From the IMG/VR virus record IMGVR_UViG_3300038701_001000, positions 1 to 44,940 of that record: a stretch of 44,940 nt of DNA; one strand, 5' to 3'. The notes under the pieces were generated by a model, which had not been told where the DNA came from, searched no databases, and was given only the letters and a program-made list of their open reading frames with translations. The position numbers and the translations under genes were made by a program. The DNA is from a virus. Shown here one piece after another: positions 1-44,940 of the stretch; position 1 is the stretch's first letter, and every line of letters begins with the position of its first letter.

Positions 1-138
1 AAAGGAGAGCGCGTTAACACATAGTTACAGAAGTACCTTCGACTTTAGCTCCAATTTGTGGTTAACATTAACTAATTACACCTTGTCAGCTCCAGAAAAA
101 AAGCCGTATGGGGGCAAGCGCAACCGATACCATAAGTG

Positions 139-175
139 TGTGATAGTATAACACACATACTGTCATAGTATAACA
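139..175. promoter_or_regulatory. Pair of TGTTA-N5-TAACA-like inverted repeats, 22 bp apart
   Basis: Two 15-bp imperfect palindromes are seen at 139-153 (TGTGA-TAGTA-TAACA) and 161-175 (TGTCA-TAGTA-TAACA). Their start positions differ by exactly 22 bp, about two helical turns. The same arrangement recurs at 440-476 and 3136-3172. A shared spacing and half-site suggest cooperative binding of a dimeric regulator; which protein binds is not known. Confidence 0.5.
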
Positions 176-187
176 TTACATTACATA

Positions 188-199
188 TGTAACATTACA
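188..199. promoter_or_regulatory. TGTAA-CA-TTACA palindrome
   Basis: A perfect 5-bp inverted repeat with a 2-bp spacer. Its half-sites match the TGTAA/TTACA palindromes that cover the -10 regions of three left-arm promoters, but the spacer is shorter and no promoter is evident, so its role is uncertain. Confidence 0.3.
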
Positions 200-248
200 T
201 CGACAATAGATACCCGCGCTGAACCGTAATTAATTACACGATTAAGCG

Positions 249-276
249 TTGACAATCATGTGTAATGCGTTACATA
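249..276 (+). promoter_or_regulatory. Rightward promoter with operator over the -10
   Basis: A perfect TTGACA -35 box at 249-254 is followed after 16 bp by a TACATA -10-like box at 271-276. A palindrome TGTAA-TGCG-TTACA at 261-274 covers the spacer and the -10. The same palindrome class sits over the -10 of two leftward promoters at 2705 and 3074, so the three are probably co-regulated. The likely target is the small basic peptide gene at 307. Confidence 0.6.
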
Positions 277-306
277 CACACTCATAGACAAGGAAAGGCC
301 CACCCA

Positions 307-399
307 ATGCAGGATAAAGAGAAAGACAAGCGAGACGTGAAACGAATAAGCAAGTTTCGCAAACGGCTAAAGAAAGCAGCACAGAAGGCCCGGCAATGA
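307..399 (+). CDS. 30-residue lysine/arginine-rich peptide
   Basis: This short gene is supported by context rather than length. It has a promoter at 249-276, a strong purine-rich ribosome binding site (AAGGAAAGG, 290-298) 8 nt before the ATG, and a terminator hairpin that overlaps its TGA stop. The 30-residue product begins MQDKEKDKRD and is mostly Lys, Arg, Asp, Glu, Gln and Ala, with no hydrophobic segment. It should be a single charged, probably helical peptide, which would suit nucleic-acid or RNA polymerase binding. I do not recognise it. It is the only rightward gene in the first 4 kb and faces the leftward early cluster. Confidence 0.6.
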   Translation: MQDKEKDKRDVKRISKFRKRLKKAAQKARQ

Positions 400-411
400 G
401 CCGGGTCTTTC
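387..411 (+). terminator. Terminator of the small basic peptide gene
   Basis: A 6-bp GC stem (CCCGGC at 389-394, GCCGGG at 400-405) with a 5-nt loop overlaps the stop codon of the 307-399 gene and is followed by TCTTT. The T tract is short, so efficiency may be modest. Confidence 0.6.
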
Positions 412-439
412 CCGTTATAGATTATTTTTGATTGATATG

Positions 440-476
440 TGTTACGTTATTACATTACAAATGATACAGTATAACA
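440..476. promoter_or_regulatory. Second pair of 22-bp-spaced inverted repeats
   Basis: TGTTA-CGTTA-TTACA at 440-454 and TGATA-CAGTA-TAACA at 462-476 again begin exactly 22 bp apart. They lie between the terminators of two convergent transcripts, where an ordinary promoter operator would not be expected. The second copy shares the longer word ACAGTATAACATAACG with the copy at 3136. Confidence 0.45.
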
Positions 477-494
477 TAACGAGCATCTCCCATA

Positions 495-516
495 AGAAAA
501 GCGCCTTTCAGCGCTT
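495..516 (-). terminator. Terminator of the leftward left-arm cluster
   Basis: On the minus strand a 6-bp stem AAGCGC/GCGCTT (511-516 and 499-504) with a 6-nt loop runs straight into TTTTCTT. It overlaps the stop codon of the last gene of the cluster (508-867) and marks the end of that transcript. Confidence 0.55.
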
Positions 517-867
517 CACTCGTTTGAGTTCAACATGTCTAATGCATCTGCATAAGAACTGTTGGAACGTACCCCCCGGTATGAAACCCCGGCTTCCGTT
601 CTCTACAATTTTTTCAGCCTTGCGGCGTGTCTCCCCGGTCTGAATAAACCACGCAACAGCGCGCTCTTTTAGATCGTCGGTTGCCGCCAATTGCACCTCT
701 AATGAGTCACCCTCCCCGGTATCGTTTGCCGGTGTAAGTTGCTCTATGGGCACACGGGCTTTGCGGGCTTCCCGCTTCCGGTTGTTCTCGGCGCCGACTT
801 CGCGAATAGAGTTCTGAATTCCCCATATTATCGCGAAGCCGAAGCCGATCATAAATGCAAGTGTCAC
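508..867 (-). CDS. Small membrane-anchored protein, unknown function
   Basis: 119 residues if the GTG at 867 is the start; that GTG overlaps the TGA of the upstream gene as GTGA, a coupling pattern used throughout this genome. An ATG five codons later (852) is the alternative. Residues 1-17 are hydrophobic (contains MIGFGFAIIWG) and look like a membrane anchor. The rest is polar with charged Arg/Lys and Glu stretches and would probably face the cytoplasm or be a coiled segment. It is the last gene of the leftward early cluster, ending at a terminator. I do not recognise the family. Confidence 0.65.
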   Translation of the reverse strand: MTLAFMIGFGFAIIWGIQNSIREVGAENNRKREARKARVPIEQLTPANDTGEGDSLEVQLAATDDLKERAVAWFIQTGETRRKAEKIVENGSRGFIPGGTFQQFLCRCIRHVELKRVKR

Positions 868-1085
868 GCCTGACTATCAAGCCAGATCTTGCACTTACGC
901 TTGGCGGCATACTTAGATTGGCAGTTATGCCCCCGTGCTGATTTATGAAAATACTCAACACGATCTTTTTCGCCATATCGAGCGACAACCATTCCAAACG
1001 CACCCGGCGTGTCAGAATGAACCGTGACGGCATTGGGTGCCGATGCTTTGACACGTGTATCTTCCATTGAACCAATTCGTCTCAT
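864..1085 (-). CDS. Small hypothetical protein, 73 aa
   Basis: A basic 73-residue protein with two cysteines about a dozen residues apart near the C-terminus, in a Lys/Arg-rich setting. It overlaps its upstream neighbour by ATGA at 1082-1085 and its downstream neighbour by GTGA, so it is translated as part of a tightly coupled set. No transmembrane segment or known motif is visible, and no function can be assigned. Confidence 0.65.
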   Translation of the reverse strand: MRRIGSMEDTRVKASAPNAVTVHSDTPGAFGMVVARYGEKDRVEYFHKSARGHNCQSKYAAKRKCKIWLDSQA

Positions 1086-1297
1086 GATAAACCCTCAATT
1101 TTACCAGTATGCTCAATTCCGGCAAGATCCGACCATTGGTAATCTTTCCAAAACCAATAACAATCGTCATTGGGAAACACGTTACGAAGCGTGTAGGCCG
1201 CTACGCGACGCATATAGCTATCGCCGCGCTTTGCGAACGCATGTTGCAATTCGACAAATTCCCATTTATCCTTTGCCTTATATTCAACCGTGATCAT
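1082..1297 (-). CDS. Small hypothetical protein, 71 aa
   Basis: The start is set at the ATG at 1297, which follows a good ribosome binding site (GAGGTGAA) by 6 nt; a longer reading frame to 1318 would need a TTG codon with no binding site. The protein begins MITVEYKAKDKWEFVELQ and is rich in aromatic residues (DDCYWFWKDYQW), suggesting a small compact fold. It overlaps the 28-residue gene upstream as TAATG and the next gene as ATGA. Function unknown. Confidence 0.65.
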   Translation of the reverse strand: MITVEYKAKDKWEFVELQHAFAKRGDSYMRRVAAYTLRNVFPNDDCYWFWKDYQWSDLAGIEHTGKIEGLS

Positions 1298-1383
1298 TAG
1301 CGCTTCACCTCGTTCCAAAAGATCGGCAAACCAACGAACTCATGAACCACAGGTTCGCATTTAACTAATCGCCATTGAGTCAT
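1297..1383 (-). CDS. 28-residue gene filling a coupled gap
   Basis: This minus-strand frame begins with an ATG that overlaps the TGA of the upstream zinc-ribbon gene (ATGA, 1380-1383) and ends with a TAA sharing its last A with the ATG of the next gene (TAATG). It therefore fits exactly between two coupled genes with no spare bases, which is why I call it real despite its size. The product begins MTQWRLVKCE and ends WNEVKR. It has no recognisable motif. Confidence 0.55.
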   Translation of the reverse strand: MTQWRLVKCEPVVHEFVGLPIFWNEVKR

Positions 1384-1694
1384 GTTACCTCACCCCACTT
1401 GTCGAAGTGATTAGAGAAGTCCAATTCACTGACCATGTATGTCGAGTGTGGATTTTGCGAGCCTACCCCGGTCGGATTATCGCCGACATAATAATGAGGG
1501 CGCAGCTTGCCGATATCGGCGCGATAATGACAACCGTCCGAATCATAACCCGAACGCCATGAGCATGATGGACAATGCGAAAAACACTTACTTGTATGGT
1601 TTGTGTTAGTCGAATTGATCGCGCCACACACATCGCAACGGTACTTTCGATAAGCGGCCATGAGACCATGAGCGACTTTGGTTAGCTTACCCAT
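1380..1694 (-). CDS. Zinc-ribbon-like small protein
   Basis: 104 residues from the ATG at 1694 (MGKLTKVAHG); the open frame extends upstream, but that part lies under the preceding gene. Cysteines are arranged as a CxxC (CDVC, residues 20-23), then CFSHCPSC about 17 residues later, which is a plausible four-cysteine zinc ribbon with an extra Cys. The C-terminal half is polar and rich in Gly, His and Tyr. It overlaps the upstream gene by 8 bp. A role in binding nucleic acid or a host protein is possible but is inferred only from the zinc motif. Confidence 0.65.
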   Translation of the reverse strand: MGKLTKVAHGLMAAYRKYRCDVCGAINSTNTNHTSKCFSHCPSCSWRSGYDSDGCHYRADIGKLRPHYYVGDNPTGVGSQNPHSTYMVSELDFSNHFDKWGEVT

Positions 1695-1893
1695 GATTAA
1701 ACGCCCCATGTGAAATTGTGAACTCACCGACTCGGTTGCCGTTGATGTCGCGAATATAACCAGTCCATCCGGTTTGGCCTTCGCTCTCAATTTTGTCAGC
1801 CGCTTGACGAAGCAAGCGTGCAATTTCGCGAAATCCGTTCCCGTCCGCAAATGCTGCGTTTAAGGTTGAGATTTCCAAATCAAAATCGTTCAT
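1687..1893 (-). CDS. Small hypothetical protein, 68 aa
   Basis: The ATG at 1893 is chosen because AAGGAT lies 6 nt upstream; a TTG two codons earlier is less likely. The acidic N-terminal half (MNDFDLEIS through a helix containing REIARLLRQAADKIE) resembles a short amphipathic helical domain, followed by a Gly-rich beta-type tail. It is the first gene after the terminator at 1926-1958, so it may start a sub-operon or be reached by readthrough. Function unknown. Confidence 0.65.
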   Translation of the reverse strand: MNDFDLEISTLNAAFADGNGFREIARLLRQAADKIESEGQTGWTGYIRDINGNRVGEFTISHGAFNHG

Positions 1894-1925
1894 TGTCAAA
1901 TCCTTTCAAGTCTGTTTTTGACACC

Positions 1926-1958
1926 CAAAAAGCTCACCGCCATGACGCGAAGTGAGCT
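1926..1958 (-). terminator. Leftward terminator inside the early cluster
   Basis: On the minus strand AGCTCAC (1952-1958) pairs with GTGAGCT (1931-1937) over a loop that can extend the stem with CGC/GCG, followed by a run of T (1927-1930). It lies downstream of the 1991-2281 gene and upstream of the 1687-1893 gene, so it divides the leftward cluster. Confidence 0.65.
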
Positions 1959-1990
1959 AAGTTGGTTATGTAATGAGTTACGCGGCGAGC

Positions 1991-2281
1991 TTAATCATCC
2001 GTCATATTGATAAACAAAACCGTTCCGTGCCTATACGGTCTAAATTCAATAGTATCGCCATACGAAACTTTTTCACCGCGTATCCCGGTTAAACCCAATT
2101 CAGCTTTAACCTTGGTCATCAACACACGCTCAAACGATCGATTGGCTTTCGTGTAACCATTTTGACCGTCAAAACCATAGTGAGTTAGTTCCGGCATTGT
2201 GACCTTGCCACGCTCAACCCAAGTGTAATTAGCTACGCCGCCGAAAGTATCGGTGTACTCATATTCGAATGTTAAAGACAT
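1991..2281 (-). CDS. Hypothetical protein, 96 aa, LTHxxFDG motif
   Basis: The ATG shares a base with the TAA of the upstream gene (TAATG at 2281). The protein looks beta-rich with many Tyr, Thr and Gly residues. Residues 31-37 (LTHYGFDG) resemble the N-terminus of the neighbouring protein (LTHFSFDG), which may mean a common ancestry of part of the fold. It ends before the terminator at 1926-1958. No family is recognised. Confidence 0.65.
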   Translation of the reverse strand: MSLTFEYEYTDTFGGVANYTWVERGKVTMPELTHYGFDGQNGYTKANRSFERVLMTKVKAELGLTGIRGEKVSYGDTIEFRPYRHGTVLFINMTDD

Positions 2282-2679
2282 TACGCAAAAACCTTTCCAT
2301 ATTCAGTTGTGAGCAAGATAACGCCAAGGTCATTCTCGCGCTCCGTGTTGTAACCGTCATTGGCACGGTGGCGAGCTTTCATTACACCGCCAGCGAATGA
2401 TACGCGGCCTTTGATGCCCATTGCGCCAATGAAGTCATTCATGGCACGTCGCGTTGTCGTCGTCATATAACCACACGTCGAAAGCATTACCTCGCAATGC
2501 GTATCGCTTAGACGATCAAAAGTGGCAATCTGATGTCCGTGCAGATAGCAGGCGATCCGAAGGCGATTAGATACTGGCCCCCGGCACTTGCGAATTTGGC
2601 GATTGTGACCAACCGTCATGATTTGAGTGCCGTTGAACGTACCGTCAAAGCTGAAGTGTGTTAGATCCATTTTAGCCAT
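2281..2679 (-). CDS. Hypothetical early protein, 132 aa
   Basis: A start with a good ribosome binding site (AAGGAAC, 8 nt before ATG) lies behind the promoter at 2711-2738. The middle contains YLHGHQIATFD followed by CGYMTTTTRRAMNDF, a layout I associate with small phage proteins of unknown function that combine a beta-sheet (hydrophilic HGxxIA) with a TTRxRxN helix. The C-terminus is hydrophobic beta-type. The protein is most likely expressed early because its promoter carries the shared operator. The molecular role is unknown. Confidence 0.65.
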   Translation of the reverse strand: MAKMDLTHFSFDGTFNGTQIMTVGHNRQIRKCRGPVSNRLRIACYLHGHQIATFDRLSDTHCEVMLSTCGYMTTTTRRAMNDFIGAMGIKGRVSFAGGVMKARHRANDGYNTERENDLGVILLTTEYGKVFA

Positions 2680-2704
2680 TGTTTAGTTCCTTACGTTGTT
2701 GATG

Positions 2705-2738
2705 TGTAATATATTACATTTAAGGACTCATGAGTTAA
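2705..2738 (-). promoter_or_regulatory. Leftward promoter with two nested palindromes
   Basis: Reading leftward, a TTAACT -35-like box (2738-2733) and a TAATAT -10 box (2716-2711) are 16 bp apart. The -10 lies in the perfect palindrome TGTAA-TATA-TTACA (2705-2718), and the spacer holds a GACTC-AT-GAGTT palindrome. The promoter at 3074-3107 has the same plan with both palindromes. It drives the 2281-2679 gene and probably those after it. Confidence 0.65.
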
Positions 2739-2770
2739 GCCCTTAAATGTAATTAATTTCAATTTAGTTA

Positions 2771-3052
2771 TTACGAAATTGTTACGATACCCATTTCACG
2801 ACAAACAATCTTAACGGCATTGGCAAAAATAATTGAATGCCTCAAGTTGTGCCGTATATCGTCATAACGTCCCTCGCGCACAGCCGCGGCGCAATCTAGG
2901 CAATCTTTTTCAAGCTTATGCGCTGCGCGACGTGCTGATGCATTTGCACTAGTACGAAAGTGCTCATTGTGCAGTCTCGCTTGCCGTTTAATCTCATGAT
3001 CGACGTGCGGCAAATGAGACTTTGCAATCTCAATGTGTTCTTTATAAATCAT
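2771..3052 (-). CDS. Hypothetical early protein, 93 aa, helical
   Basis: Begins behind the promoter at 3074-3107 with a strong ribosome binding site (AGAGGAAAA). The protein is predicted mostly helical, with many His, Arg and Ala and two cysteines (CLDC) in the middle. There is no membrane segment. It is a single-gene unit, because another promoter follows immediately downstream at 2705-2738. Function unknown. Confidence 0.65.
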   Translation of the reverse strand: MIYKEHIEIAKSHLPHVDHEIKRQARLHNEHFRTSANASARRAAHKLEKDCLDCAAAVREGRYDDIRHNLRHSIIFANAVKIVCREMGIVTIS

Positions 3053-3073
3053 ATCAATTTTCCTCTGTCGATG

Positions 3074-3107
3074 TGTAATATATTACACTTACGGACTCAG
3101 GAGTCAA
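3074..3107 (-). promoter_or_regulatory. Leftward promoter, twin of the one at 2705
   Basis: TTGACT -35 (3107-3102) and TAATAT -10 (3085-3080) are separated by 16 bp on the minus strand. The perfect palindrome TGTAA-TATA-TTACA at 3074-3087 covers the -10, and GACTC-AG-GAGTC fills the spacer. Over roughly 35 bp it is nearly identical to the promoter at 2705-2738, which points to duplication or strong shared selection. Confidence 0.65.
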
Positions 3108-3135
3108 GCAGAAAAGTGAAATTAATTACAGCTCA

Positions 3136-3172
3136 TGTTACAGTATAACATAACGTGTGTTACATTATAACA
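3136..3172. promoter_or_regulatory. Perfect TGTTA-N5-TAACA pair, 22 bp apart
   Basis: TGTTA-CAGTA-TAACA (3136-3150) and TGTTA-CATTA-TAACA (3158-3172) are both perfect inverted repeats starting 22 bp apart. They lie upstream of the leftward promoter at 3074-3107, in the position expected for activator or upstream operator sites. These two perfect copies define the consensus for the imperfect pairs at 139 and 440. Confidence 0.55.
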
Positions 3173-3267
3173 TCACAATGACATGTTACACCTGTCACAC
3201 AACGAACCCGAACCCCGGAGAAAAAAGCCGTATAGGGTCGACCAGTAGGGCGGGAAAAAAGGACCGG
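3173..3267. other. Intergenic, no gene; A-tract repeat shared with left end
   Basis: No gene is visible. Around 3219-3237 a run of six A followed by GCCGTAT and a G run matches a segment at 94-113. Read leftward these are T tracts, and the one near 3250 lies just past the stop of the gpZ-like gene, so weak terminator activity is possible, but I see no strong stem. Confidence 0.35.
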
Positions 3268-3981
3268 TTAGTTAGCGAGGAATGGTGACCGCATCCTGAT
3301 TTGATCCATGTAGTTCTGGAACACCGGGGAAAAAAGGCCCAGTATGGTGTCAGTCGAATCCTCATAGAAACGGAACTTTTTCTTGATCTGAGCATCTTTG
3401 GTGAAGAAATACTTGAAGTCGAGATTGTGACGGTCAGTACGCTTCGCAATGAACAATTTCCGACCGCTCTTATCCTTCATCAGGAACGTGTCGCGACGTG
3501 ATGTGATCCGGCGTGGTTTCTCACGCGCCTTGATCCGACCAGTGCCGGTACGCATACCTTGCGTATCAGGATCTTGAGGCACCGCGATTGATGATCCATT
3601 GTACGGACGTTTCGTCCCACCTTCCGCATGTTCCTCGAAATACTCTCTGTACCCACCCTTCAACTTGCGTTGCCGAAGAACACCAGTCATCGAATCTGCC
3701 TCCCCGGACTTAAACTTAGCGAGTGATCTCGGCATACCCGTATTTAATGACCCGGCACGTTGCGTCAACAAAACCCTATCCACCGTGAAGTTCACCCCCG
3801 CCAGTCTCCGGTTTCGAACTTTAAACGCATTAGCGTAAGTTGTAGTGATGACCCGTTCACGTGCTTGTTCGAGAACATCATTGATTGTCATCGCTATCCC
3901 ATAAGGAATTTGACGCGTTAGCGTTATCTCCATCCCTTTAATAGCGGCATCAATGTTACTTTTGAAATTGATTACGATCAT
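3268..3981 (-). CDS. gpZ-like tail completion protein (displaced)
   Basis: 237 residues with the general plan of lambda minor tail protein Z: an N-terminal helix containing AAIKGMEITL, an Ala/Ile-rich helix with AMTINDVLEQAR, then a highly basic middle and C-terminus. Lambda gpZ also begins with a KGLEQA-type helix followed by AMAINR and a basic body. In lambda, Z lies between FII and U and helps finish the tail for joining to the head. Here FII-like (37304) and U-like (36849) genes are adjacent with nothing between, so the missing Z position and this orphan fit each other. Identification is by eye; a host-binding or other virion protein is the alternative. Confidence 0.45.
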   Translation of the reverse strand: MIVINFKSNIDAAIKGMEITLTRQIPYGIAMTINDVLEQARERVITTTYANAFKVRNRRLAGVNFTVDRVLLTQRAGSLNTGMPRSLAKFKSGEADSMTGVLRQRKLKGGYREYFEEHAEGGTKRPYNGSSIAVPQDPDTQGMRTGTGRIKAREKPRRITSRRDTFLMKDKSGRKLFIAKRTDRHNLDFKYFFTKDAQIKKKFRFYEDSTDTILGLFSPVFQNYMDQIRMRSPFLAN

Positions 3982-4156
3982 GAGATGATCACACCCCCGT
4001 TGAGATAACTATAAGAAATTTATCTGACGATGATAAATTTTCGGACCTTCCCGTATATAAACGTATACACCCCTTTTTACCCATTTACCACCCTTTTTCT
4101 TTTTCTGTGGCAGGAATACTATATAATTTATTATAAGATAAAAACACTCAATTACC

Positions 4157-4179
4157 CCGTAAACATTGACCCTTTACGG
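4157..4179. promoter_or_regulatory. CCGTAAA-N9-TTTACGG inverted repeat (operator-like)
   Basis: A perfect 7-bp inverted repeat with a 9-bp spacer surrounds a TTGACC -35-like box (4166-4171). An TTTGAT -10-like box follows at 4190-4195 after 18 bp. A protein bound to this repeat would block that promoter. Confidence 0.45.
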
Positions 4180-4219
4180 TAAGAACATCTTTGATCGATT
4201 ACTATCCAAAAATAATAGG

Positions 4220-4247
4220 TTGACATTGAGAAATTATACGATACTTT
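4220..4247 (+). promoter_or_regulatory. Rightward promoter for the 4.3-9.5 kb operon
   Basis: A perfect TTGACA (4220-4225) and TACTTT (4242-4247) are 16 bp apart, ending about 30 bp before the first gene at 4278. Together with the weaker site at 4166-4195 this gives tandem rightward promoters. Confidence 0.55.
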
Positions 4248-4277
4248 ACGATCATGAGATAAAAAAGGCTATCGGGA

Positions 4278-4688
4278 ATGTACAGTCAGGATATAAGAGA
4301 ACGCATGAATAACGAGTTGGCTAACTGTGGATCGTCCATGGTTATCAACTGGAACTCTACCGATTATGGTGCGTTCACCAACTTTCGTATGACGGTTCGC
4401 TATGTTGCGGACACGTTGGGGATGAAGGTCGCAACGCGCCGTGACGGAAATCGGTTGATAGTCACACGGTCAGACCCCCCTACCATCGCTCACACCAAGT
4501 CTGGTTTCATATTCTGCAAATCGGATCTCGTTATTGCGATGGAGACAATTGACATGTTGCGTCCAATGCCGAACGATCCGAACCGCGAATACAAGCACAT
4601 CCTGATCGACTTTCTTTCCAAGGTCTGCGATCAGGGCGTTGCCTACATTGATGAGCAAATTGCACGAGGGGATAGAGACCCAGAATGA
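4278..4688 (+). CDS. Hypothetical protein, first of a tandem paralogue pair
   Basis: 136 residues. The C-terminal half contains a basic beta hairpin (GNRLIVTRSDPPTI) and then a helix with MLRPMPNDPNREYKHILIDFL. The next gene has the same two elements in the same order (DGVIYVKRDTPPTV and SMRPWPDDPLYEEKSRYINRL), so the pair arose by tandem duplication and then diverged strongly. It is the first gene of the rightward operon, directly downstream of two promoters. The two genes overlap by ATGA. No known domain is recognised. Confidence 0.7.
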   Translation: MYSQDIRERMNNELANCGSSMVINWNSTDYGAFTNFRMTVRYVADTLGMKVATRRDGNRLIVTRSDPPTIAHTKSGFIFCKSDLVIAMETIDMLRPMPNDPNREYKHILIDFLSKVCDQGVAYIDEQIARGDRDPE

Positions 4689-5053
4689 AGACGCAGAACA
4701 GACATTACATCCGGAAGAAACTCGAACACGATTGTCGCAATGTTGGCTTCACCGCAGAATTTAAGGTAGACGATTACCCCCCGTACACACTACAACGTCT
4801 CCGTGTCGCCGTTGCACAAGTCATCAAACAACTGCCGTTCAAAGCAACGATCCGGACAATCGACGGCGTCATCTATGTCAAGCGTGACACGCCACCGACC
4901 GTGACCGTTATGCCCGGTGCCCCGGTGCCTAAGTTAAAGACGACAACCCTACTCAATTCAATGCGGCCATGGCCGGATGACCCTCTGTACGAGGAAAAAA
5001 GCCGATACATCAACCGGCTCATGAACCCCCTATCGGCAAAGGTGCAGCGATGA
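4685..5053 (+). CDS. Hypothetical protein, second tandem paralogue
   Basis: 122 residues, basic. It matches its upstream neighbour at the RDTPPTV strand and the MRPxPxDP helix, with a helix of similar length before them (LRVAVAQVIKQL against FRMTVRYVADTL). It overlaps both neighbours by ATGA, so the three are translated together. Unlike the first copy it has a Pro-rich insert (VMPGAPVPKLK) between the two conserved parts. Function unknown; duplication with divergence suggests two related binding roles. Confidence 0.7.
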   Translation: MKTQNRHYIRKKLEHDCRNVGFTAEFKVDDYPPYTLQRLRVAVAQVIKQLPFKATIRTIDGVIYVKRDTPPTVTVMPGAPVPKLKTTTLLNSMRPWPDDPLYEEKSRYINRLMNPLSAKVQR

Positions 5054-5286
5054 CCCAAACCGCAACAGAGATCCAATGGCTCCGCGACCGTGACCATCAC
5101 GGATGGGAGATGCCAACAGCGCCATGGTGGAAGCGGATTAAGTTCGTCCGTAAGATCCGTGCAGCAAGGCTCCGCAAGCGAGCCCGGAAAGAATCGCTAA
5201 CGACGGCCGACGATCTCGGTCTCAACCGCAAGAGAAAAGAATGGCTCGCCTATGGAGTGCGCCACGGATACGAACAAAAACCATAA
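5050..5286 (+). CDS. Small basic protein, 78 aa
   Basis: Begins with an ATGA overlap at 5050. The centre is very basic (KFVRKIRAARLRKRARK) and would be a positively charged helix suited to nucleic-acid binding; the N-terminal third is rich in Trp, Asp and His. No membrane segment is present. I cannot name it. Confidence 0.65.
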   Translation: MTQTATEIQWLRDRDHHGWEMPTAPWWKRIKFVRKIRAARLRKRARKESLTTADDLGLNRKRKEWLAYGVRHGYEQKP

Positions 5287-5297
5287 GGATTAAAGAG

Positions 5298-6341
5298 ATG
5301 AGTGAATTTACAATAGATGACGTCGGCAAGACGTTCAAAGATCGCGATGGTAAACAGTGGCTCATGATTGAGCAAAAAGATATTGTGCTGTCACCAGAGT
5401 CGGTTTCAGGCGGTGACGTCATATGGCAAGCTTTGGTTGGTGGATCGGGAACGGTGAGAACCAACAAGTACGGTATTCTTCGCGGCGATGAGAACTTGGC
5501 TAACCCTTCGGTCTTCATCGCACCACCAGCCGCGGTCACCAAGCCGCAAACCGTAAAGTCAGAGAACCGTTTCATCATACCCGATATTGGCGACATGTAT
5601 CTTGATAAATGGAGCGGGCGTAGTTGGAAGCTGTTCAATATCACTGGCGACAACCTCTGTGTTTGGCACGCGCCGGTCGACAACCACCCGGACGACATCT
5701 TGTATACGACTCTAAGCGGATGGCAAACCACGGTTAGCGGGGACTCGGTACTGCCCATTAAACGCATGTTCGATCCGTCTGAAGCGCCCGTTGAAGTGAG
5801 CGGCGACATCCGCATGGTCGTGGACAATGAGAGCCGTATCGATATGATCAAAGCGACCGACCCGATGACCGGTAAGACAGCAAGCATCGTGACCATCAGT
5901 GAAACACCACCCGCCGCGGCATTGATGCAACAGCAAGCCGCGGAACGGTCCGACACGTTCGAAGTACCGCAAGAACCACTCGCTGACGCTGGTGACAGCG
6001 GTGTGAAGATTGAGATTGGCGCCGTCCAATCCGGAAAACAAGCCAAAGCCATCACCGAAGCGGGACGTGAAGCGCTTCAAGAGTTGACCGATAAAGGCAT
6101 GGATGAAGCGGTGGTGTCCAAGATGGTGCGTGTTTGGGAAAACACCATGGTCGGCAAATACCCGCCAAAGCTTGACCTACTCCCCACGCAAGCGCTCGCC
6201 ATGGTCCAGCAATTGCTCGCCGATCCGACGTCGCTCCCCGTGCATGAACATCTCGGCGTAAAAGCGGAACGGTATTATCTCGCCCATTCGATCTGCGCTC
6301 AACTGTTCCGTTTGGAACGCCTGATACAGGAAATGGACTGA
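5298..6341 (+). CDS. Hypothetical protein with an internal domain duplication
   Basis: 347 residues from the ATG at 5298, preceded by AAGGAT and AGAG; an upstream in-frame ATG at 5241 lies inside the previous gene. Two similar beta-type units are visible: residues 7-60 (containing DVGKTFKDRDGKQWLMIEQKD) and about 110-165 (DIGDMYLDKWSGRSWKLFNITGD). Both begin with D(V/I)G and an aromatic GxxW strand. A long linker is followed by a helical C-terminal domain (from about residue 255) with many Ala, Leu and Met. It overlaps the next gene by one base (TGATG). Function unknown. Confidence 0.7.
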   Translation: MSEFTIDDVGKTFKDRDGKQWLMIEQKDIVLSPESVSGGDVIWQALVGGSGTVRTNKYGILRGDENLANPSVFIAPPAAVTKPQTVKSENRFIIPDIGDMYLDKWSGRSWKLFNITGDNLCVWHAPVDNHPDDILYTTLSGWQTTVSGDSVLPIKRMFDPSEAPVEVSGDIRMVVDNESRIDMIKATDPMTGKTASIVTISETPPAAALMQQQAAERSDTFEVPQEPLADAGDSGVKIEIGAVQSGKQAKAITEAGREALQELTDKGMDEAVVSKMVRVWENTMVGKYPPKLDLLPTQALAMVQQLLADPTSLPVHEHLGVKAERYYLAHSICAQLFRLERLIQEMD

Positions 6342-6730
6342 TGGAACCGATCATCGAAAACCTGATGCGTGCTATCGCTAATCTCGACGCGCCCGATCCG
6401 GATATGGACCGTAAAGTATTGAGTTTCTTCAATGTCGTGTCGTCACCGACTAAACCCGATCCGATTGTTGGACGGGAAGACGTCAACTATCTCGGTGGCG
6501 CCACATATGTACACCCTGCCCCGATCACGAAGAATGTCGATGCAGCATTGGCTCTTGTCTCGGCTATGGCGGGCTTCAAGGTCAGCGAGATCCTATCCGA
6601 CTCGGTTAAGGCAATCGACAACCAACATCGCGGCGGTGTCGTTGAGACAGCGGAACGTAGATATCGCGAGATGTTGGCGCGCTGCATCGTCTTTTACCTG
6701 CTCAAAGCTTTCCACGATGGAGAGGTCTAA
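6341..6730 (+). CDS. Hypothetical protein, 129 aa, acidic
   Basis: Coupled to the preceding gene through TGATG. The sequence is largely helical. It contains a conserved-looking segment AALALVSAMAGFKVSEIL and ends with a helix containing RCIVFYLLKAFHDGEV, which is amphipathic and probably a packing helix rather than a membrane span. Its N-terminal helix (MEPIIENLMRAIANLD) could continue the helical domain of the upstream protein. Function unknown. Confidence 0.7.
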   Translation: MEPIIENLMRAIANLDAPDPDMDRKVLSFFNVVSSPTKPDPIVGREDVNYLGGATYVHPAPITKNVDAALALVSAMAGFKVSEILSDSVKAIDNQHRGGVVETAERRYREMLARCIVFYLLKAFHDGEV

Positions 6731-6935
6731 AGAACACCGCATCGTCACTTGGTCCAATGAGCTGACATGCCAGTACCTCGCCGGACAGATCATGTGCTAC
6801 GAGTGCATGGATATGATCGAATTCGGCGAGGTGTATCACCGCGAAGTGTGGCGGATAACGCCCAATAGCAAGCGCTACACTTCGCACCTAGAAGTCCGCA
6901 GACATCACGAGTGCTGCCCAAACAAAAGGTTTTAG
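6717..6935 (+). CDS. Small Cys/His protein, probable zinc finger
   Basis: 72 residues from the ATG at 6717, overlapping the previous gene by 14 bp. It has CYEC in the middle and HHECC near the C-terminus, about 40 residues apart, enough for one zinc site. It resembles small HNH-less treble-clef proteins of phages, but the spacing does not decide it. A later ATG at 6792 is a weaker option because it would begin at the first Cys pair. Confidence 0.6.
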   Translation: MERSKEHRIVTWSNELTCQYLAGQIMCYECMDMIEFGEVYHREVWRITPNSKRYTSHLEVRRHHECCPNKRF

Positions 6936-6944
6936 AGATAACGC

Positions 6945-6973
6945 TTGACATGATCTCAAGTGATACTTATTGA
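6945..6973 (+). promoter_or_regulatory. Internal rightward promoter
   Basis: TTGACA (6945-6950) and TATTGA (6968-6973) are 17 bp apart, in the only gap of note in this operon, 26 bp before the ATG at 6999. This would give separate control of the genes from 6999 onward. Confidence 0.45.
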
Positions 6974-6998
6974 TAATAGTGAAGCACGGAGATGCGAG

Positions 6999-7259
6999 AT
7001 GACCGAGATCGATAAAGAACAGCGCCAACGCGCACAACACCTAGCGCTCGGTATGATCAGCCAATGGGGACGTCCGTTCTCCATGGAGATGATCGCTGAC
7101 ATGGTTGAACTCATCGCCGATGTGACCATTCAGGACAACACCGTATCGTATGAGGAATTCGTCAAGCTGCACACCGCCATGTTGCGTGTCGAAGAGGTGA
7201 TCCAAGACAAGATATTAGAGACGGCCGGGACACCGACACCGAAGATGAGAAAAGGATAG
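6999..7259 (+). CDS. Small helical protein, 86 aa
   Basis: The ATG at 6999 is chosen because GGAG precedes it at a suitable distance; the open frame also runs from 6960, but that start lies in the promoter region. The protein is all-helical in appearance, with several Met residues and an acidic face (MEMIADMVELIADV). It has no motif I recognise. It is the first gene after the internal promoter. Confidence 0.6.
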   Translation: MTEIDKEQRQRAQHLALGMISQWGRPFSMEMIADMVELIADVTIQDNTVSYEEFVKLHTAMLRVEEVIQDKILETAGTPTPKMRKG

Positions 7260-7263
7260 CGAG

Positions 7264-7617
7264 ATGTTTTTTGATGAGTATATGAAACAGTTCGCGCCGA
7301 CACACCGCGAGGCGCAAGCCCAAAAACGGATCGACGCGGAACTTGCGGCCGGTCGATATGGCGACCCGGATGATTACGAGATCATCAAAGGGATGTTGGA
7401 TCGTAAACGGAAGCACATTGCAGCTTATCAGGCGCCGGCGAAGGAAGAATTCAAGGCTGCGTTCGAAACCGCTCACCCGCTACCAACTGACGGCATGAAC
7501 GCGCGGCAGCTATTGAAGTTTTTCGCACCGGGAATCATCATGTTGGTTCTGCTATTTGCGGGTATTTTTGCCTACGATGCTTGCTTGCTACCCGGCAACC
7601 CAAACTGTAGAGGATAA
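7264..7617 (+). CDS. Tail-anchored membrane protein, 117 aa
   Basis: The first 85 residues are charged and helical. A single strongly hydrophobic segment lies at about residues 87-106 (APGIIMLVLLFAGIFAYDA) and is followed by only a dozen residues, so the protein should be anchored by its C-terminus with the bulk in the cytoplasm. The short tail contains two cysteines. It stands 4 bp after the previous gene and 1 bp before the next, clearly in the same operon. Function unknown; membrane-associated early proteins of phages often act on host processes. Confidence 0.7.
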   Translation: MFFDEYMKQFAPTHREAQAQKRIDAELAAGRYGDPDDYEIIKGMLDRKRKHIAAYQAPAKEEFKAAFETAHPLPTDGMNARQLLKFFAPGIIMLVLLFAGIFAYDACLLPGNPNCRG

Positions 7618-7618
7618 C

Positions 7619-8158
7619 ATGTCAGATAGAATTGAAACCACGCACCGCGGATACAAAATCCAGTACGGCGAGAACAATGACGAATGGTGGTGTCACGAGC
7701 TGGATATCACCAGCAAATCGCTCCAACGCGTGAAACGACGCATCGACCAGATCCAGCTCAAAGAGCGAAAAGAATCGGCCGTGGAGTGCTTCGAGCTGAC
7801 GTCGTCGCACACAGCCGGTGGTCGGACCAAGCTCAGTTACGCCAAGGTAATCGAGTATGGTGGCGCCAAGAAACCTTACGGTTACAAAGAGGGTGATCCG
7901 CTGCAACAGGAAGTCTACGCGCTCACCAGAAACCGCGACAGTGACCGAATGCGTCGCAGCAAGTTCAACATGGACAACATGATCCGGAAAGAATCGGGCG
8001 TGATGGATACGCTTGGTTGCATCCACATCCTTGAAGCGCAGCGGTACGATCTGGATCAAGAGATCAAGGCGCTCGTGAAAAGCCTGCCCCGCCTCACATT
8101 GGACGACATCGAACCGCTTGTGCGGATCTCAACAGAAGAGGCTGAAGACAATGGCTAA
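7619..8158 (+). CDS. Hypothetical protein, 179 aa
   Basis: Start at ATG 7619 after AGAGGAT. The N-terminus (TTHRGYKIQYGENNDEWWCHEL) resembles a short beta domain seen in proteins of unknown function, followed by a helix with ITSKSLQRVKRRID and a basic middle, then a helical C-terminus. It overlaps the Spo11-like gene by 8 bp, so the two are translationally coupled and could act together; no partner relation can be shown from sequence. Confidence 0.7.
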   Translation: MSDRIETTHRGYKIQYGENNDEWWCHELDITSKSLQRVKRRIDQIQLKERKESAVECFELTSSHTAGGRTKLSYAKVIEYGGAKKPYGYKEGDPLQQEVYALTRNRDSDRMRRSKFNMDNMIRKESGVMDTLGCIHILEAQRYDLDQEIKALVKSLPRLTLDDIEPLVRISTEEAEDNG

Positions 8159-9071
8159 AGAATGGTTCGAAGACCACAATTTCAAACCGGCAACGTTGCG
8201 CACCATTGCACACGCGAACCGGATCATCAACACGTATATGGCGGAAGGCTACGTCCTGTCTCTGCGACAACTGTACTATCAGTTTGTGTCGGAAGATCTC
8301 ATCGAGAACAGCAAGCGCAGCTATGATAGTCTGAAGAACACAATGACGAATGCGCGCATGGCCGGATTGGTCGATTGGGCGGCTATCGAAGATCGTGAAC
8401 GGACACCTAAGTCTTGGCTCATTGAAGAGACCGAACGTAATGCGCTCAAAGACGTCGAGATGAATTTCGCACTCGACATATGGGACCGGCAGAACGTCTA
8501 TGTTGAAGTATGGGTCGAGAAAGCTGCGTTGGCCCCCGTGGTGCGCCGCGCTTGCTCGCGTTGGTCCGTGCCATATCTGGCCTGCAAAGGCTACGTGTCA
8601 GCGTCAGAGGCGTACAACGCAGGCAAGCGGTTTGAAGATCACTATTACTGCGACCGGAAAGTCATCGTTCACTTAGGCGACCACGATCCATCGGGGATCG
8701 ACATGACCCGTGACAATCGAGATCGGGTACAGATGTTCGCCAATGACGCCGACGTCGAAGTGCATCGCATCGCGCTCAACCGTGACCAAGTGGACCAATA
8801 CGGACCGCCCCCGAACCGGACGAAAAAGACCGATAGTCGAGCCTACGAATATATCATGGAGCACGGCAATGATTCATGGGAGTTGGATGCGCTCAAACCA
8901 CAGGTCATCAACGATCTGATTGATGGTCACATCCGCACACTCATTGATGAAGATCAGTGGTTCGAAGACCGCCAAGAGGAACGCGAACGACGCAAGCCGC
9001 TGGCCGCACTCTACAAGCGGTTTGATGAAGTAATGGAATTCGTGAAAGGACTAGACAATGAAACTGACTAA
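8151..9071 (+). CDS. Spo11/Topo VI subunit A-like protein (winged helix + Toprim)
   Basis: 306 residues from ATG 8151 (MAKEWFEDHN); the longer frame starts inside the previous gene. Residues 34-46 (YVLSLRQLYYQFV) match the catalytic-tyrosine segment of the Spo11/Topo VI-A winged-helix domain (pattern S-x-R-x-x-Y-Y), with candidate Tyr42/Tyr43. A Toprim domain follows: Glu123 in VEVWVEK and Asp177/Asp179 in GDHDPSG, the metal-binding E and DxD. In this family the A subunit cleaves both DNA strands via tyrosine, with the Toprim domain holding Mg2+. No B (ATPase) subunit is seen in the window, so it resembles single-gene 'Mini-A' relatives. It may nick or relax DNA, or have lost catalysis. Confidence 0.7.
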   Translation: MAKEWFEDHNFKPATLRTIAHANRIINTYMAEGYVLSLRQLYYQFVSEDLIENSKRSYDSLKNTMTNARMAGLVDWAAIEDRERTPKSWLIEETERNALKDVEMNFALDIWDRQNVYVEVWVEKAALAPVVRRACSRWSVPYLACKGYVSASEAYNAGKRFEDHYYCDRKVIVHLGDHDPSGIDMTRDNRDRVQMFANDADVEVHRIALNRDQVDQYGPPPNRTKKTDSRAYEYIMEHGNDSWELDALKPQVINDLIDGHIRTLIDEDQWFEDRQEERERRKPLAALYKRFDEVMEFVKGLDNETD

Positions 9072-9276
9072 AGCTCAGCAAGACGCCTTCAAATGGTTCA
9101 AGGATCATGGTGGGGACGGCGTCTTCACCTATGGTGGTCGACTGCTGGCACAAGGCGAGATCGGACCGCATGAGGCTAGGACGTGGAAAGCGTTGATCTC
9201 ATCAAAGCATTGCGAGGTCTATCGCATGGGTAAAGCGCGACGTCTGCGCATCACGGAAGGATTAGATCATGAGTGA
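9058..9276 (+). CDS. Small winged-helix-like protein, 72 aa
   Basis: Overlaps the Spo11-like gene by 14 bp and the following gene by 8 bp. The sequence, with a helix (AQQDAFKWFKDH), a Gly-rich turn, another helix (HEARTWKALISS) and a basic hairpin (VYRMGKARRLRI), would suit a small winged-helix domain. It is basic overall. A DNA-binding role next to a topoisomerase-like protein is plausible but not shown. Confidence 0.6.
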   Translation: MKLTKAQQDAFKWFKDHGGDGVFTYGGRLLAQGEIGPHEARTWKALISSKHCEVYRMGKARRLRITEGLDHE

Positions 9277-9532
9277 TGAGTTACTTGAATTCTCATCCGA
9301 ACACATTGGGTGCCACTTGGTGATCAAATGCGACGAGGCCAATCAGGAACGGTACTCGTCGGCCAAGTGGCGCATCGTGTTCGTGTCGGAGAACTTCTGC
9401 TATATCGAGGCGCGCGTTTTGGACGGTTACGATACCGGTGACATTCCTTATGCGGGCGTGATCTATACCGGATCGAACCAAGGCGTGTTGGATAACGGTC
9501 TGAAGGTCTCAGTCGTTGGCTTCACTCAATAG
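9269..9532 (+). CDS. Small beta-rich hypothetical protein, 87 aa
   Basis: Last gene of the rightward 4.3-9.5 kb operon. It is acidic and beta-type, with strands such as WRIVFVSENFCYIEARV and a Gly/Tyr-rich C-terminal part. It contains no recognisable motif. It ends one base before the A tract of the terminator at 9533, which serves the converging leftward operon. Confidence 0.65.
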   Translation: MSDELLEFSSEHIGCHLVIKCDEANQERYSSAKWRIVFVSENFCYIEARVLDGYDTGDIPYAGVIYTGSNQGVLDNGLKVSVVGFTQ

Positions 9533-9565
9533 AAAAAAGGTCCGGCAGCGAGAAGCAACCGGACC
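9533..9565 (-). terminator. Terminator of the leftward replication-lysis operon
   Basis: On the minus strand GGTCCGG (9565-9559) pairs with CCGGACC (9545-9539) over a 13-nt loop, followed by six T (9538-9533). It ends the leftward transcript that carries the lysis genes. On the plus strand the stem is followed by AAGGC, so it is a poor terminator for the rightward genes. Confidence 0.75.
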
Positions 9566-9626
9566 AAGGCAAAACAATGTACGCGAGATGAGCGTAGCTA
9601 TCAGGTACGGCATACTATATGTTGTG

Positions 9627-10004
9627 TCAAGAGGTGAGTGTTGATCGCTTATGCAGTAGCCAAGCGAGATGGCTACAGATAACGCCACCCGCCAATGTGA
9701 CCATCATGAACTCTACCGTTAAAACTTCGGTCGGTATCTGCATCCCGTCTAAATCGAAATGTTCGAACAACATGATGCCGACGTGCTCAGCGACGGACCA
9801 CAACACAATGATGTGAGCAATGGCGAACAACAACCGAACCGTCTTATGCAGTTGATGGTTCTGCCTGTCTGATAAGCGAATCAGATTGATCTTTGGCGTC
9901 ATGCCCGGATAAGCCGTGATGTAATGAATGCTGAGCACAGACGCGAAGATGATCGCCACGAATGCTGCAATCAACGTTAGCGCTAGAAGGGTCTCGAAGC
10001 TCAT
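9627..10004 (-). CDS. Membrane protein, holin-like candidate
   Basis: 125 residues from the ATG at 10004, which overlaps the TAA of the upstream gene (TAATG). Three hydrophobic segments are visible: about 4-27 (TLLALTLIAAFVAIIFASVL), 58-76 (RLLFAIAHIIVLWSV) and 95-112 (EFMMVTLAGGVICSHLAWL). Position next to the spanins and endolysin suggests a holin or antiholin, which would form membrane holes to release the endolysin at lysis. The length is at the long end for holins. It is the last gene of its operon. Confidence 0.6.
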   Translation of the reverse strand: MSFETLLALTLIAAFVAIIFASVLSIHYITAYPGMTPKINLIRLSDRQNHQLHKTVRLLFAIAHIIVLWSVAEHVGIMLFEHFDLDGMQIPTEVLTVEFMMVTLAGGVICSHLAWLLHKRSTLTS

Positions 10005-10417
10005 TAGTCTTTTCCTCGCCGGGCAAGTGAGTTGATAAACCACTCTGTTAACTTCTTTACACTCTGCGGTGCTAAGAGTCCACCAACCAGACCGAAGCCT
10101 AATAGTCCACCCATAAAGGTCGCGCCGACACGGTCCAACGGTGAGAAGGCTGAGATCGATGCGCCCATGAACATACCAAATACCGAAGCAATGGTAAACA
10201 TAACCAACAATTTAAGCGTCGCTTTGAACGGCGTGTCGTCCTGTTTGTCCTGATCATAGACAATTCGATAGAGAATAGCCGTAACAGATCCGCAGAATGC
10301 TGCTGCAACTAAGTCAGGCTCAAGGAAACCAAGATAAGAACCGCCAGCGGCAACGGCTGTACCAAGTAAAAGCGCACCCGATACTGTCTGCTCAGCAAAA
10401 CTAGTCGTCAGATTCAT
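10004..10417 (-). CDS. Membrane protein, second holin-like candidate
   Basis: The start at 10417 (MNLTTSF) is preferred because a weak GGTGGCTGGA binding site precedes it; an ATG at 10447 would give ten more residues but has none. The protein is 137 residues with three to four Gly/Ala-rich hydrophobic segments (SGALLLGTAVAAGGSYLGF, LVAAAFCGSVTAILY, LLVMFTIASVFGMFM and FMGGLLGFGLVGGLL). Such Gly-rich short spans are common in holins. It overlaps the Rz1-like gene by 17 bp. Either this or the following gene could be the holin, and the other an antiholin. Confidence 0.6.
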   Translation of the reverse strand: MNLTTSFAEQTVSGALLLGTAVAAGGSYLGFLEPDLVAAAFCGSVTAILYRIVYDQDKQDDTPFKATLKLLVMFTIASVFGMFMGASISAFSPLDRVGATFMGGLLGFGLVGGLLAPQSVKKLTEWFINSLARRGKD

Positions 10418-10760
10418 TCCAGCCACCGCACTCTTCAGGGATTTCATTTACGATGGATTGGTAATAAGCATCAATCGCAGCAGGAATCAAGAGTGCCAGT
10501 CCGTAATACTCACGGAGAATGTCGCGCTCAGCTTTCAACTCAGCTTCGAGTTCGAGCCGTTCACGCTCAGTAGCGAGCGGGTTAGTCTCTTCAACTGTCG
10601 GTGGCGGCTCGGGTAGAGCGTCAATCGTCTCGACTAGCGATGGGGGCAGCGTTACACAGATCGGCGTCGAGTCCCCAGAGATCGGCGCGGTACTCGCACA
10701 CGCCCCGAATAGGAATACGATCAATCCCACCGCTATCATCTTCAATCTCACGTACAACAT
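10401..10760 (-). CDS. Rz1-like outer-membrane spanin lipoprotein
   Basis: 119 residues with a good ribosome binding site (GAGGTG) before the ATG at 10760. The N-terminus is a lipoprotein signal: basic residues, a hydrophobic core (MIAVGLIVFLF) and a lipobox LFGAC, so the mature protein should start at Cys21. Pro-rich segments (PEPPPTVEE) follow, as usual in o-spanins. Its 5' part lies inside the 3' part of the Rz-like gene in a different frame (140 bp overlap), the classic Rz/Rz1 arrangement. It would join the i-spanin to bridge and fuse the two host membranes at the last step of lysis. It is longer than lambda Rz1. Confidence 0.75.
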   Translation of the reverse strand: MLYVRLKMIAVGLIVFLFGACASTAPISGDSTPICVTLPPSLVETIDALPEPPPTVEETNPLATERERLELEAELKAERDILREYYGLALLIPAAIDAYYQSIVNEIPEECGGWNESDD

Positions 10761-11067
10761 CGCGAAACACCTCTTTCTCTACAGTGATATACTCGACACG
10801 GGTGCGGACCGGCACAACCGTCTCGCGCCACGTTTTCGCAGCGGCCGAACCGATGAGCGCAAGGCGCCTATCGAGATCGCGCGCCGCGTCTAGTTTGGCT
10901 TCGGTCTGTTCAATCTGACGCTCTAACGCCTTGACTTTCCCGGCCGTGACAAACTTTGAATGAACCTGCCAACCAGATGCAAAAGCCGAACCGGCGAGAA
11001 AAATCGCCGCTCCGAGTTTGACTTGCCATCCGGCGCCGGTAACGAATTTCAGGACATTGCCGAACAT
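10621..11067 (-). CDS. Rz-like inner-membrane spanin
   Basis: 148 residues from ATG 11067 (MFGNVLKFV); an upstream in-frame codon lies deeper inside the endolysin gene. One transmembrane segment lies at about residues 17-34 (LGAAIFLAGSAFASGW), followed by a periplasmic coiled-coil helix containing VKALERQIEQTEAKLDAARDL. This is the i-spanin plan: N-terminal anchor in the inner membrane and coiled coil across the periplasm. The gene overlaps the endolysin by 19 bp and contains the start of the Rz1-like gene. The pair implies a Gram-negative host. Confidence 0.75.
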   Translation of the reverse strand: MFGNVLKFVTGAGWQVKLGAAIFLAGSAFASGWQVHSKFVTAGKVKALERQIEQTEAKLDAARDLDRRLALIGSAAAKTWRETVVPVRTRVEYITVEKEVFRDVVREIEDDSGGIDRIPIRGVCEYRADLWGLDADLCNAAPIASRDD

Positions 11068-11678
11068 GGTTCGTACCTCGCAAAGATCAGCGCCATATAG
11101 AACTGCCACGCGTAAACCGCGATATCATGATCACGGTCGGTGCCGTTGATGATCCGGCGCGCGCGAATGAAGTGTTTCAACTCAACGTCCGTCTCGGGAA
11201 GATACGTCGAGAACCGCTTGCCGGTAAACCAACCTTCCAGCATCCCTTCGCGCATGATACGAGCCGCGACGTCAGGGCGCATGGCGACATCGGGATTGTC
11301 CACCAACGGCTCAGCGAGTTTGTGAGCTGCACGGGTGTAATTGCTGCGGCCGGTGAGCTGCACATATCCGCGACCAGCATATTTGACACCGTCACCGGGT
11401 CGAGTGTTCCCCAAGCGACGCGCAACGTGCGGTCGCTGGCCTTCGAGATCGTACATGCGGAAGAAATAGGCGTCGCTGCCATACTCTTTGACCGGCTTCA
11501 TCGTGTGCGCTGTCTCATGCCAAGCGGTAGCTAAAGCATATGCGACATAAGACGCGGGCTGGTCATCGAGCGCAGCGATAATCGCCTTCGACCCGTCGAC
11601 TTCATCTTGGTCTAGTGTCGGACCCATAACACCCTTGCGAGTGTGATCATAAAACTTGTCCCATTGAATTGCGGTCAT
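11049..11678 (-). CDS. Endolysin, glycoside hydrolase family 19
   Basis: 209 residues. The segment ATAWHETAHTMKPVKEYG (about 50-67) is the hallmark of GH19 chitinase-like phage lysozymes, with Glu55 as probable catalytic acid and Glu65 as the second acidic residue. The substrate-binding segment YAGRGYVQLTGRSNY follows. It should cleave the glycan strands of peptidoglycan. No signal peptide or SAR anchor is visible, so release needs a holin. It begins 2 bp after the stop of the primase gene, so lysis genes here are transcribed with replication genes rather than with the late operon. Confidence 0.85.
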   Translation of the reverse strand: MTAIQWDKFYDHTRKGVMGPTLDQDEVDGSKAIIAALDDQPASYVAYALATAWHETAHTMKPVKEYGSDAYFFRMYDLEGQRPHVARRLGNTRPGDGVKYAGRGYVQLTGRSNYTRAAHKLAEPLVDNPDVAMRPDVAARIMREGMLEGWFTGKRFSTYLPETDVELKHFIRARRIINGTDRDHDIAVYAWQFYMALIFARYEPCSAMS

Positions 11679-11680
11679 CT

Positions 11681-13894
11681 CTACCTCACTGAGTTGCTCT
11701 GTTGAAAGTGTTCAAATGTCGGGTCAGGATGGTTCTTCATAACCCAAATCACCGGCATTGTCATCTCCGGTATAAGCGGCTTCGGTGACCTACCCCATTC
11801 ACGATAGCCGAGCCGGTCGAAGATCTGATCTATACGACCATGCGACGTCATTTTCACATTGCGGAGTTTCATCAGTTCTTCGAACGCATCCATATTGATC
11901 CATCCGCCTTTGAAACCGGACCGACCGGCATGTGACGCCTCAATGATTTCGTGCTCGATTGGTGAGCGGCTGATCTCAATCGCTTCCTGCGTCGCACTTG
12001 TCGTCGGCGCGCGGTGGCAAGCACCGGCCGGATCAAGGTGTGCCGGTATCGGATAGTTGAGCAACCAGTCACCGACCATTTGATATCCGCCTTCCTCTTG
12101 AAGCCAACGGTATAGGTCAGGGAAATACATTCCGTCCATCCCGTCTCGTGCCAAATCTTCGACCGACTGTTGACCGGTGTAGAAAATGGCGTACCGGCGA
12201 TCATTCATAGTCTTGATAATCGCGTCTTTATGGTTCGTACACATGAAGAAATTGGCGCGGTTATCGATCATGTATTTGTCGGTCGCCATGCGCCGGATCT
12301 CGATACGACGATTGGTGATCAGAGGTTTCATCACGTCAAGCATTTCCATCTTGCCGCGCATCGCCACCTCTTCAATGATGACCAGCAACATGTTCTCGAC
12401 GTAGCTGTTATACTTCTCACCCATTTGTGAAGCCGAAGGCATGTGGGTATATTGCTCGCCGACCAAATATGCGATGCATTCTGCCAGCATCGTCTTACCG
12501 TTACCTTCGACACCTTGCAGGACCGGCGCCCATTGCATCTTGTGTCCGGGGTTCTGAACAACCGATGCGCAATAAGCAATCAGTATCTCGCGATCAGCCG
12601 GGTTCGGTAGCAATTTGGCAAGGAACTCATGGAACCGATTGATGTCACCCGGATAGGTTTCGATCTCGGGTTTGACGTATACATTGACCTTGTCGTCTTC
12701 GATAAACGCGGGTGACATGTCCGGCCGGAACATGGTCGACTTGACCTTCGGAAAGCGCTTGACGGTGTTCTGAGTGAACGCTGTGAACGCCTCACGTGTC
12801 GGCCGCGTCCCGTCATCCATCATGGTGAAAAGATGACCGCCGTAATACGAATTGAATTGGTCCTTGCGGAGTATCGATCCGTCCGGAACAAGGATGCCGT
12901 TCTGGTCACGAATATAGACACACCCGTCGAAGTATTCTTCCATCTCGGGTATCGATAGAAACGCCTCATGATCCGTGTAATCCGTACCGCGAGACTTCTG
13001 TGGGACGTCATATACTTTCTGCGTCAACCGCGCAGCTTTTTGGATCGTCTCGTGCCGGTAATCCTCGCGCTTTTCATACTTCGGCCGCATCAATCCGGAC
13101 TGCCGGAAAAGACGGTCCATGCGCGGCATGTCCTTGCCCGTCCAGAATGCGAGTTGACACATAAGTGCCATGTCGGCCGACGAATGATCGAACGCGCCTT
13201 TACCATCATAGGCGGGCCATTTATTACCAAGAATTTCAGGCGTCGCTTCCCATAGATCCTTGAAGGTCACGCCCTCGCCAAATGCCGACGCGGTGTTCTG
13301 CGAACGCATCGCCATGTTCAACAGGTTACCGTCGTCTTCCGGGCCCGTGTAGCGTTCATCAACACCATCCGGCAGCTCACCAAGGAACTCGCGTTGCGGT
13401 ACGAGTTTGAGTAGCTGGTTCGTCCAGTCGACATCATTCGCAACGCCGTTGATGCGTGACCATCCTTGACTACCAAACGCTATAAAGCGTTCTTTGATAT
13501 AGAATTCGAGCCACCCGTCCCATTTGTTCTTACGGTCGAGCAACTTAGATTTGTCGCACCAACCCATGACATGCAGGCCATTGCCGGACTGAGACAGTTC
13601 ACCCCACGCACCGGCAAAGGATTGGAAGATTGCCGACGCTTCGTTGGTCCACGCACCGCTTTCATCGCGACACTTGTCAAGGTCGAGAAAAAACCACGGA
13701 TCGTTTTCGGTGACGGCAAATGCCACCGGATGACCGGATGCATAAGCCTGATCGTATGTGATCCAATTGGCCGGATCGTGAGCGCTACAGCGACGCCCGT
13801 CTGCTAGTCGAAAAGGAACCTTTTGAGGATCACCCTTCTCATCATACTCAATTCGCCAATTAAGGAATTGAGCGGGTAAACCTTCCGGAATCAT
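11681..13894 (-). CDS. Bifunctional primase-polymerase / SF3 helicase
   Basis: 737 residues. The N-terminal 170 residues match the PrimPol domain of the NrS-1 phage type: FFLDLDKC with Asp71/Asp73 as metal ligands and SGNGLHVMGW with His108. The C-terminal half is a superfamily 3-type helicase of the DUF5906/D5 group: Walker A GVEGNGKT (461-468), Walker B IIEEV (about 506-510) and sensor FMCTNH. It would make primers, possibly extend them, and unwind DNA at the fork. It sits between the TetR-like gene and the endolysin. Together with the DNA polymerase, SSB and GapR of the opposing operon it forms the replisome. Confidence 0.85.
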   Translation of the reverse strand: MIPEGLPAQFLNWRIEYDEKGDPQKVPFRLADGRRCSAHDPANWITYDQAYASGHPVAFAVTENDPWFFLDLDKCRDESGAWTNEASAIFQSFAGAWGELSQSGNGLHVMGWCDKSKLLDRKNKWDGWLEFYIKERFIAFGSQGWSRINGVANDVDWTNQLLKLVPQREFLGELPDGVDERYTGPEDDGNLLNMAMRSQNTASAFGEGVTFKDLWEATPEILGNKWPAYDGKGAFDHSSADMALMCQLAFWTGKDMPRMDRLFRQSGLMRPKYEKREDYRHETIQKAARLTQKVYDVPQKSRGTDYTDHEAFLSIPEMEEYFDGCVYIRDQNGILVPDGSILRKDQFNSYYGGHLFTMMDDGTRPTREAFTAFTQNTVKRFPKVKSTMFRPDMSPAFIEDDKVNVYVKPEIETYPGDINRFHEFLAKLLPNPADREILIAYCASVVQNPGHKMQWAPVLQGVEGNGKTMLAECIAYLVGEQYTHMPSASQMGEKYNSYVENMLLVIIEEVAMRGKMEMLDVMKPLITNRRIEIRRMATDKYMIDNRANFFMCTNHKDAIIKTMNDRRYAIFYTGQQSVEDLARDGMDGMYFPDLYRWLQEEGGYQMVGDWLLNYPIPAHLDPAGACHRAPTTSATQEAIEISRSPIEHEIIEASHAGRSGFKGGWINMDAFEELMKLRNVKMTSHGRIDQIFDRLGYREWGRSPKPLIPEMTMPVIWVMKNHPDPTFEHFQQSNSVR

Positions 13895-13910
13895 TGTTAC
13901 GCATCATCTC

Positions 13911-14162
13911 TCAGTATCCAAGCTTTTGACCGTGCTCTTTGACTTCGGCCTTGCAGTTTGGGTCTGCAATGATTTCCGAGCATAGAGCTTGCACAGTACC
14001 AAAATATTTCCGCACTGTGTGTTTGGATGTATCAACTTGACACCGGTCTGCAACGTTGTCAAACGTCACTTCAAGAATACCTTTCTCGTTCGCCAGCGCT
14101 ACCGCCGCGTCGAGAATAACTAAGCGCCGGACGCGCGGACTAAATCGTCTCACTTCGGACAT
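13911..14162 (-). CDS. TetR-like DNA-binding domain protein
   Basis: 83 residues. Residues 12-62 match the N-terminal helix-turn-helix of TetR regulators: a helix ILDAAVALANEKG, then VTFDNVADRCQVD as the turn region, and TVRKYFGTVQAL as the recognition and following helix. The large ligand-binding domain of TetR proteins is absent, so it is a bare DNA-binding domain with a short basic tail. It is the only obvious transcription factor in the window and so a candidate for binding the palindromes of the left arm. Its ATG overlaps the upstream stop (TAATG). Confidence 0.65.
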   Translation of the reverse strand: MSEVRRFSPRVRRLVILDAAVALANEKGILEVTFDNVADRCQVDTSKHTVRKYFGTVQALCSEIIADPNCKAEVKEHGQKLGY

Positions 14163-14566
14163 TATCTCATCTCTTTTAGTGTGTGGATTGTACCGACTGG
14201 ATACCCGGCGTAATGCACGTCATAGATTAACCCAAGCACGTCGACGTTCTCCGACAGTTTGGCTTGCTCCATCATATACTCAGCTTGGTCATAATCTTGA
14301 CCAAAATGGATATCGATGATCTCGTCTTTCGTGACGTTTCTCGCCACGAGCCACCAGCGTTTCTCACCGGGAATGGTGTCAAGATCCCACGCAATAAGAT
14401 TCGCGTGGTTCGTCCGACACATCCCGTTATAACCGAACATTCGCATTGCATAAATATCGTCGCAATACGCGCAGACCGCGCCAAACTTGACGGTCAGGAT
14501 TTTCCACCTTCGACCGTCTTCATCCAACGCAACCCTGTGGACATCTTGTTCGGTTACATCTTTCAT
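14162..14566 (-). CDS. Hypothetical protein with possible zinc site
   Basis: 134 residues from ATG 14566 (MKDVTEQDV), which overlaps the TGA of the VRR-NUC gene as ATGA; the frame extends further upstream under that gene. CAYCDD and a later C-x-x-x-H (CRTNH), 16 residues apart, could bind zinc. The rest alternates beta strands with an acidic C-terminal helix. It lies between a nuclease and a DNA-binding protein, so a role in DNA metabolism is plausible. Not recognised. Confidence 0.65.
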   Translation of the reverse strand: MKDVTEQDVHRVALDEDGRRWKILTVKFGAVCAYCDDIYAMRMFGYNGMCRTNHANLIAWDLDTIPGEKRWWLVARNVTKDEIIDIHFGQDYDQAEYMMEQAKLSENVDVLGLIYDVHYAGYPVGTIHTLKEMR

Positions 14567-14955
14567 AGTCCGACGTCCTTCACACTCTGCGCGAACACAC
14601 CGTAACCCCCATGCTGGTTTACCCAATCTAAGAAGTTACGTTGTGCATCGCATCTCGCGAATTCCCCTCTGTTGGTCTCGTTCGGAAAAGTCCATCCGGG
14701 TCGCTTTGCTTCGACTGCGAGGAACTGACCGAGTATCTTACCAACCATGTCTTCCGTTATGATCACAGGGCGGATGCCGATGAGATCTGACGATTTGAAT
14801 TTCTTGTTGATCCGGGCACTATCGTTACCGAGACCATACCGAATGACGCGACCCGTATCATCTGTGCAGGCGCCAACATTGTTCCGAAGAACGGGCGCAC
14901 CGACAGAGGCTAGATGCAGTCGAATGTCTTGCTGTACGCTAGCTTCTGTTGACAC
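14563..14955 (-). CDS. VRR-NUC domain nuclease
   Basis: 130 residues from a GTG at 14955 (VSTEASVQQD), with AGGCGG upstream; a longer frame to 15057 gives a low-complexity Arg/His leader that is simply the shadow of the proline codons in the overlapping gene. The family signs are VGAPVLRNNVGA with GLGN, then SDLIGI and AVEAKRPGW, the D and ExK of the PD-(D/E)XK nuclease fold, and a final QRNFLDWVNQHGGYGVFA. VRR-NUC proteins act on branched DNA such as Holliday junctions or flaps. It accompanies PrimPol and a superfamily 2 helicase, as in many phage replication modules. Confidence 0.75.
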   Translation of the reverse strand: MSTEASVQQDIRLHLASVGAPVLRNNVGACTDDTGRVIRYGLGNDSARINKKFKSSDLIGIRPVIITEDMVGKILGQFLAVEAKRPGWTFPNETNRGEFARCDAQRNFLDWVNQHGGYGVFAQSVKDVGL

Positions 14956-15124
14956 TTGAGCCGCCTGCCGGTGGTGGTGCGGGTGGCGGTGGTGGCGCCT
15001 CGAACGTTGGCCGCGGGTTTTGATTGAACGGCAACGGCGTTTCGGTCCGATTGACATAGCGAACCGTGACCGCGCACATGAACAGAATGAGTAACACGAC
15101 CCATGTTCCGATAAACCAGCTCAT
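14939..15124 (-). CDS. Small single-span membrane protein, Pro-rich tail
   Basis: 61 residues. Residues 3-21 (WFIGTWVVLLILFMCAVTV) form one transmembrane segment. The C-terminal half is rich in Pro (an AP-PPPPP-A run) and would be extended. The ATG overlaps the TGA of the upstream gene as ATGA, and the 3' end overlaps the VRR-NUC start by 17 bp. It is one of three small membrane or basic proteins grouped between helicase and nuclease. Role unknown. Confidence 0.6.
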   Translation of the reverse strand: MSWFIGTWVVLLILFMCAVTVRYVNRTETPLPFNQNPRPTFEAPPPPPAPPPAGGSSVNRS

Positions 15125-15420
15125 CGTGTCACCAGCTCAGGTTTAGCTGAAGGACGGTCGCGCTCCGGACCTTGTACCAACGTCACGTTCTTCAGCGTCA
15201 GCCAAATCATAACGACGTGGATCATGGTGATGAACACCAACGCGATAAGGAACGCGTAGAACTGCTGAAGGCCGGGGAATGTTACAAGTGTAAACACGAA
15301 CGCGGCGGCGAAATAAACCGACGCTCGAATGACGGCGTCGCGCTCAGTCATACCAGCTTTGGTGAAGAGGTTCTTTGCCGTATCCACGACATAAGACCAT
15401 CCGACTTTAATCCAGTTCAT
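15121..15420 (-). CDS. Two-span membrane protein, 99 aa
   Basis: An amphipathic N-terminal helix (MNWIKVGWSYVVDTAKNLF) is followed by two hydrophobic spans at about 32-50 (SVYFAAAFVFTLVTF) and 55-76 (FYAFLIALVFITMIHVVMIWL). Both ends should be cytoplasmic. It overlaps both neighbours by four bases (ATGA). It could anchor replication proteins at the membrane, since it is transcribed within that operon, but this is only inferred from position. Confidence 0.65.
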   Translation of the reverse strand: MNWIKVGWSYVVDTAKNLFTKAGMTERDAVIRASVYFAAAFVFTLVTFPGLQQFYAFLIALVFITMIHVVMIWLTLKNVTLVQGPERDRPSAKPELVTR

Positions 15421-15743
15421 GAGAAAGCTCCCCGCTGTTGAACAACGCGTGTCTTGCGTCGCATGTTTTTCGTGGTGTTCCGCTTGTGCTCCATGCGAGC
15501 CTCAAAGCGACGTTGCTGCCGGGTATCGGCGTAAACGGTCGGCGCCTGTTTCTTACGCTTGCGCCACGCACCTTTTTTGCTCACACCAGACTTCCGGATA
15601 CGGTTCTCACGTTTACCCGGTTTAGGGATTGGATCGGGACGGACCTCAATCGGTGCGCCTTCGTTCTTGACCGATGCGCCTGCGACCATAGCAATCCCTG
15701 CCATGCCGACCAGTGAGCGCATTACGTGTGATACCTTTTTCAT
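15417..15743 (-). CDS. Basic protein with N-terminal hydrophobic segment
   Basis: 108 residues with a good ribosome binding site (AAAGGAT). Residues 5-24 contain a hydrophobic stretch (VMRSLVGMAGIAMVAGASV) that could be a signal peptide or anchor. The remainder is extremely basic, with many Lys/Arg clusters and Gln, and would bind nucleic acid or acidic membranes. Start is 15 bp after the helicase stop. No family recognised. Confidence 0.6.
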   Translation of the reverse strand: MKKVSHVMRSLVGMAGIAMVAGASVKNEGAPIEVRPDPIPKPGKRENRIRKSGVSKKGAWRKRKKQAPTVYADTRQQRRFEARMEHKRNTTKNMRRKTRVVQQRGAFS

Positions 15744-15758
15744 CTCGCGTATCCTTTG

Positions 15759-17444
15759 TTATCCGTAGTTATCATTGTTTCTACTTACCACCTTTTCATT
15801 GAGCGTCAAGGCGTTTTTTGCGTTTAATGTTTGAGCCGTCATAATATCAACACCGAACTTGTCATAGAACCGCCGATGGATCTCGCTATCCATGATGGCC
15901 GGATCAGGCAAACCATCTCGCCGTGTGATCATGTCACGCCAGTATCCGGCCCATAATGTGATATTATAACGTAACAGGGTTTGAGCCTCTTGCCGTTCGA
16001 AATGTCGATTATGGATCGCTTTTTCGGCCGGTGTGTTCCGCAGATGGTGGGGGACAACCGGCAACCCGTCGACGCGTTCAATCTCACCTCGCATCTCAGC
16101 AAGAATTTCTGGTGACAGTTCGATAAGATCGCCCGCAACTTGTTCGGGCATGGTGCGTTCCGCGGGCTCTTTCTTATGACCACAGTGCGGACATGCCGGG
16201 CGGACTGCCTCATAGACATAGAAGCAACTTTCGCACGTCGTGACTTTGACAACATCGAGATCAATAACCCGTCCACGTTTGCCGCGCTCTGTAGACTCTA
16301 ATGTCCATCCGTTATAGGCGTCTGGCAGACCATAAAACTTACCGAAATGACCAACGTTACCAGCATGATCAATGATCGTTCCTACCTTGCCGCTGTCCGA
16401 GCCTTTCGTCAGAGCCCGGAAAAACTGTTGTGTATAGAGTACGAAGCTTTTCGTTGGCCGGGCCATTATGACGACTTCAATTCCTTCGACGTTAAGCCCC
16501 TCCCCAAAAAGATCGACATTGACGAGAACTTTGAAGACACCCCGCTCGAATTTATCCATGATCGCCTTGCGGGCCACCTTGGCAGTTTTACCGCTGACCA
16601 TCTCAGCGCTAACGCCAGCCTCACGGTACGACGTAGCCAAGTCTTTAGCGTGTTCGACATCTACGGCGAAGACCACGGCTTGCTGACCGGGCGTATATCT
16701 GAGGTAGGATTGGACACAGTCGCCAGTGATGGTCGATTTGTCCTTGGCTTCGGTCAACGCTTTCTGAGTAAAGTCCCCCTTTGACCCGACCTTAATCGCC
16801 GACCGATCAATAGAGGATGGTGGCGCGACAATGCGGTAATCGCAGATGAAACCTTCATCAATGAGCTGACGGGCTGTCACACCTTTGACCATGAAATCGA
16901 AGATACCACCTTGACTGCGCGATAACGATTTGCGGTCGGTTCGTCCGGGTGTCGCAGTGAAACCGGCGCCACGCGCGTTCGGCATCTCAGCGATAACTTT
17001 ACCCCACATATTGTCAGGTAGAATGTGGTGCGCTTCATCAACCATCCACAATCCGACACGGGAAAATAAGGCACGAAGTTTTTCACGACGGGCGCCGATA
17101 GTCTGTACGCTACCGATGGTCACAATGCTGTTGCGATCAACGAATGAGCGCCCGAACTTTTTAACTTGCCGACTGATTATGTTTGAGATAACGTCGTCTG
17201 GTGCAATGAGATTGTGAGATACACCGAACTCCGCATAAGTCATGGCCAACTGACGAACGAGTTCTTCACGGTGAGCGATAAAGATGACACCCTGTCCAGC
17301 TTGAAAGAACGGTTCTGAGATCCAATAAGCCGTTGGCGTCTTACCAGAGCGCGGCGGACTGACGATAACACCGTTCTGATGACCCTGTGACCATCCCAAA
17401 CGTGTCTTCTCTATTAGATCTGATTGATACCATCTCGGTTGCAT
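15759..17444 (-). CDS. Superfamily 2 DEAH-box DNA helicase
   Basis: 561 residues from ATG 17444 (MQPRWYQSDL), preceded by CAGGAAA; the longer frame to 17498 would run through the promoter region. Motifs: a Q-like start (RWYQ), Walker A SPPRSGKT (about 29-36), DEAH in WMVDEAHHI, motif III FTATPGR, and QQFFRALTKG as motif VI. A C-terminal CxxC...CxxC (CESC and CPHC) forms a probable zinc ribbon. Such RAD3/ResIII-type helicases drive phage replication or recombination. It is the first gene of the leftward replication-lysis operon. Confidence 0.85.
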   Translation of the reverse strand: MQPRWYQSDLIEKTRLGWSQGHQNGVIVSPPRSGKTPTAYWISEPFFQAGQGVIFIAHREELVRQLAMTYAEFGVSHNLIAPDDVISNIISRQVKKFGRSFVDRNSIVTIGSVQTIGARREKLRALFSRVGLWMVDEAHHILPDNMWGKVIAEMPNARGAGFTATPGRTDRKSLSRSQGGIFDFMVKGVTARQLIDEGFICDYRIVAPPSSIDRSAIKVGSKGDFTQKALTEAKDKSTITGDCVQSYLRYTPGQQAVVFAVDVEHAKDLATSYREAGVSAEMVSGKTAKVARKAIMDKFERGVFKVLVNVDLFGEGLNVEGIEVVIMARPTKSFVLYTQQFFRALTKGSDSGKVGTIIDHAGNVGHFGKFYGLPDAYNGWTLESTERGKRGRVIDLDVVKVTTCESCFYVYEAVRPACPHCGHKKEPAERTMPEQVAGDLIELSPEILAEMRGEIERVDGLPVVPHHLRNTPAEKAIHNRHFERQEAQTLLRYNITLWAGYWRDMITRRDGLPDPAIMDSEIHRRFYDKFGVDIMTAQTLNAKNALTLNEKVVSRNNDNYG

Positions 17445-17466
17445 GTCATTTTCCTGTTGACTTATC

Positions 17467-17498
17467 ACTTGGTAGCAATTAGTAACGGGATCTGTCAA
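17467..17498 (-). promoter_or_regulatory. Possible leftward promoter of helicase operon
   Basis: A perfect TTGACA on the minus strand (17498-17493) lies about 50 bp before the helicase start, but the -10 after 17-18 bp (CTACCA or TACCAA) is poor. It could need an activator. The rightward gene at 17531 shares this 86-bp divergent gap, and I see no strong rightward promoter. Confidence 0.35.
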
Positions 17499-17530
17499 TA
17501 AGAGTTATTGGCTGAACAAGGAGAAATCTC

Positions 17531-18178
17531 ATGAGTAAGATCAGTATCACCATCGACGGTGAAACACTGGAAGAGGTTCGCGCCAACATGACCGAAATGC
17601 TTGGTCGGCTTGGTGGAACTGATTCTACACAGGTGGCGACCGACGCACCCGCGCCAGCAGCGGAAAAAACCGAAACACCAGCTACGCCAGCCGCCGCCCC
17701 CGCAGCAGCTCCGGCGCCAGCAAAAGGTGCGGATGAAGGTGACGCGGCAGTTGACGCCGATGGTATGCCTTATGATCCAGCGGTTCATGCTGCGACCCGG
17801 ACAATGACCGCCGATGGTCTTTGGAAGGCTCAGCGCGGTAAAGCCGCCGAGGCGAAAGCTGCCCGCGCAGCGTTCAAAGCTCAAGGCGCCAACGAAACAG
17901 CTCCGGCCGCTGCCGGTCTTCCGGGTGCCGCCGAAGAAAAAAGCACCGGTCTTCCGGGTGCCGAAAATCTTCCTGACGCCGACCCTGTAACGTTGGAAGA
18001 GGCTGTTGACATCGCTCAAAAAGCTCTTGGTGATAACGTCATCGACACACCGGGCTTGCTGGCAATGTATTCTGAGATCACCGGCAAAGCAGACGCCAAC
18101 GAAGCGTTCGCGGTGTTCCAGACAGACGAGACGGCTCGCGCCCGCCTTGTCGATGCAATTGAGGCGAAATACGAGTAA
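17531..18178 (+). CDS. Phage protein with Ala/Pro linker and DGxPYDPxxHA motif
   Basis: 215 residues; RBS AAGGAG 8 nt before ATG. A short N-terminal beta-helix part (MSKISITIDGETLEEVRANM) leads into a long Ala/Pro/Glu linker. Residues about 77-102 (DADGMPYDPAVHAATRTM and GLWKAQRG) match a motif common in proteins encoded beside phage replication and recombination genes (DxxGxPWDxRIHAxx then DGxWRxxRG). LPGA occurs twice, a variant of the LPGM peptide found in the following genes. The last 60 residues are helical. It is the first gene of the rightward replication operon. Function is not established; possibly an adaptor. Confidence 0.7.
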   Translation: MSKISITIDGETLEEVRANMTEMLGRLGGTDSTQVATDAPAPAAEKTETPATPAAAPAAAPAPAKGADEGDAAVDADGMPYDPAVHAATRTMTADGLWKAQRGKAAEAKAARAAFKAQGANETAPAAAGLPGAAEEKSTGLPGAENLPDADPVTLEEAVDIAQKALGDNVIDTPGLLAMYSEITGKADANEAFAVFQTDETARARLVDAIEAKYE

Positions 18179-18203
18179 CCGTGAAACTCGTGCCTTAATA
18201 AAA

Positions 18204-18250
18204 GTCGGTCGCGGAAATAGGTTATCGTACACCTTCCCGCCGCGACCGAC
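18204..18250. promoter_or_regulatory. 11-bp perfect inverted repeat with 25-nt loop
   Basis: GTCGGTCGCGG (18204-18214) and its exact complement (18240-18250) enclose 25 nt between the first gene of the operon and the DUF2800 gene. The rightward stem is not followed by T, so it is not a simple terminator; on the minus strand a T-rich TTTTATTA follows. It could be an attenuator, an mRNA stabiliser or processing site. Confidence 0.55.
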
Positions 18251-18273
18251 CGATAACTATAAGAGATGAGACA

Positions 18274-19368
18274 ATGTATTCAGGCGTATTAAGACCATCC
18301 AGTGCTGACATATGGACCAAGTGTTCCGGTCAGCCATTGCTAACCGAACGGCTCCCGGTGCGGGACGATACGTCGGATGAAGCAATGCAGGGAACATGTG
18401 CAGCATGGCTTGCCGATCACGTTCTTCGTGGCAACGCCTTGAACTGCCGATCTATGGTCGGCGAAGTATGCCCGGAAAATAACTGGCCGGTCGACTATGA
18501 GATGGCGAACCACATCCAAGGGTACGTTGACACCATTGTTGCGCGAGGCGGTGATATCGCTTCCGAAGAAAGAGTTTATCTAACAGATCGCATCCACGGA
18601 ACACCCGATTGTTATGCGTTTCTGACACCGACCAATGAGCTGTTCGTTGACGATCTGAAATACGGATATGGTATCGTTGAACCGACGTCCGTACAGGTTG
18701 CAATCTATGCGGCCGCGATCATGCTATTACTTTTCAATCGCGACATCAGATGCACCCGAATTCACATCGGGATTTACCAACCGCGAGCCTTCCACCCGGA
18801 AGGAATTTACCGCCAACGGACCGTCACTTTCGACGCGATGTATGGTGAGGCAACAGAGATCATCGCAGCCGGTGAAAAGTGTCTCGAAGCCGATCCGCTA
18901 CTGACACCCGGCAAGCATTGTAAGTATTGCCCGATGGCGCATCTTTGCCCGGCCGTATCCAATGAGTTGTACGATGTCGCGACGGTTATTCGGTCGCACC
19001 AAGCTCGACATCTCAGCAATGTGGAAATGACCGAGCAACTGAATTTCATCGACATGCTCGAAGACATGGTGAACGGTTTTAAGAACGGCGTGAAGTCCGA
19101 AGCCCTAGCCCGTATCGAAGAGGGTCAAAGCATACCCGGATGGCAAATGAAGCATGGCGTTGGCAACCGTCGTTGGAAGTACGATAGGGCCACCACCCGT
19201 GTATTGACGGGTATAGATGCCGCAGCCGACAGCATGGCCACACCGGCAGCGATGGAGCGCGCGGGTCATGATCCGGCCTTGATCAATCTCGTTACAGAAA
19301 AGCCGTCGACCAAGGCTAAATTGGTCAAACTATCGAACAATCACTTCGCAAAGCAGTTTGGAGAATAG
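18274..19368 (+). CDS. DUF2800 family PD-(D/E)XK nuclease
   Basis: 364 residues. The start (GVLRPSSADIWTKCSGQP) and following segment resemble the DUF2800 family, relatives of Cas4/RecB nucleases. Signs are the Glu before the G(T)xD element (EERVYLTDRIHGTPDCYAF), the DLKYGYG motif (D-x-K) and a final Cys-rich part CKYCPMAHLCPA that, with the early Cys, could hold an iron-sulfur cluster or zinc as in Cas4. It would process DNA ends during recombination or replication. It is normally found next to DUF2815 and a DNA polymerase, as here, where the polymerase is four small genes downstream. Confidence 0.8.
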   Translation: MYSGVLRPSSADIWTKCSGQPLLTERLPVRDDTSDEAMQGTCAAWLADHVLRGNALNCRSMVGEVCPENNWPVDYEMANHIQGYVDTIVARGGDIASEERVYLTDRIHGTPDCYAFLTPTNELFVDDLKYGYGIVEPTSVQVAIYAAAIMLLLFNRDIRCTRIHIGIYQPRAFHPEGIYRQRTVTFDAMYGEATEIIAAGEKCLEADPLLTPGKHCKYCPMAHLCPAVSNELYDVATVIRSHQARHLSNVEMTEQLNFIDMLEDMVNGFKNGVKSEALARIEEGQSIPGWQMKHGVGNRRWKYDRATTRVLTGIDAAADSMATPAAMERAGHDPALINLVTEKPSTKAKLVKLSNNHFAKQFGE

Positions 19369-19370
19369 AG

Positions 19371-19820
19371 ATGAGTAAGCGACCAATTGAGATCCTTTTC
19401 ATGGAAGAGTTCGGTGGAGCGACGCAGCGCGTTGATCCGGGCAATCCGAACATCACATCGTTCGAGATGGAGCAGTTCTGTCACTTCATGGCGAACCGCG
19501 CCGGATGGTGGATGAACGCTCAGACCGGCGAAGATCTGCGAGTCGACCAGAACTTCAACATCCCCGAGAAACTGATGCTTATCGTCAGTGAGATCGCGGA
19601 AGGGATGGAAGGTGTGCGTAAAGATCTGATGGACGATAAGCTGCCGCACCGTGAAATGCTCGAAGTGGAACTCGCCGATGCGGTCATTCGCATCTTCGAT
19701 CTTGCCGGTGCTCTTGGTTACAACGTCACCGAAGCGATGTGGGAAAAGCTCGAATTCAACGCGCAGCGAGCGGACCACAAACTTGAAGCGCGTCAAGCAG
19801 AGGGTGGTAAGAAATTCTAA
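19371..19820 (+). CDS. MazG-like nucleotide pyrophosphohydrolase
   Basis: 149 residues. The family metal-binding pattern is seen: KLMLIVSEIAEGMEGVRKDL (ExxE type) and, after about 18 residues, LEVELADAVIRIFDL (ExxD). These acidic residues coordinate Mg2+ for hydrolysis of NTP to NMP and pyrophosphate. In phages such enzymes may remove modified nucleotides or alter the (p)ppGpp pool; the substrate cannot be told here. It overlaps the GapR gene by one base (TAATG). Confidence 0.8.
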   Translation: MSKRPIEILFMEEFGGATQRVDPGNPNITSFEMEQFCHFMANRAGWWMNAQTGEDLRVDQNFNIPEKLMLIVSEIAEGMEGVRKDLMDDKLPHREMLEVELADAVIRIFDLAGALGYNVTEAMWEKLEFNAQRADHKLEARQAEGGKKF

Positions 19821-20113
19821 TGTCTCAAAACTACGATGGCGATCTGACGCAAACCGCCCGTGAAAAACTTCGGATGACCGTTGAACGTATCGAGCGGCTT
19901 GAAGACGAAAAGAAAGAAATCGCTGAGCAGATCAAAGAGGTTTATGGTGAAGCAAAAGCCGTTGGTTATGACACGAAAGTTCTTCGCGATGTTATCAAAC
20001 GCCGCAAGGCGGACAAAGACGAACTCAACGAACATGAAGCCATTCTCGAAGTCTACGAAGACGCGTTGATCTATGACAAGAACGGCGACATCGTTGCTCT
20101 ACCGGGCATGTGA
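19820..20113 (+). CDS. gapR: GapR (DUF2312) homologue with C-terminal LPGM
   Basis: 97 residues. Residues 10-85 match GapR: MTVERIERLEDEKKEIAEQI, then VYGEAKAVGYDTKVLRDVIKRRK and EHEAILEVYEDAL. In Caulobacter GapR is a nucleoid protein that binds overtwisted AT-rich DNA and supports topoisomerases. A phage copy would suit positively supercoiled DNA ahead of phage forks or RNA polymerase. The last four residues are LPGM, which is not part of the host protein as I know it and which recurs at the ends of two other genes of this operon. The homology points to an alphaproteobacterial host. Confidence 0.85.
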   Translation: MSQNYDGDLTQTAREKLRMTVERIERLEDEKKEIAEQIKEVYGEAKAVGYDTKVLRDVIKRRKADKDELNEHEAILEVYEDALIYDKNGDIVALPGM

Positions 20114-20115
20114 TT

Positions 20116-20559
20116 ATGGCGTATATGTTGGAGTGTCGAAATTGCAAAGCTCAGTATGATCTGAGCCTCAAACCCGGTTCACGGTATTATTGCCCGCGCT
20201 GCATGAACGGTGAACCCTATGGATTTAGGATGTCGAAATTGCTTGGACAGATGATCAGAGAACTCACTAAGCTCGAAGAACAACGAGCCGCGGTGAACCG
20301 TCAAATCGAACAAACGTTGAAGCTCGCCAAGGACAAAGGTTTCCGGCCGCGCGACCTCAACCGACTTCGTGGATTGTGTTGGGTCAACGATCCGAAAACT
20401 CGCGATCTGTACGTTCATGAGTTGACCAAGATCCGATCCGACGTCACTCAGCCGGAAGTCGATTTGTTGCCGGGCATGAACGCCACGGCCGCACCCAAAA
20501 CGCCGATACCAGCCCTGCCCGGCATGGTAGAAGCGTCAATATCTTTGCCGGGCATGTAG
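20116..20559 (+). CDS. Zinc ribbon fused to GapR-like helices, three LPGM motifs
   Basis: 147 residues from ATG 20116; a GTG at 20110 overlapping the previous stop is the alternative. Residues about 5-33 form a zinc ribbon (CRNC and CPRC). The middle (QMIRELTKLEEQRAAVNRQ, KLAKDKGFRPRDLNRLRGL, then RDLYVHELTKI) lines up with the GapR gene just upstream (ERLEDEKKEIAEQIK, EAKAVGYDTKVLRDVIKRR), so it is probably a divergent duplicate that gained a zinc ribbon. The C-terminal 40 residues carry LPGM three times, the last as the final residues. A DNA-binding partner of GapR is likely. Confidence 0.7.
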   Translation: MAYMLECRNCKAQYDLSLKPGSRYYCPRCMNGEPYGFRMSKLLGQMIRELTKLEEQRAAVNRQIEQTLKLAKDKGFRPRDLNRLRGLCWVNDPKTRDLYVHELTKIRSDVTQPEVDLLPGMNATAAPKTPIPALPGMVEASISLPGM

Positions 20560-20568
20560 GGAAGCGAG

Positions 20569-20706
20569 ATGGCAACCTTCAATCCAAAGACGAAACGCTA
20601 TGAGCGGGATGATTCTGAACCGATGAACTTCAAAGGCTATCGGGAACCACGCATCAAACCGCGAAAGAGCGTTTTAGACCCACATCAACCAGAGAAAAGG
20701 AAATAG
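20569..20706 (+). CDS. 45-residue basic gene before the SSB
   Basis: A short frame with AGGGAAG 8 nt before ATG; it fills the gap between the zinc-ribbon gene and the SSB gene, whose start is 4 bp after its stop. The peptide begins MATFNPKTKRYERDD and ends PEKRK, is rich in Lys, Arg and Pro, and has no hydrophobic core, so it may be disordered. No family is recognised, but spacing and binding site make it credible. Confidence 0.6.
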   Translation: MATFNPKTKRYERDDSEPMNFKGYREPRIKPRKSVLDPHQPEKRK

Positions 20707-20710
20707 TCAC

Positions 20711-21607
20711 ATGGGCCAGAATTACCCATTTTTCACAAACGCGGTCGGCCGCTTCATCAGCGGTTCGCTGACTGAGAAGCGCACCAAAGACCACAACAAC
20801 CGTGCGCTGCCGGAAGATAAGCAACGCTATGAATTCGGTATCGCGTTCTCCAAGACCGATCCGGACATGGCTCGCCTCTTTGGTGAATTCAACGCCTATA
20901 TCAGTCAGGTTTGGGCAGCGGATCAACAGAAGCTCGCAGCGCTGCAAAACTGGTTCAGCACCATGCAGGGTGTGCCGATGAAGATCAGCGACGGTGACGC
21001 GCCGAGCAAGCAAGGGAAGGTCAACGAAAATGCGGCCGGTTGCTTCGTGTTTTGGTTCTCGTCTTCGTACCCGGTCAAGTGTTGTGATCCGGCGAACCAA
21101 GAAATTGATGCGGCCAGCATTAAGCGCGGTTATTACGTGCAGGTTGCCGGTAACATCGCTGACAATGGTCTCGCATGGCAAGCGGACGGTAAAGGCGCCG
21201 GGATCTATATGAACCCGAACGTCATTCGCCTGATCGGTGAAGGTGATGAGATTGTCGGCGGTATCGATCCGGCAACTGCGTTCGGCGGGACAGCCGCACC
21301 AGCTCAACTTCCACCGGGTGCTCGCCCTTTGGGAGCCAACGTTGGACTGCCGGGAACACAACCGACAGCGCCAGCGGCCGTGCCGGGAATGCCGGGGGCG
21401 ACACCTGCCCCGGTCCAGACAGCACCGGTCTCTGCCGGTATGCCGGGATCGCCTACACCCCAACCCGTTGCGCCGCAACCGACTGCATCCCCTTCTAGCG
21501 TGGTTCCGGGTCAACCGGCCGCAGCAGCGCCGGCACCACACACGCAGATCTTGAACACACCAGTTCCGGGTCAACCAGTTGTGCCGGGAATGCCCGGCGC
21601 GCAATAA
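20711..21607 (+). CDS. DUF2815-like ssDNA-binding protein with PGM/PGQ-rich tail
   Basis: 298 residues, RBS AAGGAAA. The first 190 residues fit a beta-barrel DNA-binding protein of the DUF2815 type: start with GRFISGSLTEKRTKD, then a YEFGIAFSKTD strand and a region KVNENAAGCFVFWFSSSYPV, ending with GAGIYMNPNVIRLIGEGDEI. Such proteins coat single-stranded DNA at phage forks. The last 100 residues are disordered and repeat Pro-Gly words (GLPG, VPGMPG, AGMPG, VPGQP, ending PGMPGAQ). Tails of SSBs generally recruit partner proteins, and this one shares words with the LPGM ends of the neighbouring genes. Confidence 0.75.
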   Translation: MGQNYPFFTNAVGRFISGSLTEKRTKDHNNRALPEDKQRYEFGIAFSKTDPDMARLFGEFNAYISQVWAADQQKLAALQNWFSTMQGVPMKISDGDAPSKQGKVNENAAGCFVFWFSSSYPVKCCDPANQEIDAASIKRGYYVQVAGNIADNGLAWQADGKGAGIYMNPNVIRLIGEGDEIVGGIDPATAFGGTAAPAQLPPGARPLGANVGLPGTQPTAPAAVPGMPGATPAPVQTAPVSAGMPGSPTPQPVAPQPTASPSSVVPGQPAAAAPAPHTQILNTPVPGQPVVPGMPGAQ

Positions 21608-21633
21608 CGCCTAGCGATGGAAGGTATCGAGAT

Positions 21634-23544
21634 ATGGATCTAGCTTACGATACAGAGACGTATCTTGATATCTTCTGTGCCGGGTTTGTCGACATCGACA
21701 CCGGGCACCGTTGGATCTTTGAGGTATCCGACCGCGTCAACCAATCACCTCAATTCATTCAATTTCTAATCCGGTGTCAGAATGAAGGTCACCGATTCAT
21801 CGGCTTCAACAATCTGCACTTCGATTGGCCGGTGTGTGACCATCTGTGGCTCATATTCAACGAGACCGGTGAGTTCGTAGCACTTGACGCTCACGAGAAA
21901 GCGAACGCCATCATACGGTCGCAAAACCCCTTCGAACATACGGTCGCACCATGGCATGTGGTCATCCCACAAGTCGACTTATTCAAGATCCACCATTTCG
22001 ATAACCGGGCGCGCTCAACCAGCCTTAAAAAGCTGGAAATTAACATGCGTTCGGATAACGTAATCGACCTACCGTATCCGCCAGACGAGCCAACCACAAG
22101 CGAGATGAAAGACGAAATCATCGCGTACATGTGTCACGACATCAACGAGACGGCAAAGTTCGCACTCATATCTCGTGAAGCAATCGACTTCCGCGACAAG
22201 CTCAAAGAGAAGTATCCAGATCTCGGCGATGTGGTCAATTTCAATGACACGAAGATCGGTAAAAAGTTCTTCGAGATGGAGTTGGAAAAAGCCGGTACAC
22301 CATGTTACAAAAAGGTTGCCGGGAAAAAACAACCAATCCAGACGATCCGCAGTGAGATCGATATTGGGGCAATCATTTCACCAAAGGTCAGCTTTCGGCA
22401 TCCTGACATGCAGCGTGTTCTGACATGGCTCAGCAACCAGAAAATCAGACCTGATCAGACAAAAGGGTTCCTCTCAAATGGCGATAATGGTCACGGGCTC
22501 ACGGCTACGATGCACGGCTTTGAGTATCACTTCGGCACTGGCGGCATTCATGGTTCTCTCAGTCGCGCCACGGTCCACGAGTGCGATGAATTCGAAATAT
22601 GGGATTGGGATGTCGCGAGTTACTATCCAAACCTCGCCATCACCCATAGATATTATCCGGAGCATCTGTCAGAAACTTTCTGCGGCGTTTACGAATGGAT
22701 GTTTCTCGAAAGGCGGAATTATCCGAAGGGAACACCCGAAAACGCCACTTACAAGCTCGCTCTTAATGGGGTCTATGGAGACAGTAATAACATCTACGGA
22801 CCGTTCTTCGATCCGCAATATACTATGTCAGTCACAGTCAACGGACAGCTTTTGCTCTGTCAACTCGCAGAATGGCTCACGCACGATTGGAATAACTTTA
22901 GACCTCTCGAAGAACACATCCAACTGATCCAGATCAATACCGATGGGCTAACGGTTCGCGTTCATAAGAGCATGGTCGAATACATGAAAGCGGTCTGCGC
23001 AGCATGGGAGTCCTATACCGGGCTGGTGCTTGAATCGGCTCAATATAAGTCGATGTTTGTCCGCGATGTGAACAACTATATCGCGCTTGGCACCAACGGA
23101 AAATTAAAGCGCAAAGGCGCCTATTGCTACGAGACGCCGCTGGAAAATCCGTACACACAAGACCTCGGCTGGCACCAAAACCATTCAATGTTGATCGTCC
23201 CCAAAGCGGCCGAAGCGGAAATGGTTCACGGCATCAAAGTCGCGGATTACATTAAGACGCACCGCAACAAATGGGACTTCCAAAAGTCCGTCAAAGTACC
23301 ACGGTCGAGCCGCCTGCAATACGGTGAAGGTGCGATCCAGAACACCACTCGATATTACGTTTCGACTGATGGTCACGGGCTCACTAAGGTTATGCCACCG
23401 CTCGCCAAGAAACCCGGCGTTGAACGGCATATCGGTGTCGAAGCGGGATGGACCGTGACGCCGACCAATGACATTTCCGAGTTCCGTTGGGACAATGTTA
23501 ATTGGTACTACTATATAGAAGAGGCTCGGAAGTTGCTCTTATAA
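21634..23544 (+). CDS. DNA polymerase, family B-like, with 3'-5' exonuclease
   Basis: 636 residues, RBS GGAAGG. Exonuclease motifs: Exo I YDTET (Asp6, Glu8), Exo II FIGFNNLHFDW (Asn59-Asp64) and Exo III YMCHD (Tyr165, Asp169). Polymerase motifs: A DWDVASYYPNL (Asp326), B KLALNGVYG (374-382) and C INTDG (435-438). In motif C, where family B normally has DTD, the first Asp is Asn435, so the metal site must rely on Asp437 and Asp326. The enzyme is short for family B, and the usual partner in this gene suite is a family A polymerase. It would copy the phage genome with PrimPol and the SSB. Confidence 0.8.
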   Translation: MDLAYDTETYLDIFCAGFVDIDTGHRWIFEVSDRVNQSPQFIQFLIRCQNEGHRFIGFNNLHFDWPVCDHLWLIFNETGEFVALDAHEKANAIIRSQNPFEHTVAPWHVVIPQVDLFKIHHFDNRARSTSLKKLEINMRSDNVIDLPYPPDEPTTSEMKDEIIAYMCHDINETAKFALISREAIDFRDKLKEKYPDLGDVVNFNDTKIGKKFFEMELEKAGTPCYKKVAGKKQPIQTIRSEIDIGAIISPKVSFRHPDMQRVLTWLSNQKIRPDQTKGFLSNGDNGHGLTATMHGFEYHFGTGGIHGSLSRATVHECDEFEIWDWDVASYYPNLAITHRYYPEHLSETFCGVYEWMFLERRNYPKGTPENATYKLALNGVYGDSNNIYGPFFDPQYTMSVTVNGQLLLCQLAEWLTHDWNNFRPLEEHIQLIQINTDGLTVRVHKSMVEYMKAVCAAWESYTGLVLESAQYKSMFVRDVNNYIALGTNGKLKRKGAYCYETPLENPYTQDLGWHQNHSMLIVPKAAEAEMVHGIKVADYIKTHRNKWDFQKSVKVPRSSRLQYGEGAIQNTTRYYVSTDGHGLTKVMPPLAKKPGVERHIGVEAGWTVTPTNDISEFRWDNVNWYYYIEEARKLLL

Positions 23545-23584
23545 CGCATCTCCGCGAACAATGGCACTTAGATGAGAAAATTAC

Positions 23585-23869
23585 ATGTCCCAATCAACAG
23601 ACCCACTCCACCGACTCCAGAATTGGATGAACGGTAATCCCGGCAAGAACACGACTGGTTTCGTGGAAATGCCGTCCGGCTACGTCTTCAAGCTCCACTA
23701 TGGCGATAAGACTACCGTTACCGGCGAAGGCAAGACGCTTGAAGAGGCGTTGATTGTCGCGCTCGATAAGGCACAGAACTATCCGCCAGCCGCACGTATG
23801 CAGGCGGACCGACGTCAACGCGAGCGCGAAGCGGCCGAAGCCGCAACCGTCAAACTGCCGGGGATGTGA
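23585..23869 (+). CDS. Small protein ending in LPGM
   Basis: 94 residues. A compact beta-alpha segment (residues about 20-65, with GYVFKLHYGDKTTVTGEGK and a helix TLEEALIVALDKA) is followed by a charged helix and the terminal VKLPGM. It lies directly after the DNA polymerase, so it may be a fork accessory factor. It shares the terminal tag with GapR and the zinc-ribbon protein although it is otherwise unrelated. The fold is not known to me. Confidence 0.7.
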   Translation: MSQSTDPLHRLQNWMNGNPGKNTTGFVEMPSGYVFKLHYGDKTTVTGEGKTLEEALIVALDKAQNYPPAARMQADRRQREREAAEAATVKLPGM

Positions 23870-23871
23870 TC

Positions 23872-24042
23872 ATGGAAAATGAGTACGAAAACGATACGGT
23901 CAGCTTCCGCGTTTCAATGTCAGGTCTATTTCTGATCGCTCTTGTCGCCTTCATCGTCATCATCGAACGCGGTGAAGAAAAGAACCCCGAAATATGCGAA
24001 CCATGCCCGTTGCGCGCTGACACCGTCCTCTCGGAGAATTAG
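23872..24042 (+). CDS. 56-residue single-span membrane protein
   Basis: Starts 2 bp after the stop of the previous gene and so follows the operon spacing. After a charged N-terminus (MENEYENDTVSFRV) a hydrophobic span of about 17 residues (GLFLIALVAFIVII) is followed by a polar part with two cysteines (CEPCP). It overlaps the opposite-strand DUF1353 gene by 117 bp, which is unusual; either both are real, or this frame is not translated. Support is moderate. Confidence 0.5.
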   Translation: MENEYENDTVSFRVSMSGLFLIALVAFIVIIERGEEKNPEICEPCPLRADTVLSEN

Positions 24043-24288
24043 GCGTAGCTCAGCGGCCGCTGTAGCGCTGTCGGAACACTCGACATGCACTCGATAGTCG
24101 TGGATCGCCGAAGCCCGTCTGAAGCGCGGGTCGTGCCGGGATTGAGCCCATGTGAGCCACCACGGAACGGACACGTTGAACCGGAAACCGGTGTCGATCC
24201 ACAATCGACCACGGTCTATTGGCTTGACGGTTCGGTAATCGTCGGTGCCGGGAATGCGTTCGGACCAACTGACGTCGAGCATGATCAC
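23926..24288 (-). CDS. DUF1353 family protein
   Basis: 120 residues. The pattern of DUF1353 is seen: a strand (RLWIDTGFRFNVSVPWWLTW), then AIHDYRVH at about 59-66 (A-x-H-D-Y being the family signature) and a helical C-terminal part (RAWFAYFGVLFFTAF). Proteins of this family occur near tail or lysis genes of phages of alphaproteobacteria, and their function is unknown. It is the last gene of the late operon, and its C-terminal part overlaps the opposite-strand membrane protein gene. Confidence 0.65.
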   Translation of the reverse strand: MIMLDVSWSERIPGTDDYRTVKPIDRGRLWIDTGFRFNVSVPWWLTWAQSRHDPRFRRASAIHDYRVHVECSDSATAAAELRLILREDGVSAQRAWFAYFGVLFFTAFDDDDEGDKSDQK

Positions 24289-24290
24289 AC

Positions 24291-24950
24291 CTACGGATTA
24301 AATTGAGCGAGGAAATTAGCGGTCCGGATTGGGACTTGCTGTTGGATGTAGACAAGCCCGGCCGCGAGCGTAGGATAATCCGGAGAGGCGTCAATCAAAT
24401 CGTTGGCGTCACGTCGCTGTTTGCCCGCAAAGTGGAGCATCACGCGTTTCGCTGTCGCAGCACCAATGACGCGCTGAGAGAGGGTGTCGCAAATGTCGTC
24501 ATCATCTGTGCCGGGAATGAGAGGGGGTGTCATGTTGGCAAACTCGACCTTCTCCATTTCAGTCATGGACGCCATGATCGCGGCCCGGTATCCGTCCGTC
24601 AGCGGGTGAGGGCTGGCCGGTAGTTGACCGGAAACCCACGCAAGCGCTACGTTCTCTTTCTCGCGCCACTCGGTGATGACGAGATCGATCGGTACGCTTT
24701 CCACACCGTACACCTGTTCTTCGTACAGACGCATGACCTCATCTTTGGCGAGCTGTCGAACTTCACTCATGTTAACTTGGTCGGTAATCTCCGATCCATC
24801 CGGTGTAACCAATGTCCCAACCGGATAATCCGACACACCGAATATGGTGTGCAGTCCGACACCGACAGGTCTGGTGTTCGGGGAAGTGATGCCCTTCGCG
24901 AACACGATAGGGTGTTCGCCGTCAAACGAAAACAGTGTTAGCTGTGTCAT
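24291..24950 (-). CDS. Tail-associated protein, 219 aa
   Basis: Start at ATG 24950, coupled to the upstream stop by TAATG; the frame extends upstream under that gene. The first half is beta-type (MTQLTLFSFDGEHPIVFAKG), and the second is helical (about residues 90-215). It lies after the fibre genes, where tail fibre assembly or adaptor proteins are usually encoded. Its C-terminal sequence shows no motif I know. Calling it fibre-related is an inference from position only. Confidence 0.55.
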   Translation of the reverse strand: MTQLTLFSFDGEHPIVFAKGITSPNTRPVGVGLHTIFGVSDYPVGTLVTPDGSEITDQVNMSEVRQLAKDEVMRLYEEQVYGVESVPIDLVITEWREKENVALAWVSGQLPASPHPLTDGYRAAIMASMTEMEKVEFANMTPPLIPGTDDDDICDTLSQRVIGAATAKRVMLHFAGKQRRDANDLIDASPDYPTLAAGLVYIQQQVPIRTANFLAQFNP

Positions 24951-26458
24951 TACAGAACCCTCGTCTGGTAAATCCAAGTTTCAGATACGGACCTGTCTGA
25001 GTCGGCAGTACCGTCACCATAGCCGTCAACCGCGGGCACGGGTGGAAGCCAGAAATTCAAATCGTTGTCGTAGTTGTACAGTGATTGTTTGAAGACATAA
25101 GGGAAATAATCTCCGCTAACATATAGATTGCCACCACAAGAAACAATCTCTTTGGTTGTCGCGTCATAGATCCAATTGCGCTTAATGTCGTTGTCACCAT
25201 TATAGTTACTCGCACCGGAAGCAGCCGGGTAAACAGTGCCGTCTGGCGTATCGAAAACAAACGGTGCGTCGCTGGTAACAATGACACCGTCTTGATCGTT
25301 AAAGTCGTAAAGTGTCGGGATCTGATTGACCATGGCGAAGCACTTTTCACCGTTCTCGTTTATTTCCGGAACATCCAAAACCTTATTGAACTCGGTTATA
25401 CCACCAGATTGCGACAAGACTCTATCGGGCGCAGCCGTGACATCAGAGAACCGCCATCCGTAAATTAGACCGAGAAAGTCCGCAACGACGATAAAATCAC
25501 CGTTCGGTTTTTCCCACGCAACCGCCAAATGGCAAATGGTCTGAGTTGAGTTGACGCTTTGATAGGCGGTTAGATTCGGGTTCTCCGTCCATCCGGTTGA
25601 CGGATCACTGGTGGTCCACATCCGGAAATGATGGTAATCTTGCGTGGTGTTCACCCAAACCAAAACGATGACGTACTTCGCTTGCTCGGGGAGCCAGTAG
25701 ATGTGAATATCAATTGCGCCGACACTTGACACATAATTGGGTGCGACAGCCGTAAGAAATCCGGGCAAACTGTCGGTCCAATTGATCTCGGCTGTCGGGT
25801 CTGTAGCGTGAGAAACGGTTGCGCTACCGCCATTCTCGGCTGACCAGTGCGCCACAAAAAACATCCCATTCAGGAACGACACGCGAGTGTGATCAACATT
25901 TGACCCGTTGGTCCCTAGGTTGAAAGATGTCCATGTCGAGTAATCATTTTGAACCGTGTTTACATAGATTAAGTCACGTATCGAAATGACACAATACCCA
26001 TTACCGGCCGCAATGTTGTTCCAACCATACCCATTATCGTAAACCTGTCGTCCGTGATTGAACCGTTCAACCCAATCACCATCCACACCGTTCGTGGTTT
26101 CGTAAATCGAACCATTGTGAACAATGATGAAATGATCAGCACCCACCTGAGCAATCCCGTGAACCCATTTCCAAGAGCTGCTTGTTTGAGGGTCACTATA
26201 ACCACTGGTGGGGACCGCGTGAGTTTCCAAAAGAGGATTGTAACTTTCCAACCCCTGAAACGGCGCGTTGTCCGGTAGTTCACCGATAAGTCCGTGAAGG
26301 CCCGTGTAATCGGCCTGCGTCAAATAGTGACCCTTTGTCCCAATCTTGTGGTTTTCAACTTCACCGACTCGAACATGTGTCTTAATCAATCCGCCGACCG
26401 GGACGCCGCCACCGCCAGATGGACCATCACCACCTAAAAGATCTTGTAAAACACTCAT
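24950..26458 (-). CDS. Putative tail fibre protein, beta-propeller-like
   Basis: 502 residues from ATG 26458 (MSVLQDLLGG), overlapping the stop of the collagen-like fibre gene as ATGA. After a Gly-rich linker and a GTKGHYLT segment, the bulk consists of repeated Trp/Tyr-rich strands (HFIIVHNGSIYETTNG, FFVAHWSAENGG, KYVIVLVWVN, FIVVADFLGLIYGW) spaced like the blades of a BNR/sialidase-type propeller. Such domains bind host glycans. It is likely the distal receptor-binding part or an attachment fibre. The number of blades is not certain. Confidence 0.6.
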   Translation of the reverse strand: MSVLQDLLGGDGPSGGGGVPVGGLIKTHVRVGEVENHKIGTKGHYLTQADYTGLHGLIGELPDNAPFQGLESYNPLLETHAVPTSGYSDPQTSSSWKWVHGIAQVGADHFIIVHNGSIYETTNGVDGDWVERFNHGRQVYDNGYGWNNIAAGNGYCVISIRDLIYVNTVQNDYSTWTSFNLGTNGSNVDHTRVSFLNGMFFVAHWSAENGGSATVSHATDPTAEINWTDSLPGFLTAVAPNYVSSVGAIDIHIYWLPEQAKYVIVLVWVNTTQDYHHFRMWTTSDPSTGWTENPNLTAYQSVNSTQTICHLAVAWEKPNGDFIVVADFLGLIYGWRFSDVTAAPDRVLSQSGGITEFNKVLDVPEINENGEKCFAMVNQIPTLYDFNDQDGVIVTSDAPFVFDTPDGTVYPAASGASNYNGDNDIKRNWIYDATTKEIVSCGGNLYVSGDYFPYVFKQSLYNYDNDLNFWLPPVPAVDGYGDGTADSDRSVSETWIYQTRVL

Positions 26459-28404
26459 ACCAGAGACACCTTCCATCCTGTCGTGCCGCCAATGAAGCGG
26501 AGAGTTGCGAAGTCACCGGCCGCGTTGCAGACCAAGTCTTCATCCAGACCGGCGATATTATTGCCGTTACGGCTGATGGTGAAGTTATGCACCGAAAAAT
26601 CTCCAATGTCCATAAACGAAACTTCATCACCAAGCGCGGGTGTTTCCGGCAAGACACCGGTCAGAGCACCAGCCTCAACGGTCGGCGTCGTATTGATCAG
26701 ATGCGGCCGCGATAAATTGACGGTAAAATCAAATGTCGTCAGCGTGTCGGTACGTTCAATGATCGGCGCGGAACCGGTTCGAGCTTCCGCGGCCGCAGCG
26801 TCTTCGATCACACCATCAAACGCAGCTTCAACTTGATCGATCATCGCTTGGACGGTTGTTCCAGACCCCTTAAGCAGTTTACCAGTGGTGCCGTCGAATA
26901 GCGCAACTTCGTTATCAACGACACCACCGTCCGGACCATCAACGTCCCCGTCCCCAGCCGGTCCTTGAATTCCCTGATCACCTTGCGGTCCTTGAATTCC
27001 CTGATCACCTTGCGGTCCTTGCGCGCCGACAAGACTATTCGGTCCGGGCATGACACCGGACGCTTTAGGACCGTACCAAGCGCTATTCGTGGTGTCGAAA
27101 TAAAGATCGCCGTCGTCATAGTCGCCAACAGTCGGTGGACCGGCGCCATCATGCCAACCGGGACCAACCGGACCAGCATCACCTTGAACACCCTGTGTGC
27201 CTTGGAATGACGTCGCATCAGGCCACGTTCCGGCTGCTTTCGGGCCGAAGATCTCTAACGCCGCAATATCCACAGCGTAATCACCGTTGACACCGATGCT
27301 GTCAGCGGGCTTACCGGTGGTGGATCGGATGGTGTTACCGGCCGGACCTTGTGTGCCGGTTTCGCCTTGGATACCTTGCGGACCTTGGTCGCCTTTATCG
27401 CCTTTATCGCCTTGGATACCTTGATCACCCTGTTGACCGCGAATGCTGAATTCCGTGCCGGTCCACGTATCAGAGGCCTTTGGTCCCCACATCTGAGACG
27501 TTGAAGACTTGATCGCATAATCGCCGTTGACACCAAGACTGTCCGCTGGTGCCGCGGCCGTTACGGCATGGATCGTTTTACCGTCGAGACCGGCAGCACC
27601 TTGGTTGCCCTGCGGTCCGGTATCACCTTGCGGGCCGGCAGCACCTTGCGGGCCTTGAATGCCCTGCGCTCCGGTGTTGCCAAGCAACGATGTGCCAGCG
27701 GGCCAGACGCCGCCAGCTTTCGGACCGTGCAGTTTCTTGTTGGTCTTATCGAACGCGAAGTCACCATCCGAACCATCCGTCGCATCGTCCGGAACACCAG
27801 TCGTTGTGATTATGGTGGCGCCGTCGTCGCCCTGCGGTCCGATCGGACCGGTTGACCCAACAGGAAGAACCAAGTCCAGCTCGAAGACGCCGGGAGACGT
27901 TTCGCTGATAGTAGCGCTTGCCGGGTTACCTTCCGTAATAGATCCAATATCGAGATCCATCGTGCCAGCATCGCCGGTTTGAGAGAAGGTGTGTGAAAAT
28001 ACCGCGTCGACGTCAAACGTCCCGGAATGCGCGATATACTCGACCGGCACTTTCGCATAACCGGTGGCACTGACAACCGCACCCGTAACCTTAAATGTCG
28101 CCCAATTGTCCGACGTCGCGGTGTCTTGAAGCGTCAACCGACCCTTGGTGATGCTGTCACTGTCATCATAGGACAAAATGAGCGGTGCGAGCGACGTACC
28201 ATCCGTTTCTTCATCGTCAAGGTACAGCATGGTCACACTGCTGATCGTTGAGTTGTTGAAGCGGAAGTTACCGGCACCCGGATCGGCGTCGGCCGTCTCC
28301 GATTGGAAGGTTTGCGTCGCGGCCAGAACACGGGCCAGCAAGACCGCCTGATACGCGTTGATCAGATCATTGATCTTGGCAAGTTCGGTTGCTGGAATAC
28401 TCAT
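26455..28404 (-). CDS. Collagen-like tail fibre protein
   Basis: 649 residues from ATG 28404 (MSIPATELAK), coupled by ATGA to the tail-tip gene; the longer frame to 28434 lies inside that gene. From about residue 175 Gly-X-Y collagen-like repeats (GPIGPQGDDG, GPQGDTGPQG) alternate with four globular modules of about 45 residues that share the pattern GDY/F-A-x(6-9)-GPKA-x-x-W. The C-terminal 150 residues are globular. Collagen repeats form trimeric stalks, so this should be a trimeric fibre for host attachment. A perfect 27-bp tandem DNA repeat lies in one collagen segment. Confidence 0.8.
   Translation of the reverse strand: MSIPATELAKINDLINAYQAVLLARVLAATQTFQSETADADPGAGNFRFNNSTISSVTMLYLDDEETDGTSLAPLILSYDDSDSITKGRLTLQDTATSDNWATFKVTGAVVSATGYAKVPVEYIAHSGTFDVDAVFSHTFSQTGDAGTMDLDIGSITEGNPASATISETSPGVFELDLVLPVGSTGPIGPQGDDGATIITTTGVPDDATDGSDGDFAFDKTNKKLHGPKAGGVWPAGTSLLGNTGAQGIQGPQGAAGPQGDTGPQGNQGAAGLDGKTIHAVTAAAPADSLGVNGDYAIKSSTSQMWGPKASDTWTGTEFSIRGQQGDQGIQGDKGDKGDQGPQGIQGETGTQGPAGNTIRSTTGKPADSIGVNGDYAVDIAALEIFGPKAAGTWPDATSFQGTQGVQGDAGPVGPGWHDGAGPPTVGDYDDGDLYFDTTNSAWYGPKASGVMPGPNSLVGAQGPQGDQGIQGPQGDQGIQGPAGDGDVDGPDGGVVDNEVALFDGTTGKLLKGSGTTVQAMIDQVEAAFDGVIEDAAAAEARTGSAPIIERTDTLTTFDFTVNLSRPHLINTTPTVEAGALTGVLPETPALGDEVSFMDIGDFSVHNFTISRNGNNIAGLDEDLVCNAAGDFATLRFIGGTTGWKVSLV
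26961..27014. repeat. Perfect 27-bp tandem repeat, two copies
   Basis: The unit GTCCTTGAATTCCCTGATCA plus ACTTGCG-like remainder (27 bp in total, 26961-26987 and 26988-27014) is repeated without a change, encoding nine collagen-type residues (three Gly-X-Y triplets) per copy on the minus strand. Identity at third codon positions shows a recent duplication, and such repeats allow length change of the fibre. Confidence 0.75.
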
Positions 28405-31400
28405 GTCTGCATTTCCTGTGCTATAAGAGTGCAACTACGCATCCGAGCGCCGGAGACACCTTGGAACGCTGAATTGCGAATAACTCTGACCCAAACTTCT
28501 ATAGGCGCATTGCCCGATAAAGTAAACGGCGCCGCAATCGGAATTGTATGCGGCCAACCGGATGCTCCACTGAAGTAAACCGTCTTGCGAACAATGCCAC
28601 CAACGCGCAGTTGAATCCATGCAGCGAGATCCGCTCCGCCATTGTACAATGGGAATTCGACTTCAACTGTCCCAACGACCGTATGACGGCGCCCTTTGGA
28701 TCGCAGTGTGCCACTGTAGGTCCGACCATAAGAGCCATTTGACGGGATCGCTGCCGAACCGCCCGTGAAGTCTTGGTTGATTGAAATCCCTTCACCAACG
28801 AATGCAGCGGCCGTCAACGTTCCCTCAACAACCGCATTACCGCGAATACGGAACACATCGGCGTCAACAATGATCTGAGATCCGTAAGTCGTACCAGCAA
28901 GCGTCTGAATAACCGCTTCGTTCCCTCCACCGACAACACGGAAAACAAGAGCCGAGTCGGCGTTACCTTCGCTATCAGCCTGTGCTTGTGCCAAAATGGC
29001 CACACTGGCGTTGGTTTGGTTCACCGACGCTTCAACCTGTGACAATGATTGAGCTTGTGCCAGAACAGAGTTCTCCGCGGCCGTGACACGCGATCCGAGC
29101 GCGTTGATAGACTGAGAGTTGCCAATCGCTCGACCGTACGCCGATGCCGCCGTTGACGCGACGCCGCTGATTTGGTTCGACACCGACACGATATTATTCT
29201 CATTACGGTCAACTCGAACTTCGAGCGTATCGAGCTGAGATGCCGTACCAGACTGACCAGCCTCGGCGTCTTCGATCCGAGCGCGCAACAATGTCGTTTC
29301 GGTAACCAACGAGGCGAACTGATTGGTGCGAGTGATGACCTCATTCTGGAAATCGGCCGTGACGTCTTCAATAGCTGATTGTTGTTGCGTCAGGGTGTTT
29401 GTAATCGCTTCATCGGCGTCGGCGCGCGTGGTTTGTTCAACGGCGATTGCGGCCGTGTTCTGTCCAACCTGCGAGAGGATCAAGTCGCGAACCGCGGCCG
29501 CTGCCGTATCGGCGTCGGCGCGCGCACGTTCCTCTGATGCAATTCGAGCCGTATTTGCGCCGACAGTCGCTTCGAGCAATTGACGCGCCGTTGCTTCCGC
29601 GACATCAGCCTGCGTCAGCGTATCGAGCTGTTGAATGATCAGAGCAATGTTATTGTCGAACTCGGATCGAAGCGCGTTGATCTGCAACACAGTCGCTTCA
29701 TCACCATCCACATACGCCTCTTCGATCCGCACCAACTCAGCGTTGGCGTCTCGGAGTTGGACGCGGAGTTGCGTAATGTCCGACGCAAGAGCACTATCGC
29801 CATCAGCGCTTGCCGTCTGATTGGTATTGATCAGAGCGACAGCGTCATTGAGCTGCGCGGTGAACTGCGTTTCGAGTGAGACCAGCGATTCATTTGCCTC
29901 TTCGATCTGCGTGAAGGCTTGTGTAAACGTCGTGCCGATTGGCTTGCCGTCAACCATGCCCAATTGACCAAGATTGCGTCGCATCTCGTCTAGGCGAAGA
30001 ATGGTGGACAACAGCGTATCGCGAATGCTGCTTGTATCGATACCTTGGATGGCATCATTGACCTGATCAATCACGTCGGCCGAGATATATTCCTCGTTGC
30101 CCCACCATGGCCACGGGCGCGCGGGTGGCGTGTTAACCGGAACTGTCGGCGTCTCGGTGCCCGGATCGAAACTAAACGCTTGTGTACCACCGTATTCGCG
30201 CAGAGAAAACGTCACATCACCGCGTTCGGTCTGACCGCGACCTTTGATGATCCACGTCCGGTTGTTGAGTTCCGAGATGTCACAGTTGGTCAGTGTGAAT
30301 ATCGTACCGACGTCTTTACCGATGAAGTCGAATGGGAAATCCTGGATGACGCAAGTTGCCGGAGACCGAGACATCTCGATTTCCTGCTTTTGCAGCTTAG
30401 CGGCTTGCTCCAACGACGTCACGAATAGAAGCGGCAATGCGAGCTGCCGGGGAATATGATTGTCCGCGGCGAGCCATGCCGGATCACTGTAAATCGGCAA
30501 GTCCTTCTCACCGTAATATTCAGCCGGTTCCGAATAGGTGGTCTTCACCTCATTGTACACTTCGGTTGAGAAACCATTCGGATCATAATCGGATACGAAC
30601 GCGGCCGGGTAAAGCGACATGTCGACCGTGCCGATGTCTTCACGCAACCCTTCCGGAATAGAGAAAATCGCCGCGGCATGTTCGACACGCTCGGCGTTAT
30701 AGCATTTCTGCACTTCGGATTGATCATCGTTGCGACCGGACCGGATCAAACCGGCGCAAGTAAAACCTTCGGTGTCACAATAATCCGCATTGGCAATAAT
30801 CTGCGCGAGGTTCATCAGTTCGACAGGATAACCGTTGCCGACAATCAACGCCTCGCTGCCCGGATCGCCAGAATAAAACCCATAATCGATTTGCGCATCA
30901 ATCAGCGCCGCATTGTCCGAATAGATGTACGTCGACGGATCTTCGTAATCAGCACCAACCTCGCGCGGATCGCAGATCTTCGCGCCGGACAGTTCCACTT
31001 TCATATCCGGATAACCTTGGAACGGGATAAGGTTCTCACCGCTATCTTCATCCAAATCATCATTCGTATTTTGACACTGGATGACCACAATGCAGTAGTT
31101 TCCGAAGTCATCTTCGGCCGTAAACTTGGACGGAAACTTGGCGTTTAGATACTCGCCGAGACCGCTATTGTCGTCACCGAGAAATATGCGGACCTTGACG
31201 CGCGGTGCATCGTTCTTACCGAGAAAATGCGAGATGACGTCGACTTCGCCAGTGGTCGGGTCACCGCTGAGATCCACCGGCTCACCGTCCAGAAACAACC
31301 TGTGAAAGCCCGTACATGGGACGGCCGAACTCGCTGTAATCGAGACGCCATATTGAAGGTTCGGACCATAACTATCATCGAACATGCCGATACCGGCAAC

Positions 31401-31586
31401 GATGCGACGGCCGCACAAGACTTCAAGCGGCTGACCGTTGTTGAGGCGCCGCTGGATGGTCTGTTCAAAGTCAAGAGCGTCAGTTTGAGCCTTTGGTTTC
31501 TTACGAAGCGCGTTGGCAACGAGATTGATCGCAACAGCAATCGCAACCCGAATGGCCAGACTGATGAGTGCTGATACAATTGCCAT
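28401..31586 (-). CDS. Tail tip / host-specificity protein (gpJ-like)
   Basis: 1061 residues, the largest product. The N-terminal 25 residues are hydrophobic and helical (ALISLAIRVAIAVAINLVANAL), then KPKAQTDALDFEQTIQRRLN and QPLEVLCGRRIVAG, as in tail tip proteins of the lambda gpJ/phage-tail-protein group. Residues about 50-480 form the hub domains; about 520-900 is a long coiled-coil region with repeating Asp/Ala/Gln helices; the last 150 residues form a globular beta domain. It should close the distal end of the tail and contact the host receptor. It overlaps the GNAT gene by one base and the fibre gene by ATGA. Confidence 0.75.
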   Translation of the reverse strand: MAIVSALISLAIRVAIAVAINLVANALRKKPKAQTDALDFEQTIQRRLNNGQPLEVLCGRRIVAGIGMFDDSYGPNLQYGVSITASSAVPCTGFHRLFLDGEPVDLSGDPTTGEVDVISHFLGKNDAPRVKVRIFLGDDNSGLGEYLNAKFPSKFTAEDDFGNYCIVVIQCQNTNDDLDEDSGENLIPFQGYPDMKVELSGAKICDPREVGADYEDPSTYIYSDNAALIDAQIDYGFYSGDPGSEALIVGNGYPVELMNLAQIIANADYCDTEGFTCAGLIRSGRNDDQSEVQKCYNAERVEHAAAIFSIPEGLREDIGTVDMSLYPAAFVSDYDPNGFSTEVYNEVKTTYSEPAEYYGEKDLPIYSDPAWLAADNHIPRQLALPLLFVTSLEQAAKLQKQEIEMSRSPATCVIQDFPFDFIGKDVGTIFTLTNCDISELNNRTWIIKGRGQTERGDVTFSLREYGGTQAFSFDPGTETPTVPVNTPPARPWPWWGNEEYISADVIDQVNDAIQGIDTSSIRDTLLSTILRLDEMRRNLGQLGMVDGKPIGTTFTQAFTQIEEANESLVSLETQFTAQLNDAVALINTNQTASADGDSALASDITQLRVQLRDANAELVRIEEAYVDGDEATVLQINALRSEFDNNIALIIQQLDTLTQADVAEATARQLLEATVGANTARIASEERARADADTAAAAVRDLILSQVGQNTAAIAVEQTTRADADEAITNTLTQQQSAIEDVTADFQNEVITRTNQFASLVTETTLLRARIEDAEAGQSGTASQLDTLEVRVDRNENNIVSVSNQISGVASTAASAYGRAIGNSQSINALGSRVTAAENSVLAQAQSLSQVEASVNQTNASVAILAQAQADSEGNADSALVFRVVGGGNEAVIQTLAGTTYGSQIIVDADVFRIRGNAVVEGTLTAAAFVGEGISINQDFTGGSAAIPSNGSYGRTYSGTLRSKGRRHTVVGTVEVEFPLYNGGADLAAWIQLRVGGIVRKTVYFSGASGWPHTIPIAAPFTLSGNAPIEVWVRVIRNSAFQGVSGARMRSCTLIAQEMQT

Positions 31587-32017
31587 TAGCTACCCTTCAT
31601 CAGACCATATTCGACAAACTCATAATCGAACCGCTTTAACACTCGACTAACCTTTTCGGCGTCGACCCGATCATTGATCATAGCAGACATTTTGATCAGG
31701 TTTGCACCATGGCTTTTCGCCCATTTCTCGTATTGTTGCAAGAGACGAATTCCGTCACCCGTTCCCGGCGCAAACCAGAACAGTTCGCGAGCCATGATGG
31801 AAACACTAAATGGAAGTGGTTCACATGTCCCGCCAATGGCGCCGTCATCGGTCCGGAAAATAACACTATTCCGGTCAGCAATGATTGCTTCAATGTAACG
31901 TTTCGTCCCGGCCGGAGAAAAAAGGCGGTCAGCAAAAGGGGACATACCGTAGAACTCGCGAGCCATCTCGCAGAGATCCGGAACGTCCTTCTCAGAGGCG
32001 CACCATAAACCGGGCAT
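31586..32017 (-). CDS. GNAT-family acetyltransferase-like protein
   Basis: 143 residues. The layout is that of a short GNAT domain: an N-terminal helix (DVPDLCEMAREFYGMSPF), a strand (SVIFRTDDGAIGGT), WFAPGTGDGIRLLQQYEKWAKSHG as the region of the acetyl-CoA-binding turn and helix, then a strand KMSAMIND and a C-terminal RFDYEFVEYGLMKG. GNAT enzymes move an acetyl group to an amine. It sits where lambda has K and I, between two tail-tip genes, coupled to both by one-base overlaps, so it may modify a tail protein or have become a structural part. Substrate is unknown. Confidence 0.65.
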   Translation of the reverse strand: MPGLWCASEKDVPDLCEMAREFYGMSPFADRLFSPAGTKRYIEAIIADRNSVIFRTDDGAIGGTCEPLPFSVSIMARELFWFAPGTGDGIRLLQQYEKWAKSHGANLIKMSAMINDRVDAEKVSRVLKRFDYEFVEYGLMKGS

Positions 32018-32694
32018 CAGAATTCAACGAAGCGGAAATTTTCATGCAATCCACCGCCACCGCCGCCCCCTGTATTGCCGCCACCGCTCGCCGTCGCAGC
32101 ATTACGGTTCCAGATGTACTTGCCGTTCCGGAACACGGCGTCAGCGATCCATTTCAAGGCGTTGTCGCCGGGGAAACGGGTGACATGGTCCGTCTGCGAG
32201 TAGGTACGGGCAACGCGCCGTTGAGCGTAAGCGCGAAACGAGGCGCAATTGATCATGAGTTTGGAGCCGTTCTTACTGCGCTCTAACGGTGCGTTGTCAA
32301 TGAAGCCGACGAACTGCGGAATGAGACCGATCGCTGCTTTGGTGTCGACGTTGAATACGAGTAAACCGATCTGAATTGGCCGGTCACGAAGCGGATATTG
32401 AATGATGTCGCGGAAGACGTCGTCAGGCGTCGTATCCGTCGCTGTGACCATGTACTTGCCGTCGAGCGTAATCGTCGTTGTGTCGGCTGCGTTACCGTCT
32501 TCTGATGAAATTGTGTCGAACTCAGCGAACGGCACCGGTCCAAACGTCCAACCGTTGATAATTACTTCGCTGTCATCGCGAACAAAGCGTCGGACCGTCG
32601 CATCAGGTTGTACGCTAACACAAATCCGCGTCTCGATAGACGGTTCGGCAAGTGCCGCAAGCGCACCGGCAACATTGTATTGCTCGATAAGCAT
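32017..32694 (-). CDS. Tail tip/hub protein (gpL-position)
   Basis: 225 residues. Mostly beta-type with a middle segment PIQIGLLVFNVDTKAAIGLIPQ followed by FVGFIDNAPL, then a domain with CASFRAYAQRRVARTYSQTDHV, HVTRFPGDNALKWIADAV and a final Gly-rich loop (six or more Gly). This order resembles hub proteins of the lambda gpL and DUF2163 type in which four Cys or similar groups are lost. It should attach tail tip proteins to the tail tube. It overlaps GNAT by one base and follows the upstream gene directly. Confidence 0.6.
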   Translation of the reverse strand: MLIEQYNVAGALAALAEPSIETRICVSVQPDATVRRFVRDDSEVIINGWTFGPVPFAEFDTISSEDGNAADTTTITLDGKYMVTATDTTPDDVFRDIIQYPLRDRPIQIGLLVFNVDTKAAIGLIPQFVGFIDNAPLERSKNGSKLMINCASFRAYAQRRVARTYSQTDHVTRFPGDNALKWIADAVFRNGKYIWNRNAATASGGGNTGGGGGGGLHENFRFVEF

Positions 32695-33306
32695 TTAGAT
32701 CACTCCCCAATACTCGACGCCTTTCAACATGAGTTCAGTTCTATCATCGCGGGCAGTGGTAAGTCCACCCGTGTCATTGACGTTGATCGAAAAACGATGT
32801 GTCGGCCGAACGCGGTCGGCAACGATGTCCACACTGGCGAGGTCTATCCGCGGCCGAATGAAAACATCAAGCGTTTGGTCAAGACCGGTTAGAGTTAGAT
32901 CCTCTGACGCCTTGTAATAGTGCCGTCGACCATCCGCGTCCGTGAACGCAATCGGATCGCCTTCGGTGATCACGTCACCGTTGGTTCCGTTGACAGTGAT
33001 GGAAGACGTCGCGCGCGTCACACCTTTGACGTTGAGTGCCGGAACAGCACCTTCACTTGAATGGTGAGCCGGGATTGGGCGCCGCGGATCATAGACGTTG
33101 AATACCGAAATGCCTTCGGACCGTTGCAGAACCGATTCAATAGCGGCACGTGTTGTATCTGCGGCTGGCGGTAGCGTCAGTTCGAACATCCAGAACGGGC
33201 TAGAATATTGATGCATCTGCTTTCCGTACACAGGATCGAACACGCCGCGAACCGGCATGAACTTAATCGAGCTAACGTCCCAAATCCAATCGTAAGCCTG
33301 TACCAT
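32695..33306 (-). CDS. Distal tail protein (gpM/DUF2460-position)
   Basis: 203 residues, largely beta. It starts MVQAYDWIWDVSSIKF and contains a segment FWMFELTLPPAADTTRAAIESVLQ in which a strand is followed by a helix, then FNVYDPRRPIPAH, typical for distal tail proteins that form the ring under the tail tube. In lambda the equivalent gene is M. Its ATG overlaps the tape measure stop (TAATG). Assignment is by position and fold type. Confidence 0.6.
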   Translation of the reverse strand: MVQAYDWIWDVSSIKFMPVRGVFDPVYGKQMHQYSSPFWMFELTLPPAADTTRAAIESVLQRSEGISVFNVYDPRRPIPAHHSSEGAVPALNVKGVTRATSSITVNGTNGDVITEGDPIAFTDADGRRHYYKASEDLTLTGLDQTLDVFIRPRIDLASVDIVADRVRPTHRFSINVNDTGGLTTARDDRTELMLKGVEYWGVI

Positions 33307-35882
33307 TATTTCGCCATCCCCCTACCTTGATTGAATTTATGGCGATTAATTTTACCGGGCAACTCTTTCGTCATTTTCTTCTCTTGACGATCCATCGCGT
33401 CACCAACATCGCGCATGACTTCATCGTAAGTCACACCGTTGAAATAGTTCTCGGTTCGAGCGTCGACATAGACGGGCGCTTGCGATGCGCCTGTGTAGCC
33501 GGTAGCCACAGCCATTGCGTTCTGATGGTTCGCTTTGGTGTGATCGCTGACCGTTTCTTTCGGGTGCAGGATGGCCATGAAACCGCCTTTACCGTCGACA
33601 CCACCTGACCGTGGTCCGTTACCCGTGAAGCCGCCACCGTCGAACGATAGAAGGTTCGAGAACCAATCTCCGATACCACCACCGATGCTGCCACCGATAC
33701 CAGAATTTTTAATGCTGTCGAACAAACTATCCAACGCGAAATCAAGTAGCATATCAGCGATGCGATTGAGAATGTCGGCAAGCGCGTCACGCAGGTTTTT
33801 CGCACCTGTGATCATCGACTTGAAGTTATCCTTGATGCTGCTTTCGATACCTTCGCCGAGACGCTTCATGAACGCTTCAATGTCACTCAGAGATTTCTTC
33901 ACCGGATCGGTGTCGATTTCCGGTAGTTTAATTGCCGGGATCTCGAAGAACTCGCTGAGCAACTGGCGCAGATCGTCCATCTTGGTCCGAGTCGTCTTAA
34001 CCGCGTCAACCATGGAATCTTCGAAGATGTCGAAGTCCAGCTCTTTCAGCTTCGGATCGATATCAATGATATCCTGCATCTCTTGACGCATCGGACGCAA
34101 CATCTCTTGGATGTTCGTCATGATTTCCTGCGTCTGAGCGAAGAACGAATCCTTGTCCGTCTTTTCGAGATCACTGTTCAAGATCTCTTGCAGCGCTTCG
34201 ATCTCTTGACGCATCGGTCCGGCGAGCGACTTAAGCTTCGGACGCAACGCCTCAATGCCCGCCAACGCTTCGGTATAGTGGCGCGGCTGAAGGTTCTGGA
34301 TGCGGTCGAGCGATTCAATGAACTTATCGACCGACATATCAATGACAGGATCGGCAAGCGTCGCGCTCAGAACACGGACGGCTTGTTGTGCGTCATCGAT
34401 CATGCGTTCAAGTGATTTCTGGAAATCTTTGAGTTTTTCCTTGGCGTCATCTTTGCCGCCAAACCAATCGCGCATATCGATTTTCTTACCTTCGGCGTCT
34501 GCCTTGGCGAGAATGTCCAGAATTTCCTGCCACACGGGTATGTTCTCAGCGGCGGTGGCAAACGCTGCGTCGGACATACCCTTAAGCTGTTCTCTAACGC
34601 CACGCGCCGCATCACTGACTTCACGTAAACCGTTCGCCATGCTACCCATATAATCTGCACTGTACGATTCATTCGCGATAGTACCGAGACGATCACCAAG
34701 CGTGCTGTCGTCGCGACTAGTGTTCCGGTCAATCGGATTCATTTGATCGGTCAACAGGAACGGCGCATTAATGCCAAGCTTGCGCAGCTCAATCGACATC
34801 TGATTGATGCCAATGATGAACGAGTTGACCATGCGATTAACCATGTCGCCGACAACGTTATGGATGTCCACAGCAATCGTCGTGAAAATCTCAGCGATAC
34901 CGCGCGCAACAACGACAAACGAACCAACCATGATGTTGCCAGCTCTACCGGCGAAGTCAGCTATATCAGCAAAGGTTTTCGAGCCCGCTTCGACCACGCC
35001 TGCGTTGATTGACAAAAGGCGTAAATATGCCGCCCACATTATCTGCGGTATTTGGGTAAAGACTTGTTGCGCCAATTCACCGACCAAGCCGAGCGCAGCA
35101 CCCCATGAGCCGGTGGCCTTGCGAAGCGTCCAGAACCGCTCAGCAAGATAGCCGACAGCAAAGATGAGTGCGGGGATACCGAGCGACGCCAGAACGCCGC
35201 GAAGAACGCGCAACGCGCCGGTCAACCCCTTGACAACGGTATGTTTCCAGACGAGTGCTGCGGCCGCGCCGAGACCACGTCTACGCATGACTAATAGTGC
35301 GACGCTGGCGAGCCTGACCCAACCGGTGAAGCCGACGAGCGACATAACCAGCTTGCCCGCGAAGAATGAGGCGATGACACCGATGGTGATCAGCAATTGG
35401 TCAAGGTTGTTCAGGATGACGTTGATCGCATCATAAACGACTTCGCGCACCGAGACCATGACCTTACCGAACGCCATCATTTCATCGGATACCGAGCCGA
35501 ATTGTGAGGCGATGTCATTGAAGGCGACACCCGATTTTACCATCACCAAAGTGAAAGTACCTAAAAGAGTGATCACACCTGCGAGGATACCGCCCCACGC
35601 GCCAAACATTTGAATGACCTGTGGGACGTTTTGGGTCAGTGAGAGAAGTGCGGACTGTCCACCGGCAATCTGTACACCAAGATCCGAGACCTGCATACCG
35701 ACTTGCTGCACGATGCGGCGGTTAGCTGACATACCACGCATGAACCCGCGGTTCGAGCGTGTGACCATATCCTGTGCGCGCTTGACGCCCATAAGGCCGT
35801 TTTGAACGCTCTTAAAGGTGCCGCCCGTGTAATTTTGGGCGGTGACTGGAATGCTGACACCTTTACGGGCCATCACTGGCAT
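33306..35882 (-). CDS. Tape measure protein
   Basis: 858 residues, largely helical. It opens with VQNGLMGVKRAQDMVTRSNR and has hydrophobic helical spans at about 90-115 (WGGILAGVITLLGTFTLVMV), 165-185 and 230-245, as usual for tape measure proteins. The middle is a long coiled coil with many Met and Leu, and the C-terminal part has LLDFALDSLFDSIKNSG with Gly-rich repeats (GIGGSIGGGIGDW), then a basic end. The length predicts a tail of roughly 120-130 nm if 1.5 Å per residue holds. It overlaps the -1 frame chaperone extension by 20 bp. Confidence 0.8.
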   Translation of the reverse strand: MPVMARKGVSIPVTAQNYTGGTFKSVQNGLMGVKRAQDMVTRSNRGFMRGMSANRRIVQQVGMQVSDLGVQIAGGQSALLSLTQNVPQVIQMFGAWGGILAGVITLLGTFTLVMVKSGVAFNDIASQFGSVSDEMMAFGKVMVSVREVVYDAINVILNNLDQLLITIGVIASFFAGKLVMSLVGFTGWVRLASVALLVMRRRGLGAAAALVWKHTVVKGLTGALRVLRGVLASLGIPALIFAVGYLAERFWTLRKATGSWGAALGLVGELAQQVFTQIPQIMWAAYLRLLSINAGVVEAGSKTFADIADFAGRAGNIMVGSFVVVARGIAEIFTTIAVDIHNVVGDMVNRMVNSFIIGINQMSIELRKLGINAPFLLTDQMNPIDRNTSRDDSTLGDRLGTIANESYSADYMGSMANGLREVSDAARGVREQLKGMSDAAFATAAENIPVWQEILDILAKADAEGKKIDMRDWFGGKDDAKEKLKDFQKSLERMIDDAQQAVRVLSATLADPVIDMSVDKFIESLDRIQNLQPRHYTEALAGIEALRPKLKSLAGPMRQEIEALQEILNSDLEKTDKDSFFAQTQEIMTNIQEMLRPMRQEMQDIIDIDPKLKELDFDIFEDSMVDAVKTTRTKMDDLRQLLSEFFEIPAIKLPEIDTDPVKKSLSDIEAFMKRLGEGIESSIKDNFKSMITGAKNLRDALADILNRIADMLLDFALDSLFDSIKNSGIGGSIGGGIGDWFSNLLSFDGGGFTGNGPRSGGVDGKGGFMAILHPKETVSDHTKANHQNAMAVATGYTGASQAPVYVDARTENYFNGVTYDEVMRDVGDAMDRQEKKMTKELPGKINRHKFNQGRGMAK

Positions 35883-36392
35883 CCTCTTCCATGGATTTCT
35901 CGTTCTCTTTGCGAACGATAGTTAGATAGGCAGCGTACTCGTTTACCTTCCTAATAGGCCATGTATTCGCGATGACGTCAACGTCTATCCCTAGCTCGCA
36001 AGAGATGCGGAAGCAGAGGAGTCGGAAGACGTCGTTTCGGAGTTTCCCTCAATTGTCTCCAAGTCGGCCGAGTCATCGTCAAAGTCTTGACCGAAGAGTG
36101 CGGAGAAAATGTCACCAACCTTGTTGATATCCATCTTACCGATCACAGCTTCGGCGCCAGACCCAAACATGCGACCACCGTCAGACTTAAGCGCTTTGAG
36201 GGCGATAATATACGCCATACCAGCCGGTTCAGGATTGGTCATGAAGTTCGGGTACTTTCGACTGACTCTTGTGAAGTCGGCCGGTGTTAAAGGTTTCGCG
36301 CGCATAGTGACTTCTGTGCTTGCGATTTGTCCAGTCCACTCGCGAGTTTCATACTCACCAATTTCCTGCTCCATTAGTTCCAATACATTCAT
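35863..36392 (-). CDS. gpGT-like tail assembly chaperone made by -1 frameshift
   Basis: A slippery heptamer GGGAAAC (36048-36042, minus strand) lies in the G frame as G-GGA-AAC, close to the GGGAAAG of lambda. A -1 shift there joins the 117 N-terminal residues of the chaperone to 59 residues in the -1 frame, ending at TAA 35865-35863. The extension begins LRNDVFRLLCFRIS and contains ANTWPIRKVNEYAAYL, a typical tail chaperone T domain with a WP element. It ends 20 bp inside the tape measure gene. The total would be 176 residues. The frame has no stop before this position and no independent start is visible. Confidence 0.75.
35991..36392 (-). CDS. gpG-like tail assembly chaperone
   Basis: 133 residues. 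It has a start MNVLELMEQEIG, a beta-type region (TEVTMRAKPLTPADF), then helices with KALKSDGGRMF and VGDIFSALFGQDF, and an acidic Ser-rich tail. Position between tail tube and tape measure is that of lambda G, which with its frameshift form GT coats the tape measure during tail assembly. Its last 16 residues after the slippery site are low-complexity Ser/Thr/Ala and probably carry no function of their own. Confidence 0.7.
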   Translation of the reverse strand: MNVLELMEQEIGEYETREWTGQIASTEVTMRAKPLTPADFTRVSRKYPNFMTNPEPAGMAYIIALKALKSDGGRMFGSGAEAVIGKMDINKVGDIFSALFGQDFDDDSADLETIEGNSETTSSDSSASASLAS

Positions 36393-36447
36393 GACTCAAT
36401 CCCTTGTTCAATTGCTGGTTATAATGCGCTGACCGTTGACCGGCCTA

Positions 36448-36837
36448 TTACGCGATGGTGCCGACCGTTACGGCGCCGTTGTTCCGGAAGTTATAAACAT
36501 CCTTCACAAGATCATTGGCGGCAACGCTCGACTGAACTTCCGTGACAAGGAAATCACCAGTGATCGAAGAAAGACCGCTCGTGTTACCTTCCATCAGGAA
36601 AGTCATGGCCACAATGGCGCCGACAGCGAATGCCGTCTGACCAGCGTCGCCGGGATCGCGAAGGCAGTTGACGCTACCCTGCGCAGTGAACTTACCGGCC
36701 TCAACCGATGTCCAATCAATGCCGATAACGTCAGCATCAATCTGATTAACCGAAATCGTGATGTCGAACGATTCGACCTCGCCGATATCGTTGGCGCCAG
36801 CCTGAATGACGGCGTCTTTACCCTTATATCGAGCCAT
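36448..36837 (-). CDS. Major tail tube protein
   Basis: 129 residues, RBS AGGAG 9 nt before ATG. A beta-rich protein beginning ARYKGKDAVIQAGAND, followed by a strand EVESFDITIS, then SVNCLRDPGDAGQTAF. This pattern (strand, DxxDP-x-G loop, strand) is typical of short siphophage tail tube proteins that form hexameric rings. It lies between the tail terminator and the chaperone, as lambda V. It lacks the extra C-terminal domain of lambda gpV. Confidence 0.7.
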   Translation of the reverse strand: MARYKGKDAVIQAGANDIGEVESFDITISVNQIDADVIGIDWTSVEAGKFTAQGSVNCLRDPGDAGQTAFAVGAIVAMTFLMEGNTSGLSSITGDFLVTEVQSSVAANDLVKDVYNFRNNGAVTVGTIA

Positions 36838-36848
36838 ATGCAGATCTC

Positions 36849-37301
36849 CTATGGTATTGCGGTTTCCGGGTCATTCCGGTTGATACGATATTCCACGTCA
36901 AACCGCAATACCAGAACACCAAGGACGTGTCCAGCCGAACCATCGTCGGCGAAGTTGGTTTGCAACAGTTCGGGTGGTTCTTCGAGCAACGTCGACCAGT
37001 CATGCGCTTCGAGCGCGGCTAGGACAACGATCTCATCTTGATCAAGCAAATCGTCCAAGGTCTCTTCGAGCGCTGACCTTTGGACGCGGATGTAAAGCGA
37101 TCCGATGTGAATGCGGGCATCGCCGATGACTTCCGGCACACGAACCTGATCGTTCAAAAACTGCATGTCGACAGTCGCGATGTTCGGATCATGGTTGAGC
37201 GCTGATTTGCGCGATGCGAATACTCGGTAATCCGCTACCGGAAGTGCTGCGTCTAAAGCCGCCTTCGCCGCGGTACGGATCTGTGTTCTTACGTGGCTCA
37301 T
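36849..37301 (-). CDS. Tail terminator protein (gpU-like)
   Basis: 150 residues. The opening helix (RTQIRTAAKAALDAALP), then VADYRVFASRKSALN and beta strands such as RIHIGSLYIRVQRSAL, follow the plan of lambda gpU and related tail terminators. These form a ring at the top of the tail tube and stop its growth, then bind the head. It follows the gpFII-like gene immediately, leaving no place for a gpZ gene, which is normally between them. Confidence 0.65.
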   Translation of the reverse strand: MSHVRTQIRTAAKAALDAALPVADYRVFASRKSALNHDPNIATVDMQFLNDQVRVPEVIGDARIHIGSLYIRVQRSALEETLDDLLDQDEIVVLAALEAHDWSTLLEEPPELLQTNFADDGSAGHVLGVLVLRFDVEYRINRNDPETAIP

Positions 37302-37303
37302 CT

Positions 37304-37615
37304 CTATATCCTATCCAGATAAATTGTTATCATGCCCGTTCCGTCTCTTTGATAGTTTTTTACGCGGAACGATTCACCATCAACCGACACGGTGTCACCT
37401 TCCCGAATACTCGGAAAATATGACGTCTTCGCCGTGATCATAGGTTGCTGGATAATTTCTGCGGTTCCTTCGCCGACTTGGATTTCAATATCCTCGTCGT
37501 CAAAGATCGCATTGGGGATAGTCACACCCTGCCAGATTACCGTACCCTCTTCCTCGCCGAAGTCTCGGTCGGATAGAACGTGGTCGATATCGCTATCAAT
37601 AAACTTAGCCGGCAT
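37304..37615 (-). CDS. Head-tail joining protein (gpFII-like)
   Basis: 103 residues from ATG 37615 (MPAKFIDSD), with GGAG 7 nt upstream; four codons earlier there is a TTG at 37627. The core is beta-rich (TAEIIQQPMITAKTSYF, DTVSVDGESFRVKNY), as in gpFII and other neck proteins of about 100-120 residues, which attach the tail to the head. It follows the terminator at 37629-37666, so the transcript reaching it must read through. Confidence 0.65.
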   Translation of the reverse strand: MPAKFIDSDIDHVLSDRDFGEEEGTVIWQGVTIPNAIFDDEDIEIQVGEGTAEIIQQPMITAKTSYFPSIREGDTVSVDGESFRVKNYQRDGTGMITIYLDRI

Positions 37616-37628
37616 AACCGTCTCCAAG

Positions 37629-37666
37629 AAAAAAGACCCGACCGTGATTAGGAGTCACTGCCGGGC
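37629..37666 (-). terminator. Terminator between capsid and tail genes
   Basis: On the minus strand an imperfect stem (about 37666-37654 and 37647-37635, GCCCGGCAGTGA pairing with ATCACGGTCGGGT with wobble pairs) is followed by six T (37634-37629). It lies inside the late operon between the capsid accessory gene and the gpFII-like gene and would lower tail gene expression relative to capsid. Confidence 0.65.
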
Positions 37667-37699
37667 CTTCCTGCGTTTCACCAATGGCACTCAGTGAAC

Positions 37700-37969
37700 T
37701 TATTCGTCGCCTTCGCCGTCTTTCTTGGCGTCAGCACCGGGCAGAGCGGCGGCGGGCTTCTTACCGGCCGGAGCTTTTTTGCGGGCGACTTTCTTGACCT
37801 TTTTATCAGTCTCTTCGACGCGGGCGGGCTCCATGTGAGCAAGGTTCTGCCAATCGGACTTCTGCGCGAAGTCTTTCTTGGAAATGACGTCACCGACGAG
37901 GATCGGTGTACCTTTGAGGCGGAACGCGACCAAACATTCGACGTTTGGCAATTCTTTCGCTTTGGACAT
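37700..37969 (-). CDS. Capsid-adjacent protein, 89 aa (gpFI position)
   Basis: After a beta-type N-terminal half (NVECLVAFRLKGTPILVGDVI) comes a long basic stretch with KKVKKVARKKAPAGKK and a final acidic tail (KKDGEGDE). It lies directly after the capsid gene, the position of lambda FI. The basic-acidic tail looks unfolded and could bind DNA or a partner. It contains LPGA near the end. No firm family. Confidence 0.55.
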   Translation of the reverse strand: MSKAKELPNVECLVAFRLKGTPILVGDVISKKDFAQKSDWQNLAHMEPARVEETDKKVKKVARKKAPAGKKPAAALPGADAKKDGEGDE

Positions 37970-37994
37970 GCTAATGTCTCCTGTGGTTCAAGTT

Positions 37995-38047
37995 CAGCCG
38001 AAAAGGCTGGATTGCGAGGTTTGACGAGGCGGCTTTTACACCGCCTC
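37995..38047 (-). other. Two hairpins after the capsid gene
   Basis: Downstream of the capsid stop two perfect hairpins are seen: GAGGCGG/CCGCCTC (38026-38032 and 38041-38047) with an 8-nt loop, and CAGCC/GGCTG (37995-37999 and 38005-38009) with a 5-nt loop. Neither is followed by a T run, so they probably protect the capsid mRNA 3' end or act as processing sites. Confidence 0.5.
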
Positions 38048-38059
38048 ACCGAAGATCAC

Positions 38060-39376
38060 TTACGGTGTGTCGTTACCGAGAGTGAATGAGCCAACACGGC
38101 GAACTGCCGTATCAACAGTCTGGATGACACGGAAGCGGCGTCCACCGGAGAGGAACTTCGCTTCTGTCGACATATCCAGTTGCAGACCGTCCCACATACC
38201 GATGAGAAGATCAGACCAGTTACCAACGAACAAGTCGCCGTCTGTGATCTGGTTTGTCTCACTGAATGCGTGACCAACCAAGCGGTTCGCGTCGTCGTTC
38301 ATCAGGAAGATGCCCGATCCCGCGTCGACCTTGGTCTTCTGCAAGTCGCCAACCATGGCCGAGTTACCGAGATAACGGTAGCCGCCCATTTGGTTCGTGG
38401 AAGCAATCGCCGTCTTCATGTCGATGATCTCGTCACGAGTTGGGATTGCCGATGCAAAGGTCACCGAACCGATACCGGTTGTGTTGGCGATACCTTCGGG
38501 GATGCCGGCTGCACCAGAACCGTAGAGCGAGGCGGTGTCGATTGCCAGACGAACAGCTTCAACCATCTGAGCCCGAATATAAAGTTCGAGATCGATAGTC
38601 TGCTGTTGCAGCATCCGACGTGTGACGTCAGTGAACGCAGCCAGATCTTTCGGCGCAAGAGTGATCTTACGGAAAGTCGGATTGCTTTCAGCGGCGTCCG
38701 CGTCTTCTGACGCAAGCCACGCTGCGGCGATGTTTTGGTCACCACCAGGGATCTCAACATCAGAGCTGAGACCTTCCAGCATTGTCGCGCCCGCACCCAC
38801 AACAGCCGACACATTGCGCAGGTTGTCGATGAACGACTCTGCGAGATGATCGGTTGTCAAGATGTTCGGGTTACCGCCAGTTGCCAGTGCAGCACGGGCT
38901 GCGCTGTGAGCGGTGACAAGGCGACCATCTTCGGTGCGGAAACGTCCCCAAGAACCCATAAGGTCAGTTGGAAGAACAAATCCACCGTGGGACAGTGAGC
39001 GCTCAAGCTTTTCTTCCGCGGCAGCAACCGCTTCACGCTCAAACCCGGCAGAGTCAGTATCACCGGACATCATAGAGCGCATGAGGCGCATGACAGAGAA
39101 CGATTGACGCTCGTCTTCGGTCAGACCGATGTCGTTGTTGACCAGCGGTGTGCCTTCCGGCAGGTTCGCAACAGCGATGCCCTTAAACACTGCAAGTGAT
39201 GGTTCTTGACCCTGTGAGATCTGACCAGCAATATAAGAGCGAGCAATGTCGCCAATATTGTGCTCAGACGCCAGCGCCGTAATTTCATTAATGGCGTTCG
39301 TCATCGCTTCCGCGCGTTCGTCTGCCGTACGTTGATCGGCACCAATGCCGGGCAACGTCAATACGTCGTTTTCCAT
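38060..39376 (-). other. Internal in-frame start for separate capsid subunit
   Basis: At 39376 an ATG (residue 204 of the fused frame) is preceded by AAAGGAAC (39388-39381), giving a 5-nt spacing, the best ribosome binding site in this part. Initiation here yields a 438-residue product starting MENDVLTLPG, with the capsid domain but without the protease. It would allow far more capsid than protease from one gene. Not demonstrated by sequence alone. Confidence 0.65.
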
Positions 39377-39973
39377 AGTAGTTCCTTTCGGCTGGTTGCC
39401 AGATCTCCCAATACCAACAGTCTCGTCGGCGGGAATGGTTACAAATGAGGCTTCCCTCGGGCGCCATCTCGTTGCGGTATATGTTCCGGCTTTTTCATCA
39501 ATGTTATACTCCGAAATCTCGTAGCCGACCGATACGTTTCGGATAATTCCTGCTTTGACGTCTTCGTACACCGCTTGCGCTTCCGCGCGCTGCGAGAACT
39601 TGACCTCAACATAAATTCGCTTGTCTTGAAGCCACGCTTTGCGGATAACGCCGATCTGATTACTCAGACCACCATACCACCTGTGACTATCAATGAGTGG
39701 CGCGTTACCGCTGTTCAAGAATTCAAGATCAACAGCGCCTTTGGAGTGATCAAGGATCTCGTCAAGATATCCGAACTCCCAATAGTAGCGCTGATAAGGT
39801 TCTTCCGACGACAACGGGAAAGTCACGACACCCGGCTCATCTTCGCTGATCTGTTTTTCGATCTGCGGAGCCTGATTGGTGTCACGATTAAACTGACGCT
39901 GGTCGGCTTTAAACTTAAGCCGATCTTCCGGCTCAGTTACCGCTTTGCGAGTTTGAAGCGTCCGAGTTGTCAT
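38060..39973 (-). CDS. Prohead protease-major capsid fusion protein
   Basis: 637 residues from ATG 39973 (MTTRTLQTRK), preceded by GGGGAAC; an ATG four codons earlier lacks a binding site. Residues about 50-190 form a HK97-type prohead protease (U35): LIDSHRW with catalytic His and RNVSVGY with catalytic Ser, plus a REASFV element before PADETVGIGR. The remainder (from about 200) is a HK97-fold capsid protein: a helical delta region, then PTFRKITLAPKDLAAFTDVTRRML and QTIDLELYIRAQ, ending with RVIQTVDTAVRRVG. Protease and capsid are usually separate genes; fusions occur. A strong internal start lies at 39376. It overlaps the portal gene by 41 bp. Confidence 0.85.
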   Translation of the reverse strand: MTTRTLQTRKAVTEPEDRLKFKADQRQFNRDTNQAPQIEKQISEDEPGVVTFPLSSEEPYQRYYWEFGYLDEILDHSKGAVDLEFLNSGNAPLIDSHRWYGGLSNQIGVIRKAWLQDKRIYVEVKFSQRAEAQAVYEDVKAGIIRNVSVGYEISEYNIDEKAGTYTATRWRPREASFVTIPADETVGIGRSGNQPKGTTMENDVLTLPGIGADQRTADERAEAMTNAINEITALASEHNIGDIARSYIAGQISQGQEPSLAVFKGIAVANLPEGTPLVNNDIGLTEDERQSFSVMRLMRSMMSGDTDSAGFEREAVAAAEEKLERSLSHGGFVLPTDLMGSWGRFRTEDGRLVTAHSAARAALATGGNPNILTTDHLAESFIDNLRNVSAVVGAGATMLEGLSSDVEIPGGDQNIAAAWLASEDADAAESNPTFRKITLAPKDLAAFTDVTRRMLQQQTIDLELYIRAQMVEAVRLAIDTASLYGSGAAGIPEGIANTTGIGSVTFASAIPTRDEIIDMKTAIASTNQMGGYRYLGNSAMVGDLQKTKVDAGSGIFLMNDDANRLVGHAFSETNQITDGDLFVGNWSDLLIGMWDGLQLDMSTEAKFLSGGRRFRVIQTVDTAVRRVGSFTLGNDTP

Positions 39974-41480
39974 TAGGTTCCCCATTGGAGTCGTTTGCCG
40001 AAGTATTAGTCTTATCGTATGTCAACGTCAAGCCCCGTTCCTTTGCGGCGCGCTCGTCTTCCTCGATCTCGTCTAATAGGTCTTCGAGACTAATGCCGCG
40101 TTGAGCCGCGACACGGCGAAGTGAAGTCTGTTTCGTCTGCAAAGCTTGGGCGTTCGCGGCGACATCTTTTGCCGGATCAACCCAATCCCAACCACGCGGA
40201 CGGAATTTGAAATTCTCACGGATCGCATCGAGACGCGTTGGTGGAATTTGACTTTCAACTTGAAGGATGCGTCGAGATAGCCACATGTCGAAGATAATAT
40301 TGAGCGCGTTGTCAATCAAAAGCGTTTGGCAGTCTTTATAGAACTCGCGATCTTCGAGCGAGATGGTTCGACCGGCACTGTACGATACACCTTCGGTCTC
40401 CATACCGTGCGACATCGCAGAGATACCGGCACCCATTGAGACATCTTTCTTCACCTGACCCTCAAACGCCTTATAGTCCGTTTGCGAGCCACCGGGATCA
40501 AACGACTCGAATGACAAGCCGGGTGGAAGCTGTTTCAGGATGCCCGGTTCCATCTGCATTTCGAGAACGTCTTCACTTTCGTCTTCGACGTCTGCGAGTT
40601 CATCAATGCCTTGCTGCGTCGGCTCATCACTCGTGAAGAAGCCCATGGTCGCCGCTTTGACACGACGGTTCATGACTTCGGCCTCACGATATCCGTCGAG
40701 CATTTTAATGCTGTTGATAATCGTACTCGACCACGGCGCACCACGCGTTTGACCGGGACGCTCGCTGTCGAACAAGTGAATGATGCGGTCAGCCGGGACG
40801 CGACGATAACGTCTCTTAGCGCGCCGCGAATACCATGTCGTGTCGCCGGGATGCTGCGTCAGAACATGATACGCTATCGGTCGATTATCATCGTCAACTT
40901 CGACACCCATGCGGATCTGATTGCCGGTGGTTTGAGCGGGCGTGTTCAACGTCTCGTCAACGAGATCCGCTTCGAACGGGCGGATGCCGATACCGTCCGG
41001 ATACTTGGAATTGAAGACCACTTCCCAAAACAGTTCACCGTCGCGCGCCAACGACCGCAGACCCTGCTTCATAAGCTGTTTGTCGGTGAGCGTCTGACAC
41101 GTCGTTGGTCGGCTCCACCATTTCAGGAACTCGTCTTTGACGCGGTCATTCAAACCTTTATCGAGCGCGCCGTCCTGTTTCCGCACACGACTGTCGAACA
41201 CCATGCCGGTGCTGCCGACAACATTAAGCGTCAACAGGTCCAGAAAACGCTTCATTGACGAACTGTTGCGCGCCAAATAACGTGACTTATTCCGAACGAT
41301 GCGGAGCCCTTGTCTCAACTCATGATCGGCCGATCCGCCACTTGTGACGAAATCGCCATATCGAGCCTTGCTTGCCGCAGCCGCATAACCGCGCTTCGGT
41401 TTAGCCTTGCGTACCGGCGTCTCTTCAACAACTTCCGGTTCCGCCTTTGCGCGCGAAATTTCTAATCCGAGAACTTTCAT
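39933..41480 (-). CDS. Portal protein (lambda family)
   Basis: 515 residues. The start region (KARYGDFVTSGGSADHELRQ) and the following segment LRIVRNKSRYLARNSSSMKRF match lambda-family portal proteins; later GLRSLARDGELFWEVVFN and a conserved HLFDSERPGQTRGAPW occur. The portal forms the dodecameric ring through which DNA enters. The C-terminal 50 residues are acidic and low-complexity (NSNDGEP-type). The gene is between the gpW-position gene and the protease-capsid fusion, as in lambda. Confidence 0.85.
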   Translation of the reverse strand: MKVLGLEISRAKAEPEVVEETPVRKAKPKRGYAAAASKARYGDFVTSGGSADHELRQGLRIVRNKSRYLARNSSSMKRFLDLLTLNVVGSTGMVFDSRVRKQDGALDKGLNDRVKDEFLKWWSRPTTCQTLTDKQLMKQGLRSLARDGELFWEVVFNSKYPDGIGIRPFEADLVDETLNTPAQTTGNQIRMGVEVDDDNRPIAYHVLTQHPGDTTWYSRRAKRRYRRVPADRIIHLFDSERPGQTRGAPWSSTIINSIKMLDGYREAEVMNRRVKAATMGFFTSDEPTQQGIDELADVEDESEDVLEMQMEPGILKQLPPGLSFESFDPGGSQTDYKAFEGQVKKDVSMGAGISAMSHGMETEGVSYSAGRTISLEDREFYKDCQTLLIDNALNIIFDMWLSRRILQVESQIPPTRLDAIRENFKFRPRGWDWVDPAKDVAANAQALQTKQTSLRRVAAQRGISLEDLLDEIEEDERAAKERGLTLTYDKTNTSANDSNGEPNDNSDASNSQSGN

Positions 41481-42086
41481 TTACGTGAACCTCACTCGCA
41501 CCGTATTACGCTTCGACCGTCGACCCGTCCCGTCATTAGACGTATCACCAGAGATTCGCAATTCGTTTAGGTAATAGTCACGCCACTTAACCAGTTCGTC
41601 AACGCCCATACGACTAATCGAGCGTGACTTGATCGAATACGAGTTCACGTCGTGATCGGCGCGACCTTCGAGAATTGAGTTGATCTTCGCGACCATGACT
41701 TCGGCGTGAGATCGCCGGTCGGAAGATGCGATGTAAAGCCGGAGAAAACCGGACTGTAAGATAGCCTTATTGGTGTCGGAAACCCGTGTGACAACCAAGT
41801 CCCAACGACACTGAATATCAGCCGTAAAGACATCTGTCCAAGGCGTGACACCAGACGTCGCTGAATCAAGTTCAAAGACCCAATACGTTTCACCATCAAT
41901 GACTGTCGAAACACCTTCAATTGTCGCTTCTGAGGTACTGTCGCCGACAGGTTGAACAACAAATTGAACACTGTAGGTCGGATCTGGATAATCTTCGAGT
42001 TCGATCCGCCAAGCCACGTGTCGACCAAGCACAATGCATTCTGGATTTTCTTTCGGGTAATTCGAGTTATCAAAGACGTTAGTCAT
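41481..42086 (-). CDS. Head-tail connector-type protein (gpW position)
   Basis: 201 residues. The N-terminal 125 residues form a beta domain, and the C-terminal part is helical (HAEVMVAKINSILEGRA, then MGVDELVKWRDYYLNELR), with the VxSYSIKSRSISR beta hairpin that is typical of proteins after the large terminase. Lambda W, a head-completion protein, is at the same position but has only 68 residues. Calling it gpW-like depends on the helical hairpin part, so this is a cautious assignment. It overlaps the terminase gene by 8 bp. Confidence 0.55.
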   Translation of the reverse strand: MTNVFDNSNYPKENPECIVLGRHVAWRIELEDYPDPTYSVQFVVQPVGDSTSEATIEGVSTVIDGETYWVFELDSATSGVTPWTDVFTADIQCRWDLVVTRVSDTNKAILQSGFLRLYIASSDRRSHAEVMVAKINSILEGRADHDVNSYSIKSRSISRMGVDELVKWRDYYLNELRISGDTSNDGTGRRSKRNTVRVRFT

Positions 42087-43950
42087 TCTTCCACCCGTCT
42101 ATCCATGACGCTTGACGACGTCGCTTCGGCTTTGGTTTAGGCTTGTCATCTTGTTCGGTATCATTCTTCTTTGACAGAAGCAAGAGCCTCTTACGTTCCT
42201 GATTGAGGTTGATGGATGTCATCGCGAGCGCCGCGGTATTATAGACGCGAAGGTCAAACGCCTCATTTCGGTTACGGATCTTGACCCATTCCTTGACCTT
42301 GAAACCTCGTCTGAATTTGACACGCATTTCTTCCGCTGTGAGCATCCGGAAATAATCGTCATCATACTCCATCGGGAAACGACAGTATCCGGCCTTATCC
42401 CAATCCCTGACACGAAGACGGCCAACAACCGTTTTCTTGATACTATCGACGCCAAGCGGAAACACGCGATGATTTCCGATTGTATTTTTCATTGGACGAC
42501 CAACAAACGGCCGATCTTCACCGGACACACCTTTGATGGCCACAACCCCGTGTCTGTGCTCGCAGAAATCATAAACGCGTTGAGTATAGTGACCACCAGA
42601 GTCGACCACCGTTGCGCGGATCTTTATCTCACCGAACAACGGGTGCATGAATGTCTGAGTGGTCAGTTCGTCAAGTTCATCCCATGGTTCCGGCGTTGAG
42701 AGATCACCGTAAATGGTGTGATATCGAAGCGACCACGTCTGATGATCATCAGCCCAACCGACAAGCTCGGTCTCCAAGCGGTCATCCTGCGTATCGACCG
42801 CCATCGTAAGAACAGTGACCTCTTCCGGAAAATTCTCGCCGATATCGTACTCTTCACGCTGATCGCGAAGGTTCGACCATTCCAACCGCTCACCTTTGTT
42901 CTCCCACGGCTCACCAAGAAACGTGTTGACCCATGTCTTAAGCAACATCGGGTCACCTTTACTCTCCAAGAAATCGCGAACGCCATCTTCAAGCTTGGTG
43001 AACATGGAACAGAGCTGAGATAGGTGGTACGATACTCGACCGTTGAACGGTTTCTCGGCGATCCAACGGCCGTTGGCGATAGCGGTGTAACGTTCCAAAT
43101 CGTCCCACAAAGAACCGCATTCTTCGCACATATATTGTGCCGTCTCGGGTTTATCCTCTTCCCAATGAACGTTGGCCCAACGCATCTTTTGCTCATGGTC
43201 ACAGTGTGGACATTTGCAGTGATAATGACGTTGGTCACCCTCAAGGAACTCGCGTTCGATACGAGATCCGGTCTGTTCCTTCGGATCGTACTTGTCACCG
43301 GGTGTCGAGACGTATGCTTTGATCCGGTTCCAGAACGTCGTGGTCCGTTTGATGCCGAGTTTGAGCGGGTCACCTTCCGTACCGGCCGACCGCTCGAAAC
43401 GATCCACCTCGTCGGCGACCAGAACACGGATCGGGCGCGATGCGAGACCGGACGGGGAGTTCGAGCCAACCATGGCAATATGTCCACCGGGAAAGCGCTT
43501 CGAACCGATTGTGTTGCCGCTATCTCGGGTCCGGGCTTCCCGCACTAGACCGCGAAGGACCGGTGTGTCACGGACCATCGGCGCCAGACGCTCTTTCGAG
43601 AACATCTTCATACTGTCGAGTGTTGGTGAGATGTGAAGGATCGGGCACGGATCAAGATGGATGAAATATCCGATAATGTTCTCAATCAGCGTTGACTTGC
43701 CGACCTGTGCCGACGTCATCAGCGCGACACTGGTTACACCGGGCGTTCCGATCATATCCATCGGTTCGCGCATGTAAGGTGTTCGGTCCAGATTGAACTT
43801 GCCCGGTGAAGCGGACGACTCTGCGGATAGGCGTCTATATTCCTCTGACCAATCGCTGAGTGACAAATCGGGCGGTGGACGCAACGCCTTCGATACGTTT
43901 TTGACGAGACCGGCAGCGCTTGCAAAAGTGTACCGATCCGTCAGTGCCAT
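42079..43950 (-). CDS. Terminase large subunit (gpA family)
   Basis: 623 residues. Start: LSDWSEEYRRLSAESSASPGKF, typical of gpA-family terminases. Walker A TSAQVGKST (79-87), Walker B VLVADEVDRFE (about 175-185), and a zinc ribbon with CPHCDHEQ and CEECGSLW (about residues 245-285). A nuclease region follows with acidic residues in AVDTQDD and VVDSGGHYTQRVYDF. The enzyme pumps DNA into the head and cuts concatemers; the gpA type normally cuts at cos sites with cohesive ends. It overlaps its upstream neighbour at 43950 and is followed by the gpW-position gene. Confidence 0.9.
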   Translation of the reverse strand: MALTDRYTFASAAGLVKNVSKALRPPPDLSLSDWSEEYRRLSAESSASPGKFNLDRTPYMREPMDMIGTPGVTSVALMTSAQVGKSTLIENIIGYFIHLDPCPILHISPTLDSMKMFSKERLAPMVRDTPVLRGLVREARTRDSGNTIGSKRFPGGHIAMVGSNSPSGLASRPIRVLVADEVDRFERSAGTEGDPLKLGIKRTTTFWNRIKAYVSTPGDKYDPKEQTGSRIEREFLEGDQRHYHCKCPHCDHEQKMRWANVHWEEDKPETAQYMCEECGSLWDDLERYTAIANGRWIAEKPFNGRVSYHLSQLCSMFTKLEDGVRDFLESKGDPMLLKTWVNTFLGEPWENKGERLEWSNLRDQREEYDIGENFPEEVTVLTMAVDTQDDRLETELVGWADDHQTWSLRYHTIYGDLSTPEPWDELDELTTQTFMHPLFGEIKIRATVVDSGGHYTQRVYDFCEHRHGVVAIKGVSGEDRPFVGRPMKNTIGNHRVFPLGVDSIKKTVVGRLRVRDWDKAGYCRFPMEYDDDYFRMLTAEEMRVKFRRGFKVKEWVKIRNRNEAFDLRVYNTAALAMTSINLNQERKRLLLLSKKNDTEQDDKPKPKPKRRRQASWIDGWKND

Positions 43951-44225
43951 CAGTCAAGTTTCCAGTCCCTATACCTATTCGGTATGTTCAATTCATTCGC
44001 CAGATCAATCAGCTTTTGATCAATCAACCTCATTCTATCGTTCATGTCAAAATGGACGGTTCTAACAACCACCGATTCCCTCATGAACATGTGGCTCTTG
44101 TACACGCCGCGCAAAAGCCAATATTCGTCGCGTTTAGTTAAAAGATCGCCATCTCTATCTCGCTTTCTCTGACGTCGCACATATTTTACGACCATGTCAC
44201 AGAACTTATTCGTCTTCCTCTTCAT
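43950..44225 (-). CDS. Small basic protein between terminase genes
   Basis: 91 residues from ATG 44225, which has GGAG 7 nt upstream; a second ATG at 44195 would avoid the 20-bp overlap with the small terminase but has no binding site. The N-terminal half is highly basic (YVRRQRKRDRDGD), followed by a helical segment with KLIDLANELNIP. It may bind DNA near the packaging site. It lies between the two terminase genes and overlaps the start of the large one by one base. Unknown family. Confidence 0.6.
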   Translation of the reverse strand: MKRKTNKFCDMVVKYVRRQRKRDRDGDLLTKRDEYWLLRGVYKSHMFMRESVVVRTVHFDMNDRMRLIDQKLIDLANELNIPNRYRDWKLD

Positions 44226-44811
44226 CGTTCAACTCCGCCTTCCAATCACCCGATAATTCTTCGAGTGCTGATCTCACGTTTTTCTCGATCACCTCTTGGA
44301 TCTCGATTGGGTTTTGTTTACCACTTATTAACGGAGATATCGACGTCGGTAAAGACAAAATCTTCATTTTCACACGGCTGAGCATTTCTGACATGGCGAT
44401 TTCGATCTCATCGACCGGTATCAGTTCACCAGTTATCTTCTTAAGTTCGATCTCAGCCTTGTCGGCCTTAAGACGCTTCAACCTTGTGTCCTGATCTTCA
44501 TCGGGATTTGCCATACCGGGTAGAAGTATGGGCTGTACGGTCGATTTCGGCACGTACCCGTTGCGCGCGAATAGATCACCATACTGCGGCGCTCCACCTT
44601 TACCGGTTTTGAACATGTACGTTTCGCGCATCCATTTGCAGAAGTCTCCAACCGGATACATCATAAGATCGCTATTGTACGGTGGCGGATCGGCCTTGCG
44701 ACGGTAATTGATCAAGGTTTGTTCGTTGATGCCGAGCATTTCCGCGGCAACAGTTTTATCGACGTAGTGTCGACCGTCAATTATCTTGAAGCGGCGGGCT
44801 GTTCTAGGCAT
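44206..44811 (-). CDS. Terminase small subunit (Nu1-like)
   Basis: 201 residues. Residues 17-55 form a winged helix-type domain: KTVAAEMLGINEQTLINYRRK as helix-turn-helix and a wing with YPVGDFCKWMR. After a Pro-rich linker holding LLPGM, a long helix (DTRLKRLKADKAEIELKKITG, then ELIPVDEIEIAMSEMLSRVKM) matches the C-terminal region of Nu1-type terminases, followed by LSLPTSISPLISG. The small subunit recognises the packaging site and recruits gpA. It is the first gene of the late operon. Confidence 0.75.
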   Translation of the reverse strand: MPRTARRFKIIDGRHYVDKTVAAEMLGINEQTLINYRRKADPPPYNSDLMMYPVGDFCKWMRETYMFKTGKGGAPQYGDLFARNGYVPKSTVQPILLPGMANPDEDQDTRLKRLKADKAEIELKKITGELIPVDEIEIAMSEMLSRVKMKILSLPTSISPLISGKQNPIEIQEVIEKNVRSALEELSGDWKAELNDEEEDE

Positions 44812-44940
44812 GGTTCATCTCGATTATCGTTTTATCGTATTTGCCCAATAATGGCTGGATTGTCAACGATGATACTATATCTAGTCGGTTCGGGCCTATC
44901 TGGTGTAAAAATCCCTATATCTAGTTAAATTTCGCGTCCC
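44812..44940. promoter_or_regulatory. Region upstream of the late operon; candidate packaging/promoter site
   Basis: No gene is visible. A perfect TTGACA on the minus strand (44866-44861) has no good -10 at 16-18 bp, so a phage-encoded activator may be needed. Two copies of CTATATCTAGT lie at 44875-44885 and 44915-44925, exactly 40 bp apart (about four helical turns). In lambda-type phages the cos site with repeated terminase-binding sequences lies just upstream of the small terminase gene, so these could be R-type sites; they could also be operators of the late promoter. Confidence 0.45.

Follow-up and report, generated by a model that had tools for sequence, protein, structure and literature searches.

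The window analysed here, i.e. the whole stretch of 44,940 bp, is the entire IMG/VR record IMGVR_UViG_3300038701_001000, a contig that may be a fragment of a genome. The gene under study is located at 8151..9071 on the plus strand, with an intact reading frame from the ATG at 8151 to a stop codon ending at 9071. It encodes a protein of 306 amino acids, in which a winged-helix domain is followed by a Toprim domain, similar to the A subunits of type IIB topoisomerases. Both neighbouring genes lie on the same strand and are overlapped by it, which suggests co-translation: the upstream operon neighbour, a 179-aa gene (phrog_33873, 7619..8158), shares 8 bp with it, in agreement with the coupling noted in the preliminary description, and the downstream 72-aa ORF (9058..9276), which has no family match, shares 14 bp. 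Other genes of the window mark a tailed phage (tape measure, head, portal and terminase), and a group of replication genes encodes a primase, a helicase, an exonuclease, an annealing protein and a DNA polymerase. The major head protein (38060-39985) also matches head protease families, which suggests a protease-capsid fusion.

The residues that the preliminary description had attributed to the 306-residue protein, an S-x-R-x-x-YY motif, Glu123 and DHD, are all present, as S37-L-R39-Q-L-Y42-Y43, E123 and D177-H178-D179. The first motif occupies 8259..8279 (plus strand, as are all features below) and aligns to TLRELYY of Topo VI-A; the codon of Tyr43, the predicted nucleophile, is at 8277-8279. 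Glu123 (8517..8519), the predicted first metal ligand of the Toprim domain, comes after a predicted strand at residues 116-122, and the Toprim DxD, D177-H-D179 (8679..8687), after a predicted strand at residues 169-175. A further motif, S242-W-E244-L-D-A-L (8874..8894), contains Glu244, a candidate fourth acidic residue comparable to E342 of Top6A. In shuffled copies of the protein S/T-x-R-x-x-YY arises by chance at a rate of 0.5% and the three-part signature at 0.11%, so that the catalytic motif, taken alone, is no more than suggestive.

Family evidence was obtained from several searches. A match to PHROG_6247 ("DNA topoisomerase"; E 3e-100) covers almost the whole protein. Relatives were recovered with tblastn in 70 phage records, 68 of them covering at least 80% of the query, with 35-48% identity among the 60 matches listed of the 70, and in 36 plasmid records (22-53% identity). 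Pattern-based scans yielded confirmed relatives both in viral contigs (at least 559) and in contigs of prokaryotic genomes (212). A two-sequence comparison with a protein of Pseudomonas phage NP1 gave 41% identity over 294 aa (E 4e-74), and an archaeal plasmid protein annotated as "Topo Mini-A" is 28% identical. Because of its similarity to these two proteins the window protein is assigned to Mini-A; judged by its sequence, it is a new member of this published, biochemically uncharacterised family, a membership that the preliminary description had missed. The founding Mini-A paper is reportedly Takahashi et al. 2020 (NAR Genom Bioinform). Mini-A proteins, treated in PMC7614492, PMC8185306, PMC8084294 and PMC11302465, are described as truncated Top6A homologues of archaeal viruses and phages, with NP1 as the example in a review figure (PMC7614492); their function is not known (PMC8084294), and no demonstrated activity for any Mini-A was found in the accessible literature. 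The window protein is likewise small, carries the winged helix before the Toprim domain, with predicted elements that fit a Toprim at residues 116-206, and is encoded on a mobile element lacking a B subunit or fused ATPase. Mini-A frames are broken by a stop codon or frameshift in five contigs (L015, L057, L080, L087 and L094), due either to assembly error or to decay. Long N-terminal extensions of the Mini-A ORFs in L012, L134 and L135 contain no domain that could be found, and the two GC-rich ones among these extended ORFs look like chance extensions of an open frame.

For residue conservation the tblastn sets weigh most, since loci fetched by pattern scan are biased towards the searched motifs (RQxYYQ or LGDHDPSG). 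Tyr43 is present in 10/10 proteins of the tblastn phage set and, by alignment, in 7/8 of the plasmid set; the eighth plasmid protein (Haloarcula) is misaligned and possesses R-G-V-H-Y at the corresponding place when inspected by eye. In the two larger sets Tyr43 occurs in 71/71 and 153/153 proteins, and Arg39, Glu123, Asp177 and Asp179 are equally invariant. Because the filter for the 153-protein set required a tyrosine at the Tyr43 place, the 14 ORFs rejected by it were inspected, and the motif is lost only in truncated or frame-broken pieces. Relatives with as little as 24% identity, from phages, plasmids, bacteria and archaea, retain the full set of five predicted catalytic residues. Several members, by comparison, have F, W, H or A in place of Tyr42, and Tyr43 is predicted to be the nucleophile because it is always kept. 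The preliminary description had set conservation of the tyrosine in homologues beforehand as a test of its reading, and Tyr43 passes it; of the pair Tyr42/Tyr43 that it had suggested mutating, the second tyrosine is the predicted nucleophile, and the naturally variable first one is not. On the strength of the PHROG_6247 match, the 70 phage records and the invariant catalytic residues, the observation as such is confirmed. The gene is real and its product probably active; the family is already published.

Arg39 and Tyr43 are four residues apart, which is also the distance from R102 to the catalytic tyrosine Y106 in Top6A, where a clasp of R102 and E342 restrains the tyrosine (PMC13040014). Glu244 is Glu in 151/153 and Gln in 2/153 proteins; it may correspond to E342 of Top6A, a correspondence suggested by an E-x-x-A-L motif match and not placed by the profile alignment. 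The two Gln variants are plasmid Mini-A proteins (L177 2968-3894 and L181 7029-7859), which would, if Glu244 is the equivalent of E342, resemble the Top6A mutant E342Q, which cuts more readily.

Archaeal Topo VI-A proteins were gathered via the family PF04406, and 51 of them were compared with the 153 Mini-A proteins by hhalign. A single co-linear alignment of ~200 columns (score ~37.8) pairs TLRQLYY with TLRELYY, Glu123 with the Glu of ETGGM and DHD with DGD, and additionally the conserved Mini-A segment DQV...Y.PPP....K.TD with SDIV.Y.LP of Topo VI-A. None of 300 column-shuffled controls reached this score (maximum 29.1), a reversed profile gave 14.1, and the part behind the DxD, taken by itself, scored above 200/200 shuffles. 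With an alignment above the shuffles and all three catalytic blocks in register, the view that both catalytic parts of the Topo VI-A/Spo11 type are kept is supported. Hhalign runs with small alignments were not significant, and significance was reached after adding diversity; a PDB sequence search with the single protein and with a small profile returned nothing meaningful. A few relatives match the Pfam families TOP6A-Spo11_Toprim and TP6A_N weakly, and DUF2399, used as a yardstick family, gave no matches anywhere and was uninformative. The AlphaFold2 model built from 71 sequences (pLDDT 94.7, pTM 0.87) displays the Toprim order of strands and helices at residues 116-206. Foldseek detected no PDB match with E <0.001, and neither Topo VI-A nor Spo11 was among the best 50; against viral models it returned mainly scattered matches, several of them to Toprim proteins such as primases, and no match of the whole fold.

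Genes for a GHKL ATPase (PF13589, PF02518) were detected in 0/11 phage records, i.e. the window and ten complete Mini-A phage genomes; the same search, as a positive control, matched 14/14 control genomes. This agrees with the earlier statement that no such gene is present, and, as the window record may be a fragment, the absence of a B subunit rests more on the ten complete genomes. The encoded GHKL B subunit of a Topo VI holoenzyme (A2B2) is missing from these records. One plasmid of 205 kb contains a HATPase domain gene 93 kb from its Mini-A.

The two flanking genes had been proposed to replace the B subunit. Relatives of phrog_33873 are found in Loktanella, Erythrobacter and Rhodobacter phages, and three of these genomes carry no Mini-A; no phage relative could be found for the 72-aa ORF, in which the preliminary description saw a possible small winged helix, and its single-sequence model is of too low a confidence (pLDDT 56.8) to speak for or against such a fold. 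Within ~6 kb of every other Mini-A locus fetched, both genes are absent. Because of this distribution across loci and phages, the proposal that the neighbours substitute for the B subunit was rejected as unsupported.

None of the gene families next to ~160 Mini-A loci is common. The most frequent one, a helicase, lies near 15 of them, followed in frequency by RecE/RecT-type genes, PAPS reductase, HNH endonuclease and DNA polymerase. The Mini-A gene acts as an independent unit, frequently located close to genes of replication and recombination, with no obligate partner among its neighbours. A specific link with recombination exonucleases was considered and discarded, since the phrog_69 exonuclease is equally common in phages without Mini-A: it occurs in 8/11 Mini-A phage records (one match being weak), in 3/3 phages without Mini-A and in 0/3 Mini-A plasmids tested. 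The PAPS reductase gene recurs beside Mini-A at L070 (6833-8227), at five further loci and also at L007 (4005-4691). In phage Phobos (L011 6001-7692) Mini-A lies directly upstream of the genes for the small and large terminase subunits, whereas it is more usually found among genes for replication. Two small circular plasmids possess Mini-A and no clear replication initiator among the genes scanned, the 8.8-kb archaeal plasmid P-7H_11 (L172, LC711082.1) and a 15-kb plasmid of Paenibacillus durus (L174, NZ_CP009289.1). The latter also carries a Zot-like gene of the kind found in filamentous phages, and a weak DnaA-like match falls on this Zot-like ATPase.

In enzymes of the Topo VI-A/Spo11 class, the tyrosine works with the Toprim domain of the partner subunit. 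We consider it likely that the window protein is a stand-alone phage enzyme of this type, a homodimer that cuts DNA via Tyr43 and does so without ATP. Two Mini-A copies would pair across duplex DNA, and the winged helix of one copy would supply Tyr43 for an attack on the DNA backbone at a site where Glu123, Asp177 and Asp179 in the Toprim domain of the other copy hold a divalent metal, leaving each copy attached to a 5' end. The reaction would require no ATPase subunit and no ATP, on the precedent of the mouse SPO11 dimer. Mouse SPO11 cuts DNA without partners; it is a monomer in solution, dimerisation is needed to form the hybrid active sites, and it may reseal nicks (PMC11922746). The break made by Mini-A might either be resealed, providing a topological swivel during phage replication, or be left open as a start point for recombination or replication. 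The biochemical guess of the preliminary description, which had argued for activity, is a reasonable one.

Against this reading count the Foldseek results, the non-significant comparison of small profiles and the lack of a demonstrated Mini-A activity in the accessible literature. A further point to be weighed against a self-sufficient enzyme comes from Topo VI itself, in which subunit B controls cleavage competence (PMC13040014); given this coupling, an A subunit on its own might need a partner in order to be active. Mini-A could accordingly be active only with a separate, unrelated partner of phage or host origin that controls the winged helix, be it the 179-aa protein, the 72-aa protein or a host factor. 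The overlap of the Mini-A gene with both neighbours fits such a partnership, as does the coupling in Topo VI; the absence of both neighbours from other Mini-A loci, the three phages that keep the upstream gene without Mini-A and the lack of a common neighbour family, with even the helicase near just 15 of the ~160 loci, speak against it and would leave a host partner as the possible form. We regard this alternative as unlikely. A narrower role for the protein is quite unlikely in our estimation, namely that of a B-independent, Spo11-like enzyme making double-strand breaks or cutting at origins and thereby starting replication or recombination of its element; if it applied, small Mini-A plasmids without a recognised initiator would use Mini-A as their initiator.

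Departing further from a topoisomerase-type enzyme, Mini-A might be a metal-dependent Toprim nuclease of the JetD, Gabija or OLD sort, which cuts host or rival DNA and does not use the tyrosine as nucleophile. The nucleases of MksBEFG/Wadjet and Gabija are treated as distant Top6 relatives (PMC13040014), three relatives of the window protein match DUF2399 weakly (best E 1.6e-4), and the Foldseek matches are at best of Toprim type. Tyr43 and Arg39, however, vary no more than the metal ligands do, a single alignment path to Topo VI-A takes in both the winged-helix motif and the Toprim domain, and no common partner gene was seen beside Mini-A, so we hold a nuclease of this sort to be distinctly improbable. 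That the protein is a non-catalytic remnant, or a DNA-binding regulator derived from a topoisomerase, would fit the annotation of several related phage genes merely as DNA binding protein and the lack of a reported activity in the accessible literature; as even relatives of 24% identity, from phages, plasmids, bacteria and archaea, have lost none of the five predicted catalytic residues, it is highly improbable. The reading as a stand-alone Topo VI-A/Spo11-type enzyme that would cut via Tyr43 is the preferred one.

Spo11 is the enzyme that starts meiotic recombination. Mini-A represents the simplest form of the Topo VI/Spo11 enzymes, with both catalytic domains in ~300 residues and no ATPase, and if it cuts DNA alone, it would offer a model of B-independent cleavage that is simple to produce, and with it a means of asking whether breakage of the Spo11 kind predates meiosis. 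The value of the present case lies in clear and cheap tests of such cleavage. What is new is modest, i.e. the assignment of the predicted nucleophile to the second tyrosine from natural Tyr42 variants, the invariance of the predicted catalytic set in phages, plasmids, bacteria and archaea, and the lack of an obligate neighbour partner.

Compared with published Mini-A proteins, the window protein has the same size, domain order, catalytic residues, location on a phage or plasmid and absence of a B subunit, and differs in nothing of substance; it is a member with a diverged sequence, encoded by a tailed phage that is uncultivated. With archaeal Topo VI-A it shares, by profile alignment and in the same order, T-L-R-[EQ]-x-Y-Y, the Toprim Glu, the DxD and the post-Toprim segment; in contrast, the N terminus of Mini-A is shorter, a Topo VI-B gene is lacking, and the kinship lies below direct sequence detection. 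Spo11 is likewise an A-type protein with a winged helix and a Toprim domain, of which the mouse enzyme cuts without a B partner (PMC11922746), but its biological setting differs, and accessory factors are not known for Mini-A. Topo VIII, also type IIB and located on mobile elements, is called close to Mini-A in PMC8185306, and possesses an ATPase part where Mini-A has none. JetD/MksG and Gabija GajA are Toprim dimer nucleases distantly related to Top6A (PMC13040014); these belong to multi-gene defence systems, whereas Mini-A occurs alone and keeps the topoisomerase-type tyrosine and arginine.
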